Source of the DNA: Planctomycetia bacterium
GTDB lineage: Bacteria > Planctomycetota > Planctomycetia > Pirellulales > PNKZ01
Reading direction: 5' to 3'
Assembly: GCA_021413845.1 (NCBI GenBank)
Contig: JAIOPP010000148.1
Coordinates: 1 to 64,000, forward strand
DNA length: 64,000 nucleotides
This document shows positions 1 to 64,000 of this stretch, piece by piece. Positions within the stretch are counted from its first letter, which is position 1; each line of letters starts with the position of its first letter. The notes under the pieces are model-generated. The model made no database searches, was not told where the DNA came from, and saw only the letters and a program-made list of their open reading frames with translations. A program made the translations under genes and the position numbers.

Positions 1-1025
1 AAGTTGTTCCAGTGCGTGTCCCAAGCGAAGCCGTTGCGGCCTTGCGTCCGCTGCCAATTGCATTGCACCAAACGCGTGCCGGCTTGCAGCAAGCGACGGC
101 CCAACAGCACCGATTGACCGAACAAGTTCCGGCCGTAACGCTCGCGGTCGGCCTTGTCGACGGTCGACAAATCGACCGCCTTGCGCACCGCTTCCGATGC
201 CACGACGTCGACGGCCTTCTGCCGGCTTTGGTCGAGCGTCTGGGCGATCGCTTCGGAATGCAGATACTTCGTTTGCGCGTTCAATTGGTCGACGAGCTTG
301 AGCCGGCGCTGGATCGTCGCTTCCGGCACGTTCGGCGCGAGGGGCAGATGCTCCAAGCGGAAGTCGTCGTCGTTCGGATTGCCGCCCGTAAGCATCGGGT
401 CGTACTTCGGCCCGAGCATGCCGGCGAACTGTCCGGCGCGGCGACCGCCGGCGACGTCCATCCGGTGCGGGACCGTAATGAACGGGAACATCGGGCCTTC
501 GCCCGGCGCGATCTTCGACATGCACGAACCCATGTGCGGCATGTCTTGCCGGTTCATGTTGTTCACGTCGGGGACGCTGCCGGGATAGGGATAGCCGGTG
601 AACATCCAATAGCTGCCGCGACCGTGGTCGTTGTGCAGGTGGTTCATCGAGCGAACCAGCGACATCTTGTGCATCAACTGCGAAGTGAGCGGCAGGTGCT
701 CGCCGAAACGAATTCCGGGGAGCGACGTGGCGATCGTGCCGAACTCGCCGCGGATTTCCGCAGGGGTCTCCGGCTTCGGATCCCACATGTCGTGCTGCGG
801 CGGTCCGCCCGACAGATAGAGAATAATGCAGTTCTTCGCCTTGCCGAAACTGGCCGACTTTTCCCCGACGGCCGGTTTGGCTTTCGAGCCGTTGGCCGCC
901 GCAGCGACTTGCCCGAGCAACGTCGAAAGGGAAAGGCCGGTCATCCCTAAACCACCGATCCGAAGCATTTCACGACGCGAAAGCACGTCGGCGGCATCCG
1001 AACCGGGCGCGAGGAGGCGTAGCAT
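1..1025 (-). CDS. DUF1501 family Tat-exported protein (partial, 3' end outside window)
   Basis: Reading leftward from the ATG at 1025, the frame stays open to the window edge, giving 341 codons and no stop. The N-terminus carries a twin-arginine signal (SRREMLRIGGLGMTGLS, about residues 16-32). It is followed by the DUF1501 hallmarks YLSGGPPQHDMWDPKPETP and MNHLHNDHGRGSYWMFTGYP. DUF1501 proteins are abundant in planctomycetes, belong to a sulfatase/alkaline-phosphatase-like fold, and usually sit beside DUF1549/DUF1553 genes; their biochemical role is unknown. Here the gene is divergent from a PPC-domain gene and the DUF1553 gene instead of following them. The family call is strong; function is not claimed. 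Confidence 0.9.
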   Translation of the reverse strand, partial: MLRLLAPGSDAADVLSRREMLRIGGLGMTGLSLSTLLGQVAAAANGSKAKPAVGEKSASFGKAKNCIILYLSGGPPQHDMWDPKPETPAEIRGEFGTIATSLPGIRFGEHLPLTSQLMHKMSLVRSMNHLHNDHGRGSYWMFTGYPYPGSVPDVNNMNRQDMPHMGSCMSKIAPGEGPMFPFITVPHRMDVAGGRRAGQFAGMLGPKYDPMLTGGNPNDDDFRLEHLPLAPNVPEATIQRRLKLVDQLNAQTKYLHSEAIAQTLDQSRQKAVDVVASEAVRKAVDLSTVDKADRERYGRNLFGQSVLLGRRLLQAGTRLVQCNWQRTQGRNGFAWDTHWNN

Positions 1026-1161
1026 GGCAGGTTCCTGCGGGGGGAAACGTCGGAAGGCGGGAGCGAACGGCGGACGGATAAGCACCGTGCCGGCATTCGC
1101 AACCTTAAGCGTAATCTTTGCGAAGGCATTCGGCAATGCAGATGCATCGGTAGTTTTCGAC

Positions 1162-1167
1162 TATACT
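1162..1167 (+). promoter_or_regulatory. Candidate -10 box in the divergent DUF1501/PPC intergenic region
   Basis: TATACT lies in the 240-base gap between the divergent starts at 1025 and 1267, about 100 bases before the PPC gene. It matches 5 of 6 positions of the sigma-70 -10 consensus. No clear -35 box is visible at 17 bases upstream, so this is only a candidate. Confidence 0.25.
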
Positions 1168-1266
1168 ACTAGGCCGCAACAAGAGAAAATGGAGCCTTGT
1201 CGGTCCCCGCCTGATTTCCCGCCCCTGCCACCGTCCCGATCCCTCCCCAAACACGCCGGTTCGGCC

Positions 1267-3729
1267 ATGATCCGTCCTAGGCTTTCGCCTTCCGTCGCCG
1301 TTGCGCTATGTTTGGCGCTGCCGGCTGCTTTCGGCTCCGATGCTTGTCGCGCGGAGGCTGCCGTAGAGAAAGTGCTTGGCGGCCAAGCGTTCGTCGGAGC
1401 CCTCTCGCCGGCTTCGGTCGTGCGCGGTGCGACGACCCGCGTTACCCTTGCCGGAACCGATCTGGAGCAAGCGTTCGACCTCTGGACGTCGACGCCGAAA
1501 GGGAAGATTCAAGCGAAGCAGGTCTCGCCGCCCGGCGCGGCCGCGCCGATCTTCGACGTAACCGTCGCCTCCGATTGCCCGCTCGGGCTCTTCGGCGTTC
1601 GCGCCGCGACGATCGACGGCCTCTCGAACGGCGCGATCCTCTTAGTCGACGATCTCAAGCCGCAACCGGTTGCCCCGCCGGACGCCAACGGATCGCCGCT
1701 GCACATCACGCTCCCGACCGCGCTCGCCGGTACGTTTCGTCGAACCGGCGTCGATCGTTTTCAGTTCGATGCTTCGACCAACGAAGAGCTCAGCTTCGAG
1801 TGCGTGGCGAGTCGCTTCGGGAAAGACGCCGACCCGCTGATTCGCATCCTCGACGCGCGCGGACATCTCGTCGTCGAATACGACAACGATCCCGGCCTGT
1901 TTTTCGACTTTCGCTTCGCGCACAAATTCAAAGCGGCCGGCACCTACACGATCGAACTTGCCGATGCGCGCTATCACGGTCATCCGGAGTGGAACTACAT
2001 TCTCCGCATCGGCCGCTTCCCCGCGGCGCGCGTGGCCGTTCCTTCGGCCGTGAAGCTGGAGACTGCCGCGGAGTTTAAGTTTCCCGAACTGCCGGGCCTC
2101 GTCTCCCGTGCCACGGCCGCAGGCCGCGTCGCTACGGAAAGCTTCTACCACGAAGTCCGTCGACCGGGCGACAACGCCGGCGCATGGATCGCGGCGCAAG
2201 CCGTCGACTCGGATGTGGCCGCGGAAGCGGAACCGAACGACACGCTCGAACAAGCGACGAAAGTCGCGAAGGTGCCGGTCGCGGTGTGCGGTGTGCTCGG
2301 CGTTGCCAACGACGTCGACTACTTCGAGTTCGACCTGAAGAAAGGGGACCGCCTCGCCATCAAAGCCGAGACGATGGGGCTCGACTCCGCAGCCGATGTC
2401 GAGCTCGCGATGTTCGATGCCGACGGCAAAGAGATGCAGCGCATCGACGACGTGCTGCTCGAAGAAGCGTCGTTCCTCACGTCGGCCGGCAAGGACGGCA
2501 AATACCGGCTCTTGGTACACGACGTGACGCGCGGCGGCGGCTCCGGTTTCACGTATCGCGTCGATGTACGTCCCGTCAAACCGCAAATCGAGCTCACCGC
2601 CGAGATCGCCGAACTCACGATTCCGCAGGGCGAAACGCAGTCGATGCCGCTGCTGATTACGCGTTCTTCTTATCCGGGCCCGATTCGGCTCGCGCTCGTC
2701 GGCGCTCCGGCCGGCGTAAGCATCGAGCCGACCGTGATCGAAGAAGGGAAGCTCTCGATTTGGGCGCGTGTCCGTGCCGCCGCTTCCACGCCGCTCGGCT
2801 TGAGCACGATCCAGATCGTAGCGACCGGCGAGCTCGAAGGGGCATCGTTCTCGGCGATCGCGCGCGTCCGCCCGCTGATCGATCGGCAACTGTTGAACGT
2901 CGACCTGATCAAATACGCGTTGCGCGCGAATCAGCGCCGGTTGCCTCCCTCGATGAGCGATCGGATTCCGCTCCAGATCACGCCGCCGTCGCCGTTCACG
3001 ATGGAGCTGCCCGAGACTTCGATCACGCTGGTCCGATTCCTCTCGGCCGACCTTCCGATCACGACGACGCGCCGCCCCGAGTTCCAAGCGCCGATCCATT
3101 TCAAAGCGGTCGGCGGACATATCGGCGAAGAGTCGGAAATTCGTCGACAGGTTTATACCCGCTTCGTTCCGGCGACGGCCGCGAAGCCCGCGACGCAGGG
3201 AACCTTCTATTCCCGCAATTTGCCGAACGAGCAGAAAGACCGCATCGATCTCTCTGCGATCGGCGAGTTCAACGGCCGGCGCGTACAACTGATTCGCACG
3301 TTCGATCTGGAATTGAAAGCGGCATTCGACGTGACGCCCGAATCTCCCACCGTGTCGTTGCTGCCGGGCGAGTCGGCGAAAGTGAAGCTCCTTGCCAATC
3401 GCTTGCCGCCGTTCACGGGGCCGATCACGGTCGAAGTGCTCGACACCTTCGGCCTCGACTTCCCGACCACGTTTACGATCCCCGAAGGGAAGCCGAGCAT
3501 CGAAGTCGATCTGAAAGTCGCCGCCGACTATGTGCCGCGTAAAGTTCGCATCCGTCTGCCGGGCCAAGCGCTCGTCGGCAAGTTCGTCGAAGACGGACGC
3601 CCGAAGGATGTGGAAATCGACGTGAAGAAGCCGGAACCGCCGAAGAAGCCCGAAGCGAAGCCGGCTGAGAAACCGGATGCAAAGAAGCCGGATATAAAAC
3701 CGGAAGCGAAGCCCGCGGTGAAGAAGTAG
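1267..3729 (+). CDS. Secreted pre-peptidase C-terminal (PPC) domain protein
   Basis: I chose the ATG at 1267 (820 residues) because a typical signal peptide follows directly (PSVAVALCLALPAAFG, then a cleavage region near DACRAEA). The frame is open further upstream but that part does not read like protein. At least two beta-sandwich PPC-like segments are visible: one around residues 155-250 (RTGVDRFQFDAST, LVVEYDNDPGLFFDF) and one around 320-430 (AEPNDTLEQATKV, NDVDYFEFDLKKGDRL). Ig-like beta regions follow. The last 45 residues are a Lys/Pro/Glu-rich tail. The next gene is the DUF1549/DUF1553 protein 22 bases downstream, so the two probably form an operon. PPC domains are non-catalytic; the role is probably extracellular or periplasmic binding. 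Confidence 0.85.
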   Translation: MIRPRLSPSVAVALCLALPAAFGSDACRAEAAVEKVLGGQAFVGALSPASVVRGATTRVTLAGTDLEQAFDLWTSTPKGKIQAKQVSPPGAAAPIFDVTVASDCPLGLFGVRAATIDGLSNGAILLVDDLKPQPVAPPDANGSPLHITLPTALAGTFRRTGVDRFQFDASTNEELSFECVASRFGKDADPLIRILDARGHLVVEYDNDPGLFFDFRFAHKFKAAGTYTIELADARYHGHPEWNYILRIGRFPAARVAVPSAVKLETAAEFKFPELPGLVSRATAAGRVATESFYHEVRRPGDNAGAWIAAQAVDSDVAAEAEPNDTLEQATKVAKVPVAVCGVLGVANDVDYFEFDLKKGDRLAIKAETMGLDSAADVELAMFDADGKEMQRIDDVLLEEASFLTSAGKDGKYRLLVHDVTRGGGSGFTYRVDVRPVKPQIELTAEIAELTIPQGETQSMPLLITRSSYPGPIRLALVGAPAGVSIEPTVIEEGKLSIWARVRAAASTPLGLSTIQIVATGELEGASFSAIARVRPLIDRQLLNVDLIKYALRANQRRLPPSMSDRIPLQITPPSPFTMELPETSITLVRFLSADLPITTTRRPEFQAPIHFKAVGGHIGEESEIRRQVYTRFVPATAAKPATQGTFYSRNLPNEQKDRIDLSAIGEFNGRRVQLIRTFDLELKAAFDVTPESPTVSLLPGESAKVKLLANRLPPFTGPITVEVLDTFGLDFPTTFTIPEGKPSIEVDLKVAADYVPRKVRIRLPGQALVGKFVEDGRPKDVEIDVKKPEPPKKPEAKPAEKPDAKKPDIKPEAKPAVKK

Positions 3730-3751
3730 CTCTAGCGATAGGATCGGTCTT

Positions 3752-6193
3752 ATGAAGTTCTTAGGAACGTTGCTCGCGATCGTTGCCGTTTGCGCAAGCG
3801 AAAGTCCTGCGCGCGCCGCCGAGTTCACCGCGATCGAAGCGTTTCCGCCGGCGGTCAAGCTCAGCGGCTCGCGGGCTCGTCAGCAAGTCGTCGTCGTCGG
3901 CAAGTTCGCAACCGGCGAAACGGCCGATCTCACCGCCACGGCGCGCTACGAATCGAAATCGGCGGCGATCGCCGCGGTCGACTCGCAAGGGCTCATCGTG
4001 CCGCGCTCGGCCGGCACCACGCAGATCACGATCAAGAACGGCACGCAAGAAACACATGTCGACGTCACGGTCGAGGGGCTCGACGTTCCCGATCCTGTCG
4101 ACTTCCGCCTCGAAGCGATCGCCGCGCTGAGCCGCGCGGGCTGTAGCCAAGGAGCTTGCCACGGTTCGCCGCAAGGCAAAGGGGGCTTCCGCATGAGCCT
4201 TCGCGGCTACGATCCGGACGTCGATATTCTTACGCTGGTGCGCGAAGCCGGCGGCCGACGAATCGACCGGATGATGCCCGACGACAGCCTGATCCTCAAG
4301 AAGGGCTCGGCGCAGATCGCGCACGTCGGCGGAGTTCGCTTCCGCAAAGAAGACGCGGCCTATCAAACATTGCGACAATGGGTCGCCGACGGCGCACCCG
4401 ATGCCGGTGTCGTGCGCAAGCTCGTGAAGCTCGAAGTCGTGCCAGGCGCGCGGCGGCTGCATACCGACCATCCGCGCCAACAACTCGTCGCGCTCGCCCA
4501 CTTCGACGACGGCTCGATTCGCGACGTCACGCCGCTCGCGGTCTTCACGTCGAACCCGAACTCGGCGTTCGAGGTCGGCGGCGAGGGCTTAGTGAAGTTC
4601 AGCGGCACGGCCGAAGCGGTCGTGCTGGTGCGCTATCTCGAAAAGGTCAGCAGCGTTCGCCTGACGTACGTGAAGATCGATTCGCAATATGTTTATCGCG
4701 GCCCGAAGCCGGCGAACTTCGTCGATGAATTCGTCTCGGCGAAACAGAAGCTGCTGCAATTGCAGCCGGCTGCCGAAGTCGAAGATGCCGCATTCATGCG
4801 CCGCGTACATCTCGACCTCATCGGCACCTTGCCGACGGCCGAAGAGGCCCGCGAGTTTCTCGATTCCAAAGCCGCGGACAAACGAGCCCAGCTGATCGAT
4901 CGCCTGCTCGAGCGCGATGAATACGCGCAGTTCTGGGCGCTCAAATGGGCCGACGTCATGCGCGGCAGCCGCGAAACGATCTCCGAGCGCGGCGTGCATA
5001 GTTTCCATCGCTACTTGGTTCGTCGCTTCGCCGACGATCGTTCGTTCGCCGATACCGCGCGCGAGATCGTTACGGGAACGGGGAACACCCTCTATCGGCC
5101 CGAGGCCAACTTCTATCGCATCGCGCAAACGCCCGAGGATGCCGCCGAGAGCATGGCGCAATTGTTCCTCGGCGTGCGGATGCAATGCGCTCGCTGCCAC
5201 AATCATCCGTTCGAAGCGATCACGCAGACCGACTACTACGGCCTAGCCGCTTACTTCGCTCGCGTGAAGAACAAGGGGAAGCAGTTCATGCTGGACGATG
5301 CGGTCGTCTATCTGGCCCGCAATGGCGAAGTGCAGCACCCGCTCACGAAGAAGAACATCGACCCGATCGCATTCGGCACGTCCGCCGGCCCGACCACTCC
5401 GGACGACGACCGCCGCACGCACTTGGCCGCGTGGCTCACCGAGCCGAGCAATCGCTTCTTCGCCGCTTCGACGGTCAACCGCGTATGGTTTCATCTGCTC
5501 GGCACCGGACTCGTCGAGCCTGTCGACGATTTCCGCGACTCGAACCCCGCCTCGCACCCGGAGTTGCTGCAAGCCTTGGCCGACGAGTTCGCCAAGAGCG
5601 GCTATCGCTTCAAGCCGGTGATTCGGGCCATTCTCAACTCGCGCGCTTATCAGCTGAGCGCTCAGTCGGACGTGAAGCAGTCTCCGAACGCCGCGCAAGG
5701 CGACCGCTACTTCACCAAGGCGAAGATCCGCATGCTCACGGCCGAACAAGTCGTCGACGGCATCAGCACCGCGACCGGCTTGCCCGAGATGTATACCGGC
5801 TATCCGAAAGGAACGAAGGCGATCGAACTCGCCGAAGGGGCCGCCGATCATCACTTCCTGGCCGCGTTCTCGAAACCGATTCGCGACGTGCAGTGCGATT
5901 GCGCACGCGAAGAAGAGCCGTCGCTGAACCAAGTGATTCACTTGCTGAACAACTCGAGCTTGCTGACGAAGATCGGCTCGGCGCAAAGCCATCTCGGTCG
6001 ATGGCTTGCCGCAGGTCTGACGACCGACGAAGTCGTCGAACGAATCTATCTCGCTACGCTCAGCCGGAAGCCCTCGGCCGGCGAGCGCGAACTCGCGTCG
6101 AAACACATCGCCACAGTCGGCGACAAGAACGCGGCGCTGCAAGACCTGCAACATGCGCTATTGAACTCCGACGAATTCCTGCTGCGACACTAA
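3752..6193 (+). CDS. Secreted DUF1549/DUF1553 protein with Ig-like domain and CxxCH motif
   Basis: An 813-residue protein. A signal peptide (FLGTLLAIVAVCASESPARA) precedes a bacterial Ig-like (BIG2-type) domain around residues 25-110. Next comes a cysteine segment GCSQGACHGSPQGKGGF (C131, C136, H137) of the kind seen in planctomycete cytochrome-like proteins. A DUF1549 domain starts near residue 325 (FVDEFVSAKQKLLQL, FMRRVHLDLIGTLPT) and a DUF1553 domain fills the C-terminal half (AAWLTEPSNRFFAASTVNRV). CARCH at 479-483 is a canonical c-type haem attachment motif. Its usual partner, a DUF1501 protein, is encoded divergently about 2.7 kb upstream. Haem binding is inferred from the motif only. 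Confidence 0.9.
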   Translation: MKFLGTLLAIVAVCASESPARAAEFTAIEAFPPAVKLSGSRARQQVVVVGKFATGETADLTATARYESKSAAIAAVDSQGLIVPRSAGTTQITIKNGTQETHVDVTVEGLDVPDPVDFRLEAIAALSRAGCSQGACHGSPQGKGGFRMSLRGYDPDVDILTLVREAGGRRIDRMMPDDSLILKKGSAQIAHVGGVRFRKEDAAYQTLRQWVADGAPDAGVVRKLVKLEVVPGARRLHTDHPRQQLVALAHFDDGSIRDVTPLAVFTSNPNSAFEVGGEGLVKFSGTAEAVVLVRYLEKVSSVRLTYVKIDSQYVYRGPKPANFVDEFVSAKQKLLQLQPAAEVEDAAFMRRVHLDLIGTLPTAEEAREFLDSKAADKRAQLIDRLLERDEYAQFWALKWADVMRGSRETISERGVHSFHRYLVRRFADDRSFADTAREIVTGTGNTLYRPEANFYRIAQTPEDAAESMAQLFLGVRMQCARCHNHPFEAITQTDYYGLAAYFARVKNKGKQFMLDDAVVYLARNGEVQHPLTKKNIDPIAFGTSAGPTTPDDDRRTHLAAWLTEPSNRFFAASTVNRVWFHLLGTGLVEPVDDFRDSNPASHPELLQALADEFAKSGYRFKPVIRAILNSRAYQLSAQSDVKQSPNAAQGDRYFTKAKIRMLTAEQVVDGISTATGLPEMYTGYPKGTKAIELAEGAADHHFLAAFSKPIRDVQCDCAREEEPSLNQVIHLLNNSSLLTKIGSAQSHLGRWLAAGLTTDEVVERIYLATLSRKPSAGERELASKHIATVGDKNAALQDLQHALLNSDEFLLRH

Positions 6194-6253
6194 GCTCCGC
6201 TTCGCATCGTTTGCGTTCGCCATTCCTTGCACGCCTTCGCCGAGGAACGCTGT

Positions 6254-9241
6254 ATGTGCGCGCCGATCAGTTCCACGTTGGGCCGCTTCGCGTTGAATCA
6301 TGCGTGTCGAACGTTCCTCGTTGCGGCAGTAACGACGACCGTATCGCTCGGGCTCATCGGCAGCCGCTCGACTCCGGCGGCGGAGAAGTGGCAATCACAC
6401 GCCCCTGCGCGTCCGCTTCCGCAACCGTTCGCTCGCCTGCTTGCGGAAGGTCCGGCGTACTACGTCGACGGTGCGAGCGGAGACGATGCCGCAGCCGGCT
6501 CGAAAGAGCGGCCGTGGCGCACGATCGCCTGCGGAGTCGCGAAGCTTCGGCCCGGCGACACGCTCGTCGTCCGCGGCGGAACCTATCATGAGCACATTCG
6601 AGCCACGCTCCAAGGAACGAAGGAAAAGCCGATCACGATCCGCAGCGCGCCGGACGAGTTGGCCGTGATCGACGGCGGGATGAAGGAGTTTCTTTACGAG
6701 CATGCGACCGCTTGGGAGCCGTGCCCGGCGAGCGCGGGAGGAGTTGAGGGAGAGTATCGCTCGACGAAGTCGTATGCAGGCTTGGAGCAACTCGAAGGGG
6801 ATCTGCACGTCAGCCTGCTCGCCAACTTCGCCGACTCAATGACGCCGCTGCACGGCTATTGGAATCGGGGCGACTTGCAGAGCGACAACCCGTACTTCAA
6901 CTTGAACGAAGACGCGGACGCTACTCAACCAGCCGCGAAACCGAAGAGCGCTCCGGCCGCCGTGATGCCCGACAAGGGATTCCCTAAGGACGCACTTCCG
7001 CCGGCGAAAGCGAAGCAGGTGCCCGGCAAAACCGATAAGGAGAAGCACGTCTATTGCGGGCCGGGCATTTGGTACGACGCGGCGACCGGCCGCATCCATT
7101 GCCGCCTCGCGCACACGAAGCTCTCCGGCCTCGGCGACGACAACTACCGCGGCGAAACCGACCCACGCAAGACGCCGCTCATCATCGCGCCGTGGTCGAG
7201 CGGCTCGACGATGAAACTCTCACGCTCTCGGCATGTGCTGCTGCAGGACCTCGTCATGCGCGGCGCGCGGCAACCGGTCTTGTGGCTCGACGGCGGCAAC
7301 GATCTCAGCATAGACGGCCTCCATCTCTACGGCGGGCAATCGCCGATCAAGGTCGAGGGGGTCGAGATCTTTCACATGTCGCATTGCGCCTGTCGCGGGC
7401 TTGCCGCTCCGTGGACCTTTCGGGGAAGCCTTAAGTATCGCTCGATCGAGTCGCGGCTGTTTACCACCGGCGGCTGGTCTCCGAGCGGCGCCGACGGCCG
7501 TAGCTTCGACATCAGCTACTCCGAATTCACCGACTCCGTCGACGGCGTTTTTATCGGCAACGTAAATGAAGTCTTTTTGCAACATAACTTGTTCGAGAAC
7601 ATCAGCGACGACGGCGTCTTTCTGACCGCCACGACCGGCTACGACGGCAAGACGCCCGGCGGGCCGCATTTCATCTTGCGGAATCGTTTCGCGCGAATTC
7701 TCACTACTTTCGCCTTCGGCGTCGGCCACGGGCGACAGAAGATCATCCAAGACGCCGTGCCTCCGGAGAAATGGGGCAATAAGCAACTCGGCGTGGGGGC
7801 CATGATTCATGAAAACATTTTCGACTTCCGTCGGCCGGTGCATTACTACTGGCCGACCGGACCCGACGCTCCGCAAGAGATCACTTCGCTCGGACGTTTC
7901 GCAGGCGACCACGGTTCTCCCGGCTGGGAGAAGATGGACATCTTCAACAACACGATCATCGCCGGCGATCCGCCGCGCTACGAATACGGCACCGATGGTT
8001 TCAGCAAAGGGATGGCCTCGCGCACGAAGCGGCGCGTCGTCCACAACTTGATCTATCAACTGAACGGCATGCCGGGCCAAACGCTCCCCTCGGGCACTCC
8101 GACGTTCGAGTGCCGCTACAATCTCTTTTGGAGTGCTGACGAGGGAGCGCTGTATACGACAAAGGATTGGTGCGAAAAGTTTCGCAACTCTCCGGAGCAA
8201 CCGAAGCATCCACATTGGACGACGGGAGATTTATTCGTCGATCCGATGTTCGAGAGCATCACGGCCGATTGGCGCACGCCGGTCGATCTTCGACTTAAGA
8301 AGGGAAGTCCGGCGATCAATGCGGGACTCTCGCCGAAAGATAAGTCGTCGATCGACGTGGTATCTACTTACACGGGTATGCGCGATGTCGCGCCGCTCAG
8401 TTCCAGCCGCATCGACATGGGGGCGCTGCAATACGGCCAAAAAGTCCAGGCCGTAGGATGCCGCGGACGGATCGATATTTGCGGCAACAAGATCGAGCGA
8501 GCGACGGAGTTTCCGCTTCCCGAAGAGCAAAACATTCGCATCGGTTTCGGACCGGCTCAGAGCGAGATCGATCCGACGATCGCCAAGCCGGCCGCGATCG
8601 TGACGGGCTACCCGGCGTTCGATGCTCCGCTTGCCGCGTATGCGTTGCGCCGCTACGGCTTACAGGTCGAGGAATTCGAAAAGGCTTGGCTTGATCCGCG
8701 CGAGTATCATAAGTATTCGGTCGTGGTCGTCGACGGGAGCTTCGTTCGGGCCGGATTGAAGACGACGCAATATGCCGACGACGAGTTGCCGATCGTGCGA
8801 CAATTTCTCGATGACGGCGGCACGCTTTGGCTCTGCCGCGAGCGAACCGATCTGTTCGCTTCCGACGCGGGCCGTAAGCTGCTCGAAGAGTTGATCGGGC
8901 CGCAACTGCGCGACAACTCGAAAGACTTTTCCGTTCGACTGCCGAAGCATCCGTGGGTCGAGCATCTGGCGGAGCCGAGCGTCGACCTCGGTTTCGTCGC
9001 TGCCGGTGGAACCGCGCCGGGCTGGAGCAAGGGAAGCGCAATCATCGGCACGTCGTCGAATCGTGCGCTGCTCGGCCGTGTTCCGGTCGGCAAGGGGCGG
9101 ATGATCTATCTCGGTTGGAGCCCTGCCGCGGCATTGCCGAGCGGGCGCGTTCCTTCGACCGTGGCGGATGAAGCTCGCTTCGAAGCGCAGATGAAAGTTA
9201 TGATGAACATCGCGGCCGAGATCGTCGAGCCGGCGAAGTAG
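6254..9241 (+). CDS. Large secreted parallel beta-helix protein
   Basis: A 995-residue protein from the ATG at 6254; a longer TTG start at 6227 is possible. A signal peptide (TFLVAAVTTTVSLGLIGS) leads to a DUF1565-type start of a right-handed beta-helix (YYVDGASGDDAAAGSKERPW, then GDTLVVRGGTYHEHIRATL). Many short turns of the helix follow (HVLLQDLVMRG, DGLHLYGGQSPIKVEGV, VFLQHNLFENISDDGVFL). After about residue 770 the sequence changes to an alpha/beta domain with a chain such as VVVDGSFVRAG and GGTLWLCRERTD, resembling the amidotransferase-like domains at the ends of some carbohydrate-active proteins. A polysaccharide-active or surface role is likely; no catalytic residues can be assigned. 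Confidence 0.8.
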   Translation: MCAPISSTLGRFALNHACRTFLVAAVTTTVSLGLIGSRSTPAAEKWQSHAPARPLPQPFARLLAEGPAYYVDGASGDDAAAGSKERPWRTIACGVAKLRPGDTLVVRGGTYHEHIRATLQGTKEKPITIRSAPDELAVIDGGMKEFLYEHATAWEPCPASAGGVEGEYRSTKSYAGLEQLEGDLHVSLLANFADSMTPLHGYWNRGDLQSDNPYFNLNEDADATQPAAKPKSAPAAVMPDKGFPKDALPPAKAKQVPGKTDKEKHVYCGPGIWYDAATGRIHCRLAHTKLSGLGDDNYRGETDPRKTPLIIAPWSSGSTMKLSRSRHVLLQDLVMRGARQPVLWLDGGNDLSIDGLHLYGGQSPIKVEGVEIFHMSHCACRGLAAPWTFRGSLKYRSIESRLFTTGGWSPSGADGRSFDISYSEFTDSVDGVFIGNVNEVFLQHNLFENISDDGVFLTATTGYDGKTPGGPHFILRNRFARILTTFAFGVGHGRQKIIQDAVPPEKWGNKQLGVGAMIHENIFDFRRPVHYYWPTGPDAPQEITSLGRFAGDHGSPGWEKMDIFNNTIIAGDPPRYEYGTDGFSKGMASRTKRRVVHNLIYQLNGMPGQTLPSGTPTFECRYNLFWSADEGALYTTKDWCEKFRNSPEQPKHPHWTTGDLFVDPMFESITADWRTPVDLRLKKGSPAINAGLSPKDKSSIDVVSTYTGMRDVAPLSSSRIDMGALQYGQKVQAVGCRGRIDICGNKIERATEFPLPEEQNIRIGFGPAQSEIDPTIAKPAAIVTGYPAFDAPLAAYALRRYGLQVEEFEKAWLDPREYHKYSVVVVDGSFVRAGLKTTQYADDELPIVRQFLDDGGTLWLCRERTDLFASDAGRKLLEELIGPQLRDNSKDFSVRLPKHPWVEHLAEPSVDLGFVAAGGTAPGWSKGSAIIGTSSNRALLGRVPVGKGRMIYLGWSPAAALPSGRVPSTVADEARFEAQMKVMMNIAAEIVEPAK

Positions 9242-9422
9242 CGCTCTCTCGATTCTTGAGTTCGACATCTTCCGGCGGGCCCAACGGCCGGTTCACACCG
9301 GCCGCTCGCCTCGGAGGTTCTTTGCGCTCTCCGGCGTAATTCCATTCACCTCCGATTTTCGGCGCAAGCTTTGCTTCTCTCTTGGTGCGCATCGCTACGA
9401 GCCCCCTCTTGGAGCCAGCATC

Positions 9423-10250
9423 ATGGACATTCTCGTTCTCGACGTCGGCGGCACGAACGTTAAAGTCTGGTCGTCGGGCGAAGCCGATAAGGAAAAGTTT
9501 CCTTCCGGCAAGGAAATGACTCCGGCCAAGATGGTCGAGGAGTTTAAGAAGCTCAACAAAGATCGAAAGTATGATCGGATTTCGATCGGATATCCCGGCA
9601 ACGTGCTTCATGGTCGACCTACGCTCGACCCCTATAACCTCGGGCCCGGCTGGGTCGAGTTCGAATACCATGAAGCGTTCGGCTGCCCCGTTCGCATTAT
9701 GAACGATGCCTGTATGCAGGCGCTCGGGAGCTACGAAGGAGGCCGGATGTTTTATCTCGGCCTAGGGACGGGAGTCGGCTCGGCGTTCATTATCGACGGC
9801 AAGGTGGTGCCGCTCGCGGTCGGCGACTTGAAGTTTCATCGAGGCGAGACGTTCGACCACTACCTCAGCCGCAAGGGGCTCGAGCGCTACGGCGTGAAAG
9901 GTTGGCGGAATGCGGTAGTCGACGCGGCGGCGCAATTGAAAAACGTGTTCTTCGCCGACTACGTCGTGCTCGGCGGGGGCAACTCGAAGAAGATGGAAGA
10001 GCTTCCGCCCGACTGCCGCCGCGGCGGGAACCACAACGCCTACTTCGGCGGCCTGAGAATGTGGGAAGACGTAGCGCTGCAAGAGGGAGTGCTCGCGCCG
10101 AAGATGGAGAACCCCGTGCCCGACCCGAAGCACGAAGAAAAGCAAAAGGCCGCGGCCGATGCTGCGGCGACGGAACCCGGCAACGACCCATTTGCCGCCG
10201 ACCGACCGCAAGCGCTAAGCATCCCGACGATCCCGCGATTGCTGGCCTAG
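9423..10250 (+). CDS. ROK-family sugar kinase-like protein
   Basis: A 275-residue cytoplasmic protein preceded by a GGAG ribosome site. It opens with the phosphate-1 motif LDVGGTNVKVW of the actin-like ATPase fold. Other family features are ISIGYPGNV, the MNDACMQALGSYEGG segment where ROK kinases have the catalytic Asp (NDA), and GLGTGVGSAFIIDGKVVP. The closest functional group is probably the polyphosphate/ATP glucokinase branch, which is similarly short and lacks the DNA-binding domain of ROK repressors. The C-terminal 40 residues are charged and Ala-rich (KHEEKQKAAADAAA) and probably disordered. Kinase fold is confident; the sugar is unknown. Confidence 0.8.
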   Translation: MDILVLDVGGTNVKVWSSGEADKEKFPSGKEMTPAKMVEEFKKLNKDRKYDRISIGYPGNVLHGRPTLDPYNLGPGWVEFEYHEAFGCPVRIMNDACMQALGSYEGGRMFYLGLGTGVGSAFIIDGKVVPLAVGDLKFHRGETFDHYLSRKGLERYGVKGWRNAVVDAAAQLKNVFFADYVVLGGGNSKKMEELPPDCRRGGNHNAYFGGLRMWEDVALQEGVLAPKMENPVPDPKHEEKQKAAADAAATEPGNDPFAADRPQALSIPTIPRLLA

Positions 10251-10377
10251 CGGAACACCGACGTCAATCGCCGCTGCGAAAGGCGAGAGCGACATCCGGC
10301 GAACGGGCGGCTATAATCGGGCCTGAGTCGTTTTCGCCTCGGATCGCCCTAGTCTTTTTCCGCCGTGCTGCGTCGCC

Positions 10378-11328
10378 ATGGGTATTCGCTTTCTTTGCCC
10401 GACGTGCGGCAAACGGGTCAACGTCAAAGAACAGCAAGCGGGGCTGCGCGGGTTCTGTCCGAAGTGCGGCGCGGGAATCGATGTGCCGCTCGAAAGCACA
10501 TTGCCTTCTCGCGGCGCCGCGGCCGGCGCATCGGAGCCTGGGCGTGCCGGATCGGGCAACGAAGGGGAAGCCTCTCAATGGGCGATGCGGCACAGCCCAG
10601 AGACATCGAGAGCGGCGGCTTCCGGAATGACAGCTTCCGGAACAGCGACTCCCGAAACGGCGACGATCGACCCGCTGTATGAGTTGCCGACGGCGCTGTG
10701 GTATGCGCTTCCTCCCGGTGCTCCGAAACCCTATGGCCCGATCGATGGCCTGGGGCTGGCGCAATGGTTCTACGAAGGGCGGCTGTCGGTCGACTCGATG
10801 GTCTGGCGGCAAGATTGGCCGGAATGGCGAGAGGTCGCCGCGGTTTGGCCGAATTGGTCGCCGACGGGTTCCGAGCCCGCCGGGGAGCCGGTGATCGAAC
10901 CACCGGCCGATGGTTCGTCATACCCGCTGAAGGCCGTGAAGGCGGAATCCGTGGTCGCTAGGCCGCCGGTAATTACGAGTCGGGGAACGGGTTCGGCAGC
11001 GCGAGGTTTGGCGACACCGGTCGCGCCCACGCTCGGAGCGCCGTCTAAACCGGCCGCCAAACAGCCCGCCAAGCCGACCGCTCAGCCGACCGCCGTAGCT
11101 TCCGCCCCGGCATCTGCGCCCCTTAGTTCCGCAGCCCCTGGCGCCGGAGTATACTACCGCCGTCCGTCGAACCGTGCGTACGTGACGACGGTCGTGGTTT
11201 TGGTGTTGTTGGTGCTGGCGCTCGGCGGAGTGATGATCTGGGTATTGCTGCGAACTCCACCTCCTGCGCCTCCGAAGAAGGGCGCGGCAGCTCCCACCAC
11301 GACCCCGCGGGCAGTCACGGGCCGCTGA
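10378..11328 (+). CDS. Zinc-ribbon / GYF_2 domain membrane protein
   Basis: A 316-residue protein with three parts. Residues 1-38 form a zinc ribbon (C7, C10, C27, C30 in LCPTCGKRV and FCPKCGAGI). Residues about 107-160 are a GYF_2 (DUF4339) domain (LWYALPPGAPKPYGPIDG, VWRQDWPEWREVAAVWP). A low-complexity Pro/Ala linker (PSKPAAKQPAKPTAQPTAVA) leads to one transmembrane helix at about 268-292 (VTTVVVLVLLVLALGGVMIW). This architecture is common in planctomycetes. GYF_2 domains bind peptides, so a membrane-anchored scaffold is plausible, but no specific function is known. Confidence 0.85.
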   Translation: MGIRFLCPTCGKRVNVKEQQAGLRGFCPKCGAGIDVPLESTLPSRGAAAGASEPGRAGSGNEGEASQWAMRHSPETSRAAASGMTASGTATPETATIDPLYELPTALWYALPPGAPKPYGPIDGLGLAQWFYEGRLSVDSMVWRQDWPEWREVAAVWPNWSPTGSEPAGEPVIEPPADGSSYPLKAVKAESVVARPPVITSRGTGSAARGLATPVAPTLGAPSKPAAKQPAKPTAQPTAVASAPASAPLSSAAPGAGVYYRRPSNRAYVTTVVVLVLLVLALGGVMIWVLLRTPPPAPPKKGAAAPTTTPRAVTGR

Positions 11329-11445
11329 CTCGTAGATCGCAGCATTGAACAACCGCATTGAACAACCGTATTGAAAAGTTGAGTTTTCCGCCGCTAACTA
11401 TCCGCTCTTTTTCACACCGCTTTGTTTCACCTCACGGAGTTTCTT

Positions 11446-12009
11446 ATGTCGACTTCGCTTGCTCGTCGTTCGGTTTGGATGATCGCTTGTCTGCTTGCGC
11501 TCGGCTGCTTCGGCAATCGGGCCGACGCCGCGGAAGGCACCGCGTTCGATATCGGCTCGAAATACACGTTGACCGCTCCGGCCGATTGGTTGAAGAAAGA
11601 GCCGCGCTCGCGAATCGTGGAATATGAATTCGAGATCCCGAAGGTCGAGGGAGATGAATTTCCTGGGCGCGTCACGGTGATGGGTGCCGGCGGCGGCGTC
11701 GAAGCCAACGTCGAACGTTGGAAGGGACAATTCAAGCCTACCGAAGGGGACGAAGTGAAGGCGGAGACGAAGAAGAGCAAGGTCGCCGAGCAAGATGTCT
11801 ACGTGGTCGACATCAAGGGAACGTACATCGACAAGCCGGCCCCGATGGCTCCGACGCCGGGCATCGATCGCCCGAAGTACCGCATGATCGGCGCGATCAT
11901 CGCGACCGACGGCGGCCAATACTTCGTAAAGGCCTACGGCCCTGAAAAGACGATGGAAAAAGCCCTGCCCGGCTTTCAAAAGATGGTCGAAGGGCTGAAA
12001 GCGAAATAG
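11446..12009 (+). CDS. Secreted protein of unknown function
   Basis: A 187-residue protein. The ATG at 11446 has GGAG 7 bases upstream and opens a clear signal peptide (RRSVWMIACLLALGCFGNRADA). The mature part is a compact alpha/beta domain with YTLTAPADWLKKEPRSRIVE, FEIPKVEGDEFPGRVTVMG and YRMIGAIIATDGGQYFVKA, ending FQKMVEGLKAK. The pattern resembles conserved planctomycete periplasmic proteins of similar size; I do not recognise a named family. A strong terminator follows directly. Confidence 0.8.
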   Translation: MSTSLARRSVWMIACLLALGCFGNRADAAEGTAFDIGSKYTLTAPADWLKKEPRSRIVEYEFEIPKVEGDEFPGRVTVMGAGGGVEANVERWKGQFKPTEGDEVKAETKKSKVAEQDVYVVDIKGTYIDKPAPMAPTPGIDRPKYRMIGAIIATDGGQYFVKAYGPEKTMEKALPGFQKMVEGLKAK

Positions 12010-12039
12010 TTTGGCGTTTCGCAAAAGCATGCATATATT

Positions 12040-12085
12040 GCCGACCGTCGTACGAACTCCGGTTCATGCGACGGTCGGCTTTTTT
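12040..12085 (+). terminator. Rho-independent terminator
   Basis: An 11-base stem (12040-12050 with 12069-12079, core GCCGACCGTCG) with an 18-base loop is followed by six T residues at 12080-12085. It lies 31 bases after the stop of the secreted protein ending at 12009. Confidence 0.9.
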
Positions 12086-12143
12086 GTTTCCTAAGCGGAC
12101 CACAGTCGTTCAACAGTCATCCGGTAAGTAAAGGCGCGAAGCG

Positions 12144-13685
12144 ATGAACCTACGAGCTCTGATGTTTTGCGGCTTCGCGATCGCGGCGAGTTCCATCGCC
12201 GAGGCTCAGCGGCCGGCTCCGAAAAAGCCGAGCGCTACGGCTCGCAATGTCGCCGCGGAACCGGCGCGCTATACGCTGGAGCTCGTCTCGCCGCGTGAAG
12301 CGGGAACATCGCCGTCGCCCGAAGATCAATCGCCGCCGATTCCCGCCGGCCACCGGATCTTCAAAGCCTATCCGGAGCTCGCCTACGAAATTCGCGCGGT
12401 CGTGATCGGCGGCTCCTACCCTTTTCACTATGCCCTGACGAACGCTCCCTCGGGAATGACGATCGAAGCGCAAACCGGTGAGATCCGTTGGCCGAAACCG
12501 AAGGGGGATCGGGCCACGCCGACGATTACCGTAACGGATGCCGAAGGGACAAGCCGCACCTCGACCTGGACCATCAACGTCGCAGCCGACGGGTTCCGCT
12601 TCGTCGATGCCGTGCGCGGCGACGACTCGAACCCAGGCACGCTCGACGCTCCTTGGAAGTCGCTCGCCAAGATCAAGGCGAGCGAAGCCGTCGGGGCTGC
12701 GGTCTACTTTCGCACCGGAACCTATAAGACGACCGGCATGCAAGCCGGCGGCGGCGACACTTGGGTGCGCGTCGAATACAACGGCCGCTACCATCCGGTC
12801 CAATGGCTCGCCTATCCGGGCGAGAAGCCGGTCATCGACAACGACTATTCGCCGACCGGCGACCAAGGACGCTTCATTCGGCTCACCGGCTCGAGCGAGA
12901 GCCCGGTGTATCTCGACGGACTTGAAATCACGAACTCACGGCACATCGGCCTGCAATACGGTTCCGGATCTTGCGACTTCGCCGTGTTTCGCCGACTTGC
13001 GATTCGCGACATCGCCGAAGGAATCGAAGGCGCCAATTCGGCCGGCATTATGACCCTGACCAGCCAAGGGGATCCCTCTTGGTATGCGGCCTATCAAGAC
13101 AACGATTTCCATCACAACGCTCCCGGCGGCATCAAACAATACTCGCAGAAGAAGCTGCTCTGGGAGAATTGCCGCTTCCGCGATTCGGGCATCGGGCCGG
13201 ATCTAAAATCGGACGTCGTGAGGTTCGAGGTCCGTGGCTGCACGTTCCAGAACAACCGCCAAGATTTGGCCGGACTGTTCGGCAACATGCATCCCGCGCG
13301 CGGCGGAGAAATCACCGGCGAGATTCGTTTCAATCGGATGCTCTGCGGTGGTTCGCCGACGATGATCGCGCTCGAGGTCAACCAAGACGGCTTGGCGAAC
13401 ACGATCCATATCTATCGTAACACGCTCTTAGGAGTAGTGAACGTGCGGAACACCGACTCCGCGGACGGGCCGTTTCATTTCAGCCGCAACGTGATCGTCA
13501 ACGTCGGCTCGGGTGCCGATCGTGTCCGCTTCGAAGCAGTGAGCGACCCGAGTCGAATCGTGTTCTCGGAGAACCTTGCCGGCGGGCCCGGCGATGGGAT
13601 CGTCGACGCGGAAGGAGATCTGATCGGCACTTACCGATCGTTCGTCGGAAAGCGCGGGCACCAGTTGCCGAAAGCTCGCGATTGA
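12144..13685 (+). CDS. Secreted Ig-like / parallel beta-helix protein
   Basis: A 513-residue exported protein with signal peptide MNLRALMFCGFAIAASSIAE. Residues about 60-155 form a cadherin/Ig-like module (YEIRAVVIGGSYPFHYAL, APSGMTIEAQTGEIRWP, then TITVTDAEGTS). This is followed by the same beta-helix opening seen in the 6254 gene (DAVRGDDSNPGTLDAPWKSL, YFRTGTYKTTG) and a pectate-lyase-like helix (YLDGLEITNSRHIGLQYGSG, ENCRFRDSGIGPDLKS). Proteins like this usually bind or cleave polysaccharides. No catalytic residues can be placed, so the substrate is unknown. Confidence 0.8.
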   Translation: MNLRALMFCGFAIAASSIAEAQRPAPKKPSATARNVAAEPARYTLELVSPREAGTSPSPEDQSPPIPAGHRIFKAYPELAYEIRAVVIGGSYPFHYALTNAPSGMTIEAQTGEIRWPKPKGDRATPTITVTDAEGTSRTSTWTINVAADGFRFVDAVRGDDSNPGTLDAPWKSLAKIKASEAVGAAVYFRTGTYKTTGMQAGGGDTWVRVEYNGRYHPVQWLAYPGEKPVIDNDYSPTGDQGRFIRLTGSSESPVYLDGLEITNSRHIGLQYGSGSCDFAVFRRLAIRDIAEGIEGANSAGIMTLTSQGDPSWYAAYQDNDFHHNAPGGIKQYSQKKLLWENCRFRDSGIGPDLKSDVVRFEVRGCTFQNNRQDLAGLFGNMHPARGGEITGEIRFNRMLCGGSPTMIALEVNQDGLANTIHIYRNTLLGVVNVRNTDSADGPFHFSRNVIVNVGSGADRVRFEAVSDPSRIVFSENLAGGPGDGIVDAEGDLIGTYRSFVGKRGHQLPKARD

Positions 13686-13740
13686 CGAATAGCCGATTGA
13701 CGAGCGGCAGATTCCCCAACGGAGCAGATTCCCGAACGGA
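13679..13740. repeat. Two adjacent short direct duplications at the end of the beta-helix gene
   Basis: CGATTGACGA occurs at 13679-13688 and 13694-13703, the first copy containing the stop codon. A 17-base unit then repeats directly at 13707-13723 and 13724-13740 with one mismatch. This looks like local slippage just past the coding end. Confidence 0.7.
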
Positions 13741-13873
13741 AAGCCGCGGGGGCTTTACCAAACTCGCCGAACTGCCTACAAAGCCATGTGTCGGGCGAGC
13801 GAGTTGCTCTGAAGCCCGGGCACGCCGCCGATGATCGTTCCGATTGAGATTTTCCAACCCGGCAGATGGCACG

Positions 13874-15370
13874 ATGAAGCTTCAACAGTTTCTTGAGCAC
13901 CACGGTATCGGAAAGAATCCTTTCGCCGAGGAAGATGCTCAGACCGATCCGGTGTTCAAGGAACACTGCATCTCCAGCACGCATCATCCGAGTTGGGACA
14001 AAATCTACGGCGATCCCGGCGAGCCGGCGACTTCCGTCGTGTTCGGCGAAAAGGGATCGGGCAAGACCGCGCTGCGGCTCCAGATCGCCCGGCATCTGGC
14101 CGAACACAACCGGCGCAACCCGCTACGCCGGGTCTTCGTCATTCAATACGACGACTTCAACCCGTTCCTCGATCGCTTTCGCGACGGTCTTTGGGGGAAC
14201 AAAGCACCGGAGCAGGTCCTGCAGCAGTGGATGCTCTGGGACCACATGGACGCCATTCTCGCGCTCGGCGTGACGAAGTTGATCGATCGAATCGTGCAAA
14301 CGCCCGGCACGAACGGCGCAGCCGAAGAGGGGGACGATGTCAAAATCGATCTCGGCCGGCTCTCGCGACATCAAGCGCGCGACTTGCTGCTGCTGGCCGC
14401 CTGCTACGACCAATCGTCGGCCGAACCATATCGGGTTCGCTGGCATCGGCTGCGGCGCGCATTGAAATTCCGCACTTGGAAGTCGTGGCAGCCGCTCGCC
14501 ATCGGCGTCGGCGTGACGACGTTGGTGTTCGGCCTGATGGTCGGCCTCGGGAAAACGGCGGACTGGCTGTCGAGTATTTGGCCGTATATTTTTGCCGCCG
14601 TCGGGTGGATACCGTGGCTGCTTCGTTTTTCCAAGCGGATGTGGACTGCGCGCGGAATTTCGCGGAATTTACGGGTTCTGAAGCGCGATCCCGGGCTGTT
14701 ACGCAAGGTTTTGATGCACCTGACGAACGACGAGTTGCTCGGCCAGCCGTTGCCGAACAAGCAGCGTACCGACGATCGGTTCGAGATGTTGCACAAGTTT
14801 CAGAACTTTCTGCAATCGATCGGCTACCACGGCATCGTCGTTCTGGTCGATCGGCTCGACGAGCCGCACTTGGTCAACGGCTCGCCCGATAAGATGCGGG
14901 CTTTGCTGTGGCCGATGCTCGACAATAAGTTCCTTAAGCATCCCGGCATCGGCTTCAAACTGTTGCTGCCGATCGAAATGTCGTACTTCGTCGAACGGGA
15001 AGACCGCGATTTCTACCAACGCTCGCGACTCGACAAGCAAAACGTAGTGCCGTCGCTCGAATGGACCGGCGAGGCGCTCTACGACGTCGCCAACGCGCGG
15101 ATGCGGGCCTGCGCAGTCAACGGCCGGACGCCGTCGTTGAAGGATCTCTTCGATGAATCGCTCGGCGACCGCCGGTTGATCGACGGCATCCGAACGTTGC
15201 GCGTGCCGCGGCATCTCTTTAAGTTTCTCTATCGCGCCATCTCCGCGCATTGTAACTCGCATACCGACGAGAACCCGGTATGGCGCGTCTCGGCCTCGGA
15301 GTTCGAGGCGACGCTAGCAGTCTACCGCCGCGAGCAAGACGCCTTCGATCGCGGCGCGGGAGCAGGGTGA
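13874..15370 (+). CDS. Membrane P-loop ATPase with KAP-like layout
   Basis: A 498-residue protein from the ATG at 13874. The N-terminus (FLEHHGIGKNPFAEEDAQ) resembles the start of ExeA-like AAA proteins. Walker A is GEKGSGKT at 58-65 and a Walker B-like strand is IVVLVDRLDE near residue 320. Between them are two hydrophobic helices around 205-250 (AIGVGVTTLVFGLMVGLG and WPYIFAAVGWIPWLL). Transmembrane helices inserted between Walker A and B are the defining layout of KAP-family NTPases, which organise membrane complexes and include phage-exclusion proteins. No effector or toxin gene is adjacent, so a defence role is not supported. The ATPase fold is confident; the KAP assignment is an inference from architecture. 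Confidence 0.75.
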   Translation: MKLQQFLEHHGIGKNPFAEEDAQTDPVFKEHCISSTHHPSWDKIYGDPGEPATSVVFGEKGSGKTALRLQIARHLAEHNRRNPLRRVFVIQYDDFNPFLDRFRDGLWGNKAPEQVLQQWMLWDHMDAILALGVTKLIDRIVQTPGTNGAAEEGDDVKIDLGRLSRHQARDLLLLAACYDQSSAEPYRVRWHRLRRALKFRTWKSWQPLAIGVGVTTLVFGLMVGLGKTADWLSSIWPYIFAAVGWIPWLLRFSKRMWTARGISRNLRVLKRDPGLLRKVLMHLTNDELLGQPLPNKQRTDDRFEMLHKFQNFLQSIGYHGIVVLVDRLDEPHLVNGSPDKMRALLWPMLDNKFLKHPGIGFKLLLPIEMSYFVEREDRDFYQRSRLDKQNVVPSLEWTGEALYDVANARMRACAVNGRTPSLKDLFDESLGDRRLIDGIRTLRVPRHLFKFLYRAISAHCNSHTDENPVWRVSASEFEATLAVYRREQDAFDRGAGAG

Positions 15371-15381
15371 GAGAAAAGGGA

Positions 15382-15463
15382 TCAGGGGTCGGAGGTCAGG
15401 GGTCAGTAAGATGAAGATGTCTTGTTAGATCTCTGTCTCTGATCCCTGACCTCCGACCCCTGA
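15382..15463. repeat. Long perfect inverted repeat / stem-loop
   Basis: A 20-base arm at 15382-15401 is the exact reverse complement of 15444-15463. Pairing continues inward to 15406/15439 with one G-T wobble, giving about 25 paired bases and a 32-base loop. The arms are built from a GGGGTC/GGAGGTC motif. It starts 11 bases after the ATPase stop, so it may act as a transcription end or be a mobile repeat remnant. Confidence 0.85.
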
Positions 15464-15658
15464 CCCCTTCTTCCTTTCCATCTTGACCCATTCGGCGCTT
15501 CCTGGCACACTTCCGCCCCGTCGACCTCGAGCGCAATCGCGCATGGTGGACTGGTTCGGCATGCGAAAAGTCGCGTGCAGAGCGTGTTTTTGGCGTAATT
15601 CAAGGATGAATGGCCGGCAACGATGCCGCGTCCCGCACCTGCCGTAGGAGACGGACCC

Positions 15659-16528
15659 ATGCGACGGATCATGATGACTGGCGTGTTGAGCTCGTGCTTG
15701 GCCGCCCTGACCGGCTGTAGTAAATCGGAAGAACAAGCGGCTGCCCCGGCCGCGCAACCTGCCGTCGTGCAGGCCTCGCCGCAAACAGTCGTCGGGGAAT
15801 TCCTCGAGGCCGTTCGGATCGGCAACGACAAAGTGGCGGAGTCGAAGCTGACCGACCTCGCTCGCGAAAAGACTCGCAAGATGGATCTCATGGTCGCACC
15901 GCCGGGAAGTCCGACGGCGAAGTTCGAGGTCGGCGGCGTGGAAGTCGTCGAACAAGGGCAGTTGGCCTATGTCGAAAGTCGCTGGACCGACGTCGGTGCC
16001 GACGGCAAGCCGGAAGTGAACGAGTTCGTCTGGGCGATGCGGATGGATAACGGCAACTGGCGAATCGGCGGCGTTGCGACGCAGCCCTACCCGAACATGC
16101 CGTTCCTTCAACTCGACTTCGAGAACCCGGAAGAGATGTTGAAGCAAACCCAACTGGCCGAGCAGGAATATCAACGTCAGCTCAAGCTCAGCACACCGAC
16201 CGGCGACGGCACAGTAGCGGGTGCAGCCCAAGCGCCGGGTACGACGACGCAGGGTACGACGGCGGTCGGCGGTGCCGCACCGGTCTCGGCGAACACCGGC
16301 GTACAAGCTTCATTCAACCAAAACGGAACGCCGGCCGGACTGAACTCGAACGGCGCAATCCAGCCGGCCGGAGGTTTGCCGGCATCGCCGGCACAAAATA
16401 ATTCTTCCGTTGGCCACGGGACGACCGCCGAAGCGGCTCAGCCGGGCACCTTCAACGCGAGCGGCAATTCCTCGAACTTGCCGCTCCAAGCTCAGCAACC
16501 TGCGCCGGGAAATGCCGTTCCGCGATAG
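15659..16528 (+). CDS. Lipoprotein of unknown function
   Basis: A 289-residue protein whose ATG at 15659 has AGGAG 8 bases upstream. The N-terminus MRRIMMTGVLSSCLAALTGC ends in a lipobox (LTGC), so Cys20 should be lipidated. Residues about 40-165 form an alpha/beta domain (QTVVGEFLEAVRIGNDKVAE, VVEQGQLAYVESRWTDVGAD, NGNWRIGGVATQPYPN) that resembles NTF2-like folds used as periplasmic binding modules. The last 110 residues are low-complexity Gly/Ala/Thr/Asn and probably disordered. It is flanked by a stem-loop upstream and a terminator downstream, so it is likely monocistronic. Confidence 0.8.
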   Translation: MRRIMMTGVLSSCLAALTGCSKSEEQAAAPAAQPAVVQASPQTVVGEFLEAVRIGNDKVAESKLTDLAREKTRKMDLMVAPPGSPTAKFEVGGVEVVEQGQLAYVESRWTDVGADGKPEVNEFVWAMRMDNGNWRIGGVATQPYPNMPFLQLDFENPEEMLKQTQLAEQEYQRQLKLSTPTGDGTVAGAAQAPGTTTQGTTAVGGAAPVSANTGVQASFNQNGTPAGLNSNGAIQPAGGLPASPAQNNSSVGHGTTAEAAQPGTFNASGNSSNLPLQAQQPAPGNAVPR

Positions 16529-16586
16529 CGAAACAATCGTTCTAAGCATCAGAACGGTAATAAGTTACAGAATCGACCAAAAGAGA

Positions 16587-16616
16587 AGGCCCACGAGTAA
16601 TCGTGGGCCTTTTTTT
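16587..16616 (+). terminator. Rho-independent terminator
   Basis: A perfect 10-base stem (16587-16596 with 16601-16610, AGGCCCACGA) closes a GTAA loop and runs into a T tract to 16616. It terminates the lipoprotein gene ending at 16528. Confidence 0.95.
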
Positions 16617-16959
16617 GCGCGCGTCTGCCACCCAAGCCAACTATAATGTGCTAGAACTACTGCGTCATTTATCTCATTGCCCCCAGAGTGTGCGAACCAC
16701 GCATTGGTTCCAAACGACTTTTTGATTCTTGACAACAGAACCCTCAATGCTACCTTATCCATCCTAGCCTATGCACTCACGTGCAGAATGTGCAATCGGT
16801 AAAGGCTTACATCAGGGCGCCTAGAAACTTTGATTGTGCGAGAGTTAGACGATTACGCTCCCGAATGTTTTGCCGTCGCAAAGCGGGATGCGGGAAGAAG
16901 ACGGCAAACGCGTGAGTCCCTGAATGGTACGTACCAGTTTTCTTGTTGGAGGATTTTTG
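16617..16959. other. Non-coding stretch before the Cys-rich gene
   Basis: About 340 bases with lower GC than the neighbourhood and no convincing ORF or RNA gene. The only item of note is a perfect TTGACA at 16729-16734, listed separately. This is probably a long upstream region of the cysteine-rich gene. Confidence 0.6.
16729..16756 (+). promoter_or_regulatory. Candidate sigma-70 promoter of the Cys-rich gene
   Basis: TTGACA at 16729-16734 is a perfect -35 box. Sixteen bases later comes TACCTT (16751-16756), a weak -10. It is about 200 bases before the start of the Cys-rich gene. Confidence 0.3.
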
Positions 16960-17400
16960 ATGAATCGTGCTCTAGTTTTTGGCATCGCGATTTTCTTCGC
17001 GGTGGTCGGCATCGCCCTCGTGGGCGGTGAGAAGAATGTGGCCGTCGCCGGTCACGGTTGCCATGGTTGCAGCGGTTGCGACGGTGGTTGCGATGGTGGT
17101 GATTGTGGCGGTTGCGATTGCAGCTGCCGCGGTGGCTTGTTCAGCCGTTTGAAGAGCCGTTGCTGTGGCACCCCGTGCTGCGGTCCGGCCCCAGCTCCGG
17201 CCCCGACCTGCTGCGACGAACCTTGCTGCGGTCGCAAAGGCTTGTTCCACCGCTTGAAGAACCGCTGCTGCGGTGCTGCTCCGACCTGCTGCGCTGCTCC
17301 GGCTTGTGCTGCTCCGGTTGCCCCGAGCTGCGCCGGCGCCGCTCCGGTTGCCCCAGCTGCTCCGGTTGCTCCGGCTCCGGCCGTTGTTCCAGCCAAGTAG
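16960..17400 (+). CDS. Small cysteine-rich secreted protein
   Basis: A 146-residue protein; the ATG at 16960 follows TTGGAGG at good spacing. The first 30 residues are a signal peptide or membrane anchor (ALVFGIAIFFAVVGIALVGG). The mature part is extraordinarily rich in Cys and Gly: HGCHGCSGCDGGCDGGDCGG, then two copies of a Cys-pair and basic-helix module (GGLFSRLKSRCCG and KGLFHRLKNRCCG). The C-terminal tail is Ala/Pro/Val rich. Codon use is plain and the gene has its own terminator and probably its own promoter, suggesting high expression. Metal binding or a disulfide-rich surface role is possible; neither can be shown from sequence. No named family is recognised. Confidence 0.85.
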   Translation: MNRALVFGIAIFFAVVGIALVGGEKNVAVAGHGCHGCSGCDGGCDGGDCGGCDCSCRGGLFSRLKSRCCGTPCCGPAPAPAPTCCDEPCCGRKGLFHRLKNRCCGAAPTCCAAPACAAPVAPSCAGAAPVAPAAPVAPAPAVVPAK

Positions 17401-17463
17401 TTTTTAATGTGAAATACTGAGCTTCGCCGAGCCCTGTACGGCGAAATTCAAGTAGTTCCCGCA

Positions 17464-17505
17464 AAAAGGCCGGGCCTCTTTATGAGGCCCGGCCTTTTCT
17501 TTTTT
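17464..17505 (+). terminator. Strong Rho-independent terminator after the Cys-rich gene
   Basis: A perfect 15-base stem (17464-17478 with 17484-17498, core GGCCGGGCCTC) with a five-base loop is flanked by A and T runs on both sides, so it could work in both directions. Confidence 0.95.
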
Positions 17506-17654
17506 ACCTAACCCACACGATGCGTTCGCCGACACGCCGGGCCGGCTCGATCTTTCCCTTCGCATCGCCGGCCGGTCGTAATTAAGGTGGTAAACTTACC
17601 GGTCCCACGGCAACCGACTGGGTGCCGGCACCTTTGCTGGAATCAGACTCTCGC

Positions 17655-18428
17655 ATGGCCTCCCCGCAACCCCCCGACGCCGAATCGCCGCCGCTCCCTT
17701 CGACCGGCTTTCGCAACGTCGTGAGCTATCTCATCTTCATCCACTTCTTCTTTTTGCTCGTCAGCATTAAGTCGAAGACCGTCTCGTCGGGCCTCGAGCA
17801 AGATCTGCGCGAACGCGCACCAGGCCTCACCCCCTACGTGCAGCTGCTCGGGATGGATCTTTCCTATATGTTCCATCTCACGTATTACGATCCCACGTTG
17901 TCGGAGCCGGCGAACTTCCGCCCCTCCGATACCGACTTTTTCGTCGAAGCCGATATTCCTCAGCCTTCGGGCGAGGTCAAGAAGGTCCGCTGGCCGTCGC
18001 TCGATGTTCGCCCCAGCTCCCGCTATCACCGTTTCGAACGCTTGGTACACACGGCCGCGGTCGAAGGCGAGGTCGACAACGAAACCCCCGCGAGCTTGAT
18101 CGCGCAAGGCATCGCTCGGCGGTTGATGGCGGAAAACCAATGCCGCTCGTTGACCCTCCACTTCCGCCGCCGGATTCTGCAAAACCTCATGCTTCCCGAA
18201 GGGTCGCTGGAGTTGGCGGCCGAAAAAGCGCGCGGCCTCGACGATCCAGCGAACTTCCCCGCCGCTTATGAAGCCAATGCGTATTTGACCTCGGATAATA
18301 AGGTCGAAGTCGCCGCCTTGAAGGCGGCCTCGAATACCGCCGCGCCGCGCCGCCCGGCAGCCTCGGGGAGTTCGAGCACGGGCAACACGAACGCCGGCCA
18401 AGCGATCCCGGGAGCGGTGAAGCCATGA
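17655..18428 (+). CDS. Single-pass membrane protein paired with HTTM protein
   Basis: A 257-residue protein from the ATG at 17655. One membrane segment near residues 20-40 (VVSYLIFIHFFFLLVSI) is followed by a soluble domain (EQDLRERAPGLTPYVQLLG, LTYYDPTLSEPANFRPSD, CRSLTLHFRRRILQNLM). Its stop overlaps the start of the HTTM gene as ATGA at 18425-18428, which indicates translational coupling and a shared complex or pathway. I do not recognise a named domain. The last 35 residues are Ala/Ser/Gly rich. Confidence 0.8.
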   Translation: MASPQPPDAESPPLPSTGFRNVVSYLIFIHFFFLLVSIKSKTVSSGLEQDLRERAPGLTPYVQLLGMDLSYMFHLTYYDPTLSEPANFRPSDTDFFVEADIPQPSGEVKKVRWPSLDVRPSSRYHRFERLVHTAAVEGEVDNETPASLIAQGIARRLMAENQCRSLTLHFRRRILQNLMLPEGSLELAAEKARGLDDPANFPAAYEANAYLTSDNKVEVAALKAASNTAAPRRPAASGSSSTGNTNAGQAIPGAVKP

Positions 18429-19435
18429 ATGCCGTCTTTCAATACTTCAACGACGCCTGCAAACGCTTCGGCGACGGCTGGAATCGTTTTTGGTTCACGC
18501 CGATCGATCCGCTTCCGCTCGCGGTGCTGCGGATCGGCGTCGGTGCGATCGCGTTTTATCTGATCGCTCTGTTCAGCTTCGATCTGATCCAGTTCTTCGG
18601 TCCCGGGGGCATCCTGCCGACCGAGGCGATCAAGGCGATCTATCCGGCGGCTTGGCGGTTTTCGTATCTCGATTCCGCCGGCCCTCCCGACGTCGCGACC
18701 TTGCAAGCCCTGCACTATCTGGGGCTCGCGATTTTAGCGGCTTATACCGTCGGCCTGTGGACGCGCTTCACCTCGATCTTATCGCTGATCGTCTTTCTGG
18801 CGTACTTCCATCGCGCGCCGATGCTGACCTCGGTCGGTGAGCCGGTCATCGCGATGTTGATGTTTTATCTTTGCTTCGGCCCCGCCGGGGCGAGACTATC
18901 CGTCGATGCCCTGCTTCGCCGCCGGCGACAAGCTAAAACGCCGGCCCAACCGGTCGCGAGCCGCTCGGCGCTCGGCGAACGAAGCTTCGCGGCGGGGATC
19001 GTCGTCCGTTTGATTCAGACGCATCTGGCTTTGATCTACTTCTTGATGTTCTGCGCCACGATGCAAGACAACATCATCTGGTGGAACGGCACGGCCGTTT
19101 GGTGGCTCATCGCCCGTCCCGAGTCGGCGTTGCTCGATCTGCGTTGGCTCAGCAACTACCCGTATGTCATCAATCTCTGGACAACGACGATCGTCACGTT
19201 CTATCTGCTCTTCGCCGTGCTGATCTGGAACCGGACGGCCCGCCCGCTGCTCGTCGTGCTGAGCGCCCCCTTCTGGCTCGGCATCGCTCTCATTTCGGGC
19301 GTCGTTCCGTTTTGCTGGGCGATGTTCGTCGGGGGCTTGGCATTCGTCAGTGCCGAACAATGGCTGAGCCTCTGCGGCTGCTCTGCCTCCGCCGCGCGCT
19401 CGGCAAGTGGGCCCGCACCTGCGAAAGGTGCTTGA
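18425..19435 (+). CDS. HTTM domain multi-pass membrane protein
   Basis: A 336-residue protein whose N-terminus (FWFTPIDPLPLAVLRIGVGA) is the typical opening of HTTM (vitamin K-dependent gamma-carboxylase-like) membrane domains. Several hydrophobic helices follow, including ALHYLGLAILAAYTVGLWTR, PVIAMLMFYLCFGPAG and LALIYFLMFCATMQDNIIWW. The family contains the animal gamma-glutamyl carboxylase but bacterial members are mostly uncharacterised. It is translationally coupled to the upstream single-pass protein, suggesting a two-subunit membrane assembly. Confidence 0.88.
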   Translation: MNAVFQYFNDACKRFGDGWNRFWFTPIDPLPLAVLRIGVGAIAFYLIALFSFDLIQFFGPGGILPTEAIKAIYPAAWRFSYLDSAGPPDVATLQALHYLGLAILAAYTVGLWTRFTSILSLIVFLAYFHRAPMLTSVGEPVIAMLMFYLCFGPAGARLSVDALLRRRRQAKTPAQPVASRSALGERSFAAGIVVRLIQTHLALIYFLMFCATMQDNIIWWNGTAVWWLIARPESALLDLRWLSNYPYVINLWTTTIVTFYLLFAVLIWNRTARPLLVVLSAPFWLGIALISGVVPFCWAMFVGGLAFVSAEQWLSLCGCSASAARSASGPAPAKGA

Positions 19436-19527
19436 GCGGCGATTCTTCGCGGTCCATAATGTCGACCTTGCGCGGGCTTACGAAGAGCCCGCGACCCGGC
19501 CCGACGACCTAGCGCGGAGAAACGACG

Positions 19528-20475
19528 ATGACGATGCCCACCCGGCGCGACTTCCTCTCGAAGTCGGGCCTCGCAGCCGCGGCGTTCGCAACTTGCTCCG
19601 CTCCGACGTTCCCTTCCGAAACGCTGTTCGCTGCGGAAGCGGCCGCTTCGCCGTCGACATCCGGCGCGCTCCCGCCGGCGCGCTATAAGTTCAGCCTCGC
19701 GGCCTATAGCTATCGCGGCTTGTTGCAAGGCGCGAAAGCGGCGATGACGCTCGAAGACTTCGTCACCGATTGCGCACGGGCCGGCTTCGATGGCGCGGAA
19801 CTGACCTCCTACTACTTCCCGAAAGACGCGACTCCCGAATATCTCCGCTCGATCAAAGCCCATTGCTTCAAACTCGGGATCGACATCACCGGCACGGCTG
19901 TCGGCAACGACTTCACACATCCCAAAGGGGAGAAGCGCGACGAGCAGATCGCGATGGTCAAGCGCTGGGTCGATAACGCCGAGATCCTCGGCGCGCCGCA
20001 GATTCGCATCTTCGCAGGCAGCGTGAAGCCGGGCCAAACCGAAGCCGAGGCCCATGCGCTGGTCGTCGAGGGGGTGAAGGAATGCTGCGAGTATGCCGGG
20101 AAGCACGGCATCTTCCTCGCCTTGGAAAACCACGGCGGGCTGACGGCCACGCCCGATGGCCTACTGAAACTCATGGAAGACGCCAAGAACCCTTGGCTCG
20201 GCATCAACTTCGACAGCGGCAACTTCCACACGGCCGACCCGTATGCCGACTTGGAGAAGATCGCGCCGTATGCGATCAACGCCCAGGTGAAAGTCGTGAT
20301 CTCGCGCGGCGACAAGAAAACCGCGAAGAAGGAAGAGTCGGACTTCTCACGCCTGGCGAAGATGCTGCGCGAAGCCAAGTATCGCGGCTACATCGTGCTG
20401 GAATACGAAGAGCCGGGCGACCCGCGCACGGAGTGCCCGAAGTTTCTCGAACAACTTCGCTCGACGTTCGCCTAA
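19528..20475 (+). CDS. Tat-exported sugar phosphate isomerase/epimerase-like protein
   Basis: A 315-residue protein with a twin-arginine signal (TRRDFLSKSGLAAAAFATC). The remainder is an AP-endonuclease-2/xylose-isomerase-like TIM barrel: FKLGIDITGTAVGNDFTH, GAPQIRIFAGSVKPGQTEAE, GIFLALENHGGLTATPDGL and WLGINFDSGNFHTADPYADL, ending in YRGYIVLEYEEPGDPRTE. The Glu, Asp and His residues in these strands are the usual metal ligands of hydroxypyruvate-isomerase-type enzymes. Export is unusual for an isomerase but common for this family in planctomycetes. The substrate is unknown. Confidence 0.85.
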   Translation: MTMPTRRDFLSKSGLAAAAFATCSAPTFPSETLFAAEAAASPSTSGALPPARYKFSLAAYSYRGLLQGAKAAMTLEDFVTDCARAGFDGAELTSYYFPKDATPEYLRSIKAHCFKLGIDITGTAVGNDFTHPKGEKRDEQIAMVKRWVDNAEILGAPQIRIFAGSVKPGQTEAEAHALVVEGVKECCEYAGKHGIFLALENHGGLTATPDGLLKLMEDAKNPWLGINFDSGNFHTADPYADLEKIAPYAINAQVKVVISRGDKKTAKKEESDFSRLAKMLREAKYRGYIVLEYEEPGDPRTECPKFLEQLRSTFA

Positions 20476-20661
20476 GTAGCAGGCACGTTCCACGTGCCGT
20501 AGCCACAAGCGTTCGTCGATGCACACCGCCGGATCGAGCCGCACTCATGGCGAGCAGTTGGTGAAATGGCCTGATGGCAAGCTCGCCCAATTCTTGGATG
20601 CGTTCCTGCTTGTCGCTGCTGCGGCGCGTGTGGCGGACGGCACGTGGAACGTGCCTGCTAC
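20476..20661. repeat. Inverted-repeat element with perfect 25-base ends
   Basis: The 25 bases at 20476-20500 are the exact reverse complement of 20637-20661; each arm is itself partly palindromic (GGCACGTTCCACGTGCC). A further GCCACA/TGTGGC pair (20502-20507, 20629-20634) extends the stem. The 186-base element starts on the base after the isomerase stop codon and ends one base before the stop codon of the convergent regulator gene. It has MITE-like form and no credible gene inside. Confidence 0.9.
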
Positions 20662-20662
20662 G

Positions 20663-22039
20663 TTACCGCCGGGCGACCACTTCCAGGCCGAGCTTCTTCA
20701 TCTTCTTGTAGAGCGTCGTTCGGTTGATGCCCAAGGCATCGGCCGTGGCGTTGCGGTTCCAGTTGTTCTCTTCGAGCGTGCGCATGATGATCTGCCGCTC
20801 GGGCGAGGCCATCGCGTCTTTCAGAGAATGGGCTGCGGCGAGCGCATCGCTATCGACATGCCCCGGTGCGAGGACGTTCTTCGGCAGGTCTTCGACCCGT
20901 ACCCGATCGCTTTTGCCAAGCAACACGGCGCGTTCGATGATGTTCTGCAACTCGCGTACGTTGCCCGGCCAGCGGTAGCTTTGCAAGGCCGACATCGCGT
21001 CGTCGGTGAAGCCGGAGACTTTCTTGCCGGAATCGTTACACACGCGTTGCAGGAAGTGCCCGGCGAGCATCGGAATATCCGAGAGTCGTTCGCGTAGCGG
21101 CGGCAACTCGATGTTGATCACGTTCACGCGGTAGTACAGATCTTGGCGAAACTTCCCGGCGGCCACGAGTTGCTCGAGCCGCTCGTTCGTCGCCAGGATG
21201 ACGCGCGAATCGACTTTGAACGTCTTCGATCCGCCGACTTGCTCGAACTCGAACTCTTGCAACACCCGCAACAGCTTGACCTGCAAACCGGGCGTTGCCG
21301 TACCGATTTCGTCGAGAAATATAGTGCCGCCGTCGGCTTGCTTGAACTTGCCGATTTTATCGACCGTCGCCCCGGTAAACGATCCGGCGACGTGCCCGAA
21401 CAATTCGCTTTCCAGCAACGTCTCGGGCAACGCTCCGCACGCCACTTCCACGAACGCCTTATCGCGGCGCGAGCTACGGCGGTGCATCGCCCGGGCCAGC
21501 AACGACTTACCGGTGCCGCTTTCGCCCGTGATCAATATCGTGGCTTTCGTGTCGGCGATGCTTTCGACGACATCGAAAATCTTCCGCATCTGCGGATCGC
21601 GGCCGACGATGTTCTCGAGCCCGAACCGGAGGTCGAGTTGCTGCTTGAGCGTTTGGTTTTCTTCGAGCACGTGGCGCTGGTTCAAAGCCCGTTCGAGCGA
21701 GAGTTGCAATTCTTCGTCGAGGAGCGGCTTCGTCAGCAGATCGAAAGCTCCAGCGCGTATCGCTTCCACGGCGGTTTCGACCGTGCCGTAGCCCGTCAGC
21801 AAAATCACGCTCGTATCGGGGCGATGCTTACGGCACCAAGCGAGAATCTCGAAGCCGTCGCCGTCGCCGAGTTGGATATCGCAGAGGACGATCTCGAACG
21901 TCTTCTTTTCCAAGATCGCATGAACGGCCTTGCAAGACCCTGCGGTTTCGACGGCATATCCCTGTTCGCGAAGCCAACCGGCCATCGAATCGAGAATATG
22001 TTTATCGTCGTCGACCAAGAGCAAGGAGGCGCGTTTCAT
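20663..22039 (-). CDS. NtrC-family sigma-54-dependent response regulator
   Basis: A 458-residue protein. Residues 1-120 are a receiver domain with the acidic pair at 10-12, phosphorylation site D54 in [13 protein letters not shown]82 and K104. The central AAA+ domain has Walker A GESGTGKS (172-179) and Walker B GTIFLDE (238-244). The sigma-54 contact loop reads GSFTGA (219-224), with Ser where the consensus GAFTGA has Ala. The C-terminal Fis-type helix-turn-helix is [19 protein letters not shown]. No sensor kinase is adjacent. It should activate sigma-54 promoters; targets are unknown. Confidence 0.95.
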
Positions 22040-22282
22040 GGATATCGTCTTATGTGAGCGTTCGGTGAGCGCGAGCTTAACTCGCCGATGTCGCGGAATG
22101 TCGACATCACTTGTCGCTCAATATCTACGTCATCTCCGAAAAACGTCAAAAAGCCGCAGACTGAATTCATCTCCAGGTGCGGAAACCACGGTTGCGGAAT
22201 CGCTAAGATCGACACGATCGGATATGTCATTAAAACTATGTCAAGTTTAATCCTTTCACGGTTGCCGATTTCGCCGGCCGGT

Positions 22283-22315
22283 ACTAACCTTTATTTTGAG
22301 AACAAAGGGGTTAGT
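22283..22315 (+). other. Hairpin upstream of LuxR-type regulator
   Basis: ACTAACC at 22283-22289 pairs with GGTTAGT at 22309-22315, and TTT/AAA inside extends the stem with a two-base bulge. It lies about 200 bases before the regulator start. It may be a 5' leader structure. Confidence 0.4.
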
Positions 22316-22398
22316 CGACGCGTATAACAGTCGGTGGCCGTTTCCGGCACCGATGCGCCTGTCGGCGAGTACGTCTGCGAGCGTAGCAACTTTGAGAT

Positions 22399-22421
22399 TT
22401 TTGCGGACGTTTTCCGCAAAA
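22399..22421 (+). other. Second hairpin in the presumed 5' leader
   Basis: A perfect 9-base stem TTTTGCGGA / TCCGCAAAA (22399-22407 and 22413-22421) with a CGTTT loop, about 90 bases before the regulator ATG. It is not followed by a T tract, so it is not a typical terminator. Confidence 0.5.
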
Positions 22422-22510
22422 CACGCAATGGGAGGTAGAGCATCCGGTTCGCAGACGTTTCTTCGCAGGGAAGAACGCCCAACCCGGTGCAACGACTAGA
22501 GGAGTTCTTA

Positions 22511-23143
22511 ATGGCAATCCGAATGTTGGTGGCCGACGATCACGAAGTTATCCGTTCGGGCATGGCAAGCATGCTGGAAGGGACCGATATCGAGATCGTG
22601 GGTGAAGCAGGAAGCGGCGAAGAAACGGTCACGAAGGCCCGAGAATTGAAGCCGGATGTCATTTCGCTCGACATTCGCATGGAAAACGGCGACGGCCTCA
22701 CCGCCCTCGAACAGATCCGTGAAGCGATGCCGGACTCGAAGGTGATGATCCTCTCGACGTTCGACAACCCGACCTACGTCGCTCGCGCGCATGCATTGGG
22801 CGCGAAAGAGTATGTGCTCAAGGGCTCCTCGCGCGACCAACTGGTCGAGGCGATCCGCGCCGTCGCGGCCGGAAAAGATTCGCCGAAGCAAGGGCACATG
22901 TCGCGCATCGCCGGACAAATGGCGACGCGCAACAAGCAGCCCGACAGCGAGATTCCGCTTACGCAACGCGAGACGCAAGTTCTGCGTCACTTGGCGCTCG
23001 GCTTGAGCAACAAGGAAATCGCGCAATCGCTGGAGATCAGCATTGAGACCGTGAAGGAACACGTGCAGCACTTGCTGCGCAAGATGGGGGTCAACGATCG
23101 GACCCAAGCGGCCGTCTGGGCCGTTCGCAAAGGCTTGGTCTAA
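22511..23143 (+). CDS. NarL/FixJ-type (LuxR HTH) response regulator
   Basis: A 210-residue protein; the ATG at 22511 has AGGAG at 22499-22503. The receiver domain (MLVADDHEVIRSGMASML) has D9, D10 and phosphorylation site D54 in VISLDIRMENG. The C-terminal LuxR helix-turn-helix is complete: LTQRETQVLRHLALGLSNKE, IAQSLEISIETVKEHVQHLL. No cognate kinase is in the window, so it is an orphan regulator. It is divergent from the NtrC-type regulator across 470 bases. Confidence 0.95.
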   Translation: MAIRMLVADDHEVIRSGMASMLEGTDIEIVGEAGSGEETVTKARELKPDVISLDIRMENGDGLTALEQIREAMPDSKVMILSTFDNPTYVARAHALGAKEYVLKGSSRDQLVEAIRAVAAGKDSPKQGHMSRIAGQMATRNKQPDSEIPLTQRETQVLRHLALGLSNKEIAQSLEISIETVKEHVQHLLRKMGVNDRTQAAVWAVRKGLV

Positions 23144-23205
23144 GCCACGCCGATAACACAACTCGTCCGCTCTCGCAGCCGACGACTCCCGAACAGAGAC
23201 TTCTT

Positions 23206-23239
23206 ACACCGGCGATCGGAATCATCCGCTCGCCGGTGT
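23206..23239 (+). terminator. Stem-loop after LuxR-type regulator
   Basis: A perfect 10-base stem ACACCGGCGA / TCGCCGGTGT (23206-23215 and 23230-23239) with a 14-base loop. The T-rich tail is weak (CGTCGTTTCT). It lies between convergent genes and is a probable, not certain, terminator. Confidence 0.5.
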
Positions 23240-23283
23240 CGTCGTTTCTAGAGGCGCTCGTTTAGGGCTCTTGATAACGGGGC

Positions 23284-24180
23284 TTAACGGGCCCGAGGAT
23301 GAGCCCGCTCGTAAGCCGCCTTGAGATTCGCAGTGCTCACATGGGTGTAGATCTGCGTCGTGATCAGGCTCTTGTGGCCGAGCAGTTCTTGAACGCTCCG
23401 GATATCGGCGCCCCGATCGAGCAGATGCGTGGCGAAGCTATGCCGCAACGTGTGGGGAGAAGTGCGCCGATCGAGATCCGCAATCTTGAGATACTTCTCC
23501 AACATCCGCGCGGCGCTGCGTACCGTAATCCGTCCGCCGAAACGATTCAGAAACGTTTCGGCTTCTCGCCCCTTCTTATCCGGCCACTTCGCGAGCCGCG
23601 ACTGTAGATAAATGCCGACCGCTTCCGCCGCGAACGAACCGAGTGGAGCGAAGCGTTCCTTTTTCCCTTTACCGCGCACGCGAATCAGCCCAGCCGGCAG
23701 ATCGATGTCGCCGTCGTTCAGGCCGACAAGTTCGCTGACGCGCAAGCCCGCGGAGTAGAGAGTCTCGAGCATCGCGCGGTCGCGCTTCGATTGCCAATCT
23801 TTCCCTTTCGGAGCGTTTAGCAACCGATCGAGCTCGTCGGACGACAAGAAGTGCGGCAGCGTCCGGCTCTTCCGCGGATTGCGCAGCGGCTTCGCCGGGT
23901 TCGACTCGGCCCAGCCATCGCGCCGCCCGAAGCGAAAGAAACTCCGGAGCGAAGCTAAGCGCCTGGCGATCGTCGTCTTGGCGAGCCCCGCTTCGTGCAA
24001 GCGGGAGACATAGCCCCGCAAATGCAAGGTCGTCATGTCGCCGGGGTCGGGGCAACCGCCGTTCTCGGCAAGATCGAGCTCGAGCGCGCGAAGGTCTTCG
24101 CGATAGCTCTTCACCGTATGGTCGGAAGCGTTGCGCTCGACTTGCAAGTAGGTGAGAAAGCGGTCGACCTGCTTTTGCAT
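23284..24180 (-). CDS. xerC: Tyrosine recombinase, XerC/XerD type
   Basis: A 298-residue protein with the ATG at 24180. The N-terminal SAM-like DNA-binding domain (FLTYLQVERNASDHTVKSY) precedes the catalytic domain. All active-site residues are present: R147 (SAGLRVSEL), K171 (RGKGKKER), H243 and R246 (HTLRHSFATHLL), H269 (LGHKS) and the nucleophile Y278 (QIYTHV). Length and motifs match the chromosome-dimer resolvases. It is last in a minus-strand run with the PIG-L, lipoprotein and 114-residue genes, with no integron or phage nearby, so a housekeeping Xer role is most likely. XerC versus XerD cannot be decided from sequence alone. Confidence 0.9.
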   Translation of the reverse strand: MQKQVDRFLTYLQVERNASDHTVKSYREDLRALELDLAENGGCPDPGDMTTLHLRGYVSRLHEAGLAKTTIARRLASLRSFFRFGRRDGWAESNPAKPLRNPRKSRTLPHFLSSDELDRLLNAPKGKDWQSKRDRAMLETLYSAGLRVSELVGLNDGDIDLPAGLIRVRGKGKKERFAPLGSFAAEAVGIYLQSRLAKWPDKKGREAETFLNRFGGRITVRSAARMLEKYLKIADLDRRTSPHTLRHSFATHLLDRGADIRSVQELLGHKSLITTQIYTHVSTANLKAAYERAHPRAR

Positions 24181-24306
24181 ACGTTCTCGCACCTCGCGAC
24201 CGGCAACTCTCGTAGCACGCGCTGCCGGTCGTCGATCCAAGGAGGCCGCACCTGCCTGCCTTGATTCTATCGCGACGCGCCGTTGCCGGCATCGTCGTCG
24301 CCGGCA

Positions 24307-24651
24307 TTATGCGAGATCGTCGCTCGAGTCCGTGATGATCGGCACGTCTTTGAAACGATGCGTCCCTTGCGAATGCTTCGTCTTGGCCGGTTCTTGCCGC
24401 ACCTTTTGGCTAAGCACGGCGGCGTCGTACCAGGTGAAACTCAATTCCGGATTCGATGCGAAACGCCCGAGCGTTCGCAACACTTCGGCTTTGTGCGCGT
24501 CGTCGAAGAGGAATACATACCGCTCTTCACCCTTAACCAAAGCTAACACGTTAATGTCTTGCGACACGAGCGGGGTTCCTCCGTGATCAAATAGAGCCGA
24601 CGGCGATAGGCAAACGTTACGAGGCAAGCGGTATCGGATCGGCGTGACCAT
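24307..24651 (-). CDS. Conserved-looking hypothetical protein, 114 residues
   Basis: The ATG at 24651 follows AAGGA at good spacing and lies 18 bases after the lipoprotein stop, so the two are probably cotranscribed. The sequence has a beta-rich core (INVLALVKGEERYVFLFDDA, HKAEVLRTLGRFASNPELSF) and a polar C-terminal tail. No signal peptide or membrane helix is seen. I do not recognise the family; function is unknown. Confidence 0.75.
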   Translation of the reverse strand: MVTPIRYRLPRNVCLSPSALFDHGGTPLVSQDINVLALVKGEERYVFLFDDAHKAEVLRTLGRFASNPELSFTWYDAAVLSQKVRQEPAKTKHSQGTHRFKDVPIITDSSDDLA

Positions 24652-24669
24652 CTACATCCTTCCGATGGT

Positions 24670-25797
24670 TTATCGGCCGGTCGGCCAGCGCCACACTACT
24701 CGCGTTTGGCCTGCACCGCCGCGAGCGGTCAACATCTCTGCGATGTGCATGTGACAACAGAAACGAATGAAATCATCGCTACGTTGCAGATAAGACTGCC
24801 AACCGCCAAATCTTGCGTCATCGCGAAAATACACATACGATTGCAGCGCCGTCGTTACTTGCGCATCAGTGCCGTTATAGAGCCGCACGTGCTTCAACAC
24901 CGGCAGGTTCGTCTCGCGCAGCGGCGGCCGACAACTGCTCGGCGTCGGCGGCGAGAAGCCGCGCGGATCGGGCCAGTCCGGCGGCAATGCCGTCGCTGGG
25001 TTGCCGGCGGCATCGACTTCCTGCCCCGCCGCGATCGACTCACCCACGGCGGGCTGTTGCGAGATCTTTTTAGCTGCCGTGTTTTGCGTGATTTCTTCGT
25101 GCGCGATCAAGCGGACGTCGCTTCGGCCGCGGCGCGATTGTTGTTCTCGCGGCTGTCCCGAATCCGGCTGCTCCGCATCGCGTGGGTCGGCCGGCGGCTG
25201 GGCTTCCGGAGGCGGCAGCAGCTCGGGCACTTCATACGGCGGCGTTTGTGTTTTCAGTTGTTCGATGGCTAGCGAGCGCTCGGCCTCGAAGATCAACGCA
25301 TCGGGAATTTCTTCCTCACCGGTCGTCCCCCAAGGGAGCCCGTAGCCGGCTGGAATCGGATGGAAGCCCGGGTTCGCCGCATACCATTCGATGCTCAAGC
25401 CGACGCGCGGTGGATAGTACGGCGAGAAGTCGGTGATGGCACCGATAACGACGGCATCGACCTCGAGCAATTGCGCAAGCTTGCGGGCCGCTTCCGCTCC
25501 GCTTTTGCCCGTGAAATGAACTTGATATTGCTGGATCTTCGCCTCGACGACGCCGACCGGCAGCACTTCGAAGCCGGGCACGGTTTGCAATTCGGCTGCG
25601 TAGGCGACCGCGAACTGACGGCCGTCGGCCGTGCGCTCCGGGCTCAAATTGAAGAACGGCATGACCGCGATCTTCGTGAGCTGCGGAAACGGGTTGAACA
25701 CGGTCGGCTGGCGCGAAATCTCGGGCAGGGCACCGCACCCGCCGAGAATCAGCAAGCAAACCGCGATCAATAAGTTTCGCCAACTCAATGCAAGCAT
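24670..25797 (-). CDS. Lipoprotein with TolB/CsgG-like N-terminal fold
   Basis: A 375-residue protein; the real start is the ATG at 25797, since the frame upstream of it does not read like protein. The signal LLIAVCLLILGGC ends in a lipobox. The first domain (TKIAVMPFFNLSPERTADGR, ELQTVPGFEVLPVGVVEA, KLAQLLEVDAVVIGAITDFS) has the alpha/beta pattern of envelope lipoproteins such as CsgG-related and TolB N-terminal domains. The middle third is Pro/Gln/Arg rich. The C-terminus contains a structured end (LKHVRLYNGTDAQVTTALQS). It lies between the PIG-L gene and the 114-residue gene on the same strand. Confidence 0.8.
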   Translation of the reverse strand: MLALSWRNLLIAVCLLILGGCGALPEISRQPTVFNPFPQLTKIAVMPFFNLSPERTADGRQFAVAYAAELQTVPGFEVLPVGVVEAKIQQYQVHFTGKSGAEAARKLAQLLEVDAVVIGAITDFSPYYPPRVGLSIEWYAANPGFHPIPAGYGLPWGTTGEEEIPDALIFEAERSLAIEQLKTQTPPYEVPELLPPPEAQPPADPRDAEQPDSGQPREQQSRRGRSDVRLIAHEEITQNTAAKKISQQPAVGESIAAGQEVDAAGNPATALPPDWPDPRGFSPPTPSSCRPPLRETNLPVLKHVRLYNGTDAQVTTALQSYVYFRDDARFGGWQSYLQRSDDFIRFCCHMHIAEMLTARGGAGQTRVVWRWPTGR

Positions 25798-25937
25798 GCG
25801 CAATCCGCCGCGATGTGAATCGTTACGGACTGCTTTATCGTCAGAACCGGCAAGGTTTCTCCAACCATTCCGGTCGAAGCGTTTGCCGGCAGCGATAGAG
25901 TCGCAATAAGGTCGGTTCGACGACTCTCTGCCGGCGG

Positions 25938-26627
25938 CTAGATGACGTCGCGAAAGCTCGTCAGGCCGACCGTCTCGCGGCAAGTAAACGGCTCGCCGTA
26001 TTTCACGTTGATCGACCAACCCCAATACGCGGCTTGGTCGCGCAAGCGGTCGATCATCGTCGGCGGCTCGGTCGAGCGACCGGTGATGAACTGGCTCTCG
26101 AAGCAACGAATCGCGGCGAGCTTTTGCTCCCAAAACTCCGAGATATCGACGACGAACGCCGGCTTCTCGACGACGCGCAGATGGACGCAGTTGTAATGGA
26201 AGATCCGCTCCGGATGATGCGGCGTACCGGGCAAATCGGTCTTCGAGAGCTTCGCCCAAAATCGGGCCGCTTCGATTAAGTCGAGCGCAGCAACATGATC
26301 CGGATGGGCATCGACCCAATACGGGGCGAAGAGCCAACGGGGCTTGAGTTCGCGGATCACGCCGGCAAGTTTTCCGCGCGCTTCCAGCGTGGCTTCGAGC
26401 TTCCGATTCGGCAGCCCGAGGTTGCCGCGCCAATCGACCCCTAAGATCGCGGTCGCGGCCGCCGTTTCGCGTGCTCGGATTTCCGGGCTGCCGTGAGGGG
26501 TCGGTTCGCCGTCGGTCAGGTCGAGAATGCCGATGCTCCGGCCTTCGGCTTTGAACTTCAAAATGGTGCCGGCCATGCCGAGTTCGGCGTCGTCCGGATG
26601 AGGGGCGATGACGAGAGCGTCGAGCAC
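25938..26627 (-). CDS. PIG-L family N-acetylglucosaminyl deacetylase (BshB1-like)
   Basis: A 229-residue protein. I chose the GTG at 26627 because AGGGAG lies 7 bases upstream and the family motif follows directly: VIAPHPDDAELG (His10, Asp12 and Asp13) gives the zinc site, and AHPDHVAALD supplies the second His. DGEPTPHGSPEIRARET and GLPNRKLEATLEARGKLAGV are typical of the BshB1 subgroup of bacillithiol biosynthesis. The neighbours do not include bshA or bshC, so the substrate is uncertain: bacillithiol precursor or another N-acetylglucosaminyl compound. Confidence 0.9.
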   Translation of the reverse strand: MLDALVIAPHPDDAELGMAGTILKFKAEGRSIGILDLTDGEPTPHGSPEIRARETAAATAILGVDWRGNLGLPNRKLEATLEARGKLAGVIRELKPRWLFAPYWVDAHPDHVAALDLIEAARFWAKLSKTDLPGTPHHPERIFHYNCVHLRVVEKPAFVVDISEFWEQKLAAIRCFESQFITGRSTEPPTMIDRLRDQAAYWGWSINVKYGEPFTCRETVGLTSFRDVI

Positions 26628-26791
26628 GAGAAGTCTCCCTAATTGGCAGGCAAACGAACAGCGGACTCTAACATCATTGCCGGCGACCGACCATTCATCA
26701 ACTGCCCTAGACGCGTTGCGCGGTTTTTGCGAGATTCCCGCCGCCGATTCTTCGGCAGACCCTCGAGCACCGACCCACACCCGAAGTTTCC

Positions 26792-27025
26792 GTGTCTAAC
26801 GCGAACCCACGACACCTTCGACGACGATGCTTCCTCCCGGCGGCGGCGATCTTATCGCTCTGCGCCATGGGTGGTTGTTCGAGCTTCAACAAACTGCGCG
26901 GCGACGGCTTCAACGATTCCTTCGAGCAATCGGCGGGCTACAAACGCCCGGACGAGAAATCGTCGAAACCTTACGGCTTTTCGACCAAGGCGCAAGAGAT
27001 CGAGCGCGACTTCGGCGTTCGCTAA
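26792..27025 (+). CDS. Small putative lipoprotein
   Basis: A 77-residue protein from a GTG start. The N-terminus RCFLPAAAILSLCAMGGC looks like a lipoprotein signal, although the residue at -3 (Met) is not ideal. The mature part is short and charged (FNKLRGDGFNDSFEQSAGYK, ending AQEIERDFGVR). It resembles small conserved planctomycete lipoproteins. It is divergent from the PIG-L gene. Confidence 0.65.
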   Translation: MSNANPRHLRRRCFLPAAAILSLCAMGGCSSFNKLRGDGFNDSFEQSAGYKRPDEKSSKPYGFSTKAQEIERDFGVR

Positions 27026-27315
27026 TACGCTTCCATAGCGCCTCCCCTAAGCGAGAACCTTGCGATTCCGCGAGGGTTCATGTTCCGCAGCGCTTTTCGA
27101 GCGGCCGGCGGTCGGCCTATTCGCTGCCGACGCCACAACCGGCATAAGTCGGCGTAAGAGCGTCGATTCCCGCCGCATTTAGGTCGAAAAAGTCGGGTCG
27201 ACTCTTTCACCCATCAAGAGCGGTAGTTACAAATAATTAGTCTGGGAAGCAGTTGCCGCCTCGGCAATTTCGGCTGGTCATTTCTTAATACTTATTTTGT
27301 CTCGCGAGCGCCCGC

Positions 27316-30072
27316 ATGCCCGACTTCGACTTCTTAAAGCAGGCCGCCGAACCTAAGTCTTCCAAGCCTGAAGAAGCCTCCGGCAAGCAGCCGATCGCCG
27401 CCGCAGAGCAAGAGCCTGCGTTCGACTTCGGGAACCTCGACACGAGCGCGCAAGCAGCGAAGTCGTCGGCGCCCGCGACCACGGAAGTCGTCGAAAGCAA
27501 CGGCGCCACGCAAGACTTCACGCTCGCTTTCGGCTCCGAAGAAGCCGGCGCCGGCGATCCGGAACTGATCACCGGCAACGGCCCGACCTCGGAACCTCCG
27601 GCCGATGCGGAAATGCCGTTTGATTTTGCCGCCGACGCGAAAGCGGAAACGCCCGCCGACGATCCCTTGGCCGACGCGCTCACCGAGATGGGTGCGGAAG
27701 CGGCTCCGGCTGCGATGTTCGATGCGCTGCCGGATATGTCGACCGACACCACCGGCGCACTGAGCGACGACGTACCCGATGCTCCTTCGCCGACCGACGC
27801 CGAAAGCGTGCCGTGGAGCACGGCCGAAACTTCGGCTTCCGACGCGCCTGCGAAGAACGGCCTCGAAAGCGAAGAGTGGAACACGCTCGATGAAAACAAT
27901 AATGCCGACGAACCGAAGTCGGACGACGAGATCGACATCTCTCCTCCCCCCGGCACCGATCCTCAACTCATCGCGGCGATGCTCGGCGGAGCGATGGGCG
28001 TGTCGCTCTTAAGCCCTGCGACTCCGACCGCAACCGAGCCGCCGCCGGTTCCCGAGATCGAAGAAGAGCCGCTCCCTGCAGCGCCCGACACGACCGATGC
28101 CGCCTTCCCCGCTTATGAAGAGCTCACGCGCCACGTTCGGCAAACGTCCCTCCTTGGCTCGATCGAAGCGGTGCTCGGCTGGGACGAACGCTGCATGATG
28201 CCCGCGGCCGGTACCGACCAACGGGCCGAACAAATCACGCTCCTCTCCGGCATTATTCACGAGCGGCTCACCGATCCGCGCGTCGGCGACTGGCTCGAGC
28301 AACTGAAAGACAGCCCTTTAGGGGCCGATCCGTATAGCGAAGCCGGCGCGACGCTCCGTCAGATCCGTCGCCAATATGAAAAGCGGACGAAGCTGCCGAA
28401 GACGCTCGTCGAAGAACTCGCGCACACCGCGGTCGTGGGCCAGCATACTTGGCAAGAGGCACGTAAGAACGACGACTTCGCTTCGTTTGCGCCCCTCTTG
28501 GAAAAGATGGTGCATCTGAAGCGCCAACAAGCCGAAGCGCTCGGCTATGCCGAAGTTCCATACGACGCGCTGCTCGACGAGTTCGAGCAAGGCGAGCTGA
28601 CCTCACGGTTGACGAAGATCCTCGGCGCGCTGCGCGACGAATTGGTGCCGCTCGTGGCCCAGGTGCGCGAGAGCGGTCGGGCTCCCGATATCGGCCTGCT
28701 CGAACGGAGCTATCCCGTCGATCTCCAACGCTCGTTCGGCCGGAGCGCCGCGCAGAAAGTCGGCTTCGATTTCCATCGCGGCCGGCTCGACGTTACCGCG
28801 CACCCGTTCTGCACGGGCCTCGGCCCGAACGATTGCCGCATCACGACCCGCTACGACGAAAACTTCTTCAACGGCGGCTTCTTCGGTATTCTGCATGAAG
28901 CCGGCCACGGAATCTACGACCAAGGCCTGCGCGCCGATCAATACGGCCTCCCGCTCGGCGAAGCGGTTTCGATGGGCATCCATGAGTCGCAGTCTCGCAT
29001 GTGGGAGATCATGGTCGGCCGGGGCTTGCCGTTCTGGAAATACCTTTACGGCTCCGCGCGACAAACCTTCAAGACCGCCTTGGCCGGCGTGCCGCTCGGT
29101 CGCTTCTACGGCGCGATCAACGACGTTCGCCCTTCACTCATTCGAGTCGAGGCCGATGAGTTCACGTACAACTTGCACATCTTGATTCGCTTCGAGCTCG
29201 AGCAAGCGCTCATCTCCGGCGATCTTCAAGTCGTCGACTTGCCGAGCGCTTGGAACGAAAAATATCGCGACTATCTCGGCATCCAAGTCCCGTCGAACGC
29301 TGACGGCGTGCTGCAAGACATCCATTGGAGCGCAGGGCTGTTCGGCTACTTCCCGACCTACTCGCTCGGCAATCTCTACGCGGCGCAATTCTACGAACAA
29401 GCCGACAAAGACCTCGGCGGACTCGACGCGCAGTTCGAGCGCGGCGACTTCCAACATCTCGGCAAGTGGCTCAAGACGAAGATCCACACGCACGGCCAGC
29501 GTTATACGGCCGCCGAGCTCGCCGAGCGCATCACCGGCAAGCCGCTCTCGCATGAGCCGCTGCTGAAGCACTTGCGCTCCAAGTACGACTTGCTCTACAA
29601 TCCCGCTTCCCCCTCGATCGACGAATGGGACGTTCCGGACGGCGGCCTGCTGACTTCGACCGACGACGAGCCCGCCGGCGGGGTCGCGATGGACGACGTC
29701 GGCGATGTCGGCGGCTACGGTCTCGCCCGCGATTCCGGCTTCGACGGCATGAGCGTCGGCCCCGGCACCGCTTCGCTTTCCGGTGCGTCGGTCGGCGCGG
29801 GAAGCATGGGTGGAAGTTATTCCACGACTATGCCGCGGCGGAAGAAAGCCTCGATGCTCGGCACAGTCATGGTGCTCGGCGGCATCGTAGTCGGCGGCGT
29901 GCTAGGAATCGCGCTCGGCTTGTGGATTCTGCTTTACTTGAAAGGCCCGCAAGGAGACATTCTCAAGGTTCGCGACAAGCTTCCGGAGTGGATCGTGCCG
30001 GAATGGAAAGAGCCGAGCGGCGCCTCGAATCCGATGTTCGATCGCTCCCGATCGGAAGCTCCCAAGGCATAA
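27316..30072 (+). CDS. M32 (carboxypeptidase Taq) metallopeptidase with acidic N-terminus and C-terminal membrane anchor
   Basis: A 918-residue protein, nearly twice the usual M32 length of about 500. Residues 1-260 are acidic, low-complexity and Ala/Asp/Glu/Pro rich (DFDFLKQAAEPKSSKPEEAS). Residues about 265-757 are a full M32 domain: YEELTRHVRQTSLLGSIEAV, the zinc motif HEAGH at 527-531, and HESQS at 556-560 providing the third ligand E557. Residues 758-846 are Gly/Ser rich, and one transmembrane helix lies at about 847-875 (VMVLGGIVVGGVLGIALGLW). The last 40 residues are polar. M32 enzymes are normally soluble zinc carboxypeptidases, so the membrane anchoring is unusual. One uninterrupted frame runs through all parts. 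Confidence 0.9.
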   Translation: MPDFDFLKQAAEPKSSKPEEASGKQPIAAAEQEPAFDFGNLDTSAQAAKSSAPATTEVVESNGATQDFTLAFGSEEAGAGDPELITGNGPTSEPPADAEMPFDFAADAKAETPADDPLADALTEMGAEAAPAAMFDALPDMSTDTTGALSDDVPDAPSPTDAESVPWSTAETSASDAPAKNGLESEEWNTLDENNNADEPKSDDEIDISPPPGTDPQLIAAMLGGAMGVSLLSPATPTATEPPPVPEIEEEPLPAAPDTTDAAFPAYEELTRHVRQTSLLGSIEAVLGWDERCMMPAAGTDQRAEQITLLSGIIHERLTDPRVGDWLEQLKDSPLGADPYSEAGATLRQIRRQYEKRTKLPKTLVEELAHTAVVGQHTWQEARKNDDFASFAPLLEKMVHLKRQQAEALGYAEVPYDALLDEFEQGELTSRLTKILGALRDELVPLVAQVRESGRAPDIGLLERSYPVDLQRSFGRSAAQKVGFDFHRGRLDVTAHPFCTGLGPNDCRITTRYDENFFNGGFFGILHEAGHGIYDQGLRADQYGLPLGEAVSMGIHESQSRMWEIMVGRGLPFWKYLYGSARQTFKTALAGVPLGRFYGAINDVRPSLIRVEADEFTYNLHILIRFELEQALISGDLQVVDLPSAWNEKYRDYLGIQVPSNADGVLQDIHWSAGLFGYFPTYSLGNLYAAQFYEQADKDLGGLDAQFERGDFQHLGKWLKTKIHTHGQRYTAAELAERITGKPLSHEPLLKHLRSKYDLLYNPASPSIDEWDVPDGGLLTSTDDEPAGGVAMDDVGDVGGYGLARDSGFDGMSVGPGTASLSGASVGAGSMGGSYSTTMPRRKKASMLGTVMVLGGIVVGGVLGIALGLWILLYLKGPQGDILKVRDKLPEWIVPEWKEPSGASNPMFDRSRSEAPKA

Positions 30073-30132
30073 GGGTTCTCGCTCCGTTGCCGCATTCGGT
30101 TTCGTAACATCGCTTCCGATCGTCACAAGCTC

Positions 30133-31764
30133 ATGCTGCTCGACGACTCTCCCCCTTCACCGTCGCGACGCACCGAAACATCGGATCTGACGACGCTTTC
30201 CGCGGTCGAGCTGGTCCGCGCGCAACGCGCCGGCCGGCTCTCGGCCGAGCAAATTCTCGACGCGTATCTAAGCCGTATTCAAGAGTTCAACGGCAGCCGC
30301 AACGCGATCATCTGCCCGCTCTACGACGAGGCACGCGAAACGGCGCGCCGGCTCGATGCCGACCGCGCGCAAGGAATTTCGCTCGGCCCTTTGGCCGGCG
30401 TGCCGATCACGATCAAAGAGTCGTTCGAGATCCTCGGCACCGCTTCGACCATCGGCATGGCGCGGCGCAAGAATCGCCTCGCGACTTCCGAAGGCCCGGT
30501 CGTGCGGCAGCTGCGCGAAGCCGGCGCCGTGATCGTCGGCAAGACGAACGTGCCGCAAATGATGCTGAGCAACGACACCGACAACCGCGTGTACGGTCGC
30601 ACGCCGCATCCTTTTCGCGAAGACCGCGGGCCGGGCGGCAGCAGCGGCGGCGAAGCTTCGGCCGTCGCGTCGCGATTCTCCGCGCTCGGTCTCGGCAGCG
30701 ACCTGCTCGGCAGCATCCGTCAGCCGGCGCATGCGTGCGGCGTACATGGCTTCAAGCCGACGATGCCGCGCTACTCGATGATGGGAGGCGTGAATGCGCT
30801 CGGCGGTCTGGAAGCGATCATGGTTCAGCCGGGCCCGCTCGGCCGCCACGTCGGCGACCTGATCGCCTTTTTGGAAGTGTTGTCGAACGTCGATCCCGCC
30901 ACGCACCACGACGTTCACCATCACGGGGGCGACCCGTTCGCCGTTCCCGCCGTTTGGCGCGATCCGCGGCAAGTCGAGATCCGGGGCTTGCGCGTCGGCG
31001 TGTGGGACGATGATCCGGTGTTCACTCCATCGCCCGGCATTCGGCGCGTCGTGCGCGAAGCGGCCGAGGCCTTGGCGCGCCTAGGCGCCGAAATCGTGCC
31101 GTTCGTTCCCGCCGAAACCGAAAACGTCTTACGGCTTTGCCTCGCGCTCATCTCCGCCAGCGGCAACCGCAACGTGCGGCGCTTGCTCGACGGCGAGCGG
31201 CCGATTCCCAACGTGGCCCGCACGCTCCGTGTCTGGGGAATGCCGGGCTGGCAACGCAAAATGGTGTCGGGCTACTACGATGCCATCGGCGAGACTTGGC
31301 GCGCGAAGCTCGTGCGCTGGTGCCGCGCCGGGAGCGCTTCCGACTATTGGGATCTCGTGCAAGAGCGCAAGGAATACGTGCGCCGCGCGACCTTGGATCT
31401 GAACCAACGGAAGATCGACGTCGTACTCGCCCCTCCCAACGGCTTGCCGGCCCTGCTCCACGACACTACTTCCGAGGCCATTCCGGCCGGCGTTTTCGCT
31501 TACTTCCCAAACCTGCTGGGGCTCCCCTCCGGCACCGTGGCGGCCTCGCGCATTCGTGCGGGGGAAGAATCGACGCGAACCGACGCGAGGGAGTCGCTCG
31601 GTGCGACCGCGCGGCGGATCGAACTCGGCAGCGCAGGTCTTCCGATCGGCGTGCAAGTGGCCGCGAGACTCTGGCGCGACGACGTCTGCCTCGCCGTAAT
31701 GGAAGCCCTCGAACGGCACTTCGCCGCACAGCCCGACTATCCGCTCGCCGTGAACAGTCGATAG
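30133..31764 (+). CDS. Amidase signature family enzyme
   Basis: A 543-residue cytoplasmic enzyme. Amidase-signature landmarks are GVPITIKESFEI (catalytic Lys), GPGGSSGGEASAVASR (cis-Ser loop) and GLGSDLLGSIRQPAHACG (nucleophile Ser). In the last motif the usual GG before the nucleophile is LG. The family hydrolyses amides, often as aryl or alkyl acylamidases or in GatA-like roles. No GatB or GatC lies adjacent, so it is probably a stand-alone amidohydrolase. The substrate is unknown. Confidence 0.88.
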   Translation: MLLDDSPPSPSRRTETSDLTTLSAVELVRAQRAGRLSAEQILDAYLSRIQEFNGSRNAIICPLYDEARETARRLDADRAQGISLGPLAGVPITIKESFEILGTASTIGMARRKNRLATSEGPVVRQLREAGAVIVGKTNVPQMMLSNDTDNRVYGRTPHPFREDRGPGGSSGGEASAVASRFSALGLGSDLLGSIRQPAHACGVHGFKPTMPRYSMMGGVNALGGLEAIMVQPGPLGRHVGDLIAFLEVLSNVDPATHHDVHHHGGDPFAVPAVWRDPRQVEIRGLRVGVWDDDPVFTPSPGIRRVVREAAEALARLGAEIVPFVPAETENVLRLCLALISASGNRNVRRLLDGERPIPNVARTLRVWGMPGWQRKMVSGYYDAIGETWRAKLVRWCRAGSASDYWDLVQERKEYVRRATLDLNQRKIDVVLAPPNGLPALLHDTTSEAIPAGVFAYFPNLLGLPSGTVAASRIRAGEESTRTDARESLGATARRIELGSAGLPIGVQVAARLWRDDVCLAVMEALERHFAAQPDYPLAVNSR

Positions 31765-32030
31765 CTTCGCGCGCGTGAGCGGCAGGGCGTTGCCCTCGCG
31801 TCCCTCGGATGTTAGGCTCGATAGCTGCAAAAATGCCCCCGTTCGGAACCTTCCCGTGTGGCCGAATTCGGTCGCTGCCCCGACGAGCTCCGTCGCGGCG
31901 AAACCCCGTTGGTTTGATTTCGAGTCGGTTTTTGCAACGTCTGCGAGACAGGGTCTCAAGAAGTCCCGTGTCTCCGGGTGTTCCGGTTCCGAGCAAAACG
32001 TACGTCGTAGCCCCTTATCGTTAGCGCGCC

Positions 32031-32267
32031 ATGCACGATCTCATTCCGTTGTCGCAAGTCGCCGTCGGCCGGCGCGGAGAGATCGGGGCCGTGCTCGGGT
32101 TGCCCGACTCCGTCCATCGCTTGGAAGAGCTCGGCATTCGAGTCGGCGCGACGGTCGAAATGATTCAAACCGGCGCTCCCTGCATCATCAAGCTCGCCGA
32201 GCAACGGCTTTGCTTCCGGAGCGACGAGCTGTTCTCGGTTTTGGTGCGCACCGAGGAAGCGAAATGA
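32031..32267 (+). CDS. feoA: FeoA domain protein, first copy
   Basis: A 78-residue SH3-like FeoA protein (LIPLSQVAVGRRGEIGAVLG, LPDSVHRLEELGIRVGATVE, ALCQ-equivalent end FRSDELFSVLVR). Its stop TGA overlaps the start of the second FeoA gene as ATGA at 32264-32267, indicating coupling. FeoA proteins bind or regulate the FeoB ferrous iron transporter. No strong ribosome site precedes the start. Confidence 0.9.
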   Translation: MHDLIPLSQVAVGRRGEIGAVLGLPDSVHRLEELGIRVGATVEMIQTGAPCIIKLAEQRLCFRSDELFSVLVRTEEAK

Positions 32268-32491
32268 GCCCTCTCTCGGAGTTGAAAATCGGCCAGAGCG
32301 CGCGAGTCGCGGCGGTCGCCGGGGTCGACGAGATCAGCATCCGTCTGCTCGAAATGGGGCTCACGCCGGGGGTCGAGATCAAGCTGCTCGGCGCTGCGCC
32401 GCTCGGCGATCCTTTGGAATTCGAACTCCGCGGCTATCGCTTGAGCATTCGCAAGAGCGAAGCGCTGCGAGTCTCCGTCCATCTTGTTTGA
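32264..32491 (+). CDS. feoA: FeoA domain protein, second copy
   Basis: A 75-residue FeoA protein: LSELKIGQSARVAAVAGVDE, ISIRLLEMGLTPGVEIKLLG, ending SIRKSEALRVSVHLV. It overlaps the first FeoA by four bases and lies 7 bases before feoB. The two copies share the family pattern but differ clearly in sequence, so they are not a recent duplication. Tandem feoA genes before feoB occur in several phyla and may form a hetero-assembly on FeoB. Confidence 0.92.
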   Translation: MSPLSELKIGQSARVAAVAGVDEISIRLLEMGLTPGVEIKLLGAAPLGDPLEFELRGYRLSIRKSEALRVSVHLV

Positions 32492-32498
32492 GTAAGCC

Positions 32499-34736
32499 AT
32501 GCCGTCGATCGCTCCTACGAAAACCATCACGATCGCGCTCGTCGGCAATCCGAATACCGGTAAGTCGACTCTCTTCACGGCGCTCGCAGGGGTGCGGCAA
32601 CACGTCGGCAACTATCCAGGCGTAACGGTCGAGAAGAAGATCGGCCGCATGACGCACGAGGGAACGTCGTTCACGCTGGTCGACTTGCCCGGCACGTACA
32701 GCCTCGCCCCGCGCTCGCCCGATGAAATGGTCGCGGTCGATCTTCTGCTCGGTCGCCAAGCCGAGAGCGCGCGACCGGACGCCGTCTTATGCGTGGTCGA
32801 CGCCGGCAACATCGAGCGCAATCTGTATCTCGTCAGCCAAGCGCTCGAGCTCGGCCTGCCGACGGTCGTCGCCCTGAACATGATCGACGTCGCGCGCGAG
32901 CGCGGCACGACGATCGACGTGCCGCTCCTCTCGCGTCGGCTCGGCGTGCCGGTCGTCGAGTTGCAAGCCAACCGGGCGATCGGCATCGACCGGCTGAAGG
33001 GGACGCTGCTGGCGGCGAGCGCGGCCGCGCCGCCGACCGTCGAAAGTCCGTTTTCGGCGGAGTTCCGCGACGAAGTCCGCAAGCTCGAAAGCTTCCGCGG
33101 CCCCCACTCGCAGCTCGACGCCTTGCCGCGGTATCTCCTCGAACGGCTTTTGCTCGACACCTCGGGCTACCTCTCCGACACCATCGCACGGGAAGATTCC
33201 GCCGGCTTGAAGCAGGCGCTCGTCGAAGCCCGCGAGCGATTGGCGAAGGTCGGCCAACCGGTGCCGGCCGTGGAAGCGATGGCCCGCTACGGTTGGGTCG
33301 GCAAGCTATTGGAAGGGGTCGTGAAGCGCGACCCGGTTCGCCGCACGACGTTGTCGGATCGGATCGATCGTGTGCTGACCGATCGCGTTTTCGGCACCGC
33401 GTTCTTTGCGCTAATGATGGTCGTCGTGTTTCAGGCGGTCTTCACGTGGGCCGGCCCGTTGATGGGGCTGATCGAGTCTTGCGTGGGCCTCGTTGCTGAC
33501 TTCGTCAAGCAGCGCATGGCCGAAGGAGCGCTACGGAGCTTGCTCGTCGACGGCATCATCGGCGGCGTCGGCGGCGTGATTATCTTTCTACCGCAGATCT
33601 TGATCCTCTTCTTATTCATCGGCATTTTGGAAGACTGCGGCTACATGGCCCGGGCCGCGTACCTGATGGATAAGCTGATGGTGCGCGTCGGCCTCAGCGG
33701 CAAGTCGTTTATTCCGTTGCTCTCGTCGTTCGCTTGTGCGATTCCCGGCGTCATGGCAACGCGCGTCATCGAGAACCGCCGCGACCGACTCACCACGATG
33801 CTGATCGCCCCGCTCATGAGTTGCAGCGCGCGCATCCCGGTCTATACGTTGCTGATCGCCGCGTTCATCCCGGCCCGAAGCTGGCTCGGCGGCTGGCTCG
33901 GGCAGCAAGGGCTTGTGATGTTCGCCATGTACTTGGTCGGCATCGTCGCGGCCGTGGCCGTGGCGTGGCTGCTCAAGCGGACGATGCTGCGCGGCCCGAC
34001 TCCGCCGTTCGTCATGGAATTACCAAGCTATAAGATGCCTGCGCCGCTGACCGTCGTCTATCGGATGCTCGACCGGGGTTGGGCCTTCCTCAGCAACGCC
34101 GGAACGATCATCCTCGCGGTGTCGATCGTCGTGTGGGCCGCGCTCTACTACCCACACGATGCGGCCACGATCGAAGCCCCCTTTCAGGCGCAGAAGCAAG
34201 CAATCGAAAGCCGGATCGACTCGCAGCCCCAGGGCTCCGAGGAGCGCAAGGCGGCCGAAGAGGAATTGGCGGCACTCGAAAACCATATTCACGGCGCGTA
34301 CCAACGCCAAAGCTATCTCGGTCGGGCCGGGCACACGATCGAGCCGCTCGTCCGTCCGCTCGGTTGGGACTGGCGCATCGGCTGCGCGGCGATCGCCTCG
34401 TTCCCGGCGCGCGAAGTGGTCGTCGCCACGCTCGGCATCATCTACGATCTCGGCGGCGACATCGACGTCGACGATCAAGAACAAAGCGGACGATTGCAGA
34501 CGGCCCTCGCCGAGGCCACCTGGGACGGCACCGATCGCAAAGTGTTCAATCTCGCGACGGCCCTTTCGATCATGGTCTTCTTCGCCCTCTGCGCCCAATG
34601 CGCGGCGACGCTCGCGATCATCAAGCGCGAGACCAACTCCTGGCGCTGGCCGATTTTCACGTTCACCTACATGACCGGTTTGGCATACATAGCTGCGCTG
34701 ATCACTTATCAAGTCACGATCCGACTCATCGCGTAG
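32499..34736 (+). CDS. feoB: Ferrous iron transporter FeoB
   Basis: A 745-residue inner-membrane protein. The N-terminal G domain has G1 GNPNTGKS (16-23), G3 DLPGTYSL and G4 NMID. A spacer domain (VESPFSAEFRDEVRKLESFR) leads to a multi-pass region with Gate motifs: IIFLPQILILFLFIGILEDC and FIPLLSSFACAIPGVMATR, then AIASFPAREVVVATLGIIY. It imports Fe(II) driven by or coupled to GTP hydrolysis. It is in one operon with two feoA genes and the Cys-rich protein. No Fur box was recognised upstream. Confidence 0.98.
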   Translation: MPSIAPTKTITIALVGNPNTGKSTLFTALAGVRQHVGNYPGVTVEKKIGRMTHEGTSFTLVDLPGTYSLAPRSPDEMVAVDLLLGRQAESARPDAVLCVVDAGNIERNLYLVSQALELGLPTVVALNMIDVARERGTTIDVPLLSRRLGVPVVELQANRAIGIDRLKGTLLAASAAAPPTVESPFSAEFRDEVRKLESFRGPHSQLDALPRYLLERLLLDTSGYLSDTIAREDSAGLKQALVEARERLAKVGQPVPAVEAMARYGWVGKLLEGVVKRDPVRRTTLSDRIDRVLTDRVFGTAFFALMMVVVFQAVFTWAGPLMGLIESCVGLVADFVKQRMAEGALRSLLVDGIIGGVGGVIIFLPQILILFLFIGILEDCGYMARAAYLMDKLMVRVGLSGKSFIPLLSSFACAIPGVMATRVIENRRDRLTTMLIAPLMSCSARIPVYTLLIAAFIPARSWLGGWLGQQGLVMFAMYLVGIVAAVAVAWLLKRTMLRGPTPPFVMELPSYKMPAPLTVVYRMLDRGWAFLSNAGTIILAVSIVVWAALYYPHDAATIEAPFQAQKQAIESRIDSQPQGSEERKAAEEELAALENHIHGAYQRQSYLGRAGHTIEPLVRPLGWDWRIGCAAIASFPAREVVVATLGIIYDLGGDIDVDDQEQSGRLQTALAEATWDGTDRKVFNLATALSIMVFFALCAQCAATLAIIKRETNSWRWPIFTFTYMTGLAYIAALITYQVTIRLIA

Positions 34737-34771
34737 AATCATCGTCAGGGAATCTACGGAAATCACGACCG

Positions 34772-35023
34772 ATGAACTTCGATCTGCAAGCTGTCGCGGC
34801 CCCGGCCATTGTATTCGTGGCCGTCGCCTATCTCGCGCGCGCGCTGTTTCGCAAATGGTTCGGCTCTTCGAAACCGGGGGCTAAAGCCGGCTGCGGGTCG
34901 TGTGGTTCTTGCCCCAGCGCCGATTCGGCCGGCCGCAGGGAGCCCGAGGTGGTCAACCTCGTATCGCTCTCGCTGGCACCGGGAGCCTCGACATCGAACC
35001 CGGCGACGATCTCGAAAAAGTAA
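34772..35023 (+). CDS. FeoB-associated Cys-rich membrane protein
   Basis: An 83-residue protein with one N-terminal transmembrane helix (VAAPAIVFVAVAYLARALF) and a short cysteine cluster GCGSCGSCPS. This helix-plus-Cys pattern at the 3' side of feoB matches the FeoB-associated Cys-rich membrane protein family, which probably handles iron delivered by FeoB. It lies 35 bases after feoB. Confidence 0.85.
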   Translation: MNFDLQAVAAPAIVFVAVAYLARALFRKWFGSSKPGAKAGCGSCGSCPSADSAGRREPEVVNLVSLSLAPGASTSNPATISKK

Positions 35024-35101
35024 GACTGTCGTAACCGTTACAACCGATACGAATAAAGGCTCGCCCTATTTCGGGGGTAAGCGTCGTCTCGGAGTTGCGA
35101 A

Positions 35102-37378
35102 ATGCACGTCGGTTTGCGCCTCATCGCGATTTTAATCGCCTGCGGCGCGACGATGCGCGTAGCGGAGCAGTCATTGCCGGCAGCCGAGCCGCTTTCGCTG
35201 GAGCCACCCTCACTCGAACCGTTGCCGCTGGTGCCGCTGCCGGGTTCGACCGATGCGCGGTTCGCTTCGGCAGCGCAGCCGTTTGCCGAACAGCAACCGC
35301 CGGCCGCACCACCGATCTTCCGGCTCCCTGAAACCGAGGTCGTCGCCGAACCGCCGGATGCGTTCGCGGTGCCGCGCGTCGCCCAGGCCCCGACTCTGCA
35401 ACAGCGGATCGATGCGATCGGCCGGGCGCAATCGTTGCTCGGCGAGATGGGGAGCGCGTCGGAAGGAATGGTCGGACAAGCGCAGCTGCAATATCGTCCG
35501 CTGCTCCGGCCGGGTGAAGTGTTCGAGACGATCCCGGGCGTGATCGTCACGCAGCACAGCGGCTCGGGCAAAGCGAACCAATGGTTCTTGCGCGGCTTCA
35601 ATCTCGACCACGGCACCGACTTCTCGATCAAGGTCGACAACGTGCCGATCAACTTGCCGACGCATGCCCACGGCCAGGGCTATCTCGACGTCAACTTCTT
35701 GATCCCCGAGTTGATCTACTCGATGGAATATAAGAAGGGACCCTACTATGCCGAGCAGGGAGACTTCAGCTCCGCCGGCGGTGCCGAAGTGCGGATCATG
35801 GATCGGCTGCCGCAGAACATCGCCAAGGCGGGGATCGGTTCGTTCGGCTACTACCGCACGCTCTTCGCCGGCTCGTCCGACGCCGGTGCCGGCCACGCGC
35901 TCTATGCGTTCGAGTATCAGCACTACGACGGCCCGTGGGTCGTGCCGGAGCGATTCGGCAAATACAACGGGCTCTACAAATACACGCTCGGCGACGAAGA
36001 CTTCGGCGCCAGCATCTCGACGCAAAACTATTACTCCCAGTGGACCTCGACCGACCAGATTCCGCTGCGCGCGGTTCGGTCGGGCCAACTTTCGCTCTTT
36101 GGAACGCTCAACCCGACCGACGGCGGAGTCACGTATCGCTCGATCAACAACGCGCAACTTTGGCACCGCTGGAGCGACACGTCGATCACGAAGGTCAACG
36201 CCTATGCGCAATACTACCAACTCGATCTCTACAACGACTTCACGTTCTATCTCGACGATCCGGTGAACGGCGACCAATTCGCGCAGCGCGATCGCCGGGC
36301 CATCTACGGCACGATGCTTTCCCATCAATGGGAGCGCGACGTGCTCGGCGCGCGCACGTCGACGACGATCGGCGCGCAGCTCCGCGACGACGACATTCCC
36401 CGCGTGGCACTCGATAAGACGGCGAACCGCGAGGTGCTTTCGACGACCCGCGACGACAAGGTGAACCAAGCCTCGCTCGGGCTCTACGCCAGCCGCACCC
36501 GTTGGTGGTTCGAGGACGTGCGTACGATCGTCGGGACGCGCGGCGACTTCTACAACTTCGATGTGAACAGCCGCACGATCGCAGAGAATTCCGGCTTCGT
36601 CGCCGCCGGCGTTTGGAGCCCGAAGGCTTCGATCGTCTTCGGGCCGTGGGACAAGAGCGAGTATTTCGTGAACTGGGGCCGTGGCTTCCACTCGAACGAT
36701 GCCCGCGGCACGACGACGCGCATCGATCCGGCTTCGCTGACCGCGGTCGATCCGGTAACGCCGCTGGTGCGCTCGCAGGGCTATGAAGTCGGCTTCCGCA
36801 GCTCGAAGATCACGAACCTCAACACTTCGCTCGCCGTCTGGTATCTCGATCTCGGCAGCGAGTTGCTCTTCGTCGGCGATGCGGGGACGACGGAGCCGAG
36901 CCGCGCGAGCCGGCGCTACGGCGTCGAATGGGCGAATTACTATACGATCAACCCTTGGCTCCGCTACGACTTCGACATCGCCGACACCCACTCGCGCTTC
37001 GTCGGCGACGACCCGAGCGCCGCGGGCAACTACATTCCCGGCGCGATCGGGCTGACGCTCAACACGGGCCCGACCTTCACTGCGCAAAACGGGCTGTTCA
37101 CTTCGCTCCGGCTCCGGCACTTCGGCCCCAGGCCGCTCACGGAAGACAACGGCGTACGCTCGAATAGCACGTCGCTGGTCGATCTCCGCGTCGGTCTACA
37201 GAAGAAGCGCTTTCAGTGCGGGATCGACGTCTTCAACTTGCTCGCCACGACGAACCACGACATCGACTACTACTACGCCTCACGCCTGCCGGGCGAACCG
37301 GCAGGCGGCGTGAACGACATCCACTTCCATCCCGTCGAGAAGACGGGCGTACGTGGCTGGGTGAACTTAGCGTGGTAA
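35102..37378 (+). CDS. TonB-dependent outer-membrane receptor
   Basis: A 758-residue protein with signal peptide (VGLRLIAILIACGATMRVAE) and a Pro-rich leader. The plug domain is clear: GEVFETIPGVIVTQHSGSGK, ANQWFLRGFNLDHGTDFSIK and VDNVPINLPTHAHGQGYLDV. A beta-barrel of alternating strands follows and the last residues GWVNLAW give the terminal aromatic needed for outer-membrane insertion. It follows the feo operon by 78 bases, suggesting an iron or other metal-chelate substrate, but the ligand cannot be read from sequence. The HAHGQGY motif could suggest metal coordination. Confidence 0.93.
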   Translation: MHVGLRLIAILIACGATMRVAEQSLPAAEPLSLEPPSLEPLPLVPLPGSTDARFASAAQPFAEQQPPAAPPIFRLPETEVVAEPPDAFAVPRVAQAPTLQQRIDAIGRAQSLLGEMGSASEGMVGQAQLQYRPLLRPGEVFETIPGVIVTQHSGSGKANQWFLRGFNLDHGTDFSIKVDNVPINLPTHAHGQGYLDVNFLIPELIYSMEYKKGPYYAEQGDFSSAGGAEVRIMDRLPQNIAKAGIGSFGYYRTLFAGSSDAGAGHALYAFEYQHYDGPWVVPERFGKYNGLYKYTLGDEDFGASISTQNYYSQWTSTDQIPLRAVRSGQLSLFGTLNPTDGGVTYRSINNAQLWHRWSDTSITKVNAYAQYYQLDLYNDFTFYLDDPVNGDQFAQRDRRAIYGTMLSHQWERDVLGARTSTTIGAQLRDDDIPRVALDKTANREVLSTTRDDKVNQASLGLYASRTRWWFEDVRTIVGTRGDFYNFDVNSRTIAENSGFVAAGVWSPKASIVFGPWDKSEYFVNWGRGFHSNDARGTTTRIDPASLTAVDPVTPLVRSQGYEVGFRSSKITNLNTSLAVWYLDLGSELLFVGDAGTTEPSRASRRYGVEWANYYTINPWLRYDFDIADTHSRFVGDDPSAAGNYIPGAIGLTLNTGPTFTAQNGLFTSLRLRHFGPRPLTEDNGVRSNSTSLVDLRVGLQKKRFQCGIDVFNLLATTNHDIDYYYASRLPGEPAGGVNDIHFHPVEKTGVRGWVNLAW

Positions 37379-37393
37379 GATCCGACGCGCCCG

Positions 37394-38413
37394 CTACTTC
37401 GTCGGCGCCGCTTGGGCCGTCGTCGAGGGGCCGTTGATCTGAGCATAGGCCGCGATCTCGCCGACGACGTCGGAGCCGAGATCCGTCGAGATCTGGATCC
37501 GATAGTTCACGTTGCCCGGCTCGGAGCCGGCCGTGAAGACGATCGGCACGAGATGCACTTTCTTGGCGACGTCGCCGGTCTTGAACTCGAAGTTCTTATC
37601 CGAAGCGACGACTTCCGTGATCTTAAACGGCTGCTTCCCTTGCACGACGATTTGCTTCGTGACCTTTTGGCCCGGTTGCAACACGCCGAGAAACAGCGAG
37701 CTCGGACTCACGGTCAGCGAGGTTTCCAGCCGGCCTTCGACGCCGATCGGAAGTTCCGGAGCCGCGGCGTCCGAAGTTTGCAGCACGATCTGCTCGTTGA
37801 GATAGCCGCTCGGAGCGCCGGGCTTGAGCTGCACTTTGAGTTGATAGCGAACTTGACCGTTGGCGCGGCTGACCTCGACCGCTTCGGCTTCGAGAAACGA
37901 GCGGCCGCTCTTCACGCCGAGCACGCGCCAATCACTCCGGCCGGCATAGCTGAGCTCGAGCGTCCGCTCGGCCGATTGTCCGACGTCGAGCGTGTTGAAA
38001 TCGACGAACGGCGGGTTCAGGATAATGTCTTGGCGAATGTAGCCGGCGACGTTCAATTGCACTTCGGCATAGAACGGCTTGTCGATGATCACGGTCAGCG
38101 TCGCGCTCCGCTGGCCGACGAATTGATCGGTGTTGAAGTGCGCGATGATCGCCGCTTCGCCGTAGGTCTTCACCGTCTCTTGCGAGACGCGCGGAGTCGT
38201 GCAACCGCAGCTCGTACGGACCGACGCGACATGCACGTCTTCCACGTACGGGTTCTTGAACTTGAAGTAGTGCTCGACCTTCGCGCTGCGCGCGACTTTC
38301 CCGAAGTCGTAACGTGTCTCGTCGAACATCTTCGTCGCCCAGTCTTCCGCACGGACAGGCGACTCGAAGCCCAGCCAACAACAGAACGCGAGCAGCGCAA
38401 TGGGACGAAACAC
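37394..38413 (-). CDS. DUF1573 domain secreted protein
   Basis: A 339-residue protein. I chose the GTG at 38413 because GGAGG lies 5 bases upstream, inside the longer open frame. A signal peptide follows (FRPIALLAFCCWLGFESPVR). The DUF1573 domain is typical: FDETRYDFGKVARSAKVEHY, FKFKNPYVEDVHVASVRTSC then GCTTP. A second Ig-like module is in the C-terminal half (SLFLGVLQPGQKVTKQIVVQ). The family is an ASH/MSP-like beta-sandwich of unknown function, probably a periplasmic binding module. It is convergent with the TonB receptor gene. Confidence 0.9.
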   Translation of the reverse strand: MFRPIALLAFCCWLGFESPVRAEDWATKMFDETRYDFGKVARSAKVEHYFKFKNPYVEDVHVASVRTSCGCTTPRVSQETVKTYGEAAIIAHFNTDQFVGQRSATLTVIIDKPFYAEVQLNVAGYIRQDIILNPPFVDFNTLDVGQSAERTLELSYAGRSDWRVLGVKSGRSFLEAEAVEVSRANGQVRYQLKVQLKPGAPSGYLNEQIVLQTSDAAAPELPIGVEGRLETSLTVSPSSLFLGVLQPGQKVTKQIVVQGKQPFKITEVVASDKNFEFKTGDVAKKVHLVPIVFTAGSEPGNVNYRIQISTDLGSDVVGEIAAYAQINGPSTTAQAAPTK

Positions 38414-38895
38414 GGAAACCTCCACTAACTATCAAAAGGACAAAACGACGCAACAACAGGCGAGTTCAAGCATCCTGCTCGTTTTGCCCCGGGTGCCGTC
38501 CACAGGGGAAGAAAGCGGTGCGTCGACGTTTCCGATTCTCCGGCAGCGATGCCGGCAAATCGAAAACCAATGGGCGACGGGCGCGCTTTCTTCTACTCTC
38601 ATCGGTATGAGAATTCTCGAACTCAAGTTGCCGCCTCGATGGCCGTGCATCGGGCACGCCGGTAATTATCACAATTACGTTTAGAAACGACAAAGGGAAA
38701 CCGACCCGGTTCATCGGCTCAGCTTCGTTAGTAAGCAAGGTCTTTGAGACCCCTACCCCTTAACGGATGGCTCAACGCTTTCGGCGCTCTGCGAAAGACA
38801 GGCAAGCTGACTGCGTGAAATGTTTCACTGCTGCCATTTATCGGCTAACATAAGCGCCTACGCATCGCTTCGACCGGGCACGAAAGGACACTTAC
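38414..38895. other. Non-coding divergent region
   Basis: About 480 bases between the divergent DUF1573 and thioredoxin/NHL genes. No credible ORF. A near-palindrome GTGAAA/TTTCAC lies at 38815-38828, about 70 bases before the thioredoxin gene, and could be an operator; nothing else stands out. Confidence 0.5.
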
Positions 38896-40701
38896 ATGAT
38901 TGGAATCGAACGGGCACTCAGCCACGGGCGTTTCTCGATAGCGACGGCCCTCTTGGTTGCCGTCGGGGGAATTTTCTGCGGCGGTTCAGTTGCCTCGGCC
39001 CAAGAGCCCGCCGGCGCAGGGGCGAAGAAGCCGGTCGCCACACCCAACCCGTTCGGCGATGTGAGCCAGGCTCGCAAGATCAATGCGTTTCAGACGACGC
39101 CCGGCGTCACGATCGATTGGATCAACACCGGCAAACCCCTCACGCCAGACCAGCTGCGCGGCAAGTTCGTGCTGCTCGACTTCTGGACTTACTGCTGTAT
39201 CAACTGCATGCATATCTTGCCGGAGTTGAAGAAGCTTGAGCAAGCGTATCCCAACGAGCTCGTCGTCATCGGCGTTCACTCGGCGAAATTCGAAAACGAA
39301 CGGGACTCGAAGAACATCACCGACGCGGTGCTGCGCTACGAGATCGAGCATCCGGTCGCCAACGACAACAAGATGGCGATCTGGAATGAGTTCGGCGTCA
39401 GCAGTTGGCCGTCGCTGGTCTTGATCGATCCCGATGGCAAGCTCGTCGCGCGCAGCAGCGGCGAGTTCACGTTCGAGCAGATCAACCCGATCATGTCGAA
39501 GGCGATCGCGCATTACACCGCGGCCGGCAAGATCGACCCGAAGCCGATTCTTTTCGAACGCGAAGCGAGCAAGGCCAAAGACACGCCGCTCCGCTTCCCG
39601 GGCAAAGTGCTGGCCGATGCCGCCGGCAAGCGCTTGTTCATTGCCGATAGCAACCACAATCGGATCGTCGTCACGTCGCTCGAAGGGAAATTGCTCGACG
39701 TGATCGGCTCCGGCGAAATCGGCTTTACCGAAGGAGATTTCGCGAAGTGCAGCTTCAACCATCCGCAAGGGATGGCGCTCGTCGGGCAGACGCTGTACGT
39801 TGCCGACACCGAGAACCACATGCTGCGCAAGGTCGATCTCGAAAAGAAGCTCGTCACGACGATCTCGGGCAATAGCGTGCAAGGGCGCAATCCGTTTCCC
39901 GGTTCCGACCCGAAGCATTTCACCGGCACGACCAAGCGCTTCGTCGGCAAGCCGAAGCTTACCGAACTGAACAGCCCTTGGGATCTGTGGGTGCATGGCA
40001 AAGACCTCTACATCGCGATGGCCGGCCCGCATCAGATCTGGAAGATGCCGCTCACCGAAACGGAGATCGGTCCGTTCGCCGGCAACGGACGAGAAGACAT
40101 CGTCGACGGCCCGCACCTTCCCGATGTGCCGTATGCCGAAGGCGCATCGTCGTTCGCGCAGCCGAGCGGGTTGACGTCGGACGGGGTTTCCCTCTTCGTC
40201 GCCGATAGCGAAGGGAGCTCGATTCGCGGAGTTCCCTTCGACACCGAGAAGCCGGTGTACACGGTGATCGGCACATCGCAAATGCGCGACAGCCGGCTCT
40301 TCACGTTCGGCGATCGAGACGGCGATGTCGAAGTCGCGAAGCTGCAGCATCCGCTGGGAGTCGCTTATCACAACGGCGTGATCTACGTCGCCGACACGTA
40401 CAACAATAAGATCAAAGCGGTCGACGCGAAGAACGGCTCTTCGAAGACCTTCGCCGGAAACGGCCAACCGGGCCTAGCCGACGCACCGGCGCAGTTCGAC
40501 GAGCCGACCGGGATCTCGATCGCCGGCGATATCATTTACGTGGCTGATACGAACAACCACGCGATCCGCACGATCGACTTGAAAAACGGCAACAAGGTCG
40601 GAACCCTACAGATCGCCGAACTTACGCCGCCGCCGAAGCCGGCTGCCGTCCCTCCCAAACCGGCACCGAAGGCTCCGGCCTCCGCTTCGGGCGATAAGTA
40701 G
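38896..40701 (+). CDS. Secreted thioredoxin-like / NHL repeat protein
   Basis: A 601-residue protein with AAGGA before the ATG and a signal peptide (SIATALLVAVGGIFCGGSVA). A TlpA/DipZ-type thioredoxin domain (residues about 70-210) has the active site WTYCCINCMH with redox pair C101/C104 and WPSLVLIDPDGKLVARSS as the cis-Pro strand. Residues about 230-570 contain NHL beta-propeller repeats (KRLFIADSNHNRIVVTSLEG, GQTLYVADTENHMLRKVDLE, GVIYVADTYNNKIKAVDAK). The C-terminus is Pro/Lys rich. Extracytoplasmic thiol-disulfide exchange combined with a propeller binding module is likely. Confidence 0.93.
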   Translation: MIGIERALSHGRFSIATALLVAVGGIFCGGSVASAQEPAGAGAKKPVATPNPFGDVSQARKINAFQTTPGVTIDWINTGKPLTPDQLRGKFVLLDFWTYCCINCMHILPELKKLEQAYPNELVVIGVHSAKFENERDSKNITDAVLRYEIEHPVANDNKMAIWNEFGVSSWPSLVLIDPDGKLVARSSGEFTFEQINPIMSKAIAHYTAAGKIDPKPILFEREASKAKDTPLRFPGKVLADAAGKRLFIADSNHNRIVVTSLEGKLLDVIGSGEIGFTEGDFAKCSFNHPQGMALVGQTLYVADTENHMLRKVDLEKKLVTTISGNSVQGRNPFPGSDPKHFTGTTKRFVGKPKLTELNSPWDLWVHGKDLYIAMAGPHQIWKMPLTETEIGPFAGNGREDIVDGPHLPDVPYAEGASSFAQPSGLTSDGVSLFVADSEGSSIRGVPFDTEKPVYTVIGTSQMRDSRLFTFGDRDGDVEVAKLQHPLGVAYHNGVIYVADTYNNKIKAVDAKNGSSKTFAGNGQPGLADAPAQFDEPTGISIAGDIIYVADTNNHAIRTIDLKNGNKVGTLQIAELTPPPKPAAVPPKPAPKAPASASGDK

Positions 40702-41125
40702 GCCGGTAAGCGGGTCGGCATCCCGTTCGAGTAGAGAAACGCTTAGCGGCGCTCGATAAAAGAGCCAGCAGAAAGGGCCGGGGAGGCGCTTTGCCCTGCG
40801 GCCCCCCCGTTCGGCGATCGCGTTGCCGGCAACCCTCCGGTTTTCTCGCTCGGAAGGCTGCTTGCGGATTGCAAATTTCCGCCATGAAACACTAGAATAG
40901 CGGATTCTTCCCAGGCCGGCTCTCAAGCCAGTCTGGAGACAACGCTTGCGATCGTCGCGCTTCGGGCCGAGGGGCTGCTCCGTGGAGCATTCCGTTGGGT
41001 CGGCGGGATGCTATCGCCTGTCGGTATTGAGATACAACGTTCCGGCTTCCCTTGCATCCCGAATCTTCCCTTGCATCCCGAATCGGTTCCTGAGTTTCCC
41101 TTAGCCCTAAGTTTCGCTTCGCTTC
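40702..41125. other. Non-coding region before ffh
   Basis: About 420 bases without a credible gene. It contains a 19-base direct tandem repeat, listed separately. No SRP RNA, tRNA or riboswitch was recognised. Confidence 0.55.
41046..41083. repeat. 19-base perfect tandem repeat upstream of ffh
   Basis: CTTCCCTTGCATCCCGAAT occurs at 41046-41064 and again immediately at 41065-41083. It ends 42 bases before the ffh start. Confidence 0.9.
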
Positions 41126-42601
41126 ATGTTCGACTCGCTCCAAAAAGGCCTGAATTCGGCTTTTAAGTCCTTGACCGGTAAGGCCAAGTTGACCGAGGGG
41201 AACATGCGCGACGGCCTTAAGCTCGTCGAACAGTCGCTGCTCGAAGCCGACGTCAACGTCACGGTCGTGCGCGACTTCATCGGCCGCGTGACGGAACAAG
41301 CCATCGGGGCGAAGGTCATCGAGTCGCTCCGCCCGACCGAGCAATTGGTCGGCATCGTGCATCAAGAGCTCATCAACTTGATGGGCCCGGTCGACCACTC
41401 TCTGCATCTGCGCGGCGACCTGACCATCTTGATGATGTGCGGCTTGCAAGGCTCCGGCAAGACGACTTCGTGCGGCAAGCTTGCCAAGATGCTCCTCGGG
41501 CGCGGCAAGAAGCCGATGCTCGTCGCCGCCGATCTTCAGCGCCCCGCCGCGATCGAGCAACTCAAGATTCTCGGCGCGCAGCTCGGCGTGCCGGTCTATA
41601 GCGAGCCCGGCCAACAAGACCCGGTGATCGTTTGCCAGAACGGCGTGAAGCAAGCGAAGCAGCTCGGCGCGCAAGTTCTGATTCTCGACACCGCCGGTCG
41701 GCTGCACATCGACGATGAGTTGATGGAGCAGCTCAAGCGGATCGATCGCCGCTGCGAGCCGGATCAGGTTTATCTCGTCGTCGACGGCATGACCGGCCAA
41801 GATGCCGTGAACAGCGCGAAAGCGTTTAACGAAGCGCTCGAGCTCGACGGCGTCATCATGACGAAGCTCGACGGCGACGCGCGCGGCGGTGCGGCGTTGT
41901 CCGTGAAAGCCGTGACCGGCGTGCCGCTCAAGTTCATGGGCACCGGCGAGCAACTCGACGCGCTCGAAGAGTTCCATCCCGATCGGATGGCCGGCCGCAT
42001 TCTCGGCATGGGCGACATGCTGACGCTCATCGAAACGGCGCAGCAAAAAGTCGACCAAGACGAGATGGCGAAGCAAGAAGAACGCTTGCGCCAAGGGAAG
42101 TTCACGCTCGAAGACTTCCGCAAGATGCTCGAGCAAACGAAGAAGATGGGCTCGTTCAGCAAGTTGCTCGGCATGATTCCGGGCATGGGCCAAATCAAAG
42201 ACATGATGGGCGATGCCGACGCCGAAGGAGATATGCGCCGCATCGGCGGCATCATCAACTCGATGACTCCCGACGAACGCCGCAACCCGACGAAGACGAT
42301 CGACATGAGCCGTCGCCGCCGCATCGCGGCAGGTGCCGGAGTCGAGGCGTCGGAAGTCAGCGGCTTGATCAAGCAGTTCGACGGCATGGCGCAGCTCATG
42401 ACGTCGATGGCGTCGATGGGCATGCGCGAGCGCATGAGCAAGATCAGCCAACTGCAACAAGGGGGCATGATGAACCCCGGCGCAGCCCTGGCGAAGGAAA
42501 AGGCAGGGACGGGCAAGCGCCTGACCGCCGAAGAACGTAAGAAGTTGCAGAAACAGCGTGAGAAAGAATTCCGCAAGCGCAAACGCGAATCGGAAAAATA
42601 A
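41126..42601 (+). CDS. ffh: Signal recognition particle protein Ffh
   Basis: A 491-residue protein. The N domain ([20 protein letters not shown]) is followed by the SRP GTPase with G1 [10 protein letters not shown] (106-115), [13 protein letters not shown] and [15 protein letters not shown]. The C-terminal M domain is Met-rich ([35 protein letters not shown]) and binds signal sequences and SRP RNA. It heads a run with rpsP, trmD, rplS and yraN, a common bacterial order. The M-domain tail is long and highly basic. Confidence 0.98.
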
Positions 42602-42691
42602 GCATCCGCACTCGGATGCCGATTCCCGTTTCGACACGCTTCGAAGACGAAACCAAGTGATGTGAACCGCTAGTTCGAAGGAGACGATTTC

Positions 42692-43102
42692 GTGGCAGTT
42701 AGGATTCGCATGAAAAAGATCGGACGCAAACACCGTCCTTTCTTCCGTATTTGTGCCGTCGATTCGCGCAGCCCGCGCGACGGTAAGGTCATCGAAGAGC
42801 TCGGCACCTACGATCCGAAAGTGCCGGACGTCGATGCCCGCGTGGTGATGAACCAAGAGCGTCTGACGTATTGGCTCGGCGTCGGCGCCAAGCCGAGCGA
42901 ACACGTCGCCGTGTTCATCAAGAAGTACGGTCCGAAGGGGATTCGCCTCAAGGAACAGGAAGACGCTCGCGCTCGGCTAGCCATGCCGAAGATCGTCCCG
43001 CCGGCTCCCGAAGCGATCATCATCCCGAAGAAGGCCGAAGCTGCTCCGGCGGAAGAAGGTTCGGCGGATGCGCCGGCCGAAGCCTCGGAAGCCGCCGGTT
43101 AA
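42692..43102 (+). CDS. rpsP: 30S ribosomal protein S16
   Basis: A 136-residue protein starting at GTG 42692 with GGAG 8-10 bases upstream. The first 85 residues are S16: AVRIRMKKIGRKHRPFFRIC, DSRSPRDGKVIEELGTYDP, NQERLTYWLGVGAKPSEHVA. The last 45 residues are an acidic Ala/Pro/Glu extension not present in the core family. It lies between ffh and trmD. Confidence 0.97.
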   Translation: MAVRIRMKKIGRKHRPFFRICAVDSRSPRDGKVIEELGTYDPKVPDVDARVVMNQERLTYWLGVGAKPSEHVAVFIKKYGPKGIRLKEQEDARARLAMPKIVPPAPEAIIIPKKAEAAPAEEGSADAPAEASEAAG

Positions 43103-43108
43103 TTCCAA

Positions 43109-43130
43109 CCGCTCGTAGCGATACGGGCGG
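43109..43130 (+). other. Hairpin with GNRA tetraloop between rpsP and trmD
   Basis: CCGCTCGTA (43109-43117) and TACGGGCGG (43122-43130) form a 9-base stem with one G-T pair around the loop GCGA. It sits in the 59-base rpsP-trmD gap. It may be an mRNA stability or translation control element. Confidence 0.45.
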
Positions 43131-43161
43131 GACGTTCGCCGGTGCCTAGCGAGTCGTCGTC

Positions 43162-43917
43162 ATGCGTTTCGACATCCTGACTTTGTTCCCCGAGATCTTC
43201 TCGGGCTACGTCGGTCAGAGCTTGTTGAAGGCGGCGATCGACCGCGGCTTGGTGGATGTCAGAACGCACGACATACGAGTGTGGGCGGAAGGAAAACATA
43301 AGCATGTCGACGATCGGCCGTTCGGCGGCGGGCCCGGAATGGTGCTCATGCCGAAGCCGGTGGTCGACTGCGTCGAGGCGGTGCGGAGCGGCGATGCCGA
43401 ACCGGGCCATCTCGTGATGCTTTCGCCGCAAGGTCGCAAGTTTACCCAACGAACGGCCGAAGAATTGGCGACGAAGAAGCGGGTCATCCTGCTTTGCGGT
43501 CGCTACGAAGGGTTCGACGAACGAATCAAGCTGGTCCTCAAGCCCGATGAAATCTCGGTCGGCGACTTCGTCCTCAACGGGGGCGAAGTCGCGGCGATGG
43601 TGATCATCGACGCTTGTATTCGCTTGATTCCGGAAGTGCTCGGAGACGAGAGAAGCAGCGCCGACGACTCGTTTTCCTCAGGCAACCGACTGCTGGAATT
43701 CGCACAATACACGAGACCGCGAGAGTTTCGCGGCCTCGCGGTGCCCGAGGTGCTGCTCAGCGGTAATCACGAGGCGATTGCTCGCTGGCGAAGAGAAGGA
43801 AGCCTCGAACGTACACGACAACGACGCGCCGACTTACTCGACGACCGCCCGCCAAGCGACGAACCGCTTCGCGACGCCGACGAGCATCAGGCCGACGATG
43901 AACTACGAAGGCCTTAA
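43162..43917 (+). CDS. trmD: tRNA (guanine-N1)-methyltransferase
   Basis: A 251-residue SPOUT-family enzyme that methylates G37 in tRNA. Family motifs are MRFDILTLFPEIFSGYVGQS, HVDDRPFGGGPGMVLMPKP, the knot region LLCGRYEGFDERIK and DEISVGDFVLNGGEVAAMVI. The usual rpsP-rimM-trmD-rplS order is kept except that rimM is missing: only 59 bases separate rpsP and trmD. Confidence 0.97.
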   Translation: MRFDILTLFPEIFSGYVGQSLLKAAIDRGLVDVRTHDIRVWAEGKHKHVDDRPFGGGPGMVLMPKPVVDCVEAVRSGDAEPGHLVMLSPQGRKFTQRTAEELATKKRVILLCGRYEGFDERIKLVLKPDEISVGDFVLNGGEVAAMVIIDACIRLIPEVLGDERSSADDSFSSGNRLLEFAQYTRPREFRGLAVPEVLLSGNHEAIARWRREGSLERTRQRRADLLDDRPPSDEPLRDADEHQADDELRRP

Positions 43918-44007
43918 TTAGTCCGCGCTCGAAACATACAATTTGTTCTAGATAGTTCCGCCGCCGACGAACCGCCGGCGAACTCCGCTTTGAAAGGAAA
44001 ACGAATC

Positions 44008-44388
44008 ATGTCGCAAAAAATTATCGCGCTGGTCGAAAAGAGCAGCCTCAAGGAAACGAAAGACATTCCGCAGTTCGAGGTCGGCGACACCGTCGACGTC
44101 CACACGCGCATTCTCGAAGGCGATAAGGAACGGATCCAAATCTTCAACGGTTTGGTCATCGCCACGGCCGGCCGCGGCCCAGGCGCCAACTTCACCGTTC
44201 GCCGCATCGTGCAAGGCGAAGGGGTCGAACGGAAGTTTCCTTTGCACTCGCCGAAGATCGCCAAGGTCGAAGTGAAGCGCTCCGGCATCACCCGCCGCGC
44301 CAAGCTCTACTACCTCCGCGATCGGGTCGGCAAGTCGACCCGCCTCCGCGAACGCTTCGTCGACATCACGGGCGGCGAGAAGAAGTAG
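44008..44388 (+). CDS. rplS: 50S ribosomal protein L19
   Basis: A 126-residue protein. The ATG at 44008 follows AAAGGA; a TTG 18 bases upstream overlaps that ribosome site and is unlikely. Family features are [60 protein letters not shown], and [19 protein letters not shown]. It is in the usual position after trmD. Confidence 0.98.
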
Positions 44389-44517
44389 TCTTCGGCCAAG
44401 CTAGTCTTAAGCGAAGCGGCGGGCGTGTCGTAAGGCACGTCCGTCGGATACCAAGCCGCGACGAAAGATCCCCGGCCTCGATTCGACGAGGTCGACGGAT
44501 TCGGGAGGCGACTCTCC

Positions 44518-44946
44518 GTGTTCTGGCGATCTTGGTGGGAACGGCTTACGCGACTTTGGCGTCCGCGGCATACGCTTGGCCGCCGCGGCGAGGACGCCGC
44601 TGCGCAGTACTTGCGAGCGGCAGGCTGGAAGATCCTCGAACGGAGCCTCCGCTATCCGTGCGGCGAGTTGGATCTCGTCGCTCTCGACGGCGAGGCGATC
44701 GTGTTCGTCGAAGTGAAGACGCGCAGCTCGAAGCAGCGCGGCTTGCCGGCCGACGCGATTGACCGGAAGAAGCAGTCGCGCACGACGCTGGCCGCGCTCA
44801 CCTATCTCAAAAGCCGGCAATTGCTCGATCGTCGCACGCGGTTCGACGTCGTCGCGATCCTCTGGTCGGCCGATACCGCGGAGCCGGAGATCAAGCACTA
44901 TCGGGCCGCCTTCTCCGCCGCAGGCTCGCACGGCATGTTCTCTTAG
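44518..44946 (+). CDS. YraN/UPF0102 family nuclease-like protein
   Basis: A 142-residue protein from GTG 44518, with GGGAGG upstream. The family core is present: LGRRGEDAAAQYLRAAGWKI, then GELDLVALDGEAIVFVEVKT, which gives the E-D-EvK restriction-endonuclease-like site (the E of GELD, D of DLVA, E and K of EVKT). Its place after rplS is common in bacteria. Biochemical function is not established; a Holliday-junction or DNA-repair role has been proposed for the family. Confidence 0.92.
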   Translation: MFWRSWWERLTRLWRPRHTLGRRGEDAAAQYLRAAGWKILERSLRYPCGELDLVALDGEAIVFVEVKTRSSKQRGLPADAIDRKKQSRTTLAALTYLKSRQLLDRRTRFDVVAILWSADTAEPEIKHYRAAFSAAGSHGMFS

Positions 44947-45106
44947 CCGGGCCGGCTTCGGCTTCGGCAGAAGTTGCCTTAAGCGGCTCGCTATAAGCGG
45001 CATCATCGCTACGTTCGCGCGAGCGGCTCTCGGCGCATGAGCTAAGTTTGCCTGCGAGCGGATTTCCAAGCCGCTTCGCTTTCCGGTTTCAGGGGCAGGC
45101 TCAAGC

Positions 45107-46255
45107 ATGTTGCGCGTCGAAGAATTCTCCGAGCTCAAGGCCATGCCGTCGCTGCGCGCCGTGTGGAACGAGTTGCTGAGCCGGACTCCGCGGGCGGACT
45201 TCTTTCGTTCCTACGATTGGCTCGAAACCTATCTGCGGCACTTCGGTGCAGGGCAACGCTTGCGGCTGCTCGTCGTTCGCGACGACACCACTCCTGCCGA
45301 TGCCGGGCCGATCGGCATCGTGCCGCTGACCGTGCTCACCGAGCCCTCGAAGCTCGGCCCGTTGCGCATCCTGACTTATCCGGCCGCTTATTGGGGTTCG
45401 CATTACGGGCCGATCGGGCCGCAGCCGGAAAAATGCCTCGCCGCCGCGTTGGCGCACGTCGGCCGAACTCGGCGCGATTGGGATCTGCTCGATCTGCGCT
45501 TCGCACCCGACGCCGGCGACGACCCGGCCCGCACCTCGGCGACGATGGCCCGCTCGGGCTTTCGCGCGAGCCCGTCGCTCGTCGACCGAACTTCGTTCAT
45601 CGATCTCCCGGACTCGTTCGACACCTACTTCGCCGGCCGCACGAAGAAATGGCAGGCGAACTATCGCCGGATGTTTCGCAACCTCGCGAAACTCGGCGAC
45701 CTCCGTTGCGTGCGCTATCGTCCGCAAGGGGAAACGTTCGCCGACGACGGCCCGCGCTGGGATCTCTACGATACGTGCGAAGAGCTCGCTCGGCGCAGTT
45801 GGCAAGGAAGCTCGACCGACGGCACCACGCTCACGCACGCCCCGATTCGCCCGTACCTCCGCGAGATGCACGCCACGGCTTGTCGCGCCGGCGCGGCCGA
45901 CCTCACGCTCCTTTACCTCGACGCCGCACCGCTCGCGTTTCTCTACGGCTACCATTACCGCGGCAGCATGTTCTGCCTCCGCACCGGCTTCGACGCGAGG
46001 CTCGCAGCCGACGGCGTCGGGTACGTCGTCTACATGCAGCTGATCGAAGATGCGATTCGCCGCGGCGATCGCCTCATCGACTTGGGCCCGGGCTCGCTCG
46101 AAGCGAAACGGCCGCTCCTCATGCGCACCGAACCGATCTACCGGCACCCGTATGCGAATCCGTTTTCGTTGCGCGGGCTCGCCTGGCGCGCGAAGAATGT
46201 GCTGCAGAGTCCCGGCGCGGCTACGTCAATTCATCAGCTTCACGAGCGCCGCTAA
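45107..46255 (+). CDS. GNAT-like acyltransferase (BioF2/FemAB-type)
   Basis: A 382-residue protein. The opening FRSYDWLETYLRHFGAGQRL and the segment RTKKWQANYRRMFRNLAKLG match the acetyltransferase_6/CelD-FemAB group, which has paired GNAT folds. Later strands include YLDAAPLAFLYGYHYRGSMF and DRLIDLGPGSLEAKRP. These enzymes often act in polysaccharide or peptidoglycan modification. The gene end overlaps the convergent 60-residue zinc-ribbon gene by 30 bases. Confidence 0.85.
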   Translation: MLRVEEFSELKAMPSLRAVWNELLSRTPRADFFRSYDWLETYLRHFGAGQRLRLLVVRDDTTPADAGPIGIVPLTVLTEPSKLGPLRILTYPAAYWGSHYGPIGPQPEKCLAAALAHVGRTRRDWDLLDLRFAPDAGDDPARTSATMARSGFRASPSLVDRTSFIDLPDSFDTYFAGRTKKWQANYRRMFRNLAKLGDLRCVRYRPQGETFADDGPRWDLYDTCEELARRSWQGSSTDGTTLTHAPIRPYLREMHATACRAGAADLTLLYLDAAPLAFLYGYHYRGSMFCLRTGFDARLAADGVGYVVYMQLIEDAIRRGDRLIDLGPGSLEAKRPLLMRTEPIYRHPYANPFSLRGLAWRAKNVLQSPGAATSIHQLHERR

Positions 46256-46408
46256 GCCGACCAGCGACAACACGATCGCCAAAATCAATTGCGGCAGCAG
46301 CGACGGAGCAGGCTTCGGCGGCGGCGTAAACGGACCCGGCTTACCGCAATGCGGACACTGCTTCGCTTCCGAGTTGACGTTGCCGCCGCATTCGCATTTA
46401 AGAATCAT
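46226..46408 (-). CDS. 60-residue zinc-ribbon membrane protein
   Basis: From the ATG at 46408, a short protein with C5, C7, C18 and C21 (KCECGG and CPHCGK) forming a zinc ribbon, a Pro-rich linker (TPPPKPAP) and a C-terminal transmembrane helix (PQLILAIVLSLVGLAALVK). It lies downstream of rph on the same strand. Its end overlaps the convergent acyltransferase gene by 30 bases. Function is unknown. Confidence 0.75.
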   Translation of the reverse strand: MILKCECGGNVNSEAKQCPHCGKPGPFTPPPKPAPSLLPQLILAIVLSLVGLAALVKLMN

Positions 46409-46442
46409 CTTTTCGCCGTCGTCGCTTGCTTCGTGAGGCGCG

Positions 46443-46485
46443 CCCCTCATCCGGCCTTCGGCCACCTTCTCCCGTCGGGAGAAGG
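46443..46485. repeat. Dispersed-type repeat with hairpin
   Basis: The segment contains GGCC-TTC-GGCC and then a 9- to 10-base stem CCTTCTCCC / GGGAGAAGG (46465-46473 and 46477-46485). The sequence is of a kind found as multicopy intergenic repeats in many bacteria. It occupies the gap between rph and the zinc-ribbon gene. Confidence 0.6.
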
Positions 46486-46500
46486 ATTTAGGCTTTGTCG

Positions 46501-47223
46501 TTAGAAGGGCCAGCTCTTTCCTAGGGCGTCTTTCTGCAACTGCGTCAGTTCTTTCATTCCCGTTCGGGCGAGCTTGAGCATTGCCGAAAGCTCCTGTTCG
46601 TCGAACACGGCGTGTTCGCCGGTTCCTTGTACTTCGACGAACTTTCCGGCACCGGTCATGACGACGTTCATGTCCACGTCGGCTTGCGAATCTTCGACGT
46701 AATCGAGATCGAGCACCGGCGCGCCGACGACGATGCCGACGCTCGCCGCCGCGACCGAATCCTTGAGCACGCGCCGCACCGTTTCGGCATCGGCGAAGCT
46801 ACGCACGGCGTCGACCAGCGCGACGAACGCGCCGGTGATGCTTGCGGTGCGCGTGCCGCCGTCGGCTTCGAGCACGTCGCAATCGAGCGCGATGGTCCGT
46901 TCGCCGAGAGCCGTCATATCGACGACGGCCCGCAATGCGCGGCCGATCAAGCGCTGAATCTCGGTCGTACGCCCGTCGACCTTGCCGCCGCGCTCACGCT
47001 GCTTGCGCGGCGTCGTGCTGCCCGGCAGCATGTTATATTCGGCCGTGACCCAACCTTTCCCCTGCCCCTTCATCCACGGCGGCACCGATTGCTCGACGCT
47101 CGCCGTGCAGAGCACGGTCGTCCGGCCGGCCATAATGAGCACGCTGCCGGCCGCGGATCGGGTGTAGCGACGCTTGATTTTCAATTCACGCAATTGCGTG
47201 GGCTTCCGACCGTCGTGGCGCAT
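46501..47223 (-). CDS. rph: Ribonuclease PH
   Basis: A 240-residue phosphorolytic 3' exoribonuclease that trims tRNA precursors. Family motifs are [60 protein letters not shown], and [20 protein letters not shown]. It lies last in the minus-strand arg cluster, with a repeat element in the gap to argF, so cotranscription is possible but not certain. Confidence 0.97.
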
Positions 47224-47247
47224 GATGCTGTCGTCCTTCAGTAAATC

Positions 47248-47334
47248 AGCCGGAGGGCGTTAGCCCCCGGTTCGAGAGCGGGATCGATTGCGAGGCGTGC
47301 GTATTCGGAAACCGGACGCTAACGCGTTCCGGCT
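47248..47334. repeat. Planctomycete-type inverted repeat element, copy A
   Basis: Imperfect 25-base arms at 47248-47272 and 47310-47334 (GGGCGTTAGCCCCCGG facing CCGGACGCTAACGC). The right arm ends about five bases before the argF stop codon. A related copy lies at 59384-59471 in opposite orientation, with near-identical arms but a different central part. Confidence 0.85.
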
Positions 47335-47338
47335 GATG

Positions 47339-48256
47339 TCAAGCTTGCGAGGCGAGCAACCAGGCCAAGACACCCTTTTGCACGTGCATCCGGTTGCCGG
47401 CCTGCTGCACGACGACGCTCGACTTCGCATCCATCACTTCATCGGTGACTTCTTCGCCCCGATTGGCGGGGAGACAGTGCATGAAGAGGGCGTCTATCGG
47501 CGCGAGCTTCATGAGCGCGCCGTTTACTTGATAGGCGGCGAACGCCGTCTTCCGCTGCTCCCGTTCGGCTTCTTGGCCCATGCTCGTCCAGACATCGGTA
47601 TAAACCGCGGCGGCCCCTTTCACGGCGGCCTTGGGATCGTCGGTGAGCTGCAAGTCGAGCGTCGGGGTTTCGTCTTTCAACCGCTTCACGTCCGCTTCGG
47701 TGAACTGATACCCCTTCGGTGCCGCGCAAGCGAACGTGAGGCCGAGCTTGCCGCACCCTTCGGCCAAGCTGCTCGCCACGTTATTCGCATCGCCGACGTA
47801 AGCGACCTTGAGCCCCTTGAGCTTGCCGAAATGCTCGCGCACCGTATACAGATCGGCCAAGGCCTGGCACGGATGCGAGAGGTCGGTGAGGCCGTTGATG
47901 ACGGGGCAACTGCTATGCGCCGCGAGATCGAGCACCTTCTGGTGCGTCTTCGCCCGGACGACGATCACATCGACGAACTCGCTGAGCACGCGGCCGAAAT
48001 CGCCGATCGATTCGCGCGAGCCCCACCCGACCTCTTCGCCGAGAAACAAGCTGCCGCCGCCGAGGTGCGTCATGCCGGCTTCGAAACTGACGCGGGTCCG
48101 CAACGACGGCTTTTGAAACAGCAGCGCCATCACGCGGCCCGGCAGCAGCGGCTCGCGGATGCCGCGTTCGAACTTCGTTTTCAAGTCTTCCGTGATCGCG
48201 AAGATCCGCTCGATCTCGGCGCTCGTCAAATCATGCAGGGTGAAAAGATGTCGCAT
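47339..48256 (-). CDS. argF: Ornithine carbamoyltransferase
   Basis: A 305-residue enzyme from the ATG at 48256; a GTG at 48274 is an alternative. The carbamoyl-phosphate loop is FQKPSLRTRVSFEAGMTHL (the family STRTR-type site), and the ornithine loop is FMHCLPANRGEEVTDEV. The central segment HPCQALADLYTVREHFGKLK is also typical. It makes citrulline in arginine biosynthesis and lies downstream of argD and argB on the minus strand. Confidence 0.96.
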   Translation of the reverse strand: MRHLFTLHDLTSAEIERIFAITEDLKTKFERGIREPLLPGRVMALLFQKPSLRTRVSFEAGMTHLGGGSLFLGEEVGWGSRESIGDFGRVLSEFVDVIVVRAKTHQKVLDLAAHSSCPVINGLTDLSHPCQALADLYTVREHFGKLKGLKVAYVGDANNVASSLAEGCGKLGLTFACAAPKGYQFTEADVKRLKDETPTLDLQLTDDPKAAVKGAAAVYTDVWTSMGQEAEREQRKTAFAAYQVNGALMKLAPIDALFMHCLPANRGEEVTDEVMDAKSSVVVQQAGNRMHVQKGVLAWLLASQA

Positions 48257-48339
48257 CTCAAAATTACCGATCACGAAAAGAAATGAATCCTCAGAGAGCT
48301 CGCATCGTCACCCGCCGCCGAAGCGCGGCAGCCGCGTCG

Positions 48340-49536
48340 TCAGCGAGCATGTTCCTTAATCACGTCGCACAGAACGTCGCACGCTTCCTCGGCCTGCGCG
48401 AGCGACAAGTTCATCGCCGGCAATAAGCGGATCACCGTGCCGTGCGTGCAGTTGATGAGCAGTTTTCGCTCCATGCAGGCCTTCACGAGCGGTGCTCCTT
48501 CGATCATCAACTCGATGCCGATCATCACGCCGAGCACTCGCACTTCCTTGATAAGCTCGCATTCGGCCTGCAAAGCGGTCATGCGGCGCTTGAACACTTC
48601 GCCGACTTTCTTCGCGGCTTCCAAAAGATTCTCTTGTTCGATCATCTCCAGCGCCGCGATGCCGGCTCGGGCCGCGATCGGGTTGCCGCCGTAGGTCGCG
48701 GCGTGCATTCCCGGTCGGAGGCTCGGAGCGATTTCTTTCGTCGTCATCAGCGCGCCGCCGGCGATCCCGCCGCAGAGGGCCTTAGCGAGCGTCATCACGT
48801 CGGGCACGACGTTGAAATGCTGATACGCGAACCAGTGCCCGGTTCGTCCGCAGCCCGACTGCACTTCGTCGAAGATGAGCAGAAGGTCGTGTTTGTTACA
48901 AAGCTCCCGCAGGCCTTTCAAGAAGCCGGGGGGCGGAATGTTGATTCCCCCTTCCCCTTGCACCGGCTCGATCATGATCGCGATCGTTTCGTTGTCGACG
49001 AGCTTCGCGACCGCTTCCAAGTCGCCGAACGGAGCGTAGGTGAAGCCCGCCAGTATCGGGCCGAGCCCATCGTGGTATTTCGGCTGAGCCGTCGCGGAGA
49101 CGGAACCCATCGTCCGGCCGTGGAAGCCGTTTTCGAAGGTGATGATCTTGTAGCGTCCCTTGCCGTGCAGCCGGGCGAGCTTGATCGCGGCCTCGTTGGC
49201 TTCGGCCCCGGAGTTGCAAAAGAAGGCCTGTCCGCCGAAGCTCCGGTCGCTCAATGCTTTGGCCCACAGGCCTTGCGCCTCGGTATACCAAGTGTTAGGC
49301 ACGTGGATCAGCGTGGCGACTTGTTCCTGCACGGCGCGCACGATCGGCTCTGGGCAGTGCCCGAGGAGGTTGCAGCCCCAGCCCGGAAACAGATCGAGAT
49401 ACTTGTTGCCTTCGGCGTCCCACACATAGGAGCCTTCGCCGCGCACGAGGCAGACGGGGTAGCGGCCGTAGTTCGGCACCACGTATTGCTTGAACAGTTC
49501 GACGGTCTCGGCGGACCCCATCACGGCTGTGCTCAC
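48340..49536 (-). CDS. argD: Acetylornithine aminotransferase
   Basis: A 398-residue class-III PLP enzyme. I chose GTG 49536 because AAGGAG lies 6-7 bases upstream; the longer frame has no family match before it. Motifs: LDLFPGWGCNLLGHCPEPIV, FFCNSGAEANEAAIKLAR, FDEVQSGCGRTGHWFAYQHF and DVMTLAKALCGGIAGGALM with the PLP-binding Lys in TLAKAL. It converts N-acetylglutamate semialdehyde to N-acetylornithine. It lies between argB and argF. Confidence 0.95.
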   Translation of the reverse strand: MSTAVMGSAETVELFKQYVVPNYGRYPVCLVRGEGSYVWDAEGNKYLDLFPGWGCNLLGHCPEPIVRAVQEQVATLIHVPNTWYTEAQGLWAKALSDRSFGGQAFFCNSGAEANEAAIKLARLHGKGRYKIITFENGFHGRTMGSVSATAQPKYHDGLGPILAGFTYAPFGDLEAVAKLVDNETIAIMIEPVQGEGGINIPPPGFLKGLRELCNKHDLLLIFDEVQSGCGRTGHWFAYQHFNVVPDVMTLAKALCGGIAGGALMTTKEIAPSLRPGMHAATYGGNPIAARAGIAALEMIEQENLLEAAKKVGEVFKRRMTALQAECELIKEVRVLGVMIGIELMIEGAPLVKACMERKLLINCTHGTVIRLLPAMNLSLAQAEEACDVLCDVIKEHAR

Positions 49537-49654
49537 GGCCTTCTCCTTAGCAAAAACATGCGAACGGCGCCCCACGCGGCAACCAACTCGGGTTCGCAAA
49601 CGGGCTCGGCGAAAAACTCGCAAACCGTTACGATACCCCCGCACCTCAGCGGGT

Positions 49655-50536
49655 TCACCCCGGATAGATTTCGGTCCCGACTCCGCGACTCGTAAAGATT
49701 TCCAAGAGCAACGAATGCCGCTCTCGACCATCGATGATGTGAACCTTGCGAATCCCTTTTTCGATCGGCTCGATGCAGGCCTGCAATTTCGGAATCATGC
49801 CGGCATCGACGACCCCCGTGTCGATCAGCTTTTGCGCTTCGCCGACCGTGAGCGAGCGAATGACCGTGTTCGGGTCGTTCTTGTCTAGGCGGACGCCGTT
49901 GATATCGCTGAGAAAGACAAGCTTTTCGGCCCCCATCGCCACGGCGACGGCGGTCGCCGCGGTGTCGGCATTGACGTTGTATTTCTGGCCGAGCTCGTCG
50001 ATGCACATCGACGGAATCACGGGCAAGATTCGGCCGACGCAGAAGTTTTCGATCGTCGAACGATCGACGCTCGTCACTTCGCCGACGAAGCCGAGGTCGA
50101 GCGGCTTGCCGTCGGGCCCCGGCAATGAGAGCTTGCGTCCGTAGAGAACGTTCATCGCGCGGCGAAAGTTGAGCGGTGCTGCCCGGCCGCCGAGTTCTTC
50201 CATCCGCTTGGCGATCGACTCGCTGGTATCGATCGCGAGCGAGCGCTCGACGATCTCGAGCACGGCTGCGTCGGTGTAGCGTCGGCCTTGCACCCAGCGC
50301 GGGGTGAGGCCGGCCTTTTCCATCTCGCGGCTGATGGAAGCGCCGCCGCCGTGGACGATGACCGGCCGCATGCCGACCGTTTCCATGAAGAGAATATCGA
50401 GCAGCAGATGCCGCAGCGCGTTGATGTCTTCCATGACGCTCCCGCCGAGCTTGATCACGGTGACCTTATCGCGAAACTTGCGAATCCACTCACAAGCTTC
50501 GATCAGGACGTCGGCCTTCTGTACGGCAGTGTCCAA
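49655..50536 (-). CDS. argB: Acetylglutamate kinase
   Basis: A 293-residue kinase. A TTG at 50536 is the best start: GGGAG is 7 bases upstream and the family N-terminus KADVLIEACEWIRKFRDKVT follows; no ATG fits. Motifs: VIKLGGSVMEDINALRHLLL, MRPVIVHGGGASISREMEKA, NVNADTAATAVAVAMGAEKL and FLSDINGVRLDKND. It catalyses the second step of arginine synthesis. The following minus-strand genes are argD, argF and rph. Confidence 0.94.
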   Translation of the reverse strand: MDTAVQKADVLIEACEWIRKFRDKVTVIKLGGSVMEDINALRHLLLDILFMETVGMRPVIVHGGGASISREMEKAGLTPRWVQGRRYTDAAVLEIVERSLAIDTSESIAKRMEELGGRAAPLNFRRAMNVLYGRKLSLPGPDGKPLDLGFVGEVTSVDRSTIENFCVGRILPVIPSMCIDELGQKYNVNADTAATAVAVAMGAEKLVFLSDINGVRLDKNDPNTVIRSLTVGEAQKLIDTGVVDAGMIPKLQACIEPIEKGIRKVHIIDGRERHSLLLEIFTSRGVGTEIYPG

Positions 50537-50955
50537 CAGCGCGCTCCCAAAAACTTCGAAACAGGCCTTTGAAATTCGATCGGTTCGTGCCTCAAGTCGC
50601 CGCGGATCAATGGGCGAACCCGACTGACGTCGAATCCCGACCGAGACCGACTCAGCGAGCGAGGCAACGATGAAGGAAACCGAGTATTTTACGATGCCCC
50701 GGGGGGGTGTCAACGCCGGCTCGACCACGGATCGGCCCCCCTCCGGCGAGACGTTAGCGCCGTGTGAGCGCGAATTAAGCACTCTGCCCCGCAAGCGGAG
50801 CCGGTTCCTTGTCACGATGATCGCGTGAGCGGACGGCGCTCCGGATCGGCCGAGCGTGGCCGCTGCCGAGCGTTTGCCTTATGATGTCCGTGGCGGACGA
50901 TCGATCGGCGGCGGGCCGGCGAGCCGATGCCACCACAAAACCTTCGGCTTTTTTC

Positions 50956-52824
50956 ATGTGCGATTTCCGCAGCTTTTCGGCGTTCGCCTTCGCGGCGGTC
51001 CTGGCGCTTGCGCCGAACATCGCCGGCGCGGCCGAAGCGCCCGAGCAGCAGCCGCGCCCTGAGCTCCAGTCGCGCATCGAGGCGCTCGTCGCGAAGCTTT
51101 CCAGCGACGATTTCTCGGTCCGTAACGAAGCGCTCCGCAAGCTCGAAGCCCTCGCGGCAGACCGTGCCTCGTCCGCTCAAGTTCGGCGTGCGATCGAAGG
51201 CCGGCTGGCTGCGAAGCCGGTCGATTGGGAAGCTCGTGCATTGTTGGAAAGCGTGCGCCGCCGGCTGCCGGAAGCCGCTCAAGCTGTGAAACCAAACGAC
51301 CTTGCCACGCCCGAGGCGATCGACGCGATCTTTCAAGATTTGGAATCGAATCGGTTCGCCGATCGCGAGCAAGCGGCCGAACGTTTGAAGCCGGCCGCCG
51401 TGCATCCGGCGACATGCGGCCTCGTCATGCTGCGAATCAAGAAACGGTTCGACAACCCTTCGCTGGACTTGGAATCGGTTCGTCGCTTGGCGCCCTTGTG
51501 GTCGGACTCCTGGGGGACTTGGCTCCTGTCTGCCACGGAGACGACGGCGAAAGCGCCGGCCGGGGAGGCGCTGGGAACCGCCCCGATGCAAATCACGGAC
51601 AAGCAGATCGCTGACAAGATTACTGATAAGCAAATTACAGAGCAGGTCGATCGCCTCATCGTCTCTTCGCCGCCGAACCAGCCGACGGCCCATCCGCTAT
51701 TGGCCCCCTCTGCCGCGGCCGAGCGCGAGCTGCTGTATTATCTGGCTCGCGAAGATGTGTCGCCGCGCGTCTGCGCCGCGTTGGAACAACGCTTGAAACA
51801 AGCGGCGGCGCAAGGTTTGGGTCCCGAGGCGTTCGATCGTTTGCAGCGGGTTTTCGATTGGAGCCGGCCGGCGATGGTGGCCGAGTATTGGCAGATGGGA
51901 GAACAGAAGTCGATGCAGCATTTGCTGATCGGCGTCCCCAACCAGCCGGCAGGCGCGCTCAATGCGAGCTTGTTCGATCGGTGCGATGAGAAATTCGCCC
52001 ATTGCGTCAGCGGCAACTCGCTGTCGCCCGGCGACTGGCCCGTCGGCATCTTCTTTCCGCATCCGTCCGCGATGCAGGGAGACGCGCAGTTCCACTTAAA
52101 GAACTTGCCGACCCCGCGCCGTCGCTTGGCGTACGAATACGAGGTGCCCACGGCCATGTCGCGCGAGAAGCAACTCACGATCGACACCGCCCGACGTAAG
52201 CAAATCTCGCGACGGACTTGCGCCCACTGGGTCGAAGCGAAGCGCGAACTCACGGATCGTGAGGTCGACATGTTGGAGCAACTCGATCCCGACGAGGTCT
52301 CGCGATTCGTCGGCCCTTATTTGCAAGGGGTGCCCGATCGTCGCTTGGAAAACGGTTCGCCGACGGCGTTCGGCAACGGCAGCGCGCATGGCAACCTCTG
52401 CTATAAGCTCTCCCTGATCGGCACGGCCGAGGCGGGCCCGGCACTCATCGGGGCCATCGAGAAGCGCCGCGTCTTAGAGCCGACCACCGCGACACCCTAT
52501 CGGATGGATTGGATCTGCTTGTTCGTATTGGGCGAGCGCGTCGGCTGGCCGGGCCTCGACGATTGGCTCGTCGCGCAGCTCGATCGCACCGACGCGATCA
52601 GCATCCGCGAGCCGTCGGTTGCCGATGTCGGCGCGAGTGCCGCCGCCTTACTCGTGCAGCGACATGGCCGAACCCCGTCGGAATTCGGGCTAGAGCGGCA
52701 AATGTTCGCCGAGTTGATCGACCTGGAGAACCCTGGTTTTCGCTTTAGCAAGCCGGAAGGCCGCGCCGACGTGAAGAAATGGTGGTTGCAGACGAAAGAA
52801 GCCGAAAGAAAAGTCGCCCCCTAG
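50956..52824 (+). CDS. Secreted helical-repeat protein of unknown function
   Basis: A 622-residue protein. The ATG at 50956 gives a signal peptide (SFSAFAFAAVLALAPNIAGA); the frame upstream looks non-coding. Residues 40-130 are helical and HEAT-like (LVAKLSSDDFSVRNEALRKL, then similar helices at LESNRFADREQAAERLKP). A short internal repeat lies near residues 213-230. The C-terminal half has alpha-helical segments such as LEQRLKQAAAQGLGPEAFDR. No named family beyond HEAT-like character. Confidence 0.75.
   Translation: MCDFRSFSAFAFAAVLALAPNIAGAAEAPEQQPRPELQSRIEALVAKLSSDDFSVRNEALRKLEALAADRASSAQVRRAIEGRLAAKPVDWEARALLESVRRRLPEAAQAVKPNDLATPEAIDAIFQDLESNRFADREQAAERLKPAAVHPATCGLVMLRIKKRFDNPSLDLESVRRLAPLWSDSWGTWLLSATETTAKAPAGEALGTAPMQITDKQIADKITDKQITEQVDRLIVSSPPNQPTAHPLLAPSAAAERELLYYLAREDVSPRVCAALEQRLKQAAAQGLGPEAFDRLQRVFDWSRPAMVAEYWQMGEQKSMQHLLIGVPNQPAGALNASLFDRCDEKFAHCVSGNSLSPGDWPVGIFFPHPSAMQGDAQFHLKNLPTPRRRLAYEYEVPTAMSREKQLTIDTARRKQISRRTCAHWVEAKRELTDREVDMLEQLDPDEVSRFVGPYLQGVPDRRLENGSPTAFGNGSAHGNLCYKLSLIGTAEAGPALIGAIEKRRVLEPTTATPYRMDWICLFVLGERVGWPGLDDWLVAQLDRTDAISIREPSVADVGASAAALLVQRHGRTPSEFGLERQMFAELIDLENPGFRFSKPEGRADVKKWWLQTKEAERKVAP
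51592..51645 (+). repeat. Two 27-base in-frame direct repeats
   Basis: Codons for ITDKQIADK (51592-51618) are followed directly by codons for ITDKQITEQ (51619-51645). Protein identity is high but codons differ at many third positions, so the duplication is old or was maintained at protein level. Confidence 0.7.
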
Positions 52825-53140
52825 CGTATCTCGCGGCAATTTCGTCTCGTCTAGGGCCGAATTCGGTTTGACGTAAATCCGCCGGATGGTTGTAATAACG
52901 CAGTCGTTCGATTTTTCGTTGGGTAGACGCAAAATCGACTGGCGCAGGTGCGATGCCGTGTGGGCTCGGTCGGATTCGACCAAGCCGGCGGGATCGCGCT
53001 GCGGCGATAGAGCGGCGAGCGCTGGGTAGGCCTTGCCGTTCTGGTTGTAGAAGCTTGGGAACTGTTTCACTTCGCAGAGTTCGATTCGGCAGCGTGCTTG
53101 CGCGCACTGCCCGACACGACTGCGATCAGGGTGCGCACTC
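52825..53140. other. Gap with possible decayed coding sequence
   Basis: About 316 bases. Nothing convincing is encoded on the plus strand. On the minus strand two frames give protein-like stretches (for example SFYNQNGKAYPALAALSPQ in one, and RKIERLRYYNHPADLRQ in another), which could be a frameshifted gene remnant. I cannot assign a family. Confidence 0.35.
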
Positions 53141-53749
53141 ATGGTACGATCGGGTTTGCCCGCATCTCGGCTTGCGCCGAAAGTGTGGCCGGCTGCGACG
53201 ATCCTCTTCGCAGGACCGCTGGGATCCGGCGTCGGCATTGCCGCCGATATCCTGGCCGACGTTGCGCGCTTGAGCCACCGCACGGTTGCTCGCCGCCGCA
53301 ACTTCACGCACCTCGCTCACTCGTCGACGGCGATTGCTTCGTCGACCCCGGCGAAAGTCGGCGTCTTGCAACTCGTCTCTTACGGCGATGCGACGCACGC
53401 AGCCGATGCCGGCGTGATCGATCTCGCGATCGCCTGGGACCACGCTTCCGCCGCCGCATTGCGAGCCGCGGGGGTCGAAGCCGGCGAATGGATCGTCGTC
53501 GATTCGACTTCGCCGCGCGATTCGGAAGTCCCGACTTGGCGGCGCGATCTGCTCACTGATTCTGCACTCCCCAACTCTACAACTTCGACCGCCGAACCGA
53601 TTCATCCGTCGGCGTCGTCGACTGGGCTGCAACGCACGGCCCGAGCGCTCAAGTTGCTCAGCCGTCGCACGCCGTTCACGCGCGAACTTTGGCAACGGGT
53701 TCTCAAGCTGCACGCCCCCGCACGGCGACGACGGGCCGCAACGGCCTGA
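53141..53749 (+). CDS. Hypothetical protein, 202 residues
   Basis: An open frame with codon use like its neighbours, most clearly between 53220 and 53520 (VGVLQLVSYGDATHAADAG, VIDLAIAWDHASAAALRAAG). The start is uncertain and the C-terminus is basic. No domain recognised. It is convergent with the epimerase gene. It might be a degraded gene rather than an intact one. Confidence 0.5.
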   Translation: MVRSGLPASRLAPKVWPAATILFAGPLGSGVGIAADILADVARLSHRTVARRRNFTHLAHSSTAIASSTPAKVGVLQLVSYGDATHAADAGVIDLAIAWDHASAAALRAAGVEAGEWIVVDSTSPRDSEVPTWRRDLLTDSALPNSTTSTAEPIHPSASSTGLQRTARALKLLSRRTPFTRELWQRVLKLHAPARRRRAATA

Positions 53750-53795
53750 TTCTCGAACGCTCTAATTCGCGACAGAGAGCGAATCCGAACACGCC

Positions 53796-54788
53796 CTACG
53801 TGCGGCTCGCGTTCCATTGGCCCGACAAGTCGGCCGAGCCATGCTTGCGATACCAATCGCAGAACGCACGTACGCCGTCGTCGAACGAGGTCTTCGGCGC
53901 GTAGTTCAACAAACGTTTGGCCTTCGATAAGTCGGCGTGCGTGACCGGCATTTCTCCCTCTTTCGCCGGCAGGCGATGAATCGCGGCCGCGCGGCCGAGC
54001 GTTCGTTCCAGCGTCGCGATCACTTCGCGCATCGCGATCGGCTCGTCGTGGCCGAGGTTGATCGCTTCGCCAAGGCAGCCGTCGGCGGTGAGTATCGCTT
54101 CCAGGCCGTCGCAGAGATCGTCGATGTAGGTGAAGTCGCGACGAATCGAACCGTCGCCGAACAGCGGCACCGGCCGATCGTGCAGAATCGCCTCGGTGAA
54201 GATCGACAGCGCCAGGTCGGGTCGCAAGCGCGGCCCATACACGCTGAACGGCCGCACGATGACGACCGGCACTTGATACAAGTCGTGATAGGTGAGGCCG
54301 AACGTTTCCGCGGCCCGTTTGCTTGCGCCGTAGGGGCTCAGCGGCACTCCGAGCGGGGCGTCTTCCTGAAACGGCGCCACGGCGTTTCGGCCGTAAACCG
54401 TCGACGACGACGCGAGCACGAACCGCCGCACCGGATGTTTGCGTGCCGCCTCCAAAAGAGCGAGCGTGCCGCCGACGTTGTGCTGCTGATAAGGAAACGG
54501 ATTCGCCAAGCTATAGCGTACGCCGGCATACGCGCCGAGATGCACGACGAACTCCACCTGCTCCTCGGCGAACAAGCGCTCCATCCTCGGGGCATCGCAA
54601 AACGAAGTCTCGACCATCCGCACGCGCGGCTCGGCGGCGAAGCCCAAGGTGTTCGTGCGCTTCAGCGCCGGCTCGTAGTAGTCGTTGTAGTCGTCGAGGC
54701 AGATCAGGCGCGCTTCCGGCCGGCGCAACAGTCGTTCGATGAGCCGACTGCCGATGAAACCGGCACCGCCGGTGATGAGAACGTTCAT
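53796..54788 (-). CDS. NAD-dependent sugar epimerase (UDP-glucuronate 4-epimerase type)
   Basis: A 330-residue extended SDR enzyme. The NAD-binding motif is MNVLITGGAGFIGSRLIERL and the catalytic site is SSSTVYG with YGASKRAAE (Tyr-x-x-x-Lys). GVRYSLANPFPYQQHNVGGT and RRDFTYIDDLCDGLEAILTA are typical of UDP-glucuronate 4-epimerases. It follows a GT2 glycosyltransferase on the same strand with a 40-base gap, so the pair probably acts in glycan synthesis. Confidence 0.9.
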   Translation of the reverse strand: MNVLITGGAGFIGSRLIERLLRRPEARLICLDDYNDYYEPALKRTNTLGFAAEPRVRMVETSFCDAPRMERLFAEEQVEFVVHLGAYAGVRYSLANPFPYQQHNVGGTLALLEAARKHPVRRFVLASSSTVYGRNAVAPFQEDAPLGVPLSPYGASKRAAETFGLTYHDLYQVPVVIVRPFSVYGPRLRPDLALSIFTEAILHDRPVPLFGDGSIRRDFTYIDDLCDGLEAILTADGCLGEAINLGHDEPIAMREVIATLERTLGRAAAIHRLPAKEGEMPVTHADLSKAKRLLNYAPKTSFDDGVRAFCDWYRKHGSADLSGQWNASRT

Positions 54789-54828
54789 GCCGAGTCGCTC
54801 CTTCCGCACGTCGCGAGCGAAGAGATGA

Positions 54829-55566
54829 TTAGATGCCGAGCCAGTTTTTCACCGACAAGCGAGCGATGATCCAGACGGCTCGATAGGCTTCGCCCATGTG
54901 GATCTTGCTTTGACCTCGCACGCGATCGACGAACATGATCGGCGTCTCGACGAAGCGACACCCGAGTTGCTTGAGACGCCAGAGCATCTCTTCTTGAAAA
55001 GAATATCCGGTCGAATAGAAGCGATCGAAATCGATCAGCGCCAACTTCGAAACCCGATAACAACGATATCCTCCGCTCGTATCGCGAGGCTTAAGCCACA
55101 ACAGCCAGCGTGCATAAAGGTTGACCCCGTGGCTCATCAAGCGCCGCTTCAGCGGCCAGTTTTCGACTCCGCCGCCCGGAATATAACGGGAGCCGATCGC
55201 CGTATCGACTTGGGGAGCCCCCGGCGGCTCCATTGCGCGAATCAACTCCGGCAAGTAGCGCGGATGATGACTAAAGTCGGCATCCATGTTGAGCACGTAG
55301 CGATACCCCTGCTCGATCGCATATTTCATTCCCGCGATCACGGCCGTTCCCAGCCCCAACTTGCCCGAGCGATGCAAGGCATGCACGCGTGGGTCGCGGG
55401 CAGCAAGTTCGTCGACCCAGCGACCGGTTCCGTCCGGCGAGTTGTCGTCGATCACCAGCAAGTGCGCCTCGGGCGCGTAGCGAAAGATCTCCTCGACCAG
55501 CGTCGGCAGGTTTTCGATTTCGTTATACGTCGCGGTGATGATCAGGGTCTTATCGGCGTTCGACAT
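54829..55566 (-). CDS. GT2 glycosyltransferase, dolichol/polyprenol-phosphate mannosyltransferase type
   Basis: A 245-residue protein from the ATG at 55566. The GT-A fold is complete: TLIITATYNEIENLPTLVEE, VIDDNSPDGTGRWVDEL, then YVLNMDADFSHHPRYLPELI carrying the metal-binding DAD. SGGYRCYRVSKLALIDF and YSFQEEMLWRLKQLGCRF are hallmarks of the DPM1-like branch. There is no C-terminal membrane helix. It probably transfers a sugar from a nucleotide donor to polyprenyl phosphate, upstream of the epimerase gene. Confidence 0.9.
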   Translation of the reverse strand: MSNADKTLIITATYNEIENLPTLVEEIFRYAPEAHLLVIDDNSPDGTGRWVDELAARDPRVHALHRSGKLGLGTAVIAGMKYAIEQGYRYVLNMDADFSHHPRYLPELIRAMEPPGAPQVDTAIGSRYIPGGGVENWPLKRRLMSHGVNLYARWLLWLKPRDTSGGYRCYRVSKLALIDFDRFYSTGYSFQEEMLWRLKQLGCRFVETPIMFVDRVRGQSKIHMGEAYRAVWIIARLSVKNWLGI

Positions 55567-55774
55567 CGGCAAACGTACGGGGTGAGTTGAAGGCGATCTG
55601 CGCAGCATTTCGGCGGAGCGGCGAAAGCGAAACTCTAGTCGAACCGCTGTGAATCGTAAACCCGGCTTGCCGCCCTTGCGATAGCTGCGCGGCTCGTCCA
55701 GTAGCGTCGACTGGTGGGGCTCGCGCAAAGGGCTATACTGTCGGTTTCCTTCTCCTTGCCCCGCCGCGGTCCCC

Positions 55775-57019
55775 ATGCCATCGCCCGACGACGTCTCTAC
55801 GGCGCTGGAACGTCGCGAGCCGGAATCTTCTACTTTCGGGCGACCGTTTTGGTTCAGCTACGCCTCTAACTTCTCACAGATGGTGGGGGTGAGCCTGCTG
55901 TTCGTCTACGCCGATTTCGTGACGCTGCTCGGGGGCAGCCCGTGGGATCTCGGGCTGATCGTCGGCATCGGCATGGTCGGCAGTATCGTGATGAGATTCG
56001 CGCAAGGAGTCGGCATCGATCGCTTCGGACCGCGACGCATTTGGCTGATGTCGACGTTTCTCTACATCGTCAGTTGCTGCGGACATTTGGCGATGCGCAA
56101 CGTCGACACGCCGTGGATCTATCTGCTGCGCATCGTGTATCAATCGAGCATCGCGGGCATCTTCGGCGCATCGATCACTTACGTCTCCGGGCGAACCGCC
56201 GTGGCGCGCATGGCCGAGGCCATCGGCACGCTCGGCACTTCCGGTTTCATCGGCATGATGTGCGGCACGGCGCTTTGCCGGTTCATCGTCGGCGATGGCT
56301 TTGCCGACCGCTTGGAGTTCGAGCGCCTCTTTCTTTCGGCCGCCGCATTTTCCGGACTGGCATTGTTCTTCGCGCAACTTGCGACGCGCGGCACCGTGGT
56401 GAAGACACCGACGCGACGCGGCCCGCCGCTGTGGTGGCTCCTGCGGCGGTACAACCCGGGACTCATCTTAGTGATGAGCGTGGCGACCGGCATCGGCTTG
56501 AACTTGCCGACCGTGTTTCTGCAACCCTACATGGAGCAACTTCATCTCGGCGGCGGCTTGATGTTTTTCTTCAACACCTATCCGCCGATCGCGTTCATCG
56601 CTCGGATGCTGCTGCGGCGCGTGCCCGACCGGCTCGGCATTCGCCCGATGCTGGCGATCGGAATCGTCTCGCTCGTGATCGGCCTGATGACGCTGCTGAT
56701 CGTGCAAAGAGAATGGCACTTGCTTCTTCCTGCGCTGTTCATGGGGCTCGCGCATGCTTGCCTCTTTCCGGCCGTCGTCGCCGGCGGAAGCGGGGCGTTT
56801 CCCGGCCGGTGGCGCGGCACAGGCACGACCTTGGTGCTCGCGATGTTCGACGTCGGCACGCTTATCGGAGCACCGCTGGCAGGCGGAATCCTGACGATCG
56901 CCGCGCGCAGCGGCTGGCCGAACTACGGCACTTTGCTACCGACGATGAGCGCGCTGCTCGCCACGGCGGGCCTCGTATACTTTACGTTCTCGAAAGCGAA
57001 GCTGACGCGACGAACTTGA
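55775..57019 (+). CDS. Major facilitator superfamily transporter
   Basis: A 414-residue inner-membrane protein with about 12 hydrophobic segments (VGVSLLFVYADFVTLLGGSP, IVGIGMVGSIVMRFAQGVGI, ILVMSVATGIGLNLPTVFLQ). The loop GVDRFGPRR-like segment (GIDRFGPRRIWLMSTFLYIV) matches the MFS motif A position between helices 2 and 3. The substrate is unknown. It is divergent from the glycosyltransferase gene. Confidence 0.88.
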   Translation: MPSPDDVSTALERREPESSTFGRPFWFSYASNFSQMVGVSLLFVYADFVTLLGGSPWDLGLIVGIGMVGSIVMRFAQGVGIDRFGPRRIWLMSTFLYIVSCCGHLAMRNVDTPWIYLLRIVYQSSIAGIFGASITYVSGRTAVARMAEAIGTLGTSGFIGMMCGTALCRFIVGDGFADRLEFERLFLSAAAFSGLALFFAQLATRGTVVKTPTRRGPPLWWLLRRYNPGLILVMSVATGIGLNLPTVFLQPYMEQLHLGGGLMFFFNTYPPIAFIARMLLRRVPDRLGIRPMLAIGIVSLVIGLMTLLIVQREWHLLLPALFMGLAHACLFPAVVAGGSGAFPGRWRGTGTTLVLAMFDVGTLIGAPLAGGILTIAARSGWPNYGTLLPTMSALLATAGLVYFTFSKAKLTRRT

Positions 57020-57040
57020 CCGCGGTTGCACGATTCGACT

Positions 57041-57757
57041 TTACGCGTTGATCGCCAAGCTCCGTCCGCTGCGCCAATGCTTGAAGCCTTTGATGAGCAA
57101 CGGCAAGATCGACAGAAACACGACGACGATCACGACCTTGTCGACGTGCTTCGCGATCTCGAATTGCGGCCCGAAGATTTGCCGCAAGAGCGGGTCGAGC
57201 ATATATCCGACCATCAGCATGCTCATGATCCAGCCGATGCCGCCGAGCACGTTGAAAAAGAGAAACGTGCGGTACTCCATCTTCGCCGCTCCGGCCACGA
57301 CCGGCACGAACGTACGGATGAGCGGAATGAAGCGGGCGATGATAATCGTCTTGCCGCCGTGCCGTTCGTAGTAGGCCTTGGCGGCCAGCAAATGGTCTCG
57401 TTTGAAAAACCGGCTCGAAGGCCGGTTGAAGATCGCGGGCCCGGCTTTGGCTCCGATCGCATAGCCGATCGTGTCGCCGATGATGGCCGACGCGCACAGC
57501 GAAGCCGTGAGGGGCAAGATCGGCCAATCGGCGCTCCGCGCGACGAGGCCCGTCACGACGAGTAGCGAATCGCCCGGCAACAAGAAACCGATCAACAAAC
57601 CGGTCTCGGTGAAGACGATCAGGTTCACCGCGACGAACGCGGCCCACATCACGCCCGGCTGCTTGAGCGCTTCGACGTAAACTTCGGGATGCTTCAAATT
57701 GCGCGGATCGGCGAACGTGACGATCAGTGCCCAGATTTGGTTGAAAAAGTCTTCCAT
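57041..57757 (-). CDS. DedA family membrane protein
   Basis: A 238-residue protein; the ATG at 57757 is the real start and the long frame upstream is antisense to the symporter gene. DedA/SNARE-associated motifs: FTETGLLIGFLLPGDSLLVV, GDTIGYAIGAKAGPAIF, then YYERHGGKTIIIARFIPLIR and TFVPVVAGAAKMEYRTF. These proteins are undecaprenyl- or phospholipid-flippase candidates needed for membrane homeostasis. The gene is convergent with the MFS gene, 21 bases apart. Confidence 0.93.
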   Translation of the reverse strand: MEDFFNQIWALIVTFADPRNLKHPEVYVEALKQPGVMWAAFVAVNLIVFTETGLLIGFLLPGDSLLVVTGLVARSADWPILPLTASLCASAIIGDTIGYAIGAKAGPAIFNRPSSRFFKRDHLLAAKAYYERHGGKTIIIARFIPLIRTFVPVVAGAAKMEYRTFLFFNVLGGIGWIMSMLMVGYMLDPLLRQIFGPQFEIAKHVDKVVIVVVFLSILPLLIKGFKHWRSGRSLAINA

Positions 57758-57943
57758 GGTCGATCTCAAGAATAACTGGTAATCAGTAGCCCGTGCCCCG
57801 ACGGGCGGACGTCGCCGAAAGTCTAACTGCCGGGCCGAAACGTCGGTAGTCGAGTATGCGCGGCGGGCAGTAGAATATGCCCGCGAATGCCGCCGTGGTT
57901 CGCCCGTTCGCTGCCGGTTCCTTCTCTGATTTTCGAGGCTCTG

Positions 57944-59374
57944 ATGACGGAAAAAAATCCCGGCGATCGGCGGATGCCGCTCCACACGAAGATTCTCATC
58001 GGGCTGGCTATCGGTGCCGCGCTCGGCCTCTTCGCCAACTACATCGCATCCGTTTATCCGGATCCGCCGGCCGTACAGGCCGATCCGCCGAACGTCGAGA
58101 AGGCACAGGCCGATCGACGGAACGCCGACAAGGGACGGTTCAGCGTTCCTAAGTTCGTCAAGAATGTCGCCGAAGATTGGGCGAAGCCGATCGGTCGCGT
58201 GTTTCTCCGGCTCGTCATCATGGTCGTCGTGCCGTTGGTGTTTTCCGCACTCGTGCTCGGCATCCTCGAGCTCGGCGATATTCGCCAACTCGGCCGGGTC
58301 GGGCTCAAGACGCTCGGCTACACGATGATCTTGTCGTTTATGAGCGTGTTCATCGGCGTCGGGCTGGTGAATCTGATTCGCCCCGGTGCGAGCCTGAGCC
58401 CGGAGCAGCAAGAAAAACTGACGGCCCCCTACGCAGCCGCCGCAGGCGATGCCGAAGCGAAGGCCGCGAAGAGCAAGGCGCTCAAAGACACGCTGCTCGA
58501 CATGCTGCCCGAGAACCCGCTGCAAGAGATGGTCGGCGCGATCGACGGCTCGAGCCCTGGCAACGGCATGCTGGCCGTGATGATCTTTGCGTTGATCATC
58601 GGCGGGGCACTCACCGTCACACCGGAGCGCACGGGCGTGTTGATTCAACTGCTGCAAGGCTTGTTCGATGTCTGCATGACGGTCATCTCGTTCGCGATGC
58701 GTCTGGCGCCGTTTTGCGTCGGGTGCCTCGTGTTTGCGATCACGGCCACGATCGGATTCGACGCCGTGGCGATGCTCATCCGCTTCGTCGTCACGGTCGT
58801 GCTCGGGCTCGCGCTGCAAATGTTCGTCGTCTATTCGGTCATGCTGATCGTCGTCGCGCGCATTCCCCCGAAGCAATTTTTCCGTCAGACGTCGGAAGCG
58901 ATCTTCACGGCGTTCGGCACCAGCAGTTCCAACGCCACGCTACCGACTTCGCTGCGCGTGGCGCGCGAAGAATTGAAACTCCGGCCCGATGTTTCGCAGT
59001 TCGTCCTCACGGTCGGCTCGATGGCGAATCAGAACGGCACGGCGTTGTTCGAAGGAACCGTGGTGTTGTTCTTGGCGCAAGTCTTCGGCGTGGAGCTCAC
59101 GCTGATCCAGCAAGTGACGGTCGTGATGATGTCCGTCTTGGCAGGCATCGGCACGGCCGGCGTTCCCGGCGGTTCGATTCCGATGATCATCATCGTGTTG
59201 AAAAGCGTCGGAGTGCCGGGCGAAGGGATCGGCATCATCCTCGGCGTCGACCGCATCCTCGATATGTGCCGCACGACGCTCAACGTCACGGGCGACTTGG
59301 TGCTCGCGGCCTGCGTGTCGCGCAGCGAAGATCGGCGATTAGGTCAGCCAATACCGGAAACCGCGCAAGGCTAA
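57944..59374 (+). CDS. Dicarboxylate/amino acid:cation symporter (DAACS family)
   Basis: A 476-residue protein from the ATG at 57944 with GAGG upstream. Helices and family motifs include LHTKILIGLAIGAALGLFAN, FLRLVIMVVVPLVFSALVLG, the Ser-rich loop TAFGTSSSNATLPTSLRVAR and NQNGTALFEGTVVLFLAQVF, plus AGIGTAGVPGGSIPMIIIVL. It should import glutamate, aspartate or C4-dicarboxylates with sodium or protons. A loop near residues 45-65 and one at 145-165 are longer and polar compared with typical members. Confidence 0.94.
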   Translation: MTEKNPGDRRMPLHTKILIGLAIGAALGLFANYIASVYPDPPAVQADPPNVEKAQADRRNADKGRFSVPKFVKNVAEDWAKPIGRVFLRLVIMVVVPLVFSALVLGILELGDIRQLGRVGLKTLGYTMILSFMSVFIGVGLVNLIRPGASLSPEQQEKLTAPYAAAAGDAEAKAAKSKALKDTLLDMLPENPLQEMVGAIDGSSPGNGMLAVMIFALIIGGALTVTPERTGVLIQLLQGLFDVCMTVISFAMRLAPFCVGCLVFAITATIGFDAVAMLIRFVVTVVLGLALQMFVVYSVMLIVVARIPPKQFFRQTSEAIFTAFGTSSSNATLPTSLRVAREELKLRPDVSQFVLTVGSMANQNGTALFEGTVVLFLAQVFGVELTLIQQVTVVMMSVLAGIGTAGVPGGSIPMIIIVLKSVGVPGEGIGIILGVDRILDMCRTTLNVTGDLVLAACVSRSEDRRLGQPIPETAQG

Positions 59375-59383
59375 CCAGCCATT

Positions 59384-59471
59384 AGCCGGAACGCGTTAGC
59401 GTCCGGTCCGAGAACCGTTATCACGCGCACCGCGATCGGAGCAGAGAACCGGGGGCTAACGCCCTGCGGCT
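59384..59471. repeat. Planctomycete-type inverted repeat element, copy B
   Basis: Arms at 59384-59407 and 59447-59471 match the arms of the 47248-47334 element in opposite orientation, while the middle differs. It lies between the convergent stop codons of the symporter (59374) and pyrophosphatase (59495) genes, nine bases after the first. Confidence 0.85.
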
Positions 59472-59494
59472 AATGCCGAACCGTTGCCGGATCG

Positions 59495-60067
59495 CTAGAC
59501 CGCCTTCTCGGGCTCTTCTTCTATCATCCCGCCGGCGAGCGAGCGGCCGTAGCGCGTGACTGCCGAGCGAACTTCCGCCGCGGCCGTGGCGGCAACGTCC
59601 CACCCTTGCGTCTCGATGTGAATTCCTTCGAGCTGCTTATAGGTGGCGAAGAAGTGCTCGACTTCGCGCAGGTAATGGCCCGCCACGTCTTCGAGATTCT
59701 TGTACTCGGCGAAGAGCGGGTCGGTATGCGGCACGCCGAGAACTTTGAAGTCGTTGAGGCCCCGATCTTTCATGCGGAACAAGCCCACGACGCGGGCCTG
59801 AATCAAACATCCGCTAAAGGTCGGCTCGTTGACCATCACGAGAATGTCGAGCGCGTCGCCGTCTTCGGCGAGCGTTTGCGGAATGAAACCGTAGTCGCCC
59901 GGGTAGTGGCTCGAAGAATAGAGGAACCGATCGAGCCGAATCAGCCCGGTTTCCTTATCGACTTCGAACTTGCTGCGGCGCCCCTTCGGAATCTCGACGA
60001 TCGCGTTGACGACCGAAGGAATGTTCGTCCCGGGCGGAACGTTCATATACTGGTTGCGCAGCGTCAT
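59495..60067 (-). CDS. ppa: Inorganic pyrophosphatase (family I)
   Basis: A 190-residue cytoplasmic enzyme hydrolysing pyrophosphate. Active-site features: VEIPKGRRSKFEVDKETGL, RFLYSSSHYPGDYGFIPQTL and EDGDALDILVMVNEPTF. The last holds the metal-binding Asp residues with Ala where many members have Pro (DGDPLD). Family-I length (about 175-190) fits. It is convergent with the symporter gene. Confidence 0.95.
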   Translation of the reverse strand: MTLRNQYMNVPPGTNIPSVVNAIVEIPKGRRSKFEVDKETGLIRLDRFLYSSSHYPGDYGFIPQTLAEDGDALDILVMVNEPTFSGCLIQARVVGLFRMKDRGLNDFKVLGVPHTDPLFAEYKNLEDVAGHYLREVEHFFATYKQLEGIHIETQGWDVAATAAAEVRSAVTRYGRSLAGGMIEEEPEKAV

Positions 60068-60203
60068 GAAAGTCGAACCTTAAAAATAATCCACGAAGAG
60101 ACGTCGAATCGTCGGCCCTTCTTATAGCTTGCCGACCGCCGGACGGGGAAGGGGAGCGACGAAAAACTCCCTCGCTGCAGTGAATCGATCACGGGCAATT
60201 GCT

Positions 60204-61973
60204 TTAGAACGGCCACACCAGCGGCGCGATCAACACGGTGATGATGCCGATCAGAATATCGAGCGGAACGCCGATCTTCACGTAGTCGCTGAACTTATAA
60301 CCGCCGGGACCATAAACCATCAGATTCGTCTGATACCCGATCGGGGTGGCAAAACCGGCCGACGCTGCCATCATCACGGCGATGACGAACGGAAAGTGAT
60401 TGACACCCAATTCTTCGGCCGCACCGACCCCCAAGGGAAACATGAGCGCGGCGGCGGCGTTGTTCGTAACGGCTTCGGTGACCAGCACCGTGCCGAGATA
60501 AATCATGGCGAGCGTCCCCCACGGATTGCCCGCGGCGAGCGACGTGATCGCTTGCGCGATTCCGGTCGCCGCGCCGGTTATTTCCAGCGCATGGCTGATC
60601 GCCAGCGAAGCCGAGATGGCGAGCAGCACGTCGGAGTTGAGATATTTCTTCGCGGCTTCCACGGTCGTGCAGCGGGTCAGAATCATCAGCGCGGCGGCGA
60701 CCACCGCGGCTTGCAACATCGGCAACAGACCGAACCCGGCCAAGATGATCATGACGACTAGAATCGCGAGCGCAACGCCGGCCCGTTCGTAGCTGCGCGG
60801 CTGCGAATCTTGCAGCTGGCTGACGAGGAAGAAGTCGCGGCTGTTACGGTGCGTGGCGACGAAGGAAGGATGGGCTTCGAGCAGCAACGTGTCGCCGGTC
60901 GTCATCTGAATGTCGCCGATCTTGCCCGGCAAACGCTCGCCGTTGCGGGCCACGGCCAGCACGACGGCGTTGTAGTGCGACCGAAAACGAGCGTCTCGAA
61001 TGGTCTGCCCGACGAGCGAGCAGGTGTTCGAGACGACCGCTTCGATGAGGCAGCGCTGCGAACGGGGCTCGCGAAGCTTGAAGACTTGATCGGTCGCCGG
61101 CTTCAAGCCGCGCGTCCGTTGCAGGTCGACCACGGAATCGACGACACCGACGAACACCAACCGGTCGTTGCGGCGAAGGCGTTCTTCGGGCGAAACCGCC
61201 GGCAGCACCATCCCGTCGCGGTCGATCTCGGCGAGGTAAACCCCCGGCAGATGCCGCAGGCCGGCTTCTTCGATCGTCTTCCCGACCATCGGGCTCGACT
61301 CTTCCACCAGCATCTCGACCGTGTACTGCCGCGGATCGTCCATCCGGCTCAGCGCCGGGCTCCGGTCGGGCAACAGCCGCCGGCTGACGAGAATCACGAA
61401 CGCGCAGCCGGCCAGGGTGGCGGGAATGCCGACCCAGGAGATGTCGAACATCCGGAGCGATTGGCCGTAGAACCGCTGCTCGTACAAACCGCTCACGATC
61501 AGGTTGGTGCTCGTGCCGATGAGCGAGCAGGTGCCGCCGAGAATCGCGGCGTAGCTGAGCGGAAGCATCAGCTTCGAGACCGGCACGCGGTTCTTCTTCG
61601 CCCAATCGTTGACGATCGGGATGAGCATCGCCACCAACGGCGTGTTGTTGATGAACGCCGAGATCGCGGCCGTCGGCAGCATGAGCCGGGCGACGGCCAT
61701 GGTCTGTGTCTTCGGGCTTCCCAAAACCTTGCCGGCAAGAAAATCGATGGCCCCGGTTTCCGTCACCCCTGCGCCGACGAGATAGAGGACGGCAACCGTG
61801 ACCATTCCCTCGTTCGAGAGCCCCGCCAGCGCCTTCTCGACCGGCAAGATTCCGGCTCCCAGCAACAGCGCCACGGCCCCCCACATGATCGCCGCCGGCG
61901 ACGACTTCCCCCAGGCGAGCAGCCCGAGCGTGAGGATCAACACAGCGACGGTGTACCAAGCTTGCCAACCCAT
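60204..61973 (-). CDS. SLC13-type permease with two RCK_C (TrkA-C) domains
   Basis: A 589-residue inner-membrane protein. Two hydrophobic halves (VSNEG-type start LSNEGMVTVAVLYLVGAGVT, SAFINNTPLVAMLIPIVNDW, GGTCSLIGTSTNLIVSGLY, and ASAGFATPIGYQTNLMVYGP) flank two TrkA-C regulatory domains at about 215-300 and 305-390 (ESSPMVGKTIEEAGLRHLP, SLVGQTIRDARFRSHYNAVV). The two NT/TN-rich loops are the DASS substrate and sodium sites. It likely moves sulfate or dicarboxylate; the substrate is unresolved. Confidence 0.92.
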   Translation of the reverse strand: MGWQAWYTVAVLILTLGLLAWGKSSPAAIMWGAVALLLGAGILPVEKALAGLSNEGMVTVAVLYLVGAGVTETGAIDFLAGKVLGSPKTQTMAVARLMLPTAAISAFINNTPLVAMLIPIVNDWAKKNRVPVSKLMLPLSYAAILGGTCSLIGTSTNLIVSGLYEQRFYGQSLRMFDISWVGIPATLAGCAFVILVSRRLLPDRSPALSRMDDPRQYTVEMLVEESSPMVGKTIEEAGLRHLPGVYLAEIDRDGMVLPAVSPEERLRRNDRLVFVGVVDSVVDLQRTRGLKPATDQVFKLREPRSQRCLIEAVVSNTCSLVGQTIRDARFRSHYNAVVLAVARNGERLPGKIGDIQMTTGDTLLLEAHPSFVATHRNSRDFFLVSQLQDSQPRSYERAGVALAILVVMIILAGFGLLPMLQAAVVAAALMILTRCTTVEAAKKYLNSDVLLAISASLAISHALEITGAATGIAQAITSLAAGNPWGTLAMIYLGTVLVTEAVTNNAAAALMFPLGVGAAEELGVNHFPFVIAVMMAASAGFATPIGYQTNLMVYGPGGYKFSDYVKIGVPLDILIGIITVLIAPLVWPF

Positions 61974-62324
61974 GCCGACGGCCCCCGAGCGATCACGACC
62001 AAGTTACTGATGATTTGCAGAGTCATGGTCATACCCGGGCGAAACGATCTTGCAAACAGAACCCTAATTTTCAACTCCACGAGACAGGACACGTTGCGAA
62101 CGGGAAAAATCGCGTGCTTAAAAACAGGGCACACTCCAAAATCACCTACCCAGGCAGCCGTGCCCGCTTTCAATGCAAGCAGGTCGCAATGCTGTAAGTG
62201 CTATCACAGACAAGACTTTCGTTACTGGTATTGACGGCAAGATAGATTTATCGGAAACAGTAGCCCGCGTGGCCGCTGGAAAAGGAATTCAACTGCACGA
62301 AGTCAAAAAAGGAGAGGATCGGTC
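61974..62324. other. AT-richer gap before the ribbon-helix-helix gene
   Basis: About 350 bases. No gene is convincing. Its composition is lower in GC than the flanks. A short frame upstream of 62325 reads TGIDGKIDLSETVARVAAG but runs into the real gene in another frame, so it may be a remnant or chance. A ribosome site GGAGAGG precedes the ATG at 62325. Confidence 0.45.
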
Positions 62325-62729
62325 ATGGGAGAAAAGGAAACGCAAGTCATCAAGGTCGCCCAAGAGCTTTTCAGTCAACAGCCGGATTGGGTCACATTCT
62401 TCCGCGAAGTGCTCGGCGTCGGCGGCATCGTCCGCGACTCGTTCGCTAGCCCGGAAGCCCTTGCTCAGTTCGAGCAAAGCGAAGAGTACAACGAAATCCA
62501 ACAGATGGTGGCAAAGCTTCGTGAGCGCGGCGACGAAACCGCCAACTCGCGCGAGCCGACGCGTGTGATCACCGTCCGTCTGCCGGCAAGCCTGCACGAG
62601 TCGCTTCGCGCCGAAGCACACGACCGGCACACCAGCATGAACAAGCTCTGCATCACGAAGTTGTTGCAGATGGTCGAAAGCGAACTCGTTCCGACCGACT
62701 CGAAGTTGCCTATCGCCGTACGAGCCTAA
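62325..62729 (+). CDS. HicB-like ribbon-helix-helix protein
   Basis: A 134-residue protein with ribosome site AGGAGAGG. The C-terminal half is an Arc/HicB-type ribbon-helix-helix (RVITVRLPASLHESLRAEAH, then DRHTSMNKLCITKLLQMVES) used for DNA binding. The N-terminal half is helical (VIKVAQELFSQQPDWVTFFR). No HicA or other toxin partner is adjacent, so a toxin-antitoxin role is not supported and a stand-alone regulator is more likely. A strong terminator follows. Confidence 0.82.
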   Translation: MGEKETQVIKVAQELFSQQPDWVTFFREVLGVGGIVRDSFASPEALAQFEQSEEYNEIQQMVAKLRERGDETANSREPTRVITVRLPASLHESLRAEAHDRHTSMNKLCITKLLQMVESELVPTDSKLPIAVRA

Positions 62730-62792
62730 GACCCCGCGACGGCCGACCCACGCTGCCGTCGCGAAGGCCTGAGTTCGTCGACTGAAAACTTC

Positions 62793-62831
62793 AAGGGAGG
62801 GTGAAGCATCGTTCTTCACCCTCCCTTTGTA
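62793..62831 (+). terminator. Rho-independent terminator
   Basis: A perfect 14-base stem (62793-62806 with 62814-62827, core AGGGAGGGTGAAG) with a seven-base loop and a T-rich tail follows the ribbon-helix-helix gene. Confidence 0.9.
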
Positions 62832-62883
62832 TTTCGATTTCCGGCCGCTACGGCGCGGCATCGACTTGCCGACAAAATAAAAA

Positions 62884-63347
62884 GCTCAGAGCGAACCTAT
62901 AAGCCGGGTTTTGTCCGGCGACGGGCCGAAGCCCCTCGCCGCGACGATCATTTCTCTACGCCGGCGATTGCTCGACGACTCTAGCAGCCTACCCGGAAGT
63001 GACGGCGGATCGAACCGATCCGCGTCCGCAACGCGAAGCCGAAGCCTCGTGCGGCGAACTCCTTCCTGTTTGACCTTGCTCCCCGTGGGGTTTACCTAGC
63101 CGGCCGGTCACCCGAACCGCTGGTGAGCTCTTACCTCACCGTTTCACCCTTACCTCGCCGCGAGAGCTTTCGCTTGCGCAGCGATCGGCGGTTTGCTTTC
63201 TGTTGCACTTTCCCGGACCTTGCGGTCGGTGGGCGTTACCCACCACGGCGTCCTCCGGAGCCCGGACTTTCCTCCCGTCGCGCCGTAGCCGAACCGTTGC
63301 GGGATCGGCACAGCCGCCGACCGGCGATCGCCCGGCTCGCTCTGAGC
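62884..63347 (-). ncRNA. rnpB: RNase P RNA (bacterial type A)
   Basis: About 464 bases on the minus strand. The 5' and 3' ends pair as helix P1 (GCTCAGAGCGA with TCGCTCTGAGC). Universal conserved parts are visible in order: GAGGAAAGTCCGGGCTCC (63257-63274), AAAGTGCAACAGAAAGCAAA, GGGTGAAACGGTGAGGTAAG, the CCA-binding loop GGTAAACCCC, and the 3' ACAAAACCCGGCTTATAGG. This RNA is the catalytic subunit that trims tRNA 5' leaders. The length is at the upper part of the normal range. Confidence 0.97.
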
Positions 63348-63442
63348 CGTGTACCAACATAAGCGACAGGCGTCGGCGTAAGAAGGGTTCGCACGAAACG
63401 ACGGCGAAACCGCAGGCGAAGGACGATGCCTTTGGAAGCTTT

Positions 63443-64000
63443 CTAGTTTCTGGCTTCTGGTTTCTGCTTTTCCCCCGCTCTCTTCCCCTGCCACGTATCG
63501 CGGCGCTCGAATTCCGCGGCCAGGGCCCGTGCGATATCCGGCTTGTCCAAGCACCAGGCCGGGCCCACATGGTAATTCGGAGGCGATTCCCCGCTGATCC
63601 GCTCGACGATCGTGGTCGCCGGCAAAATCTCTAGAATATCGACCACGGTGCGCACGTAGTCGTCCCGTTCCATCAGCGTCACTTCGCCGCGCAGCACTTG
63701 CTCGGCCAGCGGCGTGTCTTTCACGGCATACAGGTTGTGCAACTTCACGGCATCGAGCCCGAGGCGCGCCACCTCGTGGGCCGTCGCCAGCATATCTGCG
63801 TGCGATTCGCCGGGCACGCCGAGAATCACATGCGCACAGATCTCGAACCCTCGGCCTCGGCTGCGGGCCATCGCGTCGAGCATTGCGTCGTGATGATGTC
63901 CGCGGTTCATCCAATCGAGCGAACGATCGTGGATCGATTGCATTCCGTATTCGACCGAGAGATAGGTCCGCCCGGCGATCTCCGCGAGCAGATCGAGCAC
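63443..64000 (-). CDS. Radical SAM protein, YhcC/TIGR01212-like (partial, 5' end outside window)
   Basis: The C-terminal 185 residues are in the window; the cluster-binding N-terminus lies beyond base 64000. Family features: AGRTYLSVEYGMQSIHDRSL, FEICAHVILGVPGESHADML and LDAVKLHNLYAVKDTPLAEQ, then ERISGESPPNYHVGPAWCLD. YhcC-group enzymes are Elp3-related and their substrate is unclear. The last eight residues (QKPEARN region) are encoded by a heptamer repeat that enters the gene end. Confidence 0.93.
   Translation of the reverse strand: MLDLLAEIAGRTYLSVEYGMQSIHDRSLDWMNRGHHHDAMLDAMARSRGRGFEICAHVILGVPGESHADMLATAHEVARLGLDAVKLHNLYAVKDTPLAEQVLRGEVTLMERDDYVRTVVDILEILPATTIVERISGESPPNYHVGPAWCLDKPDIARALAAEFERRDTWQGKRAGEKQKPEARN
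63446..63466. repeat. Three-unit heptamer tandem repeat at a gene 3' end
   Basis: GTTTCTG, GCTTCTG, GTTTCTG run at 63446-63466 with period 7. On the minus strand this is the last coding part of the radical SAM gene. The repeat type is seen as multicopy short tandem repeats in some bacteria. Confidence 0.75.

Follow-up and report, generated by a model that had tools for sequence, protein, structure and literature searches.

Characterised M32 carboxypeptidases are stand-alone enzymes some 500 residues long. What they do in bacterial cells is poorly defined. Among those with a solved structure are the Thermus-type thermostable carboxypeptidase 1 (PDB 3hoa, 5wvu), the Bacillus subtilis enzyme (3hq2) and 1k9x, all of which are stand-alone proteins of 489–510 residues. 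In ACE2, a catalytic carboxypeptidase domain is followed by a C-terminal single transmembrane (TM) anchor. M32 enzymes resemble ACE2, a member of family M2, in their structure (PMC7044196). One M32 enzyme that has been described is probably a homodimer, a state said to be frequent in the family (PMC7918520). No literature on planctomycete M32 enzymes was found with the search terms tried.

The gene described here is located in a window of 64,000 nucleotides, the whole stretch of DNA analysed, on contig C148 of a Pirellulales genome (G000). Its product shares with the solved enzymes named above the catalytic domain and the metal and substrate motifs but carries in addition an N-terminal arm of 262 residues and a C-terminal extension of 157 residues (linker, TM helix and tail). 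As a 'Rosetta stone', the fusion of an M32 enzyme with a conserved neighbouring membrane protein hints at the enzyme's place of action and its partners, and it offers the first hypothesis open to testing for a zinc-ribbon membrane protein specific to the order, for which Pfam and NCBIfam have no family name.

Results

One uninterrupted frame of 918 codons specifies, in this order, an acidic arm, an M32 carboxypeptidase, an acidic Gly/Ser-rich linker, one TM helix and a short tail (Table 1), and the first-pass annotation, which had listed these parts, described them correctly throughout. The same architecture is present in three further genomes of the genus (G001–G003; proteins of 905, 938 and 976 amino acids), so that it is found in all four genomes available for the genus; the named relatives of the fusion are Pirellula sp. 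and Planctomycetaceae MAGs. Pairwise dN/dS values among the fusion genes, which are rough since synonymous divergence is high, amount to 0.08–0.15 for the M32 core, 0.22–0.43 for the N-terminal arm and 0.26–0.44 for the C-terminal part (linker, TM helix and tail). The arm and the C-terminal part are under purifying selection.

Table 1. Features of the fusion locus (window positions; residue numbers refer to the fusion protein)
Feature	Position	Strand	Basis
Divergent PIG-L type deacetylase gene, conserved upstream neighbour of M32	25938..26780	-	name from sequence
Whole fusion gene, 918 aa	27316..30072	+	ORF with ATG start, single frame, no internal stop
Acidic, predicted disordered N-terminal arm, residues 1-262	27316..28101	+	composition, AlphaFold2, alignment
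Hydrophobic patch in arm, about residues 216-232, LIAAMLGGAMGVSLLSP; relatives IAAIVGGAMGVALVAP	27961..28011	+	hydropathy, alignment
M32 carboxypeptidase domain, residues 270-757	28123..29586	+	Pfam PF02074, sequence matches to solved structures, pLDDT
HEAGH zinc-binding and catalytic motif, residues 527-531	28894..28908	+	sequence, alignment
E557 (in HESQ 556-559), expected third metal ligand	28984..28986	+	alignment; role established for M32 enzymes
Acidic Gly/Ser-rich linker, residues 762-838	29599..29829	+	composition, alignment
Basic cluster RRKK, residues 841-844, directly before TM helix; positive-inside signal	29836..29847	+	sequence
TM helix, residues 847-876, glycine-zipper type GGIVVGGVLGIALG, homologous to ZnR-TM family	29854..29943	+	homology, hydropathy, AlphaFold2
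Juxtamembrane motif KGPQGDILKVRDKLPEWIVP, residues 876-895, corresponding to family motif GPxxDFLxxxxKLPxWMxP	29941..30000	+	alignment
Variable polar tail, residues 896-918	30001..30069	+	little constraint; disordered in model
Amidase-like gene downstream, sometimes a conserved neighbour	30133..31764	+	name from sequence

The central domain matches Pfam family PF02074 end to end (profile positions 2–489 of 489; 591.8 bits against a cut-off of 25.1; E 1e-177), and Peptidase_M32 is the sole Pfam domain found in the fusion protein. The earlier claim of a full M32 domain with HEAGH and E557 is thereby upheld; E557 is presumably the third metal ligand, a role we take from established knowledge of M32 enzymes. 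In the AlphaFold2 model the core has pLDDT values mostly above 90, and sequence matches to solved M32 chains reach 514 bits, the best solved relatives being thermostable M32 carboxypeptidase. No second M32 gene was found in the window genome. In addition to HEAGH and HESQ, the protein contains HPF (496–498), DCRIT (506–510; DxRxT), IRVEAD (609–614; IRxxAD) and GVLQDIHW (664–671; GxxQDxHW). Because all motifs of the published M32 list (HPF, DxRxT, HExxH, HESQ, IRxxAD, GxxQDxHW; PMC7918520) are present, the fusion protein is likely to be catalytically active. Given the homodimers of the family, the anchored enzyme may form dimers that are tethered twice.

Acidic residues predominate in the N-terminal arm (56 D/E versus 8 K/R), which consists to 53% of P, T, S, A and G and contains no cysteine in any of the four fusions; nearly all of residues 1–233 have a pLDDT below 50. 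Kept within the genus are the islands MPDFDFL, DDP[LV]ADAL, DTT[GA]A[LV]S[DE]D and EEPLP[AP]APD, and DFDFL occurs seven times across the four arms, a number reached by 0 of 2000 composition shuffles. These conserved DFDFL islands could be docking motifs, and the repeats would be compatible with a putative recruitment of partners by the arm. The hydrophobic patch has a mean hydropathy of 1.63–1.90 in the three relatives and lies below the threshold of 1.6 in the window protein, where the model contains a helix of 8 residues only. In the arm of G003 (L081:6001-8928), an acidic block of about 90 residues (DDPLADALSEL...DTTG.VSDD) is present twice in comparison with the other species, and evolution of the arm therefore proceeds partly by internal duplication.

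Outside the fusions, no source of the arm in another gene was found in 57 relatives at E <0.01. Similarity to it was detected in the fusion genus only, and the sister genus represented by G006 has a comparable acidic arm. The arm occupies what elsewhere is a short intergenic region between M32 and the divergent PIG-L type gene: the distance from PIG-L to the M32 core is 1485–1650 bases in the fusion genus, 110–615 in most relatives and 2143 in one. The arm is a clade-restricted addition at the N-terminus.

The linker consists to 58% of P, T, S, A and G, has 12 acidic residues and 1 basic residue, and includes a conserved GGVAM.D.GDVGGY...GFDGM; its likeness to the linker of the neighbour protein starts near residue 799. 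Hydropathy analysis yielded one TM segment in the window protein (mean 2.47), and the corresponding block of residues 847–876 has pLDDT values of 53–87, mostly 69–87 and 78–87 in mid-helix. Basic residues are also found on the C-terminal side of the helix (K876, K884, R886, K888). Inspection of the sequence revealed no signal peptide.

The C-terminal part matches, with E values down to 1e-12, separate proteins of other genera which we call ZnR-TM, a name coined here for the family defined by alignment A1. They consist of an N-terminal CxxC...CPxC zinc ribbon, a variable and often acidic linker, RRxK, one TM helix (GGxxG) and, after the helix, GPxxDFLxxxxKLPxWMxP, to which some members add a C-terminal globular region. 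Fusion and ZnR-TM proteins share the acidic linker, RRxK, the glycine-zipper TM helix and the motif that follows it, the latter being present in four of four fusions. By contrast, the fusion has lost CxxC...CPxC: a 12-member ZnR-TM profile matches it (E 2.1e-17) starting at position 138 of 486, and the zinc ribbon is therefore missing. It also lacks the C-terminal globular domain, as does the ZnR-TM protein of G005, a genome of the same family. As judged by these alignments, the C-terminus of the fusion is homologous to the TM half of ZnR-TM only, and the protein is not a full member of the family. A separate ZnR-TM gene was not found in the window genome. At E <1e-10, ZnR-TM was detected in this order only among 294 sampled genomes of the phylum. 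Neither Pfam nor NCBIfam returned a family for ZnR-TM at cut-off; weak zinc-ribbon resemblances lay below it. Many ZnR-TM proteins (L039, L042–L044) also carry another cysteine-rich segment and, at the C-terminus, a conserved globular region that ends in PQVVWGGLP. Pfam and NCBIfam gave no family assignment for this region, which both G005 and the fusion lack.

Most of the order has an ordinary M32 protein of about 500 residues, often with a same-strand ZnR-TM gene downstream. Among the matches listed, ZnR-TM is located directly 3' of M32 on the same strand in 50 of the 56 genomes that have both on one contig (46 of 52 without the four fusion genomes), with 72–2699 bases between match ends in adjacent pairs; in 32 further genomes among these matches the two are on different contigs. 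G005 has M32 and ZnR-TM as two genes, the arrangement expected of a precursor of the fusion. In the M32 tree, the four fused proteins and that of G006 form one clade (support 100/99); the G006 protein has the acidic arm, and its C-terminus is missing at a contig end. A candidate for this missing part was rejected, the best TM match adjoining a tgt-like gene and being a different protein. Likewise, a match in G007 that extends past M32 to query residue 853 turned out to be the next gene, of another family. Another unnamed conserved gene, encoding about 345–365 amino acids (YLLFGLSLPERALRTG...), is found downstream of M32 in several families (L033:1741-2778, L037:831-1928, L051:4966-6009). Among the matches listed, ZnR-TM also occurs in genomes where M32 is absent or a very weak match (G048, G450, G024, G040 (family f19); further G022, G025, G055, G513 and G481), and it thus has a role apart from M32 in some lineages.

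Conservation of arm and anchor in M32 proteins of many phyla, which the first-pass annotation had considered, was not observed: neither is present in the retrieved M32 proteins of other phyla. M32 proteins of Paenibacillus, other Firmicutes, a bathyarchaeon, a bacteriovoracacean and also of distant planctomycetes extend at most 13 residues past the core. A wider survey of 392 genomes of the phylum and 196 of the order, in which long M32 frames fetched from among the matches listed were judged by composition and start position, produced further candidates (G371, G372, G100, G269, G415, G020, G418, G265, G499, G554, G562, G546, G538, G570, G511 and G514) that were dismissed, as their extra length looks like open frame upstream of the true start codon. 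Unlike the arm, their N-terminal extensions are basic or near-neutral (that of G371 is rather acidic); in most of them an ATG lies no more than about 20 codons from the core, and C-terminal extensions do not exceed 7 residues. Among the matches listed and fetched, the architecture is restricted to this genus, and the arm is also present in one sister genus.

Discussion

The genus-level gene fusion is real, and there is good evidence for the source of its anchor, which by sequence corresponds to the TM half of the adjacent downstream gene's product. We consider it probable (roughly 0.7) that an M32 gene was joined to the 3' half of ZnR-TM, giving an active zinc exopeptidase with an anchor in the inner membrane. 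The joining would have occurred in frame with the downstream neighbour, whose zinc ribbon would have been lost in the process, and the acidic disordered arm would have been gained in the short divergent intergenic region. That two genes were fused by an assembly or sequencing error could be suspected from the MAG-type nature of the assemblies, and such an error had been raised with the initial description; its probability is virtually nil because four separately assembled genomes have the identical architecture and the signature of purifying selection spans the whole frame. The earlier suggestion that the M32 core was inserted into a host protein, that is, a pre-existing protein with acidic arm and TM helix, was not supported. 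Although arm and C-terminal part flank the core, and in ZnR-TM proteins, too, the TM helix is preceded by an acidic linker, these proteins normally start with a zinc ribbon, which the fusion lacks, and their genes sit 3' of M32. Moreover, the arm has no detectable match to ZnR-TM, nor outside the M32 fusions in 57 relatives (E <0.01), and it was not found together with the anchor in any protein devoid of M32. Separate neighbours in G005, the 3' position of ZnR-TM and the single M32 clade thus argue for end-to-end joining, and insertion is very improbable.

In the first-pass annotation, the fusion was proposed to create a membrane-tethered peptidase. Comparative genomics bears out the fusion; the tethering, like membrane insertion, topology and activity of the protein, we infer from sequence features. 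The single C-terminal helix would tie the zinc exopeptidase to the inner membrane, with arm, enzyme and linker facing the cytoplasm and the last 40 or so residues the periplasm. Because a signal peptide is lacking and RRKK directly precedes the helix, the positive-inside rule places the M32 side most likely on the cytoplasmic face, an argument of moderate strength, given that the helix is followed by basic residues as well. In a two-pass topology, the hydrophobic patch of the arm would cross the membrane as well and the M32 domain would lie outside the cytoplasm. The patch is indeed conserved in the genus with a hydropathy of 1.6–1.9 in three species, but it spans only about 16 residues, includes conserved Gly/Pro, is less hydrophobic in the window protein and is predicted to form a helix of only 8 residues; RRKK would, in addition, end up outside. 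We regard such a topology as improbable. It is also conceivable that the fusion is functionally neutral, with loss of a stop codon in an old syntenic pair and an anchor that passively carries a cytosolic enzyme. Conservation of the divergent PIG-L gene as a neighbour, which makes the whole segment syntenic, and the occurrence of ZnR-TM without M32 in some genomes are in line with this. However, four divergent species have retained the TM helix, the juxtamembrane motif and the linker islands, and dN/dS is mostly below 0.5, which makes neutrality the less likely reading.

With the M32 domain predicted to face the cytoplasm, the enzyme would trim peptides or protein tails from their C-terminal ends at the membrane; imported peptides or fragments from membrane-protein turnover are guesses at its substrates. 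The layout, a carboxypeptidase followed by a C-terminal single TM anchor, is like that of ACE2. By contrast, the catalytic domain of ACE2 is extracellular and the protein has a signal peptide, and the two layouts are of independent origin.

Fusion in one genus and conserved adjacency in others form a Rosetta-stone pattern, which suggests that M32 and ZnR-TM may act together or interact where they are separate, as in other Pirellulales. The suggestion is tempered because PIG-L is also a conserved neighbour, so that part of the adjacency may reflect general synteny, and because several genomes (for example G048, G450, G022 and G513) have ZnR-TM but yielded no M32. Tentatively, we speculate that ZnR-TM might be a dedicated membrane dock for M32 across the Pirellulales, binding the enzyme non-covalently via its zinc ribbon or linker, and that the ribbon was lost once covalent linkage had made docking needless. 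If so, membrane-associated M32 processing would be a general trait of the order.

Very large FHA-domain proteins encoded in all four genomes share the DFDFL motif with the arm (L154:1917-7040 on contig C137 of G000, L153:2188-6477 in G001, L155:3018-7436 in G002 and L152:4114-8475 in G003). They comprise 1429–1707 amino acids with an N-terminal FHA domain (Pfam run on G000 and G003), a long acidic low-complexity body and a conserved C-terminus, [ED]L[AD]DFLRDLG[MI]N; many FDFL-type repeats are present in those of G001–G003. In G003, the gene is located near a trigger-factor-like gene and a ClpP-like gene.
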